Source of the DNA: Ectothiorhodospiraceae bacterium
GTDB lineage: Bacteria > Pseudomonadota > Gammaproteobacteria > Nitrococcales > Aquisalimonadaceae
Length of the DNA stretch: 43,376 nt
Assembly: GCA_020831885.1 (NCBI GenBank)
Contig: JAFIFU010000029.1
Coordinates: 1-43,376 of the forward strand
Reading direction: 5' to 3'
Shown here: in pieces, positions 1-43,376 of the stretch
Layout of the letters: every line of letters begins with the position of its first letter
How positions within the stretch are numbered: position 1 is the stretch's first letter
Notes under the pieces: model-generated
The model's input: only the letters and a program-made list of their open reading frames with translations
Told to the model about the DNA's origin: nothing
The model's database searches: none
Program-made: the position numbers and the translations under genes

Positions 1-1421
<1,421 letters not shown>

Positions 1422-1485
1422 AGCGTATCCGCATTCGGGGTGATCGGCATCAGACGATGCGCTGGTGGAAATTCACAGAGGCGCG

Positions 1486-1491
1486 ATTATA
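1486..1491 (-). promoter_or_regulatory. Candidate -10 element for prfC
   Basis: Read on the minus strand this is TATAAT, a perfect sigma-70 -10 hexamer, about 65 nt upstream of the prfC start codon. No good -35 hexamer stands 16-18 nt away, so the assignment rests on the -10 and on position only. Confidence 0.45.
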
Positions 1492-1613
1492 CAGGGACCT
1501 GCCCGGTTTTCCGAGACGCGCCGAAAGCCACCGGGCGCCGGATATCCCGTACCGGAAATCGGTGCATGGGCCCGGGCGAGGGCACGCCCCTTTCGCCGAC
1601 CGGCCTTCAGGCC

Positions 1614-1619
1614 TATCAT
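1614..1619 (+). promoter_or_regulatory. Candidate -10 element for the YcgN-like gene
   Basis: TATCAT lies about 30 nt upstream of the ATG at 1650, with a weak TTTCGC 17 nt further upstream as a possible -35. Weak evidence; position relative to the gene is the main support. Confidence 0.3.
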
Positions 1620-1649
1620 CCCTTGCATCCACTCACACCGGAACCACCC

Positions 1650-2108
1650 ATGAGCGACGATCACCCTTTCTGGGAGACCAAACCGCTGGAAGCCATGAAC
1701 CGCCGGGAATGGGAATCCCTCTGCGATGGCTGCGGGCGCTGCTGCGTTCACAAGCTGGAAGACGAGGACAGCGGTGAGATCGCCTTCACCGATGTGGTCT
1801 GTTTCCTGTTCGACGCGGAAACCTGCCGCTGCACGGATTACCCCAGTCGCAGTCTTCGGGTTCCGGACTGCGTGCAGCTCACGCCGGAGCGGGTTCATAC
1901 ACTGCCCTGGCTGCCTGCAAGCTGCGCCTACCGTCGATTGGCCGAGGGACGCGGCCTGGCCTGGTGGCATCCGCTGGTCTCCGGCAATCCGGAGACGGTG
2001 CACGAAGCGGGGATCTCGGTGCGCGGCCGTGTCACCCACGAGCAGCACGTGCATCCGGACCAGATCCAGGAACGCATCGTACTCTGGCCCAACCAGGACG
2101 ACGACTGA
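1650..2108 (+). CDS. YcgN/UPF0260-family cysteine-cluster protein
   Basis: A 152-residue protein of the YcgN (UPF0260) family, related to YkgJ-type zinc/iron-chelating cysteine-cluster proteins; biochemical role unknown. It contains the signature CDGCGRCC near residues 25-32 and further conserved cysteines ([28 protein letters not shown]), consistent with metal or Fe-S binding. It starts [16 protein letters not shown], the usual N-terminus and length for the family. An open frame continues upstream, but the match to family length and the internal N-terminal motif favour ATG 1650. The DUF938 gene follows 5 bp later on the same strand, suggesting co-transcription. Confidence 0.88.
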
Positions 2109-2113
2109 ATACC

Positions 2114-2725
2114 ATGACGAAGATGCTGTTCAGCGACGCCAGCCTGCGCAACCGCGGCCCGATACTGACCGTCCTGGAGCCTCGCCTCACCCGGCCCATG
2201 ACCGTGCTGGAGATCGGCGGAGGCTGCGGCGGACACGCGGTGCATTTTGCACACCATCTGCCCCATGTCCGCTGGCAGACCAGCGAACAGCCGGCCCAGT
2301 TGGCGCTCCTGTCAACCAACGTGGCGGAGGCCCGACTCCCGAACCTGCCGCCACCTCTGGCGCTGGATGTCAGCGCAGCGTCCTGGCCGGTGGCGGCGGC
2401 TGACGCCGTGTTCTCCGCCAACACGGCGCACATCATGGCCTGGTCAGCGGTGGAAGCCATGTTCCACGGCGTCAGCCGGCTGCTCCCGGCCGGTGCCCGC
2501 TTTTTCCTCTACGGCCCCTTCATCCGCAGCGGCCGGTACAGCGGAGACAACGACGCCCGCTTCGATACCGCCCTGCGGGCACGCGGCACGGGCAGCGGCC
2601 TGCGAGACCTGGATGACCTGGAAGCGCTGGCCCATGCGCTTGGCCTGGAGCGGGAGGAGGCGGTACCCATGCCTGCGAACAACCTGACGCTGATCTGGCG
2701 GAAGGGAACCGCCCCGGCGGCCTGA
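2114..2725 (+). CDS. DUF938 family class I SAM-dependent methyltransferase-like protein
   Basis: A 203-residue cytoplasmic protein. The AdoMet-binding motif I is visible as VLEIGGGCGGHAVHFA (around residues 31-46), and the family block FSANTAHIMAW around residues 98-108 identifies DUF938. Substrate is unknown. The start MTKMLFSDASLRNRGPIL is typical of the family (catalytic-fold entry followed by N-R-x-P-I). It follows the YcgN-like gene by 5 bp and converges with the response regulator gene, leaving only 14 bp between stops, with no obvious terminator hairpin. The fold assignment is firm; the reaction is unknown. Confidence 0.85.
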   Translation: MTKMLFSDASLRNRGPILTVLEPRLTRPMTVLEIGGGCGGHAVHFAHHLPHVRWQTSEQPAQLALLSTNVAEARLPNLPPPLALDVSAASWPVAAADAVFSANTAHIMAWSAVEAMFHGVSRLLPAGARFFLYGPFIRSGRYSGDNDARFDTALRARGTGSGLRDLDDLEALAHALGLEREEAVPMPANNLTLIWRKGTAPAA

Positions 2726-2739
2726 CCGAAGCGACCACC

Positions 2740-4143
2740 TCAGGCGGCACCCTCCTCTTCCAGCCGGCGGTACAGCGTGCGGCGGCTCACGTCCAGCAGG
2801 GCGGCAGCCCGTCGCTTGTTACCACCCACCTGTTCCAGCACGTAGCGGATGTAACGCTGCTCCAGTTCAGCCAGTGTCGGAAGAACCGGGCCATGGGTCA
2901 TGTCCTTCAGCAGACCGTCCACACTGGCCGTGGCAATCGGTCGCCGATCATTACCGCGAATGCGGGTGGGCAGGTGCACCAGCTCCACGGTATCGGACTG
3001 GCAGAAGGTGACCGCCCGTTCCACCGCGTTCTGCAGCTCCCGGACATTGCCCGGGAAGCTGTACAGCTTCAGCGCCGCCAGTGCCTCACTGGAAAAGCCC
3101 TCCACCTGGCGCCCCATCTGCATGCTGAAGCGGGTCAGGAAGCGGGCGGCAAGCAACTCCAGATCCTCCTCTCGCTCCCGCAACGGGGGCACGCGCAGGG
3201 TGAACGTCTCCAGCCGGTAGAACAGATCCTCGCGGAAATCCCCCGAACCGATGAGCTCCTCGAGTCCACGGTTGGTGGCGGCCACGATCCGGACATCCAC
3301 GGGATGCTCCCGGTTTCCGCCAACCGGGCGGATCATGCCATCCTGCAGGACCCGTAAGAGCTTGGCCTGCAGGGCCAGGGGCATCTCGCCGAGTTCATCG
3401 AGGAACAGCGTGCCCCCATGGGCCTGGTCGAACAGCCCGGGCTTGGCCTTGACCGCGCCGGTAAACGCTCCGGCCTCATGGCCGAAGAACTCGGATTCCA
3501 GCAGCTCGGCCGGCACACCGGCACAGTTCACCGCCTGAAAGGGTCCGTGGGCACGAGGCGATTCGTCGTGAATCGCCCGCGCCACCAGTTCCTTGCCCGT
3601 TCCGCTCTCACCGGCGATCAACACCGGACCCGAGGCCTGCGCCAGTTGACGGATCTGTTGGAACAGGGTCTGCATGGCCCGGCTCTGGCCGATCAGGCCA
3701 TGAAAATGATCTTCCTGCAGCAGGCTACGATAACGCTGCACCTCCCCGCGCAGCCGGCGGGTTTCCAACTGGCGATGCACCGACAGCAGGAAATGTTCCA
3801 GATCCAGCGGCTTGGTCAGGAAATCGTCGGCCCCGGCCTTCAACGCCTCCACCGCCTGCGGGATGGTGCCGAACCCGGTGATGATGAGAAATGCCGGCGG
3901 TTGAGGCAGTTCCCTGACATGGCGCAACAGCTCCATGCCATCCATTCCCGGAAGCCGCAGATCGCTGGCGATCAGGTCCGGCCGCACGTCCTTCAATGCC
4001 TGCAGGGCCGCTTCGGCACTGTCCACGGCGGTAACCGGGATGGTCGCGTCCTCAAGCTCCTCGGTCAGTAGCTCGCGCAACCCGCGGTCATCCTCCACCA
4101 GCAGGACGCGTTCACGCTGTCGCTTGCCCTCATTCTTCGCCAT
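2740..4143 (-). CDS. NtrC-family sigma-54-dependent response regulator
   Basis: A 467-residue activator with three domains: receiver (about 10-125, phospho-acceptor Asp61 in ASDLRLPGMDG, Lys111 in LTKPLD), AAA+ sigma-54 interaction domain (about 148-375, Walker A GESGTGKE at 178-185, GAFTGA loop at 225-230, Walker B GGTLFLDE), and a C-terminal Fis-type HTH (about 435-465, RRAAALLDVSRRTLYRRL). The intact GAFTGA means it should remodel sigma-54 RNA polymerase. The chosen ATG at 4143 overlaps the end of the kinase gene by 14 bp; an upstream in-frame extension runs antisense to nothing conserved and is rejected. The cognate kinase lies directly upstream. The likely target is the divergent DUF4168 gene, which carries a -24/-12 promoter. 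Confidence 0.93.
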   Translation of the reverse strand: MAKNEGKRQRERVLLVEDDRGLRELLTEELEDATIPVTAVDSAEAALQALKDVRPDLIASDLRLPGMDGMELLRHVRELPQPPAFLIITGFGTIPQAVEALKAGADDFLTKPLDLEHFLLSVHRQLETRRLRGEVQRYRSLLQEDHFHGLIGQSRAMQTLFQQIRQLAQASGPVLIAGESGTGKELVARAIHDESPRAHGPFQAVNCAGVPAELLESEFFGHEAGAFTGAVKAKPGLFDQAHGGTLFLDELGEMPLALQAKLLRVLQDGMIRPVGGNREHPVDVRIVAATNRGLEELIGSGDFREDLFYRLETFTLRVPPLREREEDLELLAARFLTRFSMQMGRQVEGFSSEALAALKLYSFPGNVRELQNAVERAVTFCQSDTVELVHLPTRIRGNDRRPIATASVDGLLKDMTHGPVLPTLAELEQRYIRYVLEQVGGNKRRAAALLDVSRRTLYRRLEEEGAA

Positions 4144-5620
4144 CAGTGATCTCCTCGGCGCTGCCTTCCCGTCGTCGCGCATTCGTGGGCAGGCGAACGG
4201 TGAACCGCGCGCCGCCCAGGGGGCCATCCTGAACCCGAATCTCACCGCCGTGCTCGGTGACGATACCGTGCACCACGGCCAGCCCCAGACCGGTGCCCTC
4301 GCCCACGGCCTTCGTGGTGAAGAACGGCTCGAACAGGCGCTGGCGAATACCCTGGGGAACCCCCGGGCCATCGTCATCCACCGCCAGTTCCAGCCATTCC
4401 CCACTGTCCCTCCGCCAACCGATCCGAATCCGCCGCGCACCCGCCTGGACCGCGTTGCGCATCAGGTTGACCAGCACCTGCTCCAGCCGGATGGGATCCA
4501 CGTAGAGAACCGGATCCGGCTCGCAGGGTTCCACATCCAGGTCAACGCCGTTGTCCCGGAGCGGCTGTTCCATCGCGGATTCCGCCGCCGACACCAGATC
4601 GCCCATCCGCGTCCTTCGGGTCTGGCGGTTCTGACCGCGGCCGAACTCCAGCAACTGGCGGACGATGTGCTCCATGCGGGCCACCTCCTGACGGATCTGT
4701 TGCAAGGCCCGTGCCTCCGGCCCGTCAGGCTCCACCCGCCGGAGCGCACGCTGGGCCTTGCCATCCAGCACGCTGAGCGGGGTGCCCAGCTCATGCGCCA
4801 CCCCGGAAGCCAGGCGACCGATGGCTGCCTGCTTTTCCGCCTCCCGCAACTGCTCCTCCAGGGCCAGTTGCGCATCCCGCCGCCGGGCGATCTCCTGCTC
4901 GGCCCGTGCCATGGAATCCAGCATCCGGTTCAACGCCTGGCTCAGAGAACGGATTTCTCCGGGGCCATCCTGGGGTGCCCGGTGCATTGACTCCCCGGCT
5001 TCGATTCGGGCCATGCTGGCGATCAGCCGGTCCAGGTGACGACCGATGGCGCGCCGGTGTCCCCAGAGCACCATCAGGGTGATGAGCCCCCCGGCGAAAG
5101 CCATCACCGCCACCGCCTGCAGGCGCAATTCCACCGCCAGATCCTGGAAATCGCTCCCCCGTCGGGTCACCTGCAGCAGCCCGGCGATCCGGCCGCCGCG
5201 ATCCGATAACGGCAGGAAATAGGAGTAGACGTCCTGGCCCTGGATCTGCTCGTAGGCGCCCTGTTGCTCCCCTTCGGCGGCCAACTCGGCCACCTCCCGC
5301 TTGCGCACCGACGGGTTGACCGCACCAACGGCGGCGACCAGCTCGCCCTCCACATCGTAGACATAGGCGCCGTACACGCGACCGATGCGAAACACGGACT
5401 CCAGCGCCTGACGGACGTCCTGCTCCCGCCCCTGCTCGAGACTGTCACTGATAGGCAGTCTCACCGCCCGGGCCACCAGCTCCAGCTCATCCTTCATCCG
5501 TGTCTCGGCGGAGCGTTCCAGCGTCGCCAGCCCGATGGTGGTGAACACCGCCATGGCCGCCAGCAACGGCACCAGCACCTGCAGGATCAGAGCCCAGCGC
5601 AAACTGTTTATGGGGCGCAT
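4130..5620 (-). CDS. Membrane sensor histidine kinase (HAMP-HisKA-HATPase)
   Basis: A 496-residue kinase. Transmembrane segment 1 (about 10-32), periplasmic sensor region (about 33-165), transmembrane segment 2 (about 167-187), HAMP linker (about 188-245), short coiled coil, H-box with phospho-accepting His276 in VAHELGTPLS, N-box around Asn389 in NLMRNAVQAGA, G1 DDDGPGVP (about 415-422) and G2 GEGTGLGLAVVHG (about 440-452). No PAS domain is evident. The signal sensed is unknown. ATG 5620 was chosen over an upstream in-frame ATG at 5689 because it has CCAGGAGCG ahead and puts the first membrane segment at the expected place. It is translationally coupled to the response regulator. Confidence 0.92.
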   Translation of the reverse strand: MRPINSLRWALILQVLVPLLAAMAVFTTIGLATLERSAETRMKDELELVARAVRLPISDSLEQGREQDVRQALESVFRIGRVYGAYVYDVEGELVAAVGAVNPSVRKREVAELAAEGEQQGAYEQIQGQDVYSYFLPLSDRGGRIAGLLQVTRRGSDFQDLAVELRLQAVAVMAFAGGLITLMVLWGHRRAIGRHLDRLIASMARIEAGESMHRAPQDGPGEIRSLSQALNRMLDSMARAEQEIARRRDAQLALEEQLREAEKQAAIGRLASGVAHELGTPLSVLDGKAQRALRRVEPDGPEARALQQIRQEVARMEHIVRQLLEFGRGQNRQTRRTRMGDLVSAAESAMEQPLRDNGVDLDVEPCEPDPVLYVDPIRLEQVLVNLMRNAVQAGARRIRIGWRRDSGEWLELAVDDDGPGVPQGIRQRLFEPFFTTKAVGEGTGLGLAVVHGIVTEHGGEIRVQDGPLGGARFTVRLPTNARRREGSAEEITDGEE

Positions 5621-5687
5621 GTGCACGCTCCTGGATTCCGGCTGCCGCTTGCGAACAGGTACGACAATCGGCGTGTATTTACGGCAC

Positions 5688-5706
5688 ATGTGTCAGCATG
5701 ACACAT
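5688..5706. promoter_or_regulatory. Perfect 19-bp palindrome, candidate activator (UAS) site
   Basis: ATGTGTCA-GCA-TGACACAT: 8-bp perfect arms around a 3-bp centre. It lies between the histidine kinase gene (68 bp upstream of its ATG) and the DUF4168 gene, centred about 158 bp upstream of the predicted sigma-54 start site. That spacing is typical of NtrC-type enhancer sites. Binding by the adjacent regulator is inferred. It could also autoregulate the kinase operon. Confidence 0.6.
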
Positions 5707-5828
5707 CTGCAATCGGGTTCGGCAACACCGTTTCCGGGCTGCCGTTAAACGGCACCGGGTGGGGAAACCGCTGTCGGGCGGCAAGTTCCCTACCGGTTAT
5801 CGGCCCGGACGCAACGTGGTGCAGCAAA

Positions 5829-5844
5829 TGGCATACCTGATGCA
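5829..5844 (+). promoter_or_regulatory. Sigma-54 (-24/-12) promoter of the DUF4168 gene
   Basis: TGGCATACCTGATGCA fits the -24/-12 consensus TGGCACG-N4-TTGCW: the invariant GG (5830-5831) and GC (5842-5843) are exactly 12 bp apart, with C-A after GG and T before GC. Predicted transcription start is near 5855, giving a leader of about 36 nt that contains GAGGTG ahead of ATG 5891. Confidence 0.65.
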
Positions 5845-5890
5845 ACGCATGGAACCGACCACGTAGATCTGTCAACTGAAGAGGTGAAAC

Positions 5891-6292
5891 ATGCGTGCAT
5901 ACAAGGCATCCGTTTATCTGGTCCCGCTGCTGTCCGGCCTGCTGTTCAGCTCCATCGCCCTGGGGCAGGCCGCACAGGATCAGCAGGGGCAACAACAGCC
6001 CGGGGCCATGACCGAGCAGCAGGCCCCTGATTTCGACCGGCAGGAACTGGAGCAGTTCGCCGATGCCTATGTGAAGGTTGGCGAAATCCACACCGAATAC
6101 TCCCAGCGCCTGCAGGAAGTGGACTCCACCGAAGATGCCCAGACCCTGCAGCAGGAAGCCAATGACGAGATGGTCCAGGCCATCCGGGATACCGGGCTGG
6201 AAGTGCAGGACTACTCCGCGATCGCCGCGGCGCTGGAGCGCGATCCGGAGATGCGGCAAGAAGTGGTCGGAATGATCGAACAGCCCCTGTGA
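5891..6292 (+). CDS. Secreted DUF4168 domain-containing protein
   Basis: A 133-residue protein of unknown function. Residues 1-25 are a signal peptide (basic MRAYK, hydrophobic core LVPLLSGLLFSSIALG, likely cleavage before QAAQ). A Gln-rich linker follows, then a helical, acidic DUF4168 domain (about 45-130: DFDRQELEQFADAYVKV ... DPEMRQEVVGMIE). Export to the periplasm is predicted. The ATG has GAGGTGAAAC ahead. It sits alone between a sigma-54-type promoter and a strong terminator, so it appears to be a monocistronic target of the divergent two-component system. Family membership is fairly sure; the physiological role is not known to me. Confidence 0.85.
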   Translation: MRAYKASVYLVPLLSGLLFSSIALGQAAQDQQGQQQPGAMTEQQAPDFDRQELEQFADAYVKVGEIHTEYSQRLQEVDSTEDAQTLQQEANDEMVQAIRDTGLEVQDYSAIAAALERDPEMRQEVVGMIEQPL

Positions 6293-6305
6293 CCCGCTCA
6301 CCCCT

Positions 6306-6341
6306 CCCCCCCCGGCGGGCGCCAGGACCCCCCCCCCCCCC
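6306..6341. repeat. Poly-C tracts (C8 and C14)
   Basis: Between the DUF4168 stop and its terminator there is a run of 8 C (6306-6313) and, 14 bp later, a run of 14 C (6328-6341). Homopolymers this long are rare even at high GC. They are non-coding, so either a slippage-prone spacer or an assembly artefact is possible. Confidence 0.8.
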
Positions 6342-6350
6342 AAGGTAACC

Positions 6351-6381
6351 GGGGCAGTGCCCTCTGGGCACTGCCCCGTTT
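6351..6381 (+). terminator. Rho-independent terminator after the DUF4168 gene
   Basis: A perfect 12-bp stem (GGGGCAGTGCCC / GGGCACTGCCCC) with a TCT loop, followed by GTTTCG. It is 58 nt after the stop codon and separates this unit from fabA. The U tract is short but the stem is very stable. Confidence 0.8.
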
Positions 6382-6491
6382 CGCGTGTCCGGGACATGAG
6401 ACCGTTTTGGCTCGATCCGGAGTCGTTGATCCCGTACACTTAGCACGCGAATCGCCACCGGCCCATGGACCGGCAGCCCCGTGAGGAGACG

Positions 6492-7034
6492 ATGTCAACC
6501 ACACCGCGTTACGACAAGAATCAGAGCAGCTTTTCGTACGATGAACTGATTGCCTGCGCCGAGGGCCGGCTGTTCGGTCCCGGAAACCCGCAACTGCCCA
6601 AACCGAACATGCTGATGCTGGACCGCATCGTGCATATTGACGATACGGGGGGGGCTCACGGCAAGGGGCGAATCCACGCAGAGCTGGATATCCGGCCGGA
6701 TCTCTGGTTTTTCGACTGCCATTTCGAGAACGACCCGGTCATGCCCGGATGTCTGGGGCTGGATGCCATGTGGCAACTGGTCGGCTTTTTCCTGGGCTGG
6801 AAGGGCGGCCAGGGCCGCGGTCGCGCACTGGGTGCCGGGGAGGTGAAGTTCACCGGCCAGGTCTTGCCATCGGCCAAGCTTGTGAGCTACCACATTGACA
6901 TGAAGCGGGTGATCATGCGCCGGCTCACCATGGGAATCGCCGATGCGGAGCTCCAGGTCGATGGCAAGACCATCTACGTGGCGCGGGATCTCCGCGTCGG
7001 ACTGTTCCATTCCCCGGAGAACATGGAAAACTGA
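6492..7034 (+). CDS. fabA: 3-hydroxydecanoyl-[ACP] dehydratase/isomerase FabA
   Basis: A 180-residue cytoplasmic hot-dog enzyme that dehydrates 3-hydroxydecanoyl-ACP and isomerises trans-2- to cis-3-decenoyl-ACP, the entry into anaerobic-type unsaturated fatty acid synthesis. Catalytic His77 lies in [13 protein letters not shown] and Asp91 in LGLDAMWQ, matching the known FabA pair; length equals the family norm (about 171-180). ATG 6492 is chosen over an in-frame ATG at 6465 because GAGGAG stands 4-8 nt ahead of it. fabB follows 106 bp downstream with a hairpin between, so the two are probably one operon. Confidence 0.96.
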
Positions 7035-7048
7035 TGATCCGTGTTGTA

Positions 7049-7077
7049 TTGCCCCGGCCTGGTCGCCGGGCCGGCAA
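7049..7077 (+). other. Hairpin in the fabA-fabB gap
   Basis: TTGCC and GGCC pair with GGCC-GGCAA around a 9-nt loop with a CC bulge. An alternative perfect 6-bp stem is CCCGGC/GCCGGG (7053-7058 with 7065-7070). No T tract follows, so this is more likely an mRNA processing or stability element than a strong terminator. Confidence 0.4.
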
Positions 7078-7140
7078 GACAAGCGAACTGCGGGATAACA
7101 AGGTTGCGTCCGTCACCATGTTGACGACGAGGAGAGGGTC

Positions 7141-8361
7141 ATGAAACGGGTGGTTGTAACGGGTCTGGGCATTGTCTCCTGCCTGGGCAATGACCAGCAG
7201 ACAGTGGTCCAGAGTCTTCGCCAGGGACAGTCCGGCATTCGATTCAAAGAGCAGTACAGGGAGTTCGGCCTGCGGAGTCAGATCGCGGGGCAGGTGGAAA
7301 TCGACCTGGAAGCGCGCATCGACCGCAAGCCCCGTCGGTTCATGGGCGATGCCGCCGCATACGCGTACATTGCCATGGAGGACGCCATCGCCGACGCGGG
7401 ACTCGAGGAAGGGGACGTCTCCAACCCGCGCACCGGTCTGATCGTGGGATCCGGTGGCGGTTCCACCGAGAACCTGGTCAATGCCGCGGACACACTGCGG
7501 GAGCGCGGCGTCCGCCGGGTGGGTCCGTACCAGGTTCCCCGCGTCATGAGCAGTACGGTTTCCGCCTGTCTGGCCACACCCTTCCGGATCAAGGGTGTGA
7601 ACTATTCCATCAGCTCCGCCTGCGCCACCAGCGCCCACTGCATCGGCAACGCCATGGAGCAGATCCAACTGGGCAAACAGGATCTGGTCTTTGCCGGCGG
7701 CGGCGAAGAGGAGCACTGGACCCTGACCATGCTGTTCGATGCCATGGGCGCTCTGTCTTCCAAATACAATGACACACCCGAGCGGGCGTCGCGCACGTAC
7801 GATGTGGACCGGGACGGATTCGTCATCGCGGGCGGCGGCGGCATCCTCGTACTGGAGGAGCTGGAACACGCCCGGGCGCGGGGCGCAAAGATCTATGCGG
7901 AGCTCACGGGCTACGGCGCCACCTCCGACGGGTATGACATGGTGGCGCCCTCCGGCGAGGGTGCGGTGCGCTGCATGCGACAGGCCCTGGATATGGCCGG
8001 TGGAAAACCGGTGGACTACATCAATGCCCATGGAACCAGCACACCGGTGGGCGACATCACCGAACTGCGCGCCATCCGGGAGGTGTTCGGCGAAGGCATG
8101 CCCAGGGTCAGTTCCACCAAATCACTCACCGGCCACTCGCTGGGCGCCGCCGGCGTGCAGGAGGCCATCTACAGCCTGCTGATGTTGCAGCATGACTTCA
8201 TCAGCGCCTCGGCCAACGTGGAGAACCTGGATCCCGACGCAGAGGGCATGCCAATCGTCACCGAGCGGCAGGACAACGCCGGCCTGCAGGCCGTCATGTC
8301 CAACAGCTTCGGATTCGGCGGAACCAATGCGACCCTGATTTTTCACCGCTGGAACGATTGA
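7141..8361 (+). CDS. fabB: 3-oxoacyl-[ACP] synthase I (KAS I) FabB
   Basis: A 406-residue condensing enzyme that elongates cis-3-decenoyl-ACP and other acyl-ACPs with malonyl-ACP. The Cys-His-His catalytic set is visible: Cys161 in SSACATSAH, His297 in [11 protein letters not shown], His332 in [10 protein letters not shown], plus the C-terminal GFGGTNA loop. Length fits the KAS I family (about 404-406), and pairing with fabA favours FabB over FabF. The ATG is preceded by GAGGAGAGGGTC. The OmpA-like lipoprotein gene follows after 11 bp and may be co-transcribed. Confidence 0.95.
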
Positions 8362-8372
8362 GAATCCCTGCC

Positions 8373-9044
8373 ATGATCCCATTCACCCGGACCCTGCTGC
8401 TGGCGGCCCTGTCGGCCCTGGCATTGTCAGCGTGCACCACCCTGGATCCCTACACCGGAGAGGAGCGGACCGCCCGGGCCACCACCGGGGCGGCTGTTGG
8501 CGCCGTGGCCGGCGCGGTGATCGGCGCGGCCACTGGATCGGACAGCCGCGACCGGCGCAAACGCGCCCTGATCGGTGCCGGTATCGGCGGTCTGTCCGGT
8601 GCGGCCGTCGGCGCCTACATGGATCGTCAGGAGGCGAAACTGCGGGAGCGGTTGCAGGGCTCCGGCGTCAGCGTGACGCGGCACGGCGACGACATCATTC
8701 TCAACATGCCGGGTAACGTGACCTTCGGCTTTGACAGCGCGGATCTACGGCCGGAATTCTTTGAGATACTGGATTCAGTGGCACTGGTGGTGAACGAGTT
8801 CGACCAGACCCTGATCGAGGTTGCCGGCCATACCGACAGCACCGGCTCGGCTGCCTACAACCAGCGCCTGTCGGAGCGTCGTGCCGACACCGTGGGGCGG
8901 TATTTGCAAGCCCGGGATGTGGACAGCCGCCGCATCGCCACTGCGGGTTTCGGCGAGGATTACCCCATCGCCAGCAATCAGACCGAAGCGGGCCGCCAGG
9001 CCAACCGGCGGGTGGAGCTGACCCTGGTTCCGATTACGCGGTAG
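8373..9044 (+). CDS. OmpA-family outer-membrane lipoprotein (YiaD-like)
   Basis: A 223-residue lipoprotein. A type II signal peptide ends at the lipobox ALSAC with Cys21 as the lipidated residue. It is followed by a glycine-zipper segment (about 40-80: GAAVGAVAGAVIGAATG and GAGIGGLSGAAVGAY) and a C-terminal OmpA peptidoglycan-binding domain (about 105-223) with GHTDSTGSAAYNQRLSERRA and the conserved Arg of NRRVEL. It should tether the outer membrane to peptidoglycan. An in-frame TTG at 8358 overlaps fabB, but ATG 8373 gives a standard signal peptide. It converges with ctaB with a 1-bp gap. Confidence 0.88.
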   Translation: MIPFTRTLLLAALSALALSACTTLDPYTGEERTARATTGAAVGAVAGAVIGAATGSDSRDRRKRALIGAGIGGLSGAAVGAYMDRQEAKLRERLQGSGVSVTRHGDDIILNMPGNVTFGFDSADLRPEFFEILDSVALVVNEFDQTLIEVAGHTDSTGSAAYNQRLSERRADTVGRYLQARDVDSRRIATAGFGEDYPIASNQTEAGRQANRRVELTLVPITR

Positions 9045-9045
9045 T

Positions 9046-9942
9046 TCAGCCCGGCACCAACGCCCCGAACAGGGGCAGGTAGTGATCCACCAGCAGCAGT
9101 GCGAACAGCGCCATCAGATAGGTGATGGAATAGCCGAACGCGCGCATGGGCAGCCGCTCGTCGTCACTGACCCACATCTTGAAGGCGTAATACAGAAAAC
9201 CGCCGTTGAGCACCAGCACCCCAAGCAGGTAAAGCAGGCCGCTCATGCGCAGCGCATAGGGAAGCAGGGTGACGGCCACCAGCAGCAGAGTGTAAAGCAC
9301 GATCTGAAGCTGGGTGAAGCGCACCCCGTGCGTGACTGGCAGCATGGGTATATCCACCAGCGCGTATTCTTCCCGTCGATGAATTGCCAGCGCCCAGAAA
9401 TGCGGCGGTGTCCACACGAAGATGATCAGGAACAGCAGCAGCGCGTGCAGATCCAGCGAGCCGGTGACGGCGGTCCAACCCAGCACCGGGGGTGCGGCGC
9501 CGGCCGCTCCACCGATGACGATGTTCTGCGGCGTCGCCCGCTTCAGCAACAGGGTATAGACGAACGCGTATCCGATCAGTGACAGGAATGTCAGTACAGC
9601 CGTGAGAGGATTCACCAACCAGTACAACATGGCGAGCCCGGCCAGGCCGATGGCGGCGGTGAACGCGGTTGCCGCGGTGGTATCCAGGTTCCCCATGGGC
9701 AGTGGCCTCCCCTGCGTCCGCGCCATCCGGGCGTCCACCCGCCGATCCACCATCTGGTTGATGGCCGCCGCCGCAGCCGAGGCCAACGCAATACCGAGGC
9801 TTCCGAAAATCAAGGCGTTCCACGGCACCTCGGCCGGGGGCGCCGCCAGGACCATCCCCACAATGGCTGTAAACACCAGCAAGGCAACCACCTTGGGCTT
9901 GGTCAGCTCGTAATAGTCGCGCCAGTTGGCCGTTAACTGCAT
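9046..9942 (-). CDS. ctaB: Protoheme IX farnesyltransferase (heme O synthase)
   Basis: A 298-residue polytopic inner-membrane enzyme that transfers a farnesyl group to heme B, making heme O for the caa3-type oxidase encoded nearby. The prenyltransferase motif N-x3-D-x3-D appears as NQMVDRRVD (Asn62, Asp66, Asp70) followed by ARTQGRPLP. The second conserved loop carries [13 protein letters not shown] and a basic HRREEY. Multiple hydrophobic helices span the protein. ATG 9942 is chosen with GTGAGGATC ahead; a GTG at 9951 is in frame but has poorer spacing. It lies 43 bp after ctaA on the same strand. Confidence 0.95.
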
Positions 9943-9985
9943 GATCCTCACGCCTTTCGGTGCTGCGCCTGCCTGAGATCCCGGG

Positions 9986-11005
9986 TCACCGGCCCGCGCC
10001 CGCGGGCAGGGGACGCAGGCTATGATAGAGCGCGATCACACTCAAGAGCAGAAGCGCCGCGCCGCCATTGTGTGCCACAGCAATGGACAGCGGCAGACTC
10101 ATCAGCACATTGGCGATGCCCAGGCCCCACTGCAGAACCAGCAGCGCCACCATCACCAGGGCGATGGTCCCTGCGATGCTGCCTGCGGCCCGGCGCCATG
10201 CCGCCACGGCCAGCGCGATCACCGCCGCGGCCACCACCACCGCGCCTATCCGGTGGGCGAAGTGGATGGCCACACGGGCCGGATGATCCAGAACACCAAA
10301 CTCGTAATCCACGCCGAGCCCATGCCAGAGCACGAAGGCTTCAGAGTAATCCGCCTGGGGAATCCACTGGCCACCACAGCGCGGGAAATCGGTGCAGGCA
10401 AGCGCCGCGTAATTGGTACTGACCCATCCGCCCAGAGCGATCTGGAGCACCACAAGCGCCAGCACCACCAATGCCCAGGGTCGCAGCATTTCCAGCGCCG
10501 CGGTGGGTTGCGGCAGGAGGGTGCGGCCCTGACGCAGCGTCAGCCACCACAACAGCGCAAGCGTGGTCATCCCCCCCAGTAAGTGCAGCGTCACCACCAG
10601 GGGCTTGAGCAGCCAGGTCACCGTCCACATCCCCAGTACCGACTGGGCAATGATCAGCAGCGCAAGGAACAGGGGCAGTTTCACTGGCTGGCCGGGCGAA
10701 TGGCGTCGGCGAACGGCCATGACGGCCAGGGCGAACACCAGCAGGCCGAGAACGCCGGCCGCGTAGCGATGGATCATCTCTTTCCAGGCTTTGCCCACGT
10801 GAACCGGGCGCTCGGGATAGGCCTCATTGGCGGCCTGAATCGCCTCCTCGGTCTGCGGAACCCCCAGCAGCATGCCGTAGCACCCGGGCCAGTCCGGACA
10901 TCCCAGTCCGGCATCCTCCAGGCGCACCCAGGCCCCCAGAAGAATCACCACCAGGGTCAGGCCGGTAGCCATGATGGACAAGCGGAAAAAAGCTCTGGGT
11001 GTCAT
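9986..11005 (-). CDS. ctaA: Heme A synthase (CtaA/COX15)
   Basis: A 339-residue integral membrane monooxygenase that oxidises heme O to heme A for cytochrome oxidase. Eight hydrophobic helices are visible. Heme-ligand type histidines are in EMIHRYAAG (His79), [16 protein letters not shown] and VAHNGGAA. Two cysteine pairs are present, in GCPDWPGC (36, 42) and ACTDFPRC, as in the Cys-containing CtaA type. The start overlaps the stop of the upstream thioredoxin-like gene by 4 bp (ATGA), indicating translational coupling. Confidence 0.94.
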
Positions 11006-11613
11006 TCTACGGCATCCTCCGAAAGGCCATGCAGACGTTCCAGATCGATATTGGAAAGACGAATCAGGTGTTTCAGATCGGAGAGCAGGCCGCCAGCATC
11101 CAGCGGCTCGGCGTACCGCATCATGCGGTAACCCCGGCTATCCAGTAGGGAGACGGCACCCGCGGCCGGCGCTCCCTCCGGCAGGACCGGCCCGGTGGCC
11201 CAGTACACCTGCAGGTCCCGGTGCGCATCCATCCCGGCGGGTGGGGCCTCGCCCTCCGGTAAAATCAGCACCCGCTGCGTTCGGTCGGCGTTCTGGGCCA
11301 GGGCAAGGCGAACCTGCCGGGTATCCACCAGGCGCGACTGGCAATCGGCGCCGCAGGGGCCGGACTGCAGCAGCAGCATCGTCCATTTACCCCGCAGCCG
11401 GCTTGCGGTGACCGGCTGTCCGTCCGCATCCACGATCACCGGCTGCAACTGATGCGGTTCCAGCAGTTCACCGTGGTTTCCGGTGGAATCCGGCACCCAG
11501 CCGGTGAAGAACAGTGTCCAGGCGATGCCCGCGGGCACGAAAAAGATAGCCAGGACCAGAATCAGTGGCCAGCGCCCGCTGCGGCGGGACGATCTCTCAG
11601 TCATTGCGTTCAT
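11002..11613 (-). CDS. Membrane-anchored thioredoxin-fold-like oxidase assembly protein
   Basis: A 203-residue protein with one N-terminal membrane anchor (about 14-38) and a periplasmic domain. It matches the poorly characterised protein found between SURF1 and CtaA in Pseudomonas-type clusters. The domain has features of the SCO/thioredoxin-like fold: LRGKWTMLLLQSGPCGADC carries a C-x3-C pair, as in SCO copper chaperones, though without the following Pro. No SCO gene is adjacent, so a role in copper delivery or cysteine redox during CuA assembly is plausible but inferred. Start is uncertain between ATG 11613 and ATG 11604; the first overlaps the SURF1 gene by 17 bp. Confidence 0.7.
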   Translation of the reverse strand: MNAMTERSSRRSGRWPLILVLAIFFVPAGIAWTLFFTGWVPDSTGNHGELLEPHQLQPVIVDADGQPVTASRLRGKWTMLLLQSGPCGADCQSRLVDTRQVRLALAQNADRTQRVLILPEGEAPPAGMDAHRDLQVYWATGPVLPEGAPAAGAVSLLDSRGYRMMRYAEPLDAGGLLSDLKHLIRLSNIDLERLHGLSEDAVE

Positions 11614-12343
11614 TCCGGACCCGTTTCAGGTTGACCCCGACAAAGATGATCAGCAAGGCCGTTGCCAGTGCGAACCATTGAACGGCGTACCCCCGGTTTC
11701 GCTCGGGACCGAATCCGGTGGGATGCTGGGGACGCCACTCCCGCACGTATCCCCCGGGCAGCCCGGGATCCAACCGCAGGACCACCGGCAACAATGGATA
11801 ACCCAGGCGCTGGCTGAGCTCCGCATAGTCCACGTACTGGATCCGCAGCGGCCAACCCGACTCGCCATCGGCGATCCCGCCCAGACGCAGCCCGGTGGGC
11901 GGTCCCTGGTCCAGGTGCCCGTGGATCGTTTCCAGTCCGGTGTCCAGCCGGATGTCCGGCAGCCGGGCCCGGCTGTCCCCCATGGGCACCCAACCCCGGT
12001 CCACCAGGACGGCCATCTCACCATCAGCCAGGCGATAGGGCGTCAGCACGTGGTAACCCACCGTGCGCCGGTGGGTCTGGTTATCCAGCAGAAACTGGTG
12101 CTCGCCATCAAAACGCCCTTGGGCGACAGCACGCCGGTACCAAGAGCCCTCGGCGTCGATCCGGTCGCGATTGAGGTCCAGGGCGGGCCGGTCCGCCATG
12201 CGGTCATGGGCTTCCAGGATGGCTTCCTTCTGTGCAGCCCGGTCAAGCTGCCAGAATCCCAGAGACAGCAACACGGGGAACAGCACCGCGGTCGCCAGGG
12301 TGGGCACGAGGCCAGGGCGGAAACGAAACGGGCCAATCTGCAT
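11597..12343 (-). CDS. SURF1 family cytochrome oxidase assembly protein
   Basis: A 248-residue inner-membrane protein of the SURF1/Shy1 family, which assists heme A insertion into subunit I. It shows the typical two-helix topology: N-terminal helix (about 12-31) ending LSLGFWQLDRAAQK, a periplasmic domain with LVDRGWVP, and a C-terminal helix preceded by YAVQWFALA. ATG 12343 gives the family-typical start MQIGPFRFRPGLVP; a longer upstream frame has no conserved residues. It is the first gene of a SURF1-thioredoxin-like-ctaA-ctaB unit and is divergent from the DUF2909 gene. Confidence 0.9.
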   Translation of the reverse strand: MQIGPFRFRPGLVPTLATAVLFPVLLSLGFWQLDRAAQKEAILEAHDRMADRPALDLNRDRIDAEGSWYRRAVAQGRFDGEHQFLLDNQTHRRTVGYHVLTPYRLADGEMAVLVDRGWVPMGDSRARLPDIRLDTGLETIHGHLDQGPPTGLRLGGIADGESGWPLRIQYVDYAELSQRLGYPLLPVVLRLDPGLPGGYVREWRPQHPTGFGPERNRGYAVQWFALATALLIIFVGVNLKRVRNERND

Positions 12344-12397
12344 GCTGGAACCGGTGGATGCTCCGCTGGATGGTTTCGGGATGATTGACTCGGGCCT

Positions 12398-12406
12398 TGC
12401 TATACT
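12398..12406 (+). promoter_or_regulatory. Extended -10 promoter for the DUF2909 gene
   Basis: TGCTATACT is a TGn extended -10 with TATACT, 33 nt upstream of ATG 12440. No clear -35 hexamer is visible, as is common for extended -10 promoters. Confidence 0.45.
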
Positions 12407-12439
12407 GCCTGCCCAGCCGGTCACCGAGGACAGCGCTCC

Positions 12440-12658
12440 ATGACCCTTGCCATCAAAGCCATCATCGTTCTGGTCCTGCTGGCCATTCTCGCCAGCCTCG
12501 CTTCCGGCGCAGTCTATCTGATTCGTGACGAGAGCAGCTCACGCCGGGTCGTGCGCGCGCTGACGGTACGCATCACCTTGTCCGTGCTGCTGTTTCTGGG
12601 CCTCGTCGCGCTGGTGCTGACCGGCGTCATCGAGCCCAACGACCCCTTCCGGCACTAA
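12440..12658 (+). CDS. DUF2909 twin-transmembrane protein
   Basis: A 72-residue inner-membrane protein with two hydrophobic helices (about 5-27 and 43-64) separated by a short polar loop, YLIRDESSSRRVVRAL. It matches the DUF2909 family commonly found next to SURF1 in gammaproteobacterial oxidase clusters; function unknown. It is divergent from SURF1 and converges with ctaE, with a bidirectional terminator between. Confidence 0.8.
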   Translation: MTLAIKAIIVLVLLAILASLASGAVYLIRDESSSRRVVRALTVRITLSVLLFLGLVALVLTGVIEPNDPFRH

Positions 12659-12690
12659 CCGCTGCCCAGCCGGCATCTGATAGACAGAAC

Positions 12691-12735
12691 AAGGCCGGAG
12701 CGGTTCAGGGTCTCCTCCATCCCCGTCCGGCCTTT
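12691..12735. terminator. Bidirectional terminator between DUF2909 and ctaE genes
   Basis: AAGGCCGGA (12691-12699) pairs perfectly with TCCGGCCTT (12726-12734) across a 26-nt loop, with a T after the stem on the plus strand. It lies between two converging genes. The loop is long, which lowers certainty. Confidence 0.6.
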
Positions 12736-12782
12736 CCTGTACTCTGGCGGGCCATATACCACAATCGGGCCCGCCAGGGCGC

Positions 12783-13643
12783 TCAGATCAGGTAAACGAA
12801 TACGTACAGGCCCAGCCAGACCACGTCCACGAAGTGCCAGTACCAGGCCGCCGCCTCGAATCCGAAATGGTCATCGGCGGTGAAGTGCCCCTTGATCACG
12901 CGGATCAGGATCACGAACAGGGCAATGGCCCCGATGGTCACGTGCACACCATGAAACCCTGTCAGCATGAAAAACGTGGACCCATAGATCCCGGTATCCA
13001 TGCGCAGATTGAGATCCTGATAGGCGTGGACGTATTCGTAGGACTGCACGGACATGAAGATGGCGCCAAGCAGCACCGTGGCCGCCAGACCCCAGATCAC
13101 CTTGCTTCGATGATTCTCCTTCATGGCGTGGTGGGCGATGGTCAGGGTCACGCCGGAAGTCAGCAGGATCAGGGTGTTGATGGTGGGCAGGGCCCAGGCC
13201 CCCATGGGCTGGAACTCCAGATCCAGGAAGCCGGGGCCTGCCGTCGGCCAGGACAGCACCACCGAATCCCACAGAAACCGGCTGGTGGCGGGATCCTCAC
13301 CGCCCAGCCAGGGGATGGAGAACACCCGGGCGTAGAAGAGCGCACCAAAAAAGGCGCCGAAGAACATCACCTCGGAGAAGATGAACCAGGCCATGCCCTG
13401 GCGGAACGACCTGTCCACCTGGGCGTTATACTTGTGTGCCAGGCTTTCATTGACCACATCCCGAAACCACATGACGGTCATCAGCAGCGTGATCACGGCG
13501 CCGATCACCATCATCGGCATGCCCCAGGACCCGCCGTTCAGATAGATCGAGAACCCCCCGGCCAGCAGGACCATGCCCGGTATGCCGTACACCGGCCACC
13601 GGCTCTCATGAGGAACGTAATAGACGTCGTTAGCTTGGCTCAT
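12783..13643 (-). CDS. ctaE: Cytochrome c oxidase subunit III
   Basis: A 286-residue, seven-helix inner-membrane subunit of the aa3/caa3-type oxidase. The family features WFIFSEVMFFGAFFGALFYAR, the conserved FHGVHVTIG segment and the terminal WYWHFVDVVWLGLYVFVYLI-type helix are all present. ATG 13643 (MSQANDVYYVPHESRWPV) was chosen over a further upstream start at 13685, which would overlap the ctaG coding region; AAGGAAACG stands ahead. It is the last gene of the ctaC-ctaD-ctaG-ctaE operon. Confidence 0.95.
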   Translation of the reverse strand: MSQANDVYYVPHESRWPVYGIPGMVLLAGGFSIYLNGGSWGMPMMVIGAVITLLMTVMWFRDVVNESLAHKYNAQVDRSFRQGMAWFIFSEVMFFGAFFGALFYARVFSIPWLGGEDPATSRFLWDSVVLSWPTAGPGFLDLEFQPMGAWALPTINTLILLTSGVTLTIAHHAMKENHRSKVIWGLAATVLLGAIFMSVQSYEYVHAYQDLNLRMDTGIYGSTFFMLTGFHGVHVTIGAIALFVILIRVIKGHFTADDHFGFEAAAWYWHFVDVVWLGLYVFVYLI

Positions 13644-13668
13644 CGTTTCGTTTCCTTGTTTCAGCCTG

Positions 13669-14256
13669 TCAGCGTGCCCCGACATGCAGGCTGGTCGCGT
13701 CTTCGTCGAACTCCGGTGCGTCCCCCGCCGTCAGATCAAACAGCGTGTAGGACAAGGTGACCGTACTGGTGCGATCCGACAGAGCGGGATCGATATAAAA
13801 CGTCACCGGCATCCGCTGCATCTCGCCAGCGGCAAACGTCTGTTCAGTGAAGCAGAAACATTCGGTCTTCTGGAAATGCCGTCCAGCCGTTCCCGGTGCA
13901 ACACTGGGGATGATCTGCGTGACCGACTGTTCGCCCCGAAGGTTCTCGATCTCGAAATACGCCGTGTAGAGCCGTCCCGGCTGAACCTCCATGCGGCGTT
14001 CCTGCGCCTGGAAACGCCAGGGGTGGCTCTGATTCACGGTGGAGACGAACTCCACGGTCACACGCCGATCGGTGTCGATTTCCTCCAATGGCGCCGTTGC
14101 CGCCTCGGTGGAGACAAAGCCATTGAAGCCGGTGACCTCGCAGAACACCTGGTACATGGGAACCAGCGCGAAGCCGAAACCGAACATCCCGACCACCACC
14201 AGGAGCAGCTTGACGGCGGTACGGGAACTCCCGTTGTTGGCACCTTGTTGGCTCAT
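13669..14256 (-). CDS. ctaG: Cytochrome c oxidase assembly protein CtaG (Cox11)
   Basis: A 195-residue copper chaperone that delivers Cu to the CuB site of subunit I. One N-terminal membrane anchor (about 14-36) is followed by a periplasmic immunoglobulin-like domain with the copper-binding motif ECFCFTEQ (Cys133, Cys135). A third conserved cysteine (Cys39) lies just after the anchor, as in Cox11 proteins. The start overlaps the stop of a 43-codon membrane-protein ORF by 4 bp. Located between subunits I and III, the usual place. Confidence 0.95.
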   Translation of the reverse strand: MSQQGANNGSSRTAVKLLLVVVGMFGFGFALVPMYQVFCEVTGFNGFVSTEAATAPLEEIDTDRRVTVEFVSTVNQSHPWRFQAQERRMEVQPGRLYTAYFEIENLRGEQSVTQIIPSVAPGTAGRHFQKTECFCFTEQTFAAGEMQRMPVTFYIDPALSDRTSTVTLSYTLFDLTAGDAPEFDEDATSLHVGAR

Positions 14257-14384
14257 AGCACCTGCATCAGGATAAACGTTGCGTACAGACCGAAGGCGAT
14301 CAGGGCCAGCACGACGGCAGTAATGATCACCCGCCGCCGCCGTGCCCGCAGCCCCCGTTCACGTTCCCGCCTCACCACTGACAC
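14253..14384 (-). CDS. Small single-pass membrane protein in the oxidase operon
   Basis: A 43-codon ORF beginning with GTG immediately after the ctaD stop codon and ending in an ATGA overlap with ctaG. The protein has a strongly basic N-terminus (RRERERGLRARRRR, about 5-18) followed by one hydrophobic helix (VIITAVVLALIAFGLYATFI). The layout fits the tiny cytochrome oxidase-associated proteins often found between subunit I and Cox11. Overlap at both ends, plus the positive-inside charge pattern, supports a real gene; there is no further domain evidence. Alternative GTG starts exist two and three codons in. Confidence 0.6.
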   Translation of the reverse strand: MSVVRRERERGLRARRRRVIITAVVLALIAFGLYATFILMQVL

Positions 14385-15962
14385 CTATTTCACCACCGGC
14401 GGTCTCTCAAAAGTGTGATAAGGCGCCGGCGACGGCAAGGTCCATTCCAGACCCTTGGCACCTTCCCAGACCTGGTCACTGGCCTTCTCGCCGCCACGGA
14501 CACACTTGATGATGACCCACAGGAAGATGAGCTGCGAGAGCCCGAACACGAAACCGCCGATAGAGGAGATCATGTTGAACTCCGCGAACTGCAGGGCGTA
14601 ATCCGGTATACGACGGGGCATACCCGCCAGCCCCAGGAAGTGCTGCGGGAAAAACAGCACGTTAACCGAGATGGTGGACAGCCAGAAGTGCCATTTGCCC
14701 AGGCGCTCGTCATACATATTGCCGGTCCACTTGGGCAGCCAGAAGTACACCGCGGCAAACACGGAGAAGATCGCGCCCGAAACCAGCACATAGTGGAAAT
14801 GGGCCACCACGAAATACGTGTCATGGTACTGCAAATCCACCGGCGCCAGGGCCAGCATCACGCCGGACAAACCGCCGATGGTGAACAGGATGACGAAGGC
14901 GATGGCAAACAGCATGGGCGTCTCGAAGGTCATTGAGCCCTGCCACATGGTGGCCATCCAATTGAAGATCTTCACCCCCGTGGGCACGGCCACCAGCATG
15001 GTGGCGTACATAAAGAACAACTGGCCGGCCAACGGCATACCCACCGAGAACATGTGGTGCCCCCAGACGATGAAGCTGAGGAACGCGATGGAGGCCGTGG
15101 CATACACCATCGAGCTGTAGCCGAACAGCGGCTTGCGGGCGAAGGTCGGGATAATGGCCGAGACGATGCCGAACGCCGGCAGGATCAGTATGTACACCTC
15201 GGGGTGCCCGAAGAACCAGAAGATGTGCTGGAACATCACCGGATCACCACCGCCGGCGGCATTGAAGAAGCTGGTACCGAAGTACTGATCGGTCAGCAGC
15301 ATGGTGACGGCCCCGGCAAGCACCGGCATCACCGCCACGATCAGGAACGCCGTGATCAGCCAGGCCCAGACAAACAGGGGCATCTTCATCAGGGTCATGC
15401 CCGGCGCCCGCATGTTCAGAATGGTGGCGGCGATATTGATCGAGCCCATGATCGAGCTGATGCCCAGGATGTGCACGGCGAAAATCAGGAACGGGAAGGC
15501 GTCACCCAACTGCAGGATCAGGGGCGGATACATGGTCCAGCCACCGGCCGGCGCGCCACCCGGTAGAAACAGCGTCAGCAACAGCAACGTGAACCCGGCA
15601 GGCAGCAGCCAGAAGGCCCAGTTGTTGATACGCGGCAAGGCCATGTCAGGAGCACCGATCTGGACCGGTATCAGCCAGTTGGCGAGACCGGTGAACGCCG
15701 GCATCAGGGCGCCGAAGATCATGACCAGCGCATGCATGGTGGTCATCTGGTTGAAGAAATGGGGATCAACCAGGGTAAGACCGGGCTGGAACAGTTCGAC
15801 GCGGATGATCATGGCCATCGCACCGCCGACAAAGAACATGATCAGGGCAAACACCATGTACAGGATGCCGAGATCCTTGTGATTGGTGGTAAACAGCCAG
15901 CGCGTGATGCCCTTGGGCGGTGCATGGTGATCGTGGTGCGCGTCGTGCGTCGTGGAGCTCAT
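14385..15962 (-). CDS. ctaD: Cytochrome c oxidase subunit I
   Basis: A 525-residue, 12-helix catalytic subunit holding heme a and the heme a3-CuB centre; it reduces O2 and pumps protons. Metal ligands are visible: heme a His in TTMHALVMIFG, CuB His and cross-link Tyr in FFGHPEVYILILP, the CuB His pair in VWGHHMFSVG, and the heme a3/a His in VVAHFHYVLVSG. The glutamate in GHPEVY marks an A1-type proton-pumping oxidase. The His-rich N-terminus (DAHHDHHAPP) is a minor variation. It lies 36 bp after ctaC on the same strand. Confidence 0.97.
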   Translation of the reverse strand: MSSTTHDAHHDHHAPPKGITRWLFTTNHKDLGILYMVFALIMFFVGGAMAMIIRVELFQPGLTLVDPHFFNQMTTMHALVMIFGALMPAFTGLANWLIPVQIGAPDMALPRINNWAFWLLPAGFTLLLLTLFLPGGAPAGGWTMYPPLILQLGDAFPFLIFAVHILGISSIMGSINIAATILNMRAPGMTLMKMPLFVWAWLITAFLIVAVMPVLAGAVTMLLTDQYFGTSFFNAAGGGDPVMFQHIFWFFGHPEVYILILPAFGIVSAIIPTFARKPLFGYSSMVYATASIAFLSFIVWGHHMFSVGMPLAGQLFFMYATMLVAVPTGVKIFNWMATMWQGSMTFETPMLFAIAFVILFTIGGLSGVMLALAPVDLQYHDTYFVVAHFHYVLVSGAIFSVFAAVYFWLPKWTGNMYDERLGKWHFWLSTISVNVLFFPQHFLGLAGMPRRIPDYALQFAEFNMISSIGGFVFGLSQLIFLWVIIKCVRGGEKASDQVWEGAKGLEWTLPSPAPYHTFERPPVVK

Positions 15963-15998
15963 TGCCTTCTACCCCTCGATAGATATTCTTGCTATCCG

Positions 15999-17288
15999 TT
16001 AGCGCGCAGCCTGGATATCGGCCGGCTGGAAAACTTCGCCGGAATCGTTGTCCCAGGCGTTGGTGATATAGGTGAGCAGCCCGGCGAGGTCCTCGTCGCT
16101 GAGGCGGGCGTAAGCCTGCATGGCAGTACCCGGAACGCCGTTCATGACCACGTCCTTGACCCAATCCCGGTCCTCGATCACCCGCTCATTACCGGCCAGT
16201 GCAGGAAAGGCCGCCCCGAGACCCTGACCGGTCGCCTGGTGGCAGGCGATACACTGGGAATCATAGACCTGCCGACCCACCGCCATCAGGTCGTCCGTAC
16301 TCATGTCCTCACCGTTCCCGGCCGCATCCTCGGCAACATCCGTATCCGCGTCATCAGCAGCCGTATCGGGCGCCCCCTCTACCATGGCTTCCCGCTGCTC
16401 CGGCGTACCCGCTTCGGCGGCGGGCTGGGCACCCACCGGCTCGCCCAACTCGCCGGTACCGTTGTCGCCACGCTGCTCGGCCACCCATGCCTCGTAGTCT
16501 TCCTGCTCCAGGGCAACCACCACGATGGGCATGAAGGCATGGTCACGTCCGCACAGCTCGGCGCATTGACCCCGGTAGACCCCCGGTTCCCGGATCTCGG
16601 CCCAGGCTTCGTTGATGAACCCCGGGATGGCGTCCTTCTTCCAGCCCAACTCGGGTACCCACCAGGCGTGGATCACGTCATTGGCGGTCAGCAGGAAACG
16701 AATCCGGGTGTTCACCGGCACCACCAGCGGGTTATCCACGTTGAGCAGGTAATGCTCCACATCCTGCGGCCGGATCTCCGGGTTCCGCCGCCGGGCACGA
16801 TCACTGTCGCGATCAAGCCGACTGAAGAACTGGATGTCTTCGTCCAGGTATTCGTACTCCCACATCCACTGGTAGCCGGTGACCTTGACCGTCATGTCGT
16901 ACTCGGACGTATCGTCGATCTTGATCATGGTCTGGGTGGCGGGAATGGCGATGAACAGCAGAATCAGGAAGGGGATCACCGTCCAGATGATTTCCACCGT
17001 GGTGCTGTGATGCCACTGGGCCGGCACCGCACCGGCGGATTTGCGGAACTTCACCACCGAATAGAGCACGCCAACCGTCACGAATAGGCCAATGGCCAGC
17101 GAGATGTAGAACACCAGCATGTGCAGGTTGTAGACCTGCTCGCTCAGCGAAGTCACTCCCTGGGGCAGATTAAGCCCCCACGGTCGCCGCCAGTCGGATT
17201 CCGGCACGGCCAATGCCGATGCCGAGAACAGCAACAGGCCCGGTCCCCCCACCGCGGCCAGGACTCTTGTCAGCTTCTTCAGGTTCAT
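15999..17288 (-). CDS. ctaC: Cytochrome c oxidase subunit II fused to cytochrome c (caa3-type)
   Basis: A 429-residue subunit II. It has a signal sequence (cleavage near ASALA), two membrane helices (about 55-78 and 98-120) and a cupredoxin CuA domain (about 130-270). CuA ligands are in NDVIHAWWVPELG and CAELCGRDHAFM. An acidic, Ala/Asp/Glu-rich linker (about 280-335) leads to a C-terminal class I cytochrome c domain (about 340-420) with heme motif CIACH and likely axial Met in PGTAMQAYARL. Fusion identifies a caa3-type oxidase that accepts electrons through its own heme c. Plain subunit II is about 250-290 residues, so the extra length is accounted for by the cytochrome domain. Confidence 0.95.
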   Translation of the reverse strand: MNLKKLTRVLAAVGGPGLLLFSASALAVPESDWRRPWGLNLPQGVTSLSEQVYNLHMLVFYISLAIGLFVTVGVLYSVVKFRKSAGAVPAQWHHSTTVEIIWTVIPFLILLFIAIPATQTMIKIDDTSEYDMTVKVTGYQWMWEYEYLDEDIQFFSRLDRDSDRARRRNPEIRPQDVEHYLLNVDNPLVVPVNTRIRFLLTANDVIHAWWVPELGWKKDAIPGFINEAWAEIREPGVYRGQCAELCGRDHAFMPIVVVALEQEDYEAWVAEQRGDNGTGELGEPVGAQPAAEAGTPEQREAMVEGAPDTAADDADTDVAEDAAGNGEDMSTDDLMAVGRQVYDSQCIACHQATGQGLGAAFPALAGNERVIEDRDWVKDVVMNGVPGTAMQAYARLSDEDLAGLLTYITNAWDNDSGEVFQPADIQAAR

Positions 17289-17318
17289 TCCACGCGCTCT
17301 CCAAACTGAGATTGGCGG

Positions 17319-17834
17319 CTATTGCTTGTATTCACTGATCGGGCCCCCCTCTACCGACTGCGTCCCCACGGGACCGATACAACGCCGCAGCTCCCGCCCA
17401 AGACGAATCCGCTCCGGCTCGGTCAGAAATGCGCCCAGTTCAACAGCGCCCGCTCCGCAGCGGATGACCAGCCGGCTGGGATGCCAGCGATGCGCCGGCG
17501 GCTCCAGCACCACTTCCGACCAGACGCGATCGAATGCCCAGGACTGCTCCGGCCCCCGATACCCTTTTTCTATTTCAATCCGGCGCTCATCAATACGGAC
17601 CACCTCCCGGTACCGCCCGCGCCGCGCCGTCACATACAGCGCAACCCCCAGGGCGACCAACTCCACGCCCGCGAAAGGCAGGATGGGCCAGAAACCCGCC
17701 AGGGTGAAGCTCAAGGCCACGGTCAACGTCACAATGACGGTGATCACATAGACGCGCACCGTCGTTCGCCAATAAAGCCCCACGTTGGGGCGGAGAACGA
17801 AACAGCGTGCGTCATCTTGCCGGGTCATTGCCAT
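17319..17834 (-). CDS. DUF2244 family membrane protein
   Basis: A 171-residue protein with two hydrophobic helices (about 27-48 and 50-68) followed by a soluble C-terminal domain carrying the family blocks YREVVRIDERRIEIEKG and PSRLVIRCGAGAVELGAFL. The family is commonly found near cytochrome oxidase genes; its role is unknown. ATG 17834 has GAGGTGAGCC ahead; ATG 17828 is an alternative. It lies 30 bp upstream of ctaC on the same strand, so it is probably the first gene of the oxidase operon. Confidence 0.82.
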   Translation of the reverse strand: MAMTRQDDARCFVLRPNVGLYWRTTVRVYVITVIVTLTVALSFTLAGFWPILPFAGVELVALGVALYVTARRGRYREVVRIDERRIEIEKGYRGPEQSWAFDRVWSEVVLEPPAHRWHPSRLVIRCGAGAVELGAFLTEPERIRLGRELRRCIGPVGTQSVEGGPISEYKQ

Positions 17835-17897
17835 GGCTCACCTCGCCTTGCCCACCGGCACCGTACGGCGGTCAGGCGGGGCGCAGGACCGGGGGTC

Positions 17898-17903
17898 ATT
17901 CTA
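17898..17903 (-). promoter_or_regulatory. Candidate -10 for the DUF2244-oxidase operon
   Basis: On the minus strand this reads TAGAAT (5 of 6 to consensus), with TTTTCT 17 nt upstream as a weak -35. It sits between the bioC terminator and the DUF2244 start, the only gap able to hold an operon promoter. Confidence 0.4.
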
Positions 17904-17920
17904 GAGGAGATCCCGTGTAC

Positions 17921-17949
17921 AGAAAAGCCCGCACGCGGCCATCGGGCTT
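17921..17949 (-). terminator. Rho-independent terminator of bioC
   Basis: On the minus strand, AAGCCCG (17949-17943) and CGGGCTT (17931-17925) form a 7-bp stem with an 11-nt loop, followed by TTTCT. The bioC stop codon TAA overlaps the start of the stem. It insulates bioC from the oxidase operon. Confidence 0.7.
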
Positions 17950-18835
17950 AGCGTCCGCGGCGGAGACCGCGCCGGAAGTCCTCCAGCGCCACGCTCACGG
18001 CGCCGCTGTCATCCCGTTCCTGGACCAAGCGATCGGTAGCCCATGCATGCCCGTACACCACCTCCCACGTGGCAGGAAGACGACCATCCTCCTGCCGGTA
18101 GGCTTCGTAGGCCGCCTCCAGCCGACGCCGGCCATCACGGCCAAGAAGCCCGGTACGCCGACGGCCAAGGACGTGACTGCCCCCCATGGCGCGGAGATCC
18201 CGGACCAGACCCCCGACGCTGTCGTAGGTCAATGTCAGGTGCTCCATATCCATGACCGGATCGGCAAACGCCGCTCGCACCAGCGCATCGCCGATGTCGT
18301 GCATGTCAATGAAGTGATTCACATGATCCCGGTCATCCACTGCGCGCCAGCTTTCGCGCAGTTCGCGCAGCGTGTCCGGCCCCCAGGTGGAGAACATCAG
18401 CAGGCCGCCCGGGCGCAGCACCCGCTGTGCTTCCGCGAGCACAGCCTCAGTTTCCCCGCACCAGTGCAGCATGGCACTGGAGTACACAAGATCCACGCTG
18501 CCGTCGGCCAGCGGCAAGGCGGCGGCATCGGCGCAGACTGACGGCAACGGCCGGTGCCAGCGGCCCCGCCGCCGGGCATGGCGCAACATGGCCACTGACA
18601 GGTCCAGTGCAATCACGCGCGCCTTGCGATACCGTTTGAGCAGGAGCAGGCTGCCATCCCCCGTCGCCGCCCCCAGATCGAGAATGCGTTCCGGCTGGAG
18701 CCGTATCAGCTCCAGGCGCTCCAGCAGCCGGCGGTTGATTTCCTGCTGCAGGACGGCGGCTTGGTCGTAGCCGTCGGCTGCCGCATCGAACACGCGCTGC
18801 AGGGCGCGACGGCCACGCGGACCGGTCTGGTTCAT
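17948..18835 (-). CDS. bioC: Malonyl-ACP O-methyltransferase BioC
   Basis: A 295-residue SAM-dependent methyltransferase that methylates the free carboxyl of malonyl-ACP so that fatty acid synthase can build the pimeloyl moiety of biotin. Motif I is ILDLGAATGDGSLLL (around 50-64), and the Rossmann acidic residue is in VIALDLS. The BioC-specific blocks AAADGYDQAAVLQQEI at the N-terminus and YSSAMLHWCGETEAVL and MFSTWGPDTLRELR are clear. ATG 18835 has GGAGTGAACCC ahead. bioB/F/D/H are not in the window; comF is divergent, 111 bp away. Confidence 0.92.
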   Translation of the reverse strand: MNQTGPRGRRALQRVFDAAADGYDQAAVLQQEINRRLLERLELIRLQPERILDLGAATGDGSLLLLKRYRKARVIALDLSVAMLRHARRRGRWHRPLPSVCADAAALPLADGSVDLVYSSAMLHWCGETEAVLAEAQRVLRPGGLLMFSTWGPDTLRELRESWRAVDDRDHVNHFIDMHDIGDALVRAAFADPVMDMEHLTLTYDSVGGLVRDLRAMGGSHVLGRRRTGLLGRDGRRRLEAAYEAYRQEDGRLPATWEVVYGHAWATDRLVQERDDSGAVSVALEDFRRGLRRGR

Positions 18836-18946
18836 CGGGTTCACTCCGTGGCTGTGAATCCTGGGGATGCGTCGCAAGCTTACCAGTGTACCGGTTTGCC
18901 ACGTTGCCGCGGCAGTCGCGGCCGTTTCAGGGACGAGACCATCATC

Positions 18947-19696
18947 ATGGGCGCATGGACCGCCACCTGGCTGTTTCCCGCCATCTGCCGCCCTTGCGGC
19001 GACCCCGGCATGCGGGACATGGATCTGTGCCCGGCCTGCTACCGGGAGCTGCCGCGCAACGCCTGCGCCTGTCTGCGCTGCGCCGAACCCCTGCCGGCAC
19101 GTGGATTGCTGTGCGGTCGCTGTCTGCGCGACCCGCCGGCCTTTGACAGCGTGTGCGCGCCGTGGCTGTATGCGCCACCCCTGGACTGGCTGATCCAGGA
19201 ACTGAAGTTTGGCGGCCGTATCGCCAGCGGGCGCTTGCTGGGGCAACTGCTGGCTCGGCGTCTGCAGCGCCGGACACCGGCAGTGGATCTGGTGGTGCCC
19301 ATGCCCTTGCATGACGCCCGCCTGCGGGAGCGCGGCTTCAATCAGGCCACCGAGCTGGCCCGCCCCGTGGCCACTTCCCTGGGCCTGCCACTGGACTGCA
19401 CCAGCCTGATCCGGGTCCGGCCCACGGCACGGCAAGCGGGACTCCCCCTGGCCCGGCGCGCCGGCAACGTCCGCCGGGCCTTCGCCGTCCGGCGCCCGTT
19501 GGACGGGCTGCGACTGGCGGTGGTGGACGATGTGCTCACCACCGCCAGCACCGCGCGCTCGGTGGCAACAGCCCTGAAGGAGGCCGGCGCAGCGCGGGTG
19601 GAGATCTGGGCCGTGGCCCGGGCCGGACGAGACGGGGGTCCCCGGGCACCGGGCCACCATACGCATGCGCATGCAGCGGACGGGGGAAGCGGGTAG
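18947..19696 (+). CDS. ComF/GntX family phosphoribosyltransferase-like protein
   Basis: A 249-residue protein. The N-terminal part (about 14-65) has CxxC-type cysteine pairs (CRPCGD, CPACYRE, CACLRCAEP, CGRCLRD) that probably bind zinc. The C-terminal part is a type I phosphoribosyltransferase fold with PRPP motif LAVVDDVLTTAST and the family block RGFNQATELA. ComF proteins are linked to DNA uptake and GntX to gluconate/DNA utilisation; the function here is not settled by the sequence. ATG 18947 was chosen because the Cys-rich domain begins just after it; an open frame continues upstream. The C-terminus is His/Gly-rich (HHTHAHAADGG). Confidence 0.87.
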   Translation: MGAWTATWLFPAICRPCGDPGMRDMDLCPACYRELPRNACACLRCAEPLPARGLLCGRCLRDPPAFDSVCAPWLYAPPLDWLIQELKFGGRIASGRLLGQLLARRLQRRTPAVDLVVPMPLHDARLRERGFNQATELARPVATSLGLPLDCTSLIRVRPTARQAGLPLARRAGNVRRAFAVRRPLDGLRLAVVDDVLTTASTARSVATALKEAGAARVEIWAVARAGRDGGPRAPGHHTHAHAADGGSG

Positions 19697-19807
19697 CATA
19701 GGCGGCGGTAGTCAGGCGCTTGTCCCGCCGGGCATACTTTCCAGTCTCGGCGAACGTGGCCGCCGGACCCGGATTTCGATCAACGGAAACACTCCGAGGA
19801 GGAGCCA

Positions 19808-21439
19808 ATGCGTGGACTCATGATGGACCGGCCCCTGATGATTTCCCAGATCATCGAGTTTGCGGCCATGAACTTTCCCGATCAGGAGATCGTGTCGCGC
19901 ACCACGGAAGGTCCGATACACCGCTACACCTATCCGGAGCTGGCGAAGCGCTCACGGCAGCTTGCCAACGCGCTGGAAAAACTGGGCGCACAGCCGGAAG
20001 ACCGCATCGGCACCATCGCCTGGAACACATACCGGCACCTGGAGATTTACTACGCCACATCGGGCATGGGCGCCATTTGCCACACGATGAATCCGCGCCT
20101 CCCGGCCGACCAGCTTATCTACATCGTCAACCATGCGAAGGATCGCTTCATCTTCGTCGACCTCACCTTCCTGCCGCTGCTGGAGAAGCTGCACGAGCAC
20201 TTCCCCGACGTGGAGGGCTTCGTGGTGATGACCGACGAGGCCAACATGCCGAAGACGGACCTGCCCCGGGTGCACTGCTACGAGACGCTGATCAAGGATC
20301 AGCCGGGCACGTACGCCTGGCCTGAGTTCGACGAGCATACCGCCTCGTCCATGTGCTACACGTCCGGCACCACCGGCAATCCGAAGGGCGTGCTGTACAG
20401 CCACCGTTCCACGGTGTTGCATGCGCTCTACGTGCTGAGCCTCTCCGGAGTGCCGATCAACGAGGATTCCTCCATCCTGCCGGTGGTTCCCATGTTCCAC
20501 GTGAACGCCTGGGGCTCGCCCTACTTCGGCCTGATTGCCGGCGCCAAGCTGGTTTTCCCCGGACCGAAGCTGGACGGCCCCAGCCTGGCGGAGCTGATCG
20601 AAGAGGAACAGGTAACGGACGCCTGGGGGGTGCCCACGGTATGGCTGGGGCTGCTGGGCCATATGCGCCAGCAGGGCAAGACCTTCAGCTCCTTGAAGCG
20701 CACACTGATCGGCGGCTCGGCCTTGCCGCGGGCGATGATCACGGAATTCCGGGAAAAGCATGGCGTTGAAGCCATCCAGGGTTGGGGCATGACGGAGATG
20801 AGCCCGCTGGGCACGGTCGCCGTTCCGCGGCCATCCATGCGCGGCGACTGGGACAGGGAGCTGGATATCCGCGGCAAACAGGGCCGCCTGATGTTCGGCG
20901 TGGAAATGAAAATCGTGGATGCTGACGGCAACGCGCTGCCCCACGACGGCAAGAGCCAGGGGGAACTGCTGGTGCGCGGAAACGCGGTGATCAACGGTTA
21001 CTATGAGAACGAAGAGGCCACTGCCAAGGCGTTCAGTGAGGACGGCTGGTTCCGCACCGGCGATGTGTCCACCATCGACCCGGACGGTTACATGGAGATC
21101 GTGGACCGGGTCAAGGACGTGATCAAATCCGGCGGCGAATGGATCAGTTCCATTGACCTGGAGAACGAGGCGGTGGCCCACCCGGAGGTGGCAGAAGCGG
21201 CGGTGATCGGCGTGAGGCACGCCAAATGGCAGGAACGCCCGCTGCTGATTGTGGTCCGCGAGCAGGGCTCCTCGGTCGGGAAGGACCAGTTGCTGCAGTT
21301 CCTGGAGGAGCGGGTGGCCAAGTGGTGGCTGCCGGACGACGTGGTGTTCGTCGATGAACTGCCCCATGGTGCCACCGGTAAGTTGCAGAAGGCCAAGCTG
21401 CGCGAGCAGTTCAAGGACTACAAGCTGCCCACCGAGTGA
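19808..21439 (+). CDS. AlkK-type medium/long-chain acyl-CoA ligase
   Basis: A 543-residue AMP-forming acyl-CoA synthetase. The AMP-binding P-loop is [18 protein letters not shown] (about 182-199), with [12 protein letters not shown] (about 322-333), the WFRTGD motif and [12 protein letters not shown] hinge block, and the catalytic lysine in [12 protein letters not shown] near the C-terminus. This combination fits the AlkK/FadD13-like group that activates fatty acids to acyl-CoA for beta-oxidation. The ATG is preceded by GAGGAGGAGCCA. It is followed by a strong hairpin, so it looks monocistronic. Confidence 0.9.
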
Positions 21440-21448
21440 ATCGGTGGC

Positions 21449-21478
21449 GAGCTACGGCCGCCCTTCCGGCCGTAGCTC
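21449..21478 (+). terminator. Strong hairpin after the acyl-CoA ligase gene
   Basis: A perfect 12-bp stem (GAGCTACGGCCG / CGGCCGTAGCTC) with loop CCCTTC begins 10 nt after the stop codon. There is no T tract, so termination may be inefficient or Rho-assisted; it could also be part of the adjacent dispersed repeat region. Confidence 0.55.
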
Positions 21479-21492
21479 GTCACGCTGGACGG

Positions 21493-21613
21493 GCCCTTCG
21501 AGCACGCTGAGCGGCCTTGGCGTTCTTGACAAGAACCACGGCCGTTGCCTGCGAACGCCGCCTTGTCAGCCCGCTCGAAGGGCTCCGCAGAGCACGTGGG
21601 AATAGACCAGCGC
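21493..21613 (-). repeat. ERIC-like imperfect palindromic element, copy A
   Basis: A 91-bp core (21493-21583) bounded by perfect 11-bp inverted ends GCCCTTCGAGC/GCTCGAAGGGC. Internal complementary segments are GGCGTTC/GAACGCC, GCTGA/TCAGC and a central ACGGCCGT. Read on the minus strand it aligns without gaps to 32239-32329 (75 of 91 identical by my count). Similarity continues about 30 bp past the 21583 end. It is intergenic, between the ligase and permease genes. Confidence 0.8.
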
Positions 21614-21702
21614 TTCCTTAAGGTTCGCAGCGTCGCCGAATCCGGCATCACACCTCCTAGGCACGGTCCGGCATCGCCGATTCCTTCCCGGGGGAACACG
21701 CA

Positions 21703-23007
21703 ATGGATCGTTTTTTCGGCCTGACGGCCCTGGGTACGAACTGGCGCCACGAGGCGATGGCAGGGCTCACCACCTTCCTGGCCATGGCATACATCCTGTT
21801 CGTCAACGCCTCGATCCTGGCGGACGCCGGCATGGACCCGGACGCGGTGTTCGTGGCCACGGCCCTGGCATCGGCGGTGGCCTGCCTGATCATGGGTCTC
21901 TGGGCCAATTATCCCATTGCGCTGGCTCCCGGCATGGGTCTGAACGCCTTTTTCGCCTACACCGTGGTTCTGGGCATGGGGATACCATGGGAGACGGCGC
22001 TGGCCGGCGTGCTGGTGTCCGGCATCCTGTTCCTGATCCTTACCCTGAGCCGCATCCGGGAACGGGTCATCAACGCGATTCCGTTTCAGTTGAAAATGGC
22101 GGCCGGCGCCGGCATCGGCCTGTTCATCGCCTTCATCGGGTTGAAGAACGCGGGCATCGTGGTGGGTTACGAGCCGACCCTGGTCACCCTGGGGGATCTG
22201 GCTTCGGCGGCGCCCCTGCTGGCCATTTTCGGAGTGGTGCTGACCGGCTTCTTCCTGGTACGGGGTTACAGCGGTGCCGTGTTCTACGGCATGGTAGGAA
22301 CCACCGTCGGCGGCATGCTGGTGGGGATTGTGGCGGTGCCCGATGCCCTGGTATCGGCAATCCCCAGCCTGGCGCCCACCTTCGGCAAGGCCATCATCCA
22401 TCTGCCGGAGATAGTGACCTCCCCGGCCCTGTGGGTGGTGGTTTTCACCTTCCTGTTTGTGGACATGTTCGATACCGCCGGCACACTGATGGCAGTGGCC
22501 CACCAGGGCGGTTTCCTCAAGGACAACAAACTCCCGCGGGCGGGCCGCGCCCTGGGCGCGGATTCTTCAGCCACCGTGATCGGGGCCGTCCTGGGCACCT
22601 CGACCACCACCGCGTACATCGAATCGGCCTCCGGTGTGGCGGCAGGTGGCCGCACCGGCCTGACCTCGGTCTTCGTGGCGCTGCTGTTTCTGGTGAGCCT
22701 GTTCTTCTCGCCGCTGCTGACCATTTTCCTCCGGCACCCGGAGCTCACCGCGCCGGCCCTGATCATGGTCGGAGTGCTGATGGCCTCGGCCATGGGCAAC
22801 ATCGAATGGCAGAGGGCCGAATACGCCATACCCGCCTTCGTGACCATCATCGCCATGCCCCTGACCTTCAGCATTGCCCACGGCATCGCCCTGGGCTTCG
22901 TTCTCTACCCGTTGACCAAGCTGTTCAAAGGGCAGTGGCGGGACGTGCACCCGCTGATGTACGCACTGGCCCTGGTGTTCATCGTCTATTTTGTCTGGGG
23001 GCATTGA
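21703..23007 (+). CDS. AzgA-family (NCS2) purine permease
   Basis: A 434-residue inner-membrane transporter with about 13 hydrophobic helices, of the AzgA branch (COG2252) that imports hypoxanthine, guanine or adenine by proton symport. Family blocks are GLTTFLAMAYILFVN near the N-terminus, PGMGLNAFFAYTVV, VDMFDTAGTLMAVAHQGGF and STTTAYIESASGVAAGGRTG. The C-terminal helices and length fit the family. Substrate choice cannot be read from the sequence. It stands alone on the plus strand, converging with the LysR gene after 7 bp. Confidence 0.9.
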   Translation: MDRFFGLTALGTNWRHEAMAGLTTFLAMAYILFVNASILADAGMDPDAVFVATALASAVACLIMGLWANYPIALAPGMGLNAFFAYTVVLGMGIPWETALAGVLVSGILFLILTLSRIRERVINAIPFQLKMAAGAGIGLFIAFIGLKNAGIVVGYEPTLVTLGDLASAAPLLAIFGVVLTGFFLVRGYSGAVFYGMVGTTVGGMLVGIVAVPDALVSAIPSLAPTFGKAIIHLPEIVTSPALWVVVFTFLFVDMFDTAGTLMAVAHQGGFLKDNKLPRAGRALGADSSATVIGAVLGTSTTTAYIESASGVAAGGRTGLTSVFVALLFLVSLFFSPLLTIFLRHPELTAPALIMVGVLMASAMGNIEWQRAEYAIPAFVTIIAMPLTFSIAHGIALGFVLYPLTKLFKGQWRDVHPLMYALALVFIVYFVWGH

Positions 23008-23014
23008 GCACGGC

Positions 23015-23929
23015 TTACCGCGACGCTGCCGAGCACTGCGCCTCCAGTGCCGCCGCCAGTTCCCGGACAGCGGGTCCTGCACTGTCGTGATCGGCGTGGA
23101 TCATGTAGAGCTGGACGCTCCGGCGCCCGCCCTCCGCCAACGGCAGAGGCACCAGCTCACCCCCGGCCAACTCCCGGGCGATCTGCGCCTCCGGCAACCA
23201 GGCGAAACCCATGCCGCGCCGAACCGCCTCAATGGACGTCTTCAAGTGGGTCACGGTCCAGCGCTGTTCCGCGCCCAGCCAGCCTGCATCCTGCTTCCGG
23301 GCCAGGCCGGAGTCACGCACCACCAGTTGGCGCGCCGCCTTCAGGTCTTCCGTGGTTACCGGCCGGCCCAGAGCATGCAGCGGATGATCCCGGTGCGCTA
23401 CCGCGAGGATGTCCACCCGCAGCAGCGGACGCCCCAGAAAGCCCGGCGGTACGCGCCCGCTGATCACCAGATCCACTTCGCCGCTGAACAGCGCTTCGTC
23501 GGTGCCGGACAACACCGACTCGATGAGCTGTAACCGTACCTCGCGGGCCTGAGCACCGCAGCCTTCGGCGAACTGCTCCAGCGCGGAGAAGAGGATGTGA
23601 GTGGGGAAGATGACCTCCACCGCAAGGCGGATCTCCGCCTCCCAGCCTTGCGCAAGGCTGGCCGCAAGCCGCTCCAGCTTGAGGGCTTCATCCAGCAGGG
23701 CCCGGGAACGCCGCAACAACACTTCGCCGGCCTCGGTCAGGCTGGCGCGTCGGCCCGACTGCTCCAGCACCGGTACCGGCAGTTGTTCCTGCAGACGGGC
23801 AACCATGTAGCTGACCGAGGACTGGCTGCGGTTCAGCGCCTCGGCGGCGCGCGCGAACCCCCCATGGTCCACGACCGCCTGGAGCACGTGCCATTGTTCC
23901 AGCGAGACGCGGGGTATCTTGTTGGGCAT
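23015..23929 (-). CDS. LysR-family transcriptional regulator
   Basis: A 304-residue regulator. The N-terminal winged HTH (about 8-66) reads LEQWHVLQAVVDHGGFARAA-type, with recognition-helix region SQSSVSYMVARLQEQL. A linker helix and a periplasmic-binding-like effector domain (about 92-300) follow. It is divergent from azoR with 107 bp between starts; LysR regulators usually control the divergent gene and themselves. The co-inducer is unknown, though quinone or aromatic compounds would fit the azoR-pirin neighbours. Confidence 0.92.
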   Translation of the reverse strand: MPNKIPRVSLEQWHVLQAVVDHGGFARAAEALNRSQSSVSYMVARLQEQLPVPVLEQSGRRASLTEAGEVLLRRSRALLDEALKLERLAASLAQGWEAEIRLAVEVIFPTHILFSALEQFAEGCGAQAREVRLQLIESVLSGTDEALFSGEVDLVISGRVPPGFLGRPLLRVDILAVAHRDHPLHALGRPVTTEDLKAARQLVVRDSGLARKQDAGWLGAEQRWTVTHLKTSIEAVRRGMGFAWLPEAQIARELAGGELVPLPLAEGGRRSVQLYMIHADHDSAGPAVRELAAALEAQCSAASR

Positions 23930-23983
23930 TGTTCAGAAATCTCGATTCAAACAAGCGAAATTCTAGACTCATTGATCTCCATT

Positions 23984-24000
23984 TACGATGTAATCTCGTA
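23984..24000. promoter_or_regulatory. Inverted repeat in the LysR/azoR gap
   Basis: TACGA-N7-TCGTA, in an AT-richer gap between the divergent regulator and azoR, 37 bp upstream of the azoR ATG. It is the best symmetrical candidate for a LysR-type site here, though it is close to the start codon and does not follow a strict T-N11-A spacing. Confidence 0.35.
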
Positions 24001-24036
24001 GAAAGTTCAAAATCGGACCAAAAAGGAGGTCAACAC

Positions 24037-24642
24037 ATGAGTCAACTTCTCCAGATCAACAGCAGCGTGTTCGGCGACCAGGGCGTGTCCAGCCAACTGG
24101 CCAATGCGTTCGTGCAGGAATGGAAAAGAAAGGATCCGGGAGCACACGTCACCCACAGGGATCTGGTGGTGGATGCGATTCCGCACCTGGACGGGGAGCG
24201 CCTGACAGCGCTCATGACCTCGGAAGCGGAACGCACCCCGGAACAGCAGCAGGTGGTGGAACAGTCCGACGCACTCATCCGGGAACTCCAGGAAGCGGAC
24301 TTGGTTGTGATTGGCGCCCCGATGTACAACTTCGGCATTCCGTCCCAGCTCAAGAGCTGGCTGGATATGGTGGCCCGATCCGGCATCACCTTCCGTTACA
24401 CCGAGCAGGGGCCTGAAGGCTTGCTGACCGGCAAGAAGGTCTACGTGTTTGCCAGCAGTGGCGGTATACACCGTGGCGGGCACAGCGATGGTGTCACCCC
24501 CTACCTGGAAACCATGCTCGGCTTCCTCGGCATGACGGATGTGGAGTTCATCTATGCTGAAGGCCTGGCCATGGGCGAGGAACCCCGGGCACGGGGCATC
24601 GCTCAGGCGAACGCGCGCATCGATGCGCTGCTGGCTGCCTGA
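24037..24642 (+). CDS. azoR: FMN-dependent NADH-azoreductase
   Basis: A 201-residue flavodoxin-fold enzyme that reduces azo compounds and quinones with NADH. The N-terminal strand LLQINSSVFGDQGVSSQLA includes the FMN phosphate loop; APMYNFGIPSQLKSWLDMVARSGITFRY is the FMN/dimer segment; FASSGGIHRG resembles the second FMN loop. Length equals the AzoR norm (about 200). ATG 24037 has a full AGGAGG 6-7 nt upstream. The upstream in-frame extension runs into the LysR promoter region and is rejected. The pirin gene follows by 48 bp on the same strand. Confidence 0.92.
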   Translation: MSQLLQINSSVFGDQGVSSQLANAFVQEWKRKDPGAHVTHRDLVVDAIPHLDGERLTALMTSEAERTPEQQQVVEQSDALIRELQEADLVVIGAPMYNFGIPSQLKSWLDMVARSGITFRYTEQGPEGLLTGKKVYVFASSGGIHRGGHSDGVTPYLETMLGFLGMTDVEFIYAEGLAMGEEPRARGIAQANARIDALLAA

Positions 24643-24690
24643 GCACGATGACAATGGCCGGGCCACCGCTCCGGCCAAAGGGAGGCGGAT

Positions 24691-25533
24691 ATGAGCGAAC
24701 GACAGGTACGCGGACTGATACAGGGCCAGCCGGCATCGGACGGTGCCGGCGTGCGCCTCAACCGGGTGATCAGTTTCCAGCGGGAGCTGGACCCGTTCCT
24801 GATGCTGGACGAGTTCAATACCGAGAACGCGGACGACTATATCGCGGGTTTTCCGTCGCACCCGCACCGGGGCTTCGAAACGGTGACCTATATGATCGAC
24901 GGCCGCATGCGGCACGAAGACCATCTTGGTAACAAGGGCCTGCTGGTCAGCGGCGGCGTACAATGGATGACCGCAGGTCGAGGCATCATCCACTCGGAGA
25001 TGCCGGAGCAGGAAGCGGGTCGGATGCGCGGCTTCCAGCTCTGGATCAACCTGCCCCGGGCGGAAAAGATGAAACCGGCCGGCTACCGGGACATCGCACC
25101 GGAGGAGATTCCCGAGGTGGGCGACGCCGAAAGCCGTGTGCGCGTGGTCGCGGGCGATTTCCGGCATGACGGAGGGAACACCGAGGGGGCGGTCACCGGC
25201 GTCACCACCCGGCCGCTGTTCCTGGATGTGGCAATACAGCCGGGGGGGGATCTGCGTGTCCCGGTGGATCAGGGGCACACGGCACTGGTGTACGTGTTCG
25301 ACGGCGGTCTGCGCATCGCCGGCCAGGCGGTGGATCGCGGCCGGCTGGCGGTGCTGGGCGACGGCGAGTACATCCGGCTGGCAGCGGATGATCAGGCGGG
25401 CCGCGCCCTGGTGCTGGCGGCGCGACCGCTGAAGGAACCCGTGGCTCACTACGGCCCCTTCGTCATGAACACACCGGAAGAGATCCGGCAGGCGATCCAT
25501 GACTACCAGACCGGGAAACTGACGGCGGCGTAG
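24691..25533 (+). CDS. Pirin family protein (bicupin)
   Basis: A 280-residue bicupin. The N-terminal cupin shows the metal-binding set HPHRGFET (about 57-64) and a HSE in GIIHSEMPEQ (about 107-111). The block MRGFQLWINLP is diagnostic of pirins. The C-terminal cupin ends with a conserved PVAHYGPFVMNTPEEI segment. Bacterial pirins can act as quercetin dioxygenases or regulators; the activity here is not settled. ATG 24691 with AGGCGG ahead. It is co-directional with azoR, forming a probable electrophile/quinone-response pair under the LysR regulator. Confidence 0.9.
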   Translation: MSERQVRGLIQGQPASDGAGVRLNRVISFQRELDPFLMLDEFNTENADDYIAGFPSHPHRGFETVTYMIDGRMRHEDHLGNKGLLVSGGVQWMTAGRGIIHSEMPEQEAGRMRGFQLWINLPRAEKMKPAGYRDIAPEEIPEVGDAESRVRVVAGDFRHDGGNTEGAVTGVTTRPLFLDVAIQPGGDLRVPVDQGHTALVYVFDGGLRIAGQAVDRGRLAVLGDGEYIRLAADDQAGRALVLAARPLKEPVAHYGPFVMNTPEEIRQAIHDYQTGKLTAA

Positions 25534-25585
25534 GGAGGCGCTTCCGTCGGCTTCACGAGGCGGGGAGCCGGCCCGGTTCAGGGTG

Positions 25586-26158
25586 TCATGGCGTCCTGGG
25601 GCCGGTCTCCACGCGCACCACGCGCCCGCCTTCGATGGTGACAATGCGCCCGAGCTGACCGGGGCCGAACTCGTACATCCACTCTTCACGGAACGGACGC
25701 AGGGCATGAACCCCGGGATAACGAGGGTCCACGTGGCGGCGTGGTGCCAGCGTCTGGCTGGCGTCCGGCGGCCCGCAACGCGCCAGAAGCTCCATCCGGC
25801 TCATGCCGCGCTGGATCAGCCGCGCCGGGCAACCACTTCCCGGGAACTCCCTGTAGCCGTAGCCGTCCACGTCGAAACCCCGTACCCGCCCGTCCCGGAA
25901 CTCCACCACCCGCACCAGATAACGTGGCCCGCGATTGTAGTACCAGCGCTCCGTCTCCGTAACCATGCTTCCGTCGGCGACCAGCACCACATCCAATGGT
26001 TCACGCAGGTCCGGCTCCCCGCACATCCGCTCCACCTGCCAGGTGCGGTCCCCCACCGACACCAGGCCGCCGTCGCAGCGCAGACTGGAGGCCTGGGCCG
26101 ACGACCAGGCAAGGCAGAGGGCCAGAAGCGGCAGAAAGGAAAGCAATCTGAGCGGCAT
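25586..26158 (-). CDS. Secreted DUF2845 domain-containing protein
   Basis: A 190-residue predicted periplasmic protein. It has a signal peptide (MPLRLLSFLPLLALCLAWSS, cleavage near AQA-SS) and the DUF2845 domain, seen as two similar halves. Each half has a Cys and Gly motif: RCDGGLVSVGD ... CGEPD and RLIQRGMSRMELLARCGPPD. The conserved blocks RWYYNRGP and WMYEFGPGQLGRIVTIEGGRVV are present. ATG 26158 with AGGTG ahead is preferred to a GTG nine bases earlier. Converges with the pirin gene. Function unknown. Confidence 0.8.
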   Translation of the reverse strand: MPLRLLSFLPLLALCLAWSSAQASSLRCDGGLVSVGDRTWQVERMCGEPDLREPLDVVLVADGSMVTETERWYYNRGPRYLVRVVEFRDGRVRGFDVDGYGYREFPGSGCPARLIQRGMSRMELLARCGPPDASQTLAPRRHVDPRYPGVHALRPFREEWMYEFGPGQLGRIVTIEGGRVVRVETGPRTP

Positions 26159-26331
26159 GGGCTGCACCTGTCAGGGCTTGCTGCTGTGACCCGCAAACGG
26201 GTACCGGGGTTCAGCCGAAAGTGCCCCAACCCGGAGCAGTTCCCCGCAGACCGGGGCCCACGGGCGTGTTCACCGGACGCGGTACACGGACAGGATGGAT
26301 CGGATAGAGCCACCCAAGGCCGGGTAGAGGG

Positions 26332-26415
26332 CGGGGTTGCCCCGGCTTGTCGGCCGCAGGGCCGCGGCCGACAAGCCTACATGAATGTATTCACGGCGTG
26401 TCCGGGGCAACCCCG
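26332..26415 (-). repeat. REP-like nested palindrome
   Basis: Inner hairpin 26344-26377: a perfect 14-bp stem (GGCTTGTCGGCCGC / GCGGCCGACAAGCC) with a 6-nt loop. Outer arms 26332-26345 and 26402-26415 (CGGGGTTGCCCCGG / CCGGGGCAACCCCG) are complementary. The right outer arm lies inside the 3' end of the thioesterase gene. On the minus strand the inner stem is preceded by GTAG, as in REP elements. Confidence 0.6.
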
Positions 26416-26861
26416 TCCTCTCCCTGACCGGTTTGAAGCCGCTCCAGCGCCTGCCGGATACCAGCAGGGATCTGCACCGGAGCGTTCTTCGACCGATCCA
26501 CGAACACATGAACGAACTGCCCGAAGGCACAGACCTCGTCATCGCCCTCCAGGAAGATGCCCACGCCGTATTGCACCGAGCTGTTACCCAATCTGTCCAC
26601 TTTAAGGCCCGCCTCGATACGATCGGGAAAGGCGATACCCCGACGGTAGGTGCAACTGGAATTGACCACGAAACCCACTATGGATCCTGCATGGATATCC
26701 AGACCGCCGTGCTCAATGAGATAGGCGTTCACCACCGTGTCGAAGTAACTGTAATAGGTGACGTTGTTCACGTGACCGTAAAGGTCGTTGTCCATCCAGC
26801 GGGTGGTGATGGACTGAAAGTGCCGGTACTCACCGCGGGATGGAATCTCCAGCTCACTCAT
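26391..26861 (-). CDS. 4HBT-fold acyl-CoA thioesterase
   Basis: A 156-residue hot-dog fold thioesterase of the 4HBT/YbgC-like group. The catalytic block is RWMDNDLYGHVNNVTYYSYFD (about 22-42), with the Asp after RWMDND in the position of the 4HBT nucleophile/base. The acyl substrate is unknown. The C-terminal end (DGVAPDTP) is encoded by the right arm of a REP-like palindrome, suggesting that the element altered the 3' end. The amidase gene lies 36 bp upstream on the same strand. Confidence 0.88.
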   Translation of the reverse strand: MSELEIPSRGEYRHFQSITTRWMDNDLYGHVNNVTYYSYFDTVVNAYLIEHGGLDIHAGSIVGFVVNSSCTYRRGIAFPDRIEAGLKVDRLGNSSVQYGVGIFLEGDDEVCAFGQFVHVFVDRSKNAPVQIPAGIRQALERLQTGQGEDGVAPDTP

Positions 26862-26897
26862 GCATCCGGTCCTTGCTCAAGTCGGTGCCACAGCATA

Positions 26898-28355
26898 TCA
26901 GCCGTAACCAGGCGGCGCTCTGAATCCCCCCAGCAGCCGCTCCAGCTCCCGGGCAAAGGCCAGCGTGGTCCGATCCTCCAGGTACGGCCCGATGATCTGC
27001 ACGCCGATGGGCAGGCCATCCCGGTTCAGGTCCAGCGGCACCACCGTCACCGGCAGATAGACCACGCCGGCGAGCCCGGCCCAGACCAGGACATCCATGT
27101 ACGGGCACTGGTGGCCATTCACCGTAAGACTGCGGTGATACTGGGGGTTACTGTGATCATGAGGAAACGGCGGAACGTTGACGACCGGGGCCAGCACGAC
27201 GTCGTGCTCCCGGAACAGCTCCGCCCAGGCGGCGGCCATGCGCAGGCGCCGTTCGTGGGTACGCAGCCAGTCCGCATGGCTCTGGGTGACGCCGCGGGCG
27301 AAGCGGGCCTCGTAGCTGTCGGCATCGCCCGGGTCCGCGGCCCGCTCCAGCATCCTGCGATAGACCTTGTCCGGCAACCCCCCGCCCATGGTGGCGGTGA
27401 GCAGGCTGTAATAGATGGCATGGGACTCCGCCAGCGTCACCCCCGGCGGCCGCGCCTCCGGCTCCACAGCAACCCCTTCATCACGCAACCGGTCCACCAG
27501 GCCCTGCAGCAGCGCCACGGTTTCCGCGTCCACCGGACAGGCCGGATCATCCAGCCAGGCCGCGACCCGGAACTCCGTCAGCTTCCGGTGGCGCGCCGGC
27601 GGAAGTTGCAACCTCCACGCCTTGCTCTCCTCCGGCGCCGGCCCCACCAGCACATCCAGCGCGAGCTCCAGGTCGTCCACCGTGCGGGCCATGGGGCCGG
27701 CCACGGAGATGTCGCTGTCCGTCAGGCAACCGGGCGGACCCGGCACATGCCCGCGTTTCGGGATGATGCCGTAGCTGCTCTTGTGACCGAACACACCGCA
27801 GAATGACGCCGGGGTGCGAATCGAGCCGCCAATGTCACTGCCCAGCTCCAGCGGCGTCATGCCCGTGGCCAGCGCCACCGCCGCTCCTCCGGAGGAGCCA
27901 CCGCAGGTACGCTCCGGATTCCATGGATTGTTGGTCTGACCGTAGATGCTGTTGTACGACTGCAGATCACCGGCGAACAGCGGCACATTGGTCTTGCCCC
28001 AGATCACGGCGCCGGCATCCAGCAGGCGCTGAACGGCCGTCGCGTTCCTGGGGGACACATGGTCCTGGTAGGCCGGTGCCCCCGCGGTGGTGGGCAGCCC
28101 GGCGTACTCCCAGGTCTCCTTGATGGTCATGGGCACGCCATGCAGCGGCCCCCAGGATTCGCCACGGGCGGTGGCTGCATCCGCCTGCCGGGCACGTTCC
28201 CGCGCCCGCTCCAGATCAGTGACGACGATGGCATTGAGCGGACCGTCGTGACGGTCTCTGCGCTGCACGCAATGCTCCAGCAGATCGCTGGCACTGAGCT
28301 CCCTTGAGCGAACCCGGCGCGCCAGTTCGGTGGCCGGTAGATAATGCAGCTCCAT
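26898..28355 (-). CDS. Amidase-signature family amidase
   Basis: A 485-residue serine amidase. The Ser-cisSer-Lys triad is visible: Lys79 in MTIKETW, cis-Ser154 in CGGSSGGAA, nucleophile Ser178 in GSDIGGSIRTPASFCG. The conserved GPMART and FGHKSSYG segments follow. It hydrolyses an unspecified carboxamide; absence of GatB/GatC partners and the general sequence argue against GatA. ATG 28355. The NUDIX gene is 18 bp upstream on the same strand, and the thioesterase is 36 bp downstream, so the three may be co-transcribed. Confidence 0.9.
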   Translation of the reverse strand: MELHYLPATELARRVRSRELSASDLLEHCVQRRDRHDGPLNAIVVTDLERARERARQADAATARGESWGPLHGVPMTIKETWEYAGLPTTAGAPAYQDHVSPRNATAVQRLLDAGAVIWGKTNVPLFAGDLQSYNSIYGQTNNPWNPERTCGGSSGGAAVALATGMTPLELGSDIGGSIRTPASFCGVFGHKSSYGIIPKRGHVPGPPGCLTDSDISVAGPMARTVDDLELALDVLVGPAPEESKAWRLQLPPARHRKLTEFRVAAWLDDPACPVDAETVALLQGLVDRLRDEGVAVEPEARPPGVTLAESHAIYYSLLTATMGGGLPDKVYRRMLERAADPGDADSYEARFARGVTQSHADWLRTHERRLRMAAAWAELFREHDVVLAPVVNVPPFPHDHSNPQYHRSLTVNGHQCPYMDVLVWAGLAGVVYLPVTVVPLDLNRDGLPIGVQIIGPYLEDRTTLAFARELERLLGGFRAPPGYG

Positions 28356-28373
28356 GGCTCCTCCCGTTCAGCT

Positions 28374-28850
28374 TCACCCCAGCCGGCAATCCAGCCAGTC
28401 ACGCACCGCCGGCCCGGTGCCGCGGGGCCAGGTGCGCACCTTGTCATGGTCGAACAGCCGGTAGTCGGCCAGTTCCTCGTTCAGACGCACCGTTCCCCAG
28501 GCCTCCACGTGGTACACGCAGATGATCTGATTCAGTTCCGGGAACGGATAATGACCCACGAACTCCACGATGCGGGAGTCCAGGTCCAGTTCTTCCTTCA
28601 CTTCCCGGAGCACGCCGATTTCCGGCGTCTCGTCCCGCTCCAGGAAACCCGTGATCAACGCGTACCACTTCTCCGGCCAGTTGGCATTGCGTGCCAGCAG
28701 CACTTTCCCCTCGTACTCCACGATCGCGGCCACCACCGGAGTCGGATTACCCCAATGTATGAAGCCGCACTGGTCCGCGCAGCGCAGGCGCCGGTAGCCG
28801 CCCAGTTCCACTTCCTCGAGTTCAGCCCGACACTCAGGACAGAATTTCAT
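28374..28850 (-). CDS. Zinc-ribbon NUDIX hydrolase
   Basis: A 158-residue hydrolase. The N-terminus has a zinc ribbon (CPEC at 4-7 and CADQC at 24-28). The NUDIX box spans 68-90: G68, E74, then REVKEELDL. In the consensus EExGU the Gly is replaced by Asp, a mild departure; the metal-binding glutamates are intact. The zinc ribbon suggests an NudC-like or related pyrophosphohydrolase, but the substrate cannot be assigned. It is divergent from the GST gene, with a 15-bp palindrome in the gap. Confidence 0.88.
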   Translation of the reverse strand: MKFCPECRAELEEVELGGYRRLRCADQCGFIHWGNPTPVVAAIVEYEGKVLLARNANWPEKWYALITGFLERDETPEIGVLREVKEELDLDSRIVEFVGHYPFPELNQIICVYHVEAWGTVRLNEELADYRLFDHDKVRTWPRGTGPAVRDWLDCRLG

Positions 28851-28888
28851 CCACGCCTCCTCCGGACCATGCAGGCCCGCATGCAGAA

Positions 28889-28903
28889 CGAAACGTCGTT
28901 TCG
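28889..28903. promoter_or_regulatory. 15-bp palindrome in the NUDIX/GST gap
   Basis: CGAAACG-T-CGTTTCG, perfect 7-bp arms, lying 38 bp upstream of the NUDIX ATG and 66 bp upstream of the GST ATG. Overlapping it, TTCGCA-N17-TAATGT could serve as a GST promoter. It is a candidate operator for a TetR/MarR-type dimer; the protein is not encoded nearby. Confidence 0.45.
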
Positions 28904-28969
28904 CATACTGGCCTGTCAGTGCTAATGTGGCAACTCGTTTTACATGTCAACACTTCGGAGGGGATACGC

Positions 28970-29623
28970 ATGCTGAAGCTGTACGGCTTCCCGGTCAGCA
29001 ATTACTACAATGTGATCAAGGCCGCCCTGCTGGAAAAGGGCCTGGAGTTCGAGGAAGTCACGGTCTACCCCTCCTCCGAGGAAAGCCTGCTGAGCCGCAG
29101 CCCCATGGGCAAGGTACCCTGCATGGAGACCCCGGAGGGCAGTTTCAGCGAATCCCAGGTGATCCTGGATTATCTGGAGGAGGCGCATCCGGACTCGCCG
29201 TTGATGCCTGCGTCCCCGTTCCAGCGCGCCAAGGCCCGGGAGATCAACCGCGTGCTGGAACTGTACCTGGAACTGCAGGCACGCCGGCTGTACCCGGAGG
29301 CCTTCTTCGGCGGCAAGGTCAGCGACGAAACCAAGGCCGAGGTGAAGGTGGCCCTGGAGAAGGCGGCTGGCGCACTGTCCCGGCTGACCACGTTTGACCC
29401 CTGGATCGTCGGTAACAGTTTCACCTCGTCGGACCTCGTCGCCGCCATTCATCTGCCGTTGGCCCGGGATGCCGGCCGCAAGCTGCTGGACATGGACCTG
29501 TTCGAGCGCCTTCCGGGAGTGAAGGCGTATCTGGCACGGGTGCGGGAGCGGCCGTCCATGCAGAAGGTCATGGCGGATTACAAGACGGGCGTGGAAACCT
29601 TTCTGAAATCCAAGCAGGGCTGA
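28970..29623 (+). CDS. Glutathione S-transferase family protein
   Basis: A 217-residue cytosolic GST. The thioredoxin-like N-domain (1-77) holds the GSH-binding segments KVPCME (cis-Pro loop) and SESQVILDYLEE. The SNYYNVIKAAL segment provides the usual active-site position. The all-helical C-domain has SFTSSDLVAAIHLPLA, the N-capping Asp region. The ATG has GGAGGGGATACGC ahead. Substrate unknown. A PaaI-type thioesterase gene follows by 8 bp, so the two probably form an operon. Confidence 0.9.
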   Translation: MLKLYGFPVSNYYNVIKAALLEKGLEFEEVTVYPSSEESLLSRSPMGKVPCMETPEGSFSESQVILDYLEEAHPDSPLMPASPFQRAKAREINRVLELYLELQARRLYPEAFFGGKVSDETKAEVKVALEKAAGALSRLTTFDPWIVGNSFTSSDLVAAIHLPLARDAGRKLLDMDLFERLPGVKAYLARVRERPSMQKVMADYKTGVETFLKSKQG

Positions 29624-29631
29624 GTATCACC

Positions 29632-30186
29632 ATGGCAACGAACGAACAGCTCAGTGCCGATGACGTGCGCGCCCAGTGGGAAGCCGAAGCCGAGGCAATC
29701 CGCCGGGCACGCGTGAACAAGGCCGGAACCAACCCCATTGACGCTATCGCCTCACGGTCCGGTCTGGAGTTCCTCCAGGCTGTGTTCTCCGGTGAATTAC
29801 CCCACCCGCCCATCGGCGAGACGCTGAACTTCTTGCCCATCCGTGCGGAGTACGGACGGGTGGTGTTCCAGGGAACGCCGATGGCAGCGCATTACAATCC
29901 CATCGGCTCTGTCCACGGCGGCTGGGCGGCCACGCTGCTGGATTCCTGTGTGGGCTGCGCGGTGCAGTCGGTGCTGCCGAAAGGCAAGGGTTACACGACG
30001 CTGGAACTCAAGGTGAACTTTGTCCGCGGGCTGTCACCGGAGACCGGGCCGGTACGGGCCGAGGGTACGGTGGTGCACGCCGGATCCCGCACGGCAACGG
30101 CAGAGGGGCGGCTGGTGGACGCGGCTGGCAAGCTGTATGCGCACGCGACCACCACCTGCCTGATCATGGAGCTTCCCCGGGGCTAG
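29632..30186 (+). CDS. PaaI/ThiE-type hot-dog thioesterase
   Basis: A 184-residue hot-dog fold thioesterase of the PaaI family (COG2050). The N-terminal helix (about 1-45) is longer than in short PaaI proteins. The family block GSVHGGWAATLLDSCVGCAVQS carries the catalytic HGG and Asp region, followed by TLELKVNFVRGL. It likely hydrolyses acyl-CoA; substrate unknown. The ATG at 29632 overlaps nothing and follows the GST by 8 bp. It converges with queD with a 57-bp gap in which no terminator hairpin is obvious. Confidence 0.85.
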   Translation: MATNEQLSADDVRAQWEAEAEAIRRARVNKAGTNPIDAIASRSGLEFLQAVFSGELPHPPIGETLNFLPIRAEYGRVVFQGTPMAAHYNPIGSVHGGWAATLLDSCVGCAVQSVLPKGKGYTTLELKVNFVRGLSPETGPVRAEGTVVHAGSRTATAEGRLVDAAGKLYAHATTTCLIMELPRG

Positions 30187-30243
30187 TGCCCTGTCCCGTA
30201 AATGGCTTACCCTTCAGCGCGGCTGTGCGGCGTCATCCCGGCC

Positions 30244-30777
30244 TCACCGTTCGGCGGCGGGCTCGAACTCCGCCCGGCAGTTGGGGGTTTCCCAGACGGT
30301 GACGCGGACCAGCCGTGCGCGCCCGTGACTGCGGTCGCGCACCCCCGGCGCCAGGCGGGCAAACCAGTGCTCAGCCAGCACCTCCGCCGTGGGTGGCTCC
30401 GGCAGCAGATACAAACGCGTGCCCAAGGCGTTGTCGCAGGTCTCGCAGTAGCCCTGTTCCGCCACCACATCGCGCAGCGACTGCTGCCATTGCTCCCCGG
30501 CCCGTTCCGGTGCAAGTCGATCCAGAACCTGGTGGTCCTCCACCCAGAGCATCATGCCGTGATCACAGGGGCGGTCGATCTCGGCGATCATGAGTTCCTT
30601 CAGGAATGAGAAATCCAGCACCATGCCGCGCTGCACGCCGGCGTCCACCAGGGTGACGGATTCCGCCAGCGCTTCCACCACATAGCGGTGTCCGTGCAGG
30701 TGCCGGCAGCGGGAGCCGTGCTCCGGAATCCGGTGGGCGGCGTCGATTTCGATGCGGCGCGAGATACGGTGCGTCAT
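30244..30777 (-). CDS. queD: 6-carboxy-5,6,7,8-tetrahydropterin synthase (QueD)
   Basis: A 177-residue enzyme converting 7,8-dihydroneopterin triphosphate to 6-carboxytetrahydropterin in queuosine synthesis. The zinc ligands are His15 in AAHRIPEHG and the two His of HLHGH (28, 30); Cys24 is the catalytic cysteine; DHG and the C-terminal VWETPNC complete the site. The E. coli enzyme has 121 residues. Here about 40 extra residues, containing CETC, separate DHGMMLW from the EVLAEHWF helix. It is last in the queC-queE-queD operon, with an ATGA overlap to queE. Confidence 0.92.
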   Translation of the reverse strand: MTHRISRRIEIDAAHRIPEHGSRCRHLHGHRYVVEALAESVTLVDAGVQRGMVLDFSFLKELMIAEIDRPCDHGMMLWVEDHQVLDRLAPERAGEQWQQSLRDVVAEQGYCETCDNALGTRLYLLPEPPTAEVLAEHWFARLAPGVRDRSHGRARLVRVTVWETPNCRAEFEPAAER

Positions 30778-31403
30778 TCAATTCCCAGGTATTTGTGAGT
30801 CTGCAGGCTGAGCCGCCATTTCGGGTGACTCAGACAGTACGCCAGTGCGGCATCCGTGTTGGCGGCCTGATCGGGGCCGTCCATGGGCTGGAGCAGAAAA
30901 TGGTCGAAGGCCAGGGCTTCCAAAGCCTCCGGATCCAGCCCGGGTTGTGGAAAAACCAGTTTCAGTTCGTTGCCGCTCCTGGCCCGCAGCGGGTTGCCGG
31001 CCTTGGGGCTGACGCAAACCCAGTCGATGCCTTCGGGAACGGGCAGTGTACCGTTGGTTTCCACCGCCACTTCGAAGCCCCGTTGGTGCAGCGCCTGCAA
31101 CAGGGCTCGATCCAGTTGCAGCAGAGGCTCACCCCCGGTGCAGACGACATAGGGCTTGCCGCCGCCGGGCCAACGAGCGGCAATGGCATCCGCCAGGGCG
31201 GCCGCATTGGGGTAGCGTCCACCCCCCGGTCCGTCGGTACCCACGAAATCGGTATCGCAGAAGCTGCACTGGGCGTCGGCCCGGTCGCGCTCCAGGCCGG
31301 ACCAAAGATTGCAGCCGGCAAACCGGCAGAATACCGCCGGCCGACCCGCCTGCATGCCTTCCCCCTGCAGGGTATAGAACACGTGCTTGACCGCGTAACT
31401 CAT
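30774..31403 (-). CDS. queE: 7-carboxy-7-deazaguanine synthase (QueE)
   Basis: A 209-residue radical-SAM enzyme that contracts 6-carboxytetrahydropterin to 7-carboxy-7-deazaguanine. The Fe4S4 cysteines are Cys31, Cys46 and Cys49: CNLW, 10 spacer residues, then QCSFCDTDF. This is the long-spacer variant known in QueE. The N-terminal substrate block [19 protein letters not shown] and the SAM-binding VCTGGEPLL are clear. The start overlaps the queC stop (ATGA) and its stop overlaps queD, indicating tight coupling. Confidence 0.94.
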
Positions 31404-32104
31404 TGATCTGACCGATAGCGACGCCACCCATCCGCCCGCAGCACGCAGGCGGGGCAGTGCCCGCAGCCGTAACCCCAGTCGTGGCGCTGACCCCGCTCCC
31501 CCAGATAGCAGGTGTGGCTGTGTTCCACGATGAGCTGAATCATCGCATCTCCGCCGAGCCTGTCCGCCAGGGCCCAGGTCTCCGCCTTGTCCAGCCACAT
31601 GAGCGGCGTATGCAGCACGAAGCGCTCATCCATACCCAGATTCAGGGCCACCTGCATGGCCTTGACTGTGTCGTCCCGGCAGTCCGGATAGCCGGAGTAG
31701 TCCGTCTCGCAAACGCCCGCAATGAGGTGCCGTATGCCCCGCCGCCAGCCCAACGCGGCCGCGTAGGTGAAAAACAGCAGATTGCGACCGGGCACGAAGG
31801 TGTTGGGGAGCCCCTTGTCCCCCAGGTGGATGGCCACATCGCGGGTCATCGCGGTCTCGCTCAGGCAACCGAGACCGCTCAGATCGATCACGTGGTCATC
31901 GCCCAACCGCGCCGACCAGCCGGGGAACCCCGCTATGAGTTCCTCCCGGAGATGCTGTCGGCACTGCATCTCCACGGCGTGGCGCTGGCCGTACTGGAAG
32001 CCCACGGTCTCCACCCGGCGGTAGCGTTCCAGCGCCCAGGCCAGGCAGGTGGCCGAATCCTGCCCGCCGGAGAACAGCACCAGCGCCGCCTTGCCGTCCT
32101 GCAT
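31400..32104 (-). CDS. queC: 7-cyano-7-deazaguanine synthase (QueC)
   Basis: A 234-residue ATP-dependent synthase that makes preQ0 from 7-carboxy-7-deazaguanine and ammonia. The PP-loop is [18 protein letters not shown] (about 8-25), PGRNLLFF the family block, and the C-terminal zinc motif has HTCYLGE and CGHCPAC. ATG 32104 with GCAGGTGATC ahead. It is first in the que operon, and all three products act in order. queF, tgt and queA are not in the window. A dispersed palindromic element lies upstream. Confidence 0.95.
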
Positions 32105-32138
32105 CCGATCACCTGCAACATGGTCCAGGGAATCGTGT

Positions 32139-32167
32139 ATTGTCCTCACCCCTGCCCCGGCGAACAA
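32139..32167 (-). promoter_or_regulatory. Candidate sigma-70 promoter of the que operon
   Basis: On the minus strand, TTGTTC (32167-32162) and GACAAT (32144-32139) are separated by 17 nt; predicted start near 32132, leader about 28 nt. No preQ1 riboswitch-like hairpin plus A-rich tail is seen in this short leader. Confidence 0.4.
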
Positions 32168-32207
32168 GCACTCTGTCTGTCCAGTGTACCGTGTCGCGCT
32201 TGGGGAC

Positions 32208-32329
32208 GCGCTGATCGATTCCCCGGGTGTTCCGCGGAGCCATTCGAGTGCGCTGACAAGTCGGCGTTCCCGGGCAATGGCCAGGATCGTTGTCAAGAAC
32301 GCCAACACAGCTCAGCGTGCTCGAATGGC
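32208..32329 (+). repeat. ERIC-like imperfect palindromic element, copy B
   Basis: The 91-bp core (32239-32329) is bounded by perfect 10-bp inverted ends GCCATTCGAG/CTCGAATGGC and shares GGCGTTC/GAACGCC, CGCTGA/TCAGCG and a central TGGCCA with copy A at 21493-21583, in the opposite orientation. Changes at arm positions 4/88 (C-G to A-T) and 40/45 (C-G to T-A) preserve pairing. It fills most of the 327-bp gap between the divergent queC and bactofilin genes; the rest of that gap holds only candidate promoters. Confidence 0.8.
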
Positions 32330-32393
32330 CTGCCCTCCCGGACGGTCAGGCTGTCGTCTGGCGGCAACAGATTCCATTACTCGGGAACATTCC

Positions 32394-32399
32394 TATAAC
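32394..32399 (+). promoter_or_regulatory. Candidate -10 for the bactofilin gene
   Basis: TATAAC lies 33 nt upstream of ATG 32432, with TTCCAT 16 nt further upstream as a weak -35. It starts 65 bp after the end of the palindromic element. Confidence 0.35.
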
Positions 32400-32431
32400 G
32401 TGGACGTACACCACGCACAGGAGTAGCGACC

Positions 32432-33016
32432 ATGGCAATGTTCGATATCGGGAAACGGGGTAGCCAGCCGCGTGAAGTGCCAGAGGAGCCAATGGACGGG
32501 CTGGACAAGGTCTTCGACGATAAAAGTGGGGGCGCGACGGAACGCCCGGCTTCGGAGCAGTCATCGGTCCGTCGGCGCGAGGCGGCCATCGTCGGCCCCT
32601 CCATCCACATTGAAGGCACCCTTCGGGGCGAAGAGGACCTGGTCATCGAAGGCCATGTCACCGGGGCCGTTCATCTGCAGGGAAACAGTCTCACAATCGG
32701 TGGCCAGGGCCGCGTGGAAGCGGATCTGCATGCCCGCACCATCCACGTGGACGGCATCGTGAACGGCGATCTGTACGGCTCGGAACTGGTGGCCATCCGC
32801 AAGACCGCTCAGGTACAGGGCAACATCACCGCCCCCCGGGTCAGTCTGGAGGATGGCGCGCACTTCCGGGGCGCCATCGACATGGATAGCCGCAAGGAGC
32901 CCGCGAGCCGGCCGTCCACGGAGCCGGCCAAGGCGCCACCGAGGCCCGCCGCCGGGGATGCTGACAAGGGGAAACCGGCATCCGGTGATGGCGGATCCGG
33001 TAAAACCGGCGCATAG
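32432..33016 (+). CDS. Bactofilin family polymer-forming cytoskeletal protein
   Basis: A 194-residue protein. A polar N-terminal tail (about 1-50) is followed by the right-handed beta-helical bactofilin core (about 52-150), recognised by SIHIEGTLRGEEDLVIEGHVTGAV, repeated G-x-V/I turns and VQGNITAPRVSLEDGAHFRGAIDMD. A Pro/Lys/Gly-rich disordered C-terminal tail ends it. Bactofilins polymerise without nucleotide and scaffold cell shape or envelope processes. A methyltransferase-like gene follows by 3 bp and is probably co-translated. Confidence 0.92.
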   Translation: MAMFDIGKRGSQPREVPEEPMDGLDKVFDDKSGGATERPASEQSSVRRREAAIVGPSIHIEGTLRGEEDLVIEGHVTGAVHLQGNSLTIGGQGRVEADLHARTIHVDGIVNGDLYGSELVAIRKTAQVQGNITAPRVSLEDGAHFRGAIDMDSRKEPASRPSTEPAKAPPRPAAGDADKGKPASGDGGSGKTGA

Positions 33017-33019
33017 CCC

Positions 33020-33682
33020 ATGACCGGCCGCCCGGATGCTGCCCTGTCCGGCAACGGCACCCAGGGGGTCGGTCCGGTTACCGACACGTTCCGCGGCCCC
33101 CTGCTGGAGGCCGTTCTCGGGCGGCTCAGACCCAAGGACCGCTGGCTGGTACTGGACCTGGGTCAGGCCAGTGCCGGCACCCTGGCCTTTTTCAGTCAGG
33201 CCCGCTGCTGGCTCGGCGTCGCCGACCTGGGCATGGAGCTTGATGCACTGCCCACGGCTCCGGCCGCGTTGCAGTCCCGTTTCGAGGCACTCCTGCCACG
33301 TCCCCGCACCGGTGAGCCGGTGGACCTGGTGCTGGGATGGGAGTTGTGCAATTACCTGCCGGCAACCGCCATGACCGCACTGGTTGACACCCTTCGGCCC
33401 TACGTACGTCCCGGCGCATTGTTCCACCAACTGCTGGGCTATGCGGCCGGCAGCGTGCCACGCGTGCCGTCACGATTCGTCCTTCAGAGCAACGCCAGCC
33501 TGAAACGTGTCAGCGCCCCGGAGAAGCGGCCGGGAAGTCCGCCCACCCTGCAGGAACTGGAATCGCGGATGGGGGAGTGCAGACTGCGTCATTCCGTGCT
33601 GCTGCGCAACGGCCTGCAGGAATGCCTTTCCCAGTGGCCCGGCGGGGACACCGCCACCGCCGGCAAGCCATTGCCTCCGTAG
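33020..33682 (+). CDS. Methyltransferase-like protein of unknown function
   Basis: A 220-residue protein. Around residues 43-55 it has WLVLDLGQASAGTL, resembling SAM-binding motif I, and a later hydrophobic strand with LVLGWELCNYLP, in the position of motif IV. The glycine-rich loop is degenerate (only one Gly doublet-like turn), so AdoMet binding is doubtful. No membrane segment. It starts 3 bp after the bactofilin stop, suggesting a functional link to it. I do not recognise a specific family. Confidence 0.65.
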   Translation: MTGRPDAALSGNGTQGVGPVTDTFRGPLLEAVLGRLRPKDRWLVLDLGQASAGTLAFFSQARCWLGVADLGMELDALPTAPAALQSRFEALLPRPRTGEPVDLVLGWELCNYLPATAMTALVDTLRPYVRPGALFHQLLGYAAGSVPRVPSRFVLQSNASLKRVSAPEKRPGSPPTLQELESRMGECRLRHSVLLRNGLQECLSQWPGGDTATAGKPLPP

Positions 33683-33761
33683 GGAAGCGCTGAAGCGTTC
33701 ACGTCGCCGCGTAAGGTCGGATTGTTCGTCGCGCGACGCCAGGGGTGGCGCGGAGCGCTGG

Positions 33762-34628
33762 TCAGGCCGCCATGGCAGTGCGCAGTTTTTTCAGTGCATT
33801 CTTCTCCAACTGGCGCACCCGCTCCGCTGACACACTGTACTGTTCGGCCAGCTCCTGTAGCGTGGTCTTGTCCTCCGCCAGCCAACGCCGGCAAACGATG
33901 TCCCGGCTACGCTCGTCCAGTTGTGCCAGGGCATACTGCAGCGAACGGCTCTGATGCTCCTCCCAGTCCGCTTCCTCCACTTCGGACGCCGGATCCAGCC
34001 GCCCCGCCTCCAGGTAGGCCGACGGGGACCGGACGACGCTGTCGTCCGGATCGGCATCCGGCTGTGGATCGAAGGCCACGTCGTGTCCGCTCAGACGGGA
34101 TTCCATTTCCAGGACCTGCTCCGGCTTCACGCCCAGGTCCCTGGCCACCGTGTCCACCTCATCCCGGGATAGCCAGCCCAGGCGCCGCTTGGAGCTGCGC
34201 AGATTGAAAAACAACTTGCGCTGGGCCTTGGTGGTGGCCACCTTGACGATGCGCCAATTGCGCAGGATGTATTCGTGGATTTCGGCGCGAATCCAGTGGA
34301 CAGCGAACGAAACCAGACGCACCTTCACGTCCGGATCGAAGCGCTTCACCGCCTTCATCAAGCCGACGTTGCCCTCCTGGATCAGATCCGCAAGCGGCAG
34401 ACCGTACCCGGAGTAGCCACGGGCCACGTGCACGACGAAACGCAGATGGGACAATACCATCCGTCGTGCCGCCTCCAGATCCTGGTGATCCCGGTAGGCC
34501 AGGGCCAGTTCGCGCTCTTCCTCGGCACTGAGCATGGGAATCTGGTTGACGGCCTGGATATAGGCCTCTTCGCTCCCGACCTTCAGTGGAAGCCGATTCA
34601 TGTCCACCCGTGCCAAAGCGGTACTCAT
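33762..34628 (-). CDS. rpoH: RNA polymerase heat-shock sigma factor RpoH (sigma-32)
   Basis: A 288-residue alternative sigma factor that directs transcription of heat-shock genes. Regions 2 ([37 protein letters not shown]) and 4 ([28 protein letters not shown]) are clear. The RpoH-specific box QRKLFFNLR is at 136-144, which separates it from RpoD and RpoS. ATG 34628 has AGGGGGGAC ahead. A consensus CIRCE operator overlaps its probable promoter. Downstream is a converging methyltransferase-like gene; upstream lies the ftsYEX operon on the same strand. Confidence 0.96.
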
Positions 34629-34661
34629 CTGTCAGTCCCCCCTTGAGGATTACTGGTTTCA

Positions 34662-34691
34662 ATATTAGCACTCTGGGCGTTAGAGTGCTAA
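34662..34691 (-). promoter_or_regulatory. Candidate sigma-70 promoter of rpoH
   Basis: On the minus strand TTAGCA (34691-34686) and TAATAT (34667-34662) are 18 nt apart, placing the start near 34655 and a leader of about 27 nt. Both hexamers overlap the CIRCE inverted repeat, as expected for a repressed promoter. Confidence 0.55.
34665..34691. promoter_or_regulatory. CIRCE operator (HrcA site) upstream of rpoH
   Basis: TTAGCACTC-N9-GAGTGCTAA, an exact match to the CIRCE consensus including the 9-bp spacer. It stands 37 bp upstream of the rpoH ATG. HrcA is the known repressor of CIRCE. hrcA is not in this window. Confidence 0.92.
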
Positions 34692-34775
34692 ATCCGGCAC
34701 CGGTTCCCGGCGGGTTGCGTACCCTTTCGAGGCCACAGGCCCCCGGGCGCGGGAAAAGCCCGAACGTCAACCCGG

Positions 34776-35696
34776 CTAGCGCGGCTCCACCGCCGAAAGA
34801 TGCCGCCCCACTGCAAGCCATGAACCCAGCAGGCCCAGCAGCATGCCGCACAGCAACACCCACCCAATGCCACCGGCGCCGAGCCCCTGAAGCAGCGGAC
34901 CGGCATCGTACAGCCTGGACAACTCTCTGGCTGGCCCCACCAGCGCAGCCCGCCCCGCCTCCACCAGCACCACCGCCAGCACACCCCCACCCAGTCCGTA
35001 CCATATCCCCTCGTAGAGAAACGGCCGCCGGATGAACGCATTCGTTGCCCCGATCAGCTTGGCGATGACGATCTCCTCGCGGCGGTTCTCGATGGCAAGC
35101 CGGGTGGTGTTGCCGACCACCAACACCACGGTCAGTGCCAGCAAGACCGCCACCAGCCAGATGCCGCGCCGGACCAGTTCCATGATGGCCTGCAGCCGCT
35201 GGACCCATTCAAGATCCAGTCGCGCCTGCTCCACCCCCTCGTACCCGCGCAATTCGTCCAGCAGGTGTTCCAGGTCCGCAGCCGGCAGCTCCGCCTGTGG
35301 CGTCACCACGATCAGGGGCGGTAGCGGATTGTCATCCAGCAGTTCCAGTGTCGCCTCCATGCGCCCCAGGGTCCGGAACTCTTCCAGTGCCTCCTCCGGT
35401 GTGATGACCCGGGTGTGACGGATTCGGGCATGGCCGGCCAGTTCATCCGCCATGGCCCGGTAGGCGGGCTCATCCAACCCGACGCCCAGGAACAGTGAGA
35501 TACGGGTGCCGCGATCCCAGTCCCCCGCCGCGTTTTCGATGTTCTGCAGCAGCAGCATGAACACGGTGGGCAAGGCCAGCGCGATACCAAGCACGGCCGC
35601 CGTCATGCCACTGGCCAGACGGGTACGGCTCAGGCGCCCGAGGGCTCCAAGACCGGCGCGCACGTGATCCGCGGCCCAGGCGCGCAGTCGGTTCAT
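34776..35696 (-). CDS. ftsX: Cell division protein FtsX
   Basis: A 306-residue inner-membrane partner of FtsE; together they act at the septum to activate peptidoglycan hydrolases. The topology is typical: an N-terminal membrane helix (about 30-52), a periplasmic domain (about 55-175) with VITPEEALEEFRTLG, then three helices (about 180-300). The cytoplasmic coupling segment NRREEIVIAKLIGATNAFIRRPFLYEG is strongly conserved in FtsX. The start overlaps the ftsE stop by 4 bp. Confidence 0.94.
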   Translation of the reverse strand: MNRLRAWAADHVRAGLGALGRLSRTRLASGMTAAVLGIALALPTVFMLLLQNIENAAGDWDRGTRISLFLGVGLDEPAYRAMADELAGHARIRHTRVITPEEALEEFRTLGRMEATLELLDDNPLPPLIVVTPQAELPAADLEHLLDELRGYEGVEQARLDLEWVQRLQAIMELVRRGIWLVAVLLALTVVLVVGNTTRLAIENRREEIVIAKLIGATNAFIRRPFLYEGIWYGLGGGVLAVVLVEAGRAALVGPARELSRLYDAGPLLQGLGAGGIGWVLLCGMLLGLLGSWLAVGRHLSAVEPR

Positions 35697-36385
35697 GCGG
35701 CCACCCCGGCAACGCGATCCTCCACCAGCCGCCCGTCCCGCAAGACCAGATTGCGCTGCCGCATGCGTTCGATCAGGGCCAGGTCATGGGTGGCGATCAC
35801 CGTGGTCATCCCCACCCGGTTGAACTGCTCGAACAACCGCATGATCTCCTCTGAGAGGGCGGGATCCAGATTACCGGTCGGTTCGTCCGCCAGCAGGATG
35901 GGCGGCCGCGTGACCACCGCTCGCGCGATACCGACACGCTGCTGCTCGCCACCGGAGAGCATCACCGGATAGACGCGCTCCTTGCCGAGCAGGCCCACCT
36001 TGTCCAGTGCCGCCCGCACACGGCGCCCCACCTCACGATGGGACAGGCCGACGATCACCAGTGGCAAGGCCACGTTGTCGAAAACAGTGCGATCCATCAG
36101 CAGGCGGTGATCCTGGAAGATCATCCCGATCCGGCGGCGCAGATAGGGTATGCGTCGCGCGCCCAGGTGCGCCAGATCAACACCGGCCACCAGAACCTGG
36201 CCGCTACTGGGTCTCTCCAGCAGGGGGATGAGCTTCAGCAGGGTGCTCTTGCCGGCGCCGGAATGGCCGGTCAGGAACACCATCTCCCCGCGGCCGATGG
36301 AGAAGCTCAGGCCCGACAGCGCCTCATGACCGCCCGGGTAGCGCTTGCTGACCTGCTCGAATCGGATGATCGGTGTACCGCCCAC
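35693..36385 (-). CDS. ftsE: Cell division ATP-binding protein FtsE
   Basis: A 230-residue ABC ATPase. Walker A is GHSGAGKST (about 40-48), the signature is LSGGEQQR, Walker [13 protein letters not shown], and the H-loop is VIATHD. FtsE-specific segments include [20 protein letters not shown]. The start codon is GTG (36385-36383), 7 bp after the ftsY stop; no in-frame ATG lies nearby that preserves the N-terminal strand. Probably translated with ftsY and ftsX. Confidence 0.95.
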
Positions 36386-36392
36386 GGCGTTC

Positions 36393-37403
36393 TCAGGCTG
36401 CCTCGTCCGGGTTCAGGGCATCGCCCAGCAACGCATCGACGAATTCCTCGGCGTGGAACGGACGTAAATCCTCCAGACTCTCCCCGACGCCGATGAACCG
36501 GATCGGCACACCCAGCTTCTCGGCGATGGCAAAGATCACGCCTCCCTTGGCCGTTCCGTCCAGCTTGGTGAGCACGATTCCGGTCACTCCCACGGCCTCA
36601 TGAAAATGTCTAGCCTGGGACAACGCGTTCTGGCCGGTGCCGGCATCGAGCACCAGCAAGGTCTCATGGGGTGCCGATTCATCCAGCTTCGCCATGACCC
36701 GCTTGACCTTCTTCAACTCTTCCATCAGGTTGCTCTGGGTGTGCAGACGGCCGGCCGTATCCGCCAGCAGCACGTCCATTCCCCGGGCCCGGGCACCCTG
36801 GAGCGCATCGAAGATCACCGAGGCGGAATCGGCACCGGTATGCTGTGCCACCACGGGAATGCCGCTACGCTCCCCCCAGCGTTGCAACTGCTCCACCGCC
36901 GCGGCTCGGAACGTATCCCCGGCAGCCAGCATCACCTCCTGCCCCTGACCCTTCCACAGACTCGCCAGCTTACCAATGGTGGTGGTCTTGCCCACGCCGT
37001 TCACGCCCACGGTCAGGACCACGAACGGCCGGCGGGACGGATCCGGCAGCAGGGGCCGCTCGCAAGGCGCCAGAATCGCGATCATGTCCTCCCGCAGCGC
37101 CTGCATCAGCGCGTGCATGTCACCCAGCTCGCGACGGTGCACACGGCGGGTGAGGTTGTCGATGATGCGCGTGGTCGCCTCCACACCCACATCCGCCATC
37201 AGCAGACGCGTTTCCAGCTCATCCAGCAATTCCTCGTCGATGGCCTTCTTGCCGAGAAAAGCGCCGCTCAGCCCTTCGGTCAACCCGCTTCCTGTCTTGC
37301 CAAGGCGCTCCCGGAGGCGGGCGAAAAACCCCTTGCCCGATGCTTCCTCCGACGGCTTCTGCCCGTCTTCGCCGCTTTTGCCGCGTTTCCTGAAACCTAA
37401 CAT
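36393..37403 (-). CDS. ftsY: Signal recognition particle receptor FtsY
   Basis: A 336-residue SRP receptor GTPase that docks ribosome-SRP complexes at the membrane. The charged N-terminal A domain is short (about 1-30, Lys/Glu-rich), followed by N domain helices and the G domain with [35 protein letters not shown] and [10 protein letters not shown]. It ends [14 protein letters not shown]. The start is uncertain: ATG 37403 ([10 protein letters not shown]) is preferred; GTG 37418 is in frame but neither has a clear ribosome site. First gene of the ftsYEX unit, divergent from the M16 peptidase genes. Confidence 0.94.
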
Positions 37404-37518
37404 GAGGACTGTGGTCACTAGTGGCTGTAGGGTTTGCGTATCCTACCACTGTACCGGCAAGCGGCTAAGATGCGATCCGCGAGCCCCCGTTCAACCACAA
37501 CGGCACTGTACGGAGCCT

Positions 37519-38901
37519 ATGAAAACCCAGATCACCAGAATCGCCGTACTGGCGCTGTCACTCCTTGCGACGCCCCTCATGGCGGAACCACGCATCCAGC
37601 AATTTTCCCTGGACAACGGCATGGAGCTGATTGTCCGCGTGGACCAGCGGGCGCCGGTTGTTGTCTCCCAGCTCTGGTTCCCTGTGGGCTCCAGCCACGA
37701 ACCCACAGGGCTCACCGGCATCTCCCACGTGCTGGAACACATGATGTTCAAGGGCACCGAAAACCGCCCCACCGGCGAGTTCTCGCGCATTATCGCCCGC
37801 GAGGGCGGGCGCCAGAACGCGTTTACCGGCCGGGATTTCACCGCCTACTTCGAGCAGCTTGGCGCCGACCGGCTGGAGATCGCCTTCGAGCTGGGCGCGG
37901 ATCGGCTGGCGAACATCCGTTTCGACGAGGACGAGTTCCGGCGGGAGATGGAAGTGGTCCACGAGGAGCGCCGCCTGCGGGTGGACGACAACCCCATGGG
38001 CGTGGCGCGGGAGCGCTTCAACGCACTGGCGTGGACCTCCAGCCCGTATCGCCACCCCATTATCGGCTGGCGGAGCGATCTGGATCAGCTCGATCTGGAC
38101 GATGTCCGGGAATGGTACGAACGCTGGTACGGCGTGAACAATGCCGTGCTGGTGGTGGTGGGGGATGTGGATCCGGACGCGGTCCATGAACTGGCGCAAC
38201 GGTACTACGGACCGTTGCAGCCACGCCCGACACCAACGGAACGCGCCCAGCCGGAAGTGACACCCCTCGGCGAGAAACGCGGGACGGTGCATGTGGCACG
38301 GGCGCAGCCCTACCTGATGATGGGTTACAAGGTGCCTTCGCTGGAAACGGCGGCGGACGCCACGGACGCCTATGCGCTGAGCCTGCTCAGCAGCATTCTG
38401 GATGGCGGCGCCAGCACCCGTCTGCCGGACCGTCTGGTTCGTGGTGAGGAGTTGGCGGCCGGCGTATCCGCCGGCTACTCCCCCATCACCCGACTGGACA
38501 CCCAGTTCATGCTGGAAGGTCGCCCCAGTGACGGCACGGAGCTGGACGCGCTGGAGCAGGCGTTCCGGGACCAGGTCCGGGACATCATCGACAACGGCGT
38601 CACCCGGGAGGAACTGGAACGCGCCCGGATCCAGGCGCGGGCCGACCACGTCTACCGACTGGATTCCCTGTTCTACCAGGCCATGGAGATCGGCATGCTG
38701 GAGACCGTGGGCATCGGCTGGGAGGCCATGCTGGCCTTCGAGGAAGCCCTGGAGACAGTCACGGCGGAACAGATCCAGGAGGCCGCCGCGCGCTATCTGC
38801 GTGATGATCGCCTGACCGTGCTCCATCTGCTGCCGGCGAAGGAACAGGAGACGCCGCCGGCGATTCCGTCACCGGTTCCGGAAGCCGACCGAACCGAATG
38901 A
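37519..38901 (+). CDS. M16 family zinc metallopeptidase (active subunit)
   Basis: A 460-residue predicted periplasmic peptidase with a signal peptide (MKTQITRIAVLALSLLATPL, cleavage near MAE). The inverted zinc motif HVLEH has His70, Glu73 and His74, with Glu150 in VVHEERR as the fourth ligand at the usual 77-residue spacing. The second conserved region RDFTAYFEQ and the LMMGYKVP domain are present. ATG 37519 has CGGAGCCT ahead; a longer upstream frame lacks conservation. The catalytically defective partner gene overlaps its stop by 4 bp, so they probably form a heterodimer. Confidence 0.92.
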   Translation: MKTQITRIAVLALSLLATPLMAEPRIQQFSLDNGMELIVRVDQRAPVVVSQLWFPVGSSHEPTGLTGISHVLEHMMFKGTENRPTGEFSRIIAREGGRQNAFTGRDFTAYFEQLGADRLEIAFELGADRLANIRFDEDEFRREMEVVHEERRLRVDDNPMGVARERFNALAWTSSPYRHPIIGWRSDLDQLDLDDVREWYERWYGVNNAVLVVVGDVDPDAVHELAQRYYGPLQPRPTPTERAQPEVTPLGEKRGTVHVARAQPYLMMGYKVPSLETAADATDAYALSLLSSILDGGASTRLPDRLVRGEELAAGVSAGYSPITRLDTQFMLEGRPSDGTELDALEQAFRDQVRDIIDNGVTREELERARIQARADHVYRLDSLFYQAMEIGMLETVGIGWEAMLAFEEALETVTAEQIQEAAARYLRDDRLTVLHLLPAKEQETPPAIPSPVPEADRTE

Positions 38902-40238
38902 TCCCGACCACCATGCGCGAGACTGCGATGCTGCGACATATCATTATTCTCACCTGTCTGTTCTGCGCGGCACCGCTGGCTGCGGCCGGCGGCCCCGTCA
39001 TTCAGCAGTGGACCACTGACCGGGGGCTCGATGTGCATTTCGTGCGCACCGACAGCCTGCCTTTGGTGGACATACAGCTCACCTTCGACGCGGGCAGCGC
39101 CCGTGACGGCGACACCCCCGGACTGGCCCGGCTGACCAGCCGCATGCTCACCCAGGGTGCCGCCGGCAAGGATGCCGCCGAGCTGGCCCGGGCGTTCGAG
39201 GACCAGGGAGCGCGCTATGCCACGGAAAGCGGCCGTGATACGGCAAGCATCAGCCTGCGCAGCCTGAACGCTCCACGCACGCTGAGCCGTTCCGTGGACA
39301 CCCTGGCACGCATGGCGGGACAGCCGGATTTTCCCGAGGCAGCCCTGGAACGGGAACGCCGGCGGATGCTGGTCTCCCTGCAAACCGGCCGCCAGAACCC
39401 TGGTTCGGTGGCCCAGGAGGCGTTCTGGGCGGCCCTGTATCCCGACCACCCGTACGGCAGTCCGCCCGGCGGCACCGAGGAGAGCCTGCAGGCCATCACG
39501 CGGGATGATCTCAAGGCCTTCCATCAGCGTTACTACGGCATTGCCAACGCCGGTCTGGCCATCGTCGGCGACATCAGCCGCGCCGAGGCGGAACAGATCG
39601 CCCTGCACCTGGAACAGGCCCTGCCACAGGGGCAGCGCGCCGAACCGCTTCCTGCCGCTCCGCGACCGGAGGGCGGCCGGGAAGTGCGCATCAGTTTTCC
39701 GTCCAGCCAGACCCATATCCTGATCGGGCAACCCGCCTACGCCCGGGGTGACGAGCGCCACTTCCCCCTGTTCGTGGGCAACCACATCCTCGGCGGCAGC
39801 GGCCTGGTCTCACGGCTGGCCATCGCCTTCCGGGAGGAGCGGGGGCTCTCCTACAGCGTCTCCAGCGGGTTCAGCCCCATGGTGGCGGCCGGCCCGTTCC
39901 GCATCAGCACCCAAGTGCGCAGCGACCGCACGGACGAGGCGCGGGACACCATACGGGACCTGCTGGAGGATCTTCGGGACAACGGCCCCACCGAGGACGA
40001 ACTGGATGATGCGATCAGGCATATCACCGGCAGCTTCCCGCTGAATCTGGACAGCAACAGCAAGATCGCCAGCCTGGTGGCCACCATCGGTTTCCACGGA
40101 CTGCCGACGGACTATCTGGACACCTTCCCGGAACGCATCAGATCAGTGAACGCCACAGAGGTGCGTGACAGCCTGCGGCAGACCGTGGACCCGGAGCAAC
40201 TGATCACGGTCATCGTCGGCCCGGACGCGGACGACTGA
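38898..40238 (+). CDS. M16 family peptidase-like protein (inactive partner)
   Basis: A 446-residue protein with the M16 fold. A signal peptide follows a polar start (hydrophobic core about 15-30). At the place of the HxxEH motif the sequence reads GLARLTSRMLTQGA, without histidines, so it should not bind zinc or cleave peptides itself. The substrate-binding RY motif side is represented by FREERGLSYSVSSGF, as in the inactive subunits of M16B heterodimers. The ATGA overlap with the active gene indicates coupling. Starts at 38913 or 38928 are also possible. Confidence 0.9.
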   Translation: MIPTTMRETAMLRHIIILTCLFCAAPLAAAGGPVIQQWTTDRGLDVHFVRTDSLPLVDIQLTFDAGSARDGDTPGLARLTSRMLTQGAAGKDAAELARAFEDQGARYATESGRDTASISLRSLNAPRTLSRSVDTLARMAGQPDFPEAALERERRRMLVSLQTGRQNPGSVAQEAFWAALYPDHPYGSPPGGTEESLQAITRDDLKAFHQRYYGIANAGLAIVGDISRAEAEQIALHLEQALPQGQRAEPLPAAPRPEGGREVRISFPSSQTHILIGQPAYARGDERHFPLFVGNHILGGSGLVSRLAIAFREERGLSYSVSSGFSPMVAAGPFRISTQVRSDRTDEARDTIRDLLEDLRDNGPTEDELDDAIRHITGSFPLNLDSNSKIASLVATIGFHGLPTDYLDTFPERIRSVNATEVRDSLRQTVDPEQLITVIVGPDADD

Positions 40239-40312
40239 GAACCCGGGCACTCCTGTTGCCGGGCCGATGCGGGATCCGGTAGGCTTCCGCCACCGGAACG
40301 GGGGGCGAGGAC

Positions 40313-41444
<1,132 letters not shown>

Positions 41445-41481
41445 TACCCGGTTCGTACACGCCCGTGTAGAGGGGGGTCAC

Positions 41482-43212
41482 ATGCTCACACGATGGCTGG
41501 CTGCGGCACTGGTTCTGATCGCGCTGACCGGCCCGGCCGGGGCCGGTGATCCCCGCCCGCTTCCACCGGAGCCCGCGGTGGCCACGGCGCACCCCCTGGC
41601 CACCCAGGCGGCCCTGGACATTCTCGAGGCGGGCGGTAACGCGTTCGACGCCGCCGTTGCCGCCACCGCTGCCCTGGCTGTGGTGGAACCCTACGGCTCA
41701 GGCATCGGCGGCGGCGGCTTCTGGCTCCTGCATCGCGAGGCGGATGATTTCCAGGTGATGGTGGACGGGCGGGAAACCGCTCCTGGCGCAGCCCATCGCG
41801 ACATGTACCTGGATGACGATGGCGAGGTCCGCAGCCGCCTGTCCCTGGACGGCCCTCTTGCCGCAGCAATCCCCGGCACACCTGCCGCGCTGGCCCACAT
41901 CACGGAGCATTACGGCCGTCTGAGCCTGGCCGAGAATCTGGCGCCCGCCATCCGGCACGCACGGGAAGGCTTTCGCGTCGGCTCCCACTATCGTCGGATG
42001 GCCCGCTTTCGACAGGACGCCCTGCGGGCGTCTCCCCAGGCACGTGCCATCATGCTGAAGGAGGGCGAGGTTCCCGAGCTGGGGTACGTGCTACGGCAAC
42101 CGGATCTCGCCGGGACCCTGGAGCAACTGGTGGAGCACGGCGCCGACGGCTTCTACCGCGGCGAGGTGGCCGAGCGGCTGGTACGTGGCATGCGCAATGC
42201 CGGCGGCATCTGGACGCTGGAGGACCTGGAGACGTACCGGCTGGTGGAACGCGAGCCGGTACGCTTCCAGTACCACGACATGACCATCACGGCGGCGTCG
42301 CTGCCTTCCGCAGGGGGCATCGCGCTGGCGACCATGCTTCAGATTCTTGAGCCCTTCGATCTGCAGGCGATGGGACCGGCGGGTCGCATACACCTCACGG
42401 TTGAAGCCATGCGACGGGCCTACCGCGACCGTCACGTTTATCTGGGCGACCCGGATTTCGTCCACGTACCCGTGGAACGCCTGGTCAGTCGTGAGCATGC
42501 CGACCGGCTGCGTGAGGGCCTACGGGTGGACCGCGCCACACCCAGCGCGTCACTGGACGTCCACGGCGACGAGGGCGAGGACACAACCCACTTCTCCATT
42601 ATCGACCAGGAGGGCAACCGGGTTGCCGCCACCTTGTCCATCAACTACCCGTTCGGTTCCGGCTTCATACCCGCGGGCACCGGTGTGCTGCTCAACAACG
42701 AAATGGACGACTTCGCCAGCCAGCCAGGCAAACCCAATGCCTACGGCCTGGTGGGTGGCGAGAGAAACGCTATCGAGCCGGGCAAACGCCCGCTATCGAG
42801 CATGACCCCCGTGTTCATCGAGGATAGTGAACGTGTGGGCATCCTCGGGAGCCCGGGCGGCAGCCGGATCATCACCCAGGTCCTGCTGGGCATCCTGCAC
42901 TTCGCCGATGGCAGGGAGCCCCATGAATGGGTGAGCGCCCCGCGATACCATCACCAGTATCTGCCGGACCGGATTCAACACGAACCCGGTGCCATCACGG
43001 TGGAGATCCGCCGGGAGCTGGTGGATCGGGGCCATCGTGTGGTTCCCATGACGCGGGAGTACGGCGACATGCAGGCGGTGCTCTGGAATATTCCCGAAAA
43101 CCGCGTTGTGGCCGCCAGCGACCCGCGGGGCGGGGGCCTGGCGGTGCCGTACGGTACGCGGGACGAGGAGGCGGCCGGCGTTGATAACCCGGAAAGCGCT
43201 CAGGGTGACTAA
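41482..43212 (+). CDS. ggt: Gamma-glutamyltransferase
   Basis: A 576-residue Ntn-hydrolase that cleaves gamma-glutamyl bonds of glutathione. It has a signal peptide (MLTRWLAAALVLIALTGPAG, cleavage near AGA) for periplasmic export. The autoprocessing nucleophile is predicted as Thr368 in GEDTTHFSI. Substrate residues are seen in GRETAPGA, PLSSMTP and LGSPGGSRI, and the lid-loop segment MDDFASQPGKPNAYGL is present. Length matches the E. coli enzyme (580). It follows coaD by 37 bp on the same strand, an unusual but not unexpected neighbour. Confidence 0.95.
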   Translation: MLTRWLAAALVLIALTGPAGAGDPRPLPPEPAVATAHPLATQAALDILEAGGNAFDAAVAATAALAVVEPYGSGIGGGGFWLLHREADDFQVMVDGRETAPGAAHRDMYLDDDGEVRSRLSLDGPLAAAIPGTPAALAHITEHYGRLSLAENLAPAIRHAREGFRVGSHYRRMARFRQDALRASPQARAIMLKEGEVPELGYVLRQPDLAGTLEQLVEHGADGFYRGEVAERLVRGMRNAGGIWTLEDLETYRLVEREPVRFQYHDMTITAASLPSAGGIALATMLQILEPFDLQAMGPAGRIHLTVEAMRRAYRDRHVYLGDPDFVHVPVERLVSREHADRLREGLRVDRATPSASLDVHGDEGEDTTHFSIIDQEGNRVAATLSINYPFGSGFIPAGTGVLLNNEMDDFASQPGKPNAYGLVGGERNAIEPGKRPLSSMTPVFIEDSERVGILGSPGGSRIITQVLLGILHFADGREPHEWVSAPRYHHQYLPDRIQHEPGAITVEIRRELVDRGHRVVPMTREYGDMQAVLWNIPENRVVAASDPRGGGLAVPYGTRDEEAAGVDNPESAQGD

Positions 43213-43242
43213 CCGTCCGGGAACCCGGTGCGCGACCTCGGG

Positions 43243-43376
43243 TCAGGCCCAGGTATCCACCCGGGAGCGCGGCGGATCCTCCGGCTGGGGCGGATCCCCG
43301 GGAAGCCCACGGGGGCGGCCGGGCCGGGGGGTGGGGCGCCGGCCCGCCATTCCGGGCACCGACCCCTGGGGGGCGC
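43243..43376 (-). CDS. Possible C-terminal end of an unidentified gene, truncated by the window
   Basis: On the minus strand a frame is open from the right edge to TGA at 43245-43243, giving at least 44 residues. It is very rich in Pro, Arg and Gly, with SVPGMAGRRPTPRPG and a tail ending RVDTWA. It looks like a disordered C-terminal tail. High GC makes such frames common, so this is weak. It converges with ggt. Confidence 0.3.
   Translation of the reverse strand, partial: APQGSVPGMAGRRPTPRPGRPRGLPGDPPQPEDPPRSRVDTWA

What the first reader, a model, noticed from the sequence alone, without database searches (positions are those of the whole stretch)
21493..21583. Dispersed 91-bp imperfect palindrome (copy A) with conserved structure
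The interval 21493-21583 on the minus strand aligns without gaps to 32239-32329 on the plus strand, with 75 of 91 positions identical by my count. Both are bounded by perfect inverted ends, share inner complementary segments, and lie in intergenic DNA. Length, palindromy and intergenic location resemble ERIC elements. The arm bases differ in compensating ways (position pair 4/88: C-G in this copy, A-T in the other; pair 40/45: C-G versus T-A), which suggests that the folded form is selected. No transposase gene is present, so the element may be mobilised in trans. It does not match any repeat I recognise.
Basis: partly seen in the sequence, partly recalled or inferred. Interest (0 to 1): 0.75.

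Follow-up and report, generated by a model that had tools for sequence, protein, structure and literature searches.

The report
Structured two-armed IS5-type mobile repeat
The two similar palindromes are worn fragments of a small parasitic DNA element, present in roughly a hundred or more places in this genome, that was probably spread by a borrowed transposase and whose folded, two-armed shape has been kept in related bacteria even as its sequence changed.

Summary
In detail: 75 of 91 positions match. But the interval is one arm of a larger element. The full form is 263 bp: 31-bp terminal inverted repeats, two inverted ~97-bp hairpin arms and a tiny central hairpin, between 4-bp YTAR target duplications. 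The genome has 223 end matches, reversed control 0. Both window copies are one-ended relics, 21487-21617 and 32204-32336. The ends match a 1202-bp IS5-family insertion sequence, intact in two relatives; here only a relic was found. Empty sites exist in relatives. So it is a MITE, most likely moved in trans. Between genera, covariation is strong: 23 of 39 pairs changed on both sides, while internal loops stay about 95% conserved. A model built without the window's genus ranks these two loci first, E 9e-14 and 2.7e-10. The same body also occurs with other ends. Verdict: a new, structure-conserved MITE family; what the fold does is inferred, not shown.

The parts
21487..21617 (-). Copy A: one-ended relic of the element (one terminal inverted repeat plus one complete hairpin arm; the other arm and end are missing)
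   Evidence: BLAST to the full 263-bp element covers 21487-21617; TIR end at 21617
21587..21617 (-). 31-bp terminal inverted repeat of copy A
   Evidence: first 21 bp match GGAAGCRCTGATCNATTCCCA with at most 4 mismatches; sequence; 31-bp length by analogy with full copies
21618..21621 (.). TTAA next to the outer end: a YTAR tetramer like the target duplications of complete copies
   Evidence: sequence, tabulated; it has no partner because the other end is lost
21489..21588 (-).
   Evidence: covariance model from other genera, 73.5 bits, E 9e-14
32204..32336 (+). Copy B: one-ended relic (one terminal inverted repeat plus one complete hairpin arm)
   Evidence: TIR start 32204; BLAST to the full element 32211-32336
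32204..32234 (+). 31-bp terminal inverted repeat of copy B; its outer flank TTGG is not YTAR
   Evidence: 31-bp length by analogy with full copies
32234..32333 (+). Hairpin arm of copy B (contains the matching 91-bp interval)
   Evidence: covariance model from other genera, 57.5 bits, E 2.7e-10

Best explanation
A MITE family (non-autonomous transposon) moved in trans by an IS5-family, IS5-group-like DDE transposase that recognises about 15-18 bp at the ends, inserts at YTAR and duplicates those 4 bp. The 263-bp full element is two ~97-bp hairpin arms in opposite orientation with a tiny hairpin between them, closed by 31-bp terminal repeats. The window's two copies are old fragments, each with one end and one arm. 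Shown: copy number, ends, target duplications, empty sites, an intact IS with matching ends in relatives, only a relic of it found in this genome, and between-genus covariation of stems around conserved internal loops. Inferred: that this transposase acted on these ends, that transposition has stopped here, and that the fold was kept because only folding copies amplify (as single-stranded DNA or RNA). I put about 0.6 on selection for the fold and about 0.4 on its role being in the element's own spread.
For: 223 end matches in 4.13 Mb, 0 for the reversed control. In 213 kb of own-genome stretches taken around listed matches: 145 ends, 25 paired elements. Of 24 paired elements with both flanks, 12 have identical tetramers and 33 of 48 flanks are YTAR, against 0.8% and 0.14% at random places. 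Empty sites: the element at C59:32720 is absent from G001, which has one copy of the target; the element at C109:3115 is absent from G001 and G002. IS of 1202 bp with matching ends; all 10 flanks of its 5 copies are YTAR; its 327-aa transposase matches NF033581 (E 5e-102) and PF01609; 1 intact gene in G002, 4 in G007, residues 1-56 only in the window's genome. Two-armed elements read in 14 genomes of the order. Covariation score 0.415 against 0.151 in shuffles and at most 0.154 when slid; 0.445 against 0.158 and at most 0.143. First arm type: paired outer-stem columns 65% conserved, inner paired 83%, internal loops 95%; second type 71%, 90%, 93%. An independent model finds both window copies.
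Against: Element and IS share only 15-18 bp at the ends, so the link is by ends and target, not by descent of the body; another transposase with similar ends could have done it. No intact transposase was found in this genome, but the assembly breaks at many copies, so a hidden one cannot be excluded. Half of the paired elements lack identical tetramers. Within the genus, arm mismatches are common, so most resident copies are not held to the fold. The terminal loops of the arms are not conserved (74% and 66%). At the window's own two sites no precise empty site was obtained.
Confidence: 0.85

Rival explanations
1. The stems stay complementary only because palindromes correct themselves during replication (template switching copies one arm onto the other); the fold has no function and the element is an ordinary MITE.
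For: Long near-perfect stems are what such correction would produce. Terminal loops drift. No function was shown.
Against: Non-complementary internal loops are kept in the same places and are the best conserved columns (95% and 93%); correction would tend to erase them. If correction were efficient, 7 of 16 unpaired cells at pair 4/90 should not persist.
Confidence: 0.25
2. The body is a structured non-coding RNA (for example mRNA-stabilising, terminating or regulatory) that benefits hosts or the element, and transposon ends are only its vehicle.
For: Conserved internal loops with variable helices. G-T wobbles exceed A-C mismatches in the CAAGGCG orientation (79 to 24 over alignments A3 and A4), and 24 of 28 arms fold better on that strand.
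Against: The two arms are in opposite orientation, so one transcript holds only one arm in the better orientation. The wobble count is biased, because the structure was taken from that strand. No Rfam match. No expression data.
Confidence: 0.3
3. An ERIC- or REP-type extragenic palindrome.
For: Palindromic, high copy number, and both window copies lie between genes.
Against: Full length 263 bp, IS5-type ends, YTAR duplication, an IS with the same ends.
Confidence: 0.03
4. An internal-deletion derivative of the IS itself.
For: Same ends and same target duplication.
Against: Beyond the terminal 15-18 bp no convincing similarity to either IS (BLAST rows of at most 15 bases, best E 0.46); the same body occurs with at least two other kinds of ends.
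Confidence: 0.05

Closest known systems
Prokaryotic MITEs in general (reviews PMC10969869 and PMC2229807, passages seen)
   Same: Short, terminal inverted repeats, target duplication, no transposase gene, stable predicted fold, thought to move in trans.
   Different: The passages describe AT-rich elements whose transcripts form long stem-loops closed by pairing of the two ends. Here the element is GC-rich, two arms and a mini-hairpin sit on the terminal stem, and the body is conserved across genera and with different ends.
IS5 family, IS5 group (group name and its YTAR rule are recalled)
   Same: The IS with matching ends is 1202 bp, has a transposase matching NF033581 and YTAR flanks.
   Different: The element carries no transposase and shares only the terminal 15-18 bp.
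CIR repeats of Caulobacter and Brucella (PMC2229807, passage seen)
   Same: Two long inverted-repeat arms joined by a linker, with phylogenetically conserved structure.
   Different: By the passage CIRs differ from other repeats in lacking the stem that pairs the two ends; here a 31-bp terminal stem with transposon ends encloses the arms.
ERIC / RU-1 (127 bp; abstract of PMC2759123 in a search listing)
   Same: Dispersed palindrome of gammaproteobacteria.
   Different: Length, ends and target duplication differ.
Rickettsia palindromic elements (PMC2229807, passage seen; in-frame insertion recalled)
   Same: Palindromic; one copy here (C59) lies in frame near a gene start.
   Different: That is one case among the 25 paired elements examined, not the rule.

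Membership tests
MITE | terminal inverted repeats | tested here: met
   31-bp terminal stem in full copies
MITE | target-site duplication | tested here: met
   12 of 24 paired elements identical, 33 of 48 flanks YTAR; single target in two empty sites
MITE | no transposase gene inside | tested here: met
   263 bp; an open frame through it exists in some copies but is too short and too variable for a transposase
MITE | autonomous element with the same ends | tested here: met
   intact in relatives G002 and G007; only a relic found in the window's genome
MITE | actual mobilisation by that transposase | not testable with these tools
   needs an experiment
IS5 family (the IS with matching ends) | IS5-family DDE transposase | tested here: met
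   NF033581 E 5.1e-102, 341 bits against a cut-off of 140; PF01609, PF05598
IS5 family (the IS with matching ends) | 4-bp YTAR duplication | tested here: met
   3 of 5 copies identical on both sides (L197 TTAG, L211 CTAA, L215 TTAG), the other 2 differ by one letter (L204 CTAA/CTAG, L196 CTAG/CTAA); all 10 flanks YTAR
ERIC | unit of about 127 bp | tested here: not met
   natural unit is 263 bp; ERIC length from the abstract of PMC2759123; the ERIC sequence itself was not compared
REP/REPIN with RAYT | REP tags and a RAYT transposase | not tested
   no search made
Known RNA family (Rfam 15) | covariance-model match | tested here: not met
   0 gathering matches in the window; 4 rows at E 0.23-0.89, all below the gathering score, in six element loci
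CIR | two arms without a terminal stem | tested here: not met
   31-bp terminal stem present

The most novel reading that the evidence does not exclude
The two-armed body is a functional structured nucleic acid, folding as single-stranded DNA or RNA and kept by selection across an order of bacteria, which exchanges transposon ends and so rides on different insertion sequences: a structural parasite whose fold, not its sequence, is inherited and needed for its spread.
Probability: 0.35. Interest if true: 0.85.

Novelty: new variant of a known kind. Interest (0 to 1): 0.62.

Why it matters
MITEs are usually treated as passive leftovers of an IS. Here the non-coding body outlives its ends: its length (255-271 bp in the full copies read, one of 299), two-armed fold and internal loops persist between genera while stem sequences and even terminal repeats change. 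That makes it directly testable whether a bacterial MITE can be selected for its fold, and what the fold does in transposition or in transcripts. It also breaks assemblies: 26 of the 258 contig ends of this genome lie within 170 bp of a terminal repeat (counted by hand and the contig lengths listed).

Tried and rejected
Rejected: the 91-bp interval as a natural unit; compensating changes within the genus as proof of selection; ERIC; an internal-deletion product of the IS; a known RNA family. Left open: an in-frame, RPE-like coding role. Frames +1 and -1 are open in the three 263-bp copies of this genome, but L168 of another species has a stop in both and other copies vary, so no claim is made.

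Led nowhere: a plasmid and a phage search with a full element of another genus (no match) and one exact-pattern scan of viral contigs (0). Paper searches: searches returned no paper; one search returned one, whose only hit is in its reference list; some searches returned listings in which no title or abstract start describes this element. The library holds open-licence papers only. Precise empty sites at the window's own two loci were not obtained: G002 has no terminal repeat (up to 6 mismatches) and no arm (best E 0.23) there, but its intergenic DNA is too diverged to define a junction; G001 has a contig break at site A, with a short GC-rich hairpin at the end of C172 (36 bases, E 0.0006, both strands), and lost synteny at site B. 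Script 48 stopped with an error after printing the 75 of 91 count and script 85 after part of its output; the unfinished parts were redone.

Rows dropped and choices: one search leaves out 5 of 29 elements of other genera (L393, L394, L395, L430, whose ends belong to a longer repeat, and L416). Alignments A3 and A4 use 28 of the 69 arms listed, chosen by hand to represent genomes and variants; A5 uses 13. The empty-site search used 11 of the 24 paired elements with both flanks, the 11 that have identical tetramers and were chosen from the 12 such. The control used 20 of the 80 loci. Many genome search listings were capped ('more matches are not listed'), and only 40 or 14 candidates per genome were scored, so counts from them are lower bounds.

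Full report
OBSERVATION. Copy A (21493-21583, minus strand) and copy B (32239-32329, plus strand) are identical at 75 of 91 positions without gaps. Both fold better than all 200 dinucleotide shuffles. BLAST of copy A in the window's own genome (G000; the window is contig C57 of 129, 4.13 Mb) lists 45 matches, 40 of them below 1e-7, itself included. The similarity of A and B continues beyond 91 bp on one side.

THE REAL UNIT. As RNA the full copy L009 folds at -178 kcal/mol (z -15.2), as DNA at -111.7 (z -14.5), with 0 of 200 shuffles as good. Shorter paired forms (63-205 bp) look like internal deletions or hybrids of the two arms (read). The window copies keep one end and one arm each: 21487-21617 and 32204-32336. 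A lies between an AMP-binding enzyme gene (stop at 21439) and a permease gene (start 21703); B lies between queC and a bactofilin gene.

COPY NUMBER AND TARGET. The end pattern with up to 3 mismatches has 223 matches in G000 and none for the reversed control. In the 213 kb of stretches that I held around listed matches there are 145 ends (up to 4 mismatches): 25 paired elements and 95 single ends; by my own rough estimate one or two of these are expected by chance. Of 24 paired elements with both flanks, 12 have identical flanking tetramers, 18 differ by at most one letter, and 33 of 48 flanks are YTAR; at random places identical tetramers are 0.8% and YTAR 0.14%. In 24 elements of other genera (5 of 29 dropped) the figures are 12, 21 and 31 of 48.

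EMPTY SITES. Joined flanks of 11 insertions were searched in the genus. Matches that cross the junction were listed for 3 of 11: C59:32720 in G001, C109:3115 in G001 and G002, C27:129262 in G001. My alignments show the first two cleanly, with a single target (CCAA for CTAA; TATAAA); for the third they covered only 24 bases, so it rests on the BLAST row. For two more, matches on both sides leave too little room for a full element in G001: C27:141270 (119 bases against 98 in the joined query, element 169) and C107:90057 (189 against 138, element 159). For the other 6 the listed rows do not decide. At the window's own sites G002 shows no element, without a definable junction.

THE IS WITH THE SAME ENDS. 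The window's genome has no PF01609 match. Two relatives have a 1202-bp IS with ends such as GGAAACGCTGATTTATTCGCC and GGAAGCGCTGATCTAATGCC and YTAR flanks: G002 (1 copy, same genus, at a contig end) and G007 (4 copies, same family). The 327-aa transposase is NF033581 'IS5 family' (E 5e-102) with PF01609 and PF05598; its nearest plasmid relatives are 72% identical and annotated IS5 family (capped at 5000 records). With this protein 6 of 14 genomes of the family match; the window's genome has only residues 1-56 (79% identity), next to one IS end, after which the similarity stops. Element and IS are alike only over the terminal 15-18 bp. G002 is probably the MAG 'Ectothiorhodospiraceae bacterium coassembly_bin.70', because its contig with the queC region has the same length, 100,686 bp, as JAFIFV010000129.1; this is an inference.

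DISTRIBUTION. End pattern: 3 of 3 genomes of the genus, 5 of 14 of the family, 9 of 54 of the order (two of these with one match each). A full element of another genus (G037) matches 21 of 54 genomes of the order at E <= 0.001, 12 of 17 genera. Two of these (G023, G043) are single rows at E 5e-4 and 7e-4. In the rows listed, G008-G011 match only over part of one arm, yet G008, G009 and G010 carry whole two-armed elements when read. I read two-armed elements in 14 genomes: G000, G001, G002, G003, G007, G008, G009, G010, G012, G014, G031, G032, G037, G053 (the output was cut). Full lengths are 255-271 bp, except 299 in G014.

FOLD. Within the genus, 16 complete arms (12 from G000) give weak evidence. 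Pair 4/90 is paired in 9 and unpaired in 7; 7.75 are expected with independent sides. Pair 9/85 is paired in 11 against 7.25 expected. The covariation score is 0.085, against 0.072 in shuffles (13 of 500 as high) and at most 0.031 when slid; the RNAalifold covariation term is +0.11. Eleven arms of the second type from 7 genomes give 21 of 38, 0.445, 0.158 and 0.143. The shuffles do not control for relatedness, the slides do; the structure came from one of the sequences, which favours it somewhat. In the first type, paired outer-stem columns are 65% conserved, inner paired columns 83%, internal-loop columns 95% and the terminal loop 74%; in the second 71%, 90%, 93% and 66%. Internal loops are kept while outer helices drift in sequence, which self-correcting palindromes would not be expected to give. 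A covariance model from 13 arms of other genera ranks the two window copies first and second in the window (9e-14, 2.7e-10); next comes a different palindrome at 26324-26423 (0.004). In 20 queC regions, 409 kb, one from G002 and the rest mostly from Alphaproteobacteria by their titles, its best is 0.14.

DIFFERENT ENDS. In G012 the body sits between TGTCCCGAAACAGAAGTTCG repeats and CTAG/CTAG flanks (261 bp). In G032 it sits between repeats that contain GTGCCCGCCCTATTTAGCGC (258 bp with them), with TTAG and CTAG four bases further out. Model R1 finds both arms in each. In G037 five further copies share longer flanks; four of them compared with each other lie in a palindromic repeat of about 455 bp. 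So the body is not tied to one set of ends. For these other ends no IS was looked for.

MECHANISM. Most likely the element moved as a MITE: IS5-group-like transposase in trans, YTAR target, 4-bp duplication. In this genome only a relic of such a transposase was found, so movement has probably stopped. The fold is probably under selection in the copies that amplify, with decay afterwards; this would reconcile poor pairing among resident copies with strong covariation between genera. Whether the fold works as single-stranded DNA in transposition or as RNA is open; G-T wobbles exceed A-C mismatches in one orientation, but that count is biased by how the structure was chosen.

LITERATURE. Reviews seen in passages (PMC10969869; PMC2229807) describe stem-loop MITEs closed by end-to-end pairing and, for CIR repeats, two arms without it. 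Searches for papers with MITE and three-way junction, Halorhodospira, Alkalilimnicola, or IS5 with covariation returned none; the library holds open-licence papers only.

CHANGES ON CHECKING. Confidence in the main reading was set from 0.87 to 0.85, because the terminal loops proved variable and no IS was sought for the other kinds of ends.

Noticed in passing
window 26318-26429: A second, different palindromic repeat (GGCTTGTCGGCCGC...GCGGCCGACAAGCCTACA..GATGTATTCACGGCGTGTCC): ten places listed in G001, one each in other parts of G000 and in G002 (capped list); weak match to model R1 on both strands. I recall the motif from other gammaproteobacteria; untested.
   Followed up: partly
G000 C59:32720-32982 (L009 1364-1626): A full element inserted near the start of an AMP-binding-like gene: 263 + 4 = 267 bp = 89 codons without a stop in the gene's frame; G001 has the uninterrupted start.
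   Followed up: partly
G000 C27:147935-148197 (L010): The ATG in the terminal repeat lies in frame with a downstream open frame that begins like a signal peptide; the element may supply a start codon.
   Followed up: no
window 21444-21483: Strong hairpin (CGAGCTACGGCCG...CGGCCGTAGCTCG) right after the AMP-binding gene stop, terminator-like but without a T run.
   Followed up: no
G000, 26 contig ends: Terminal repeats lie within 170 bp of 26 of 258 contig ends, so the element breaks the assembly and true copy number may be higher (counted by hand).
   Followed up: partly
G037 C1, e.g. L431 about 2869-3320: A palindromic repeat of about 455 bp contains the same two-armed body with other flanks; what moves it is unknown.
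   Followed up: partly
L413 (G014 C76): A 299-bp variant with a tandemly repeated GGCAAGGCGCGCTCCGCA inner segment.
   Followed up: no
G000 C54:4438-4605 (L345): Truncated left end of the IS (residues 1-56 of the transposase) behind a TTTAGGGAAATGCTGATTTATTCGCC end; what cut it was not identified.
   Followed up: partly
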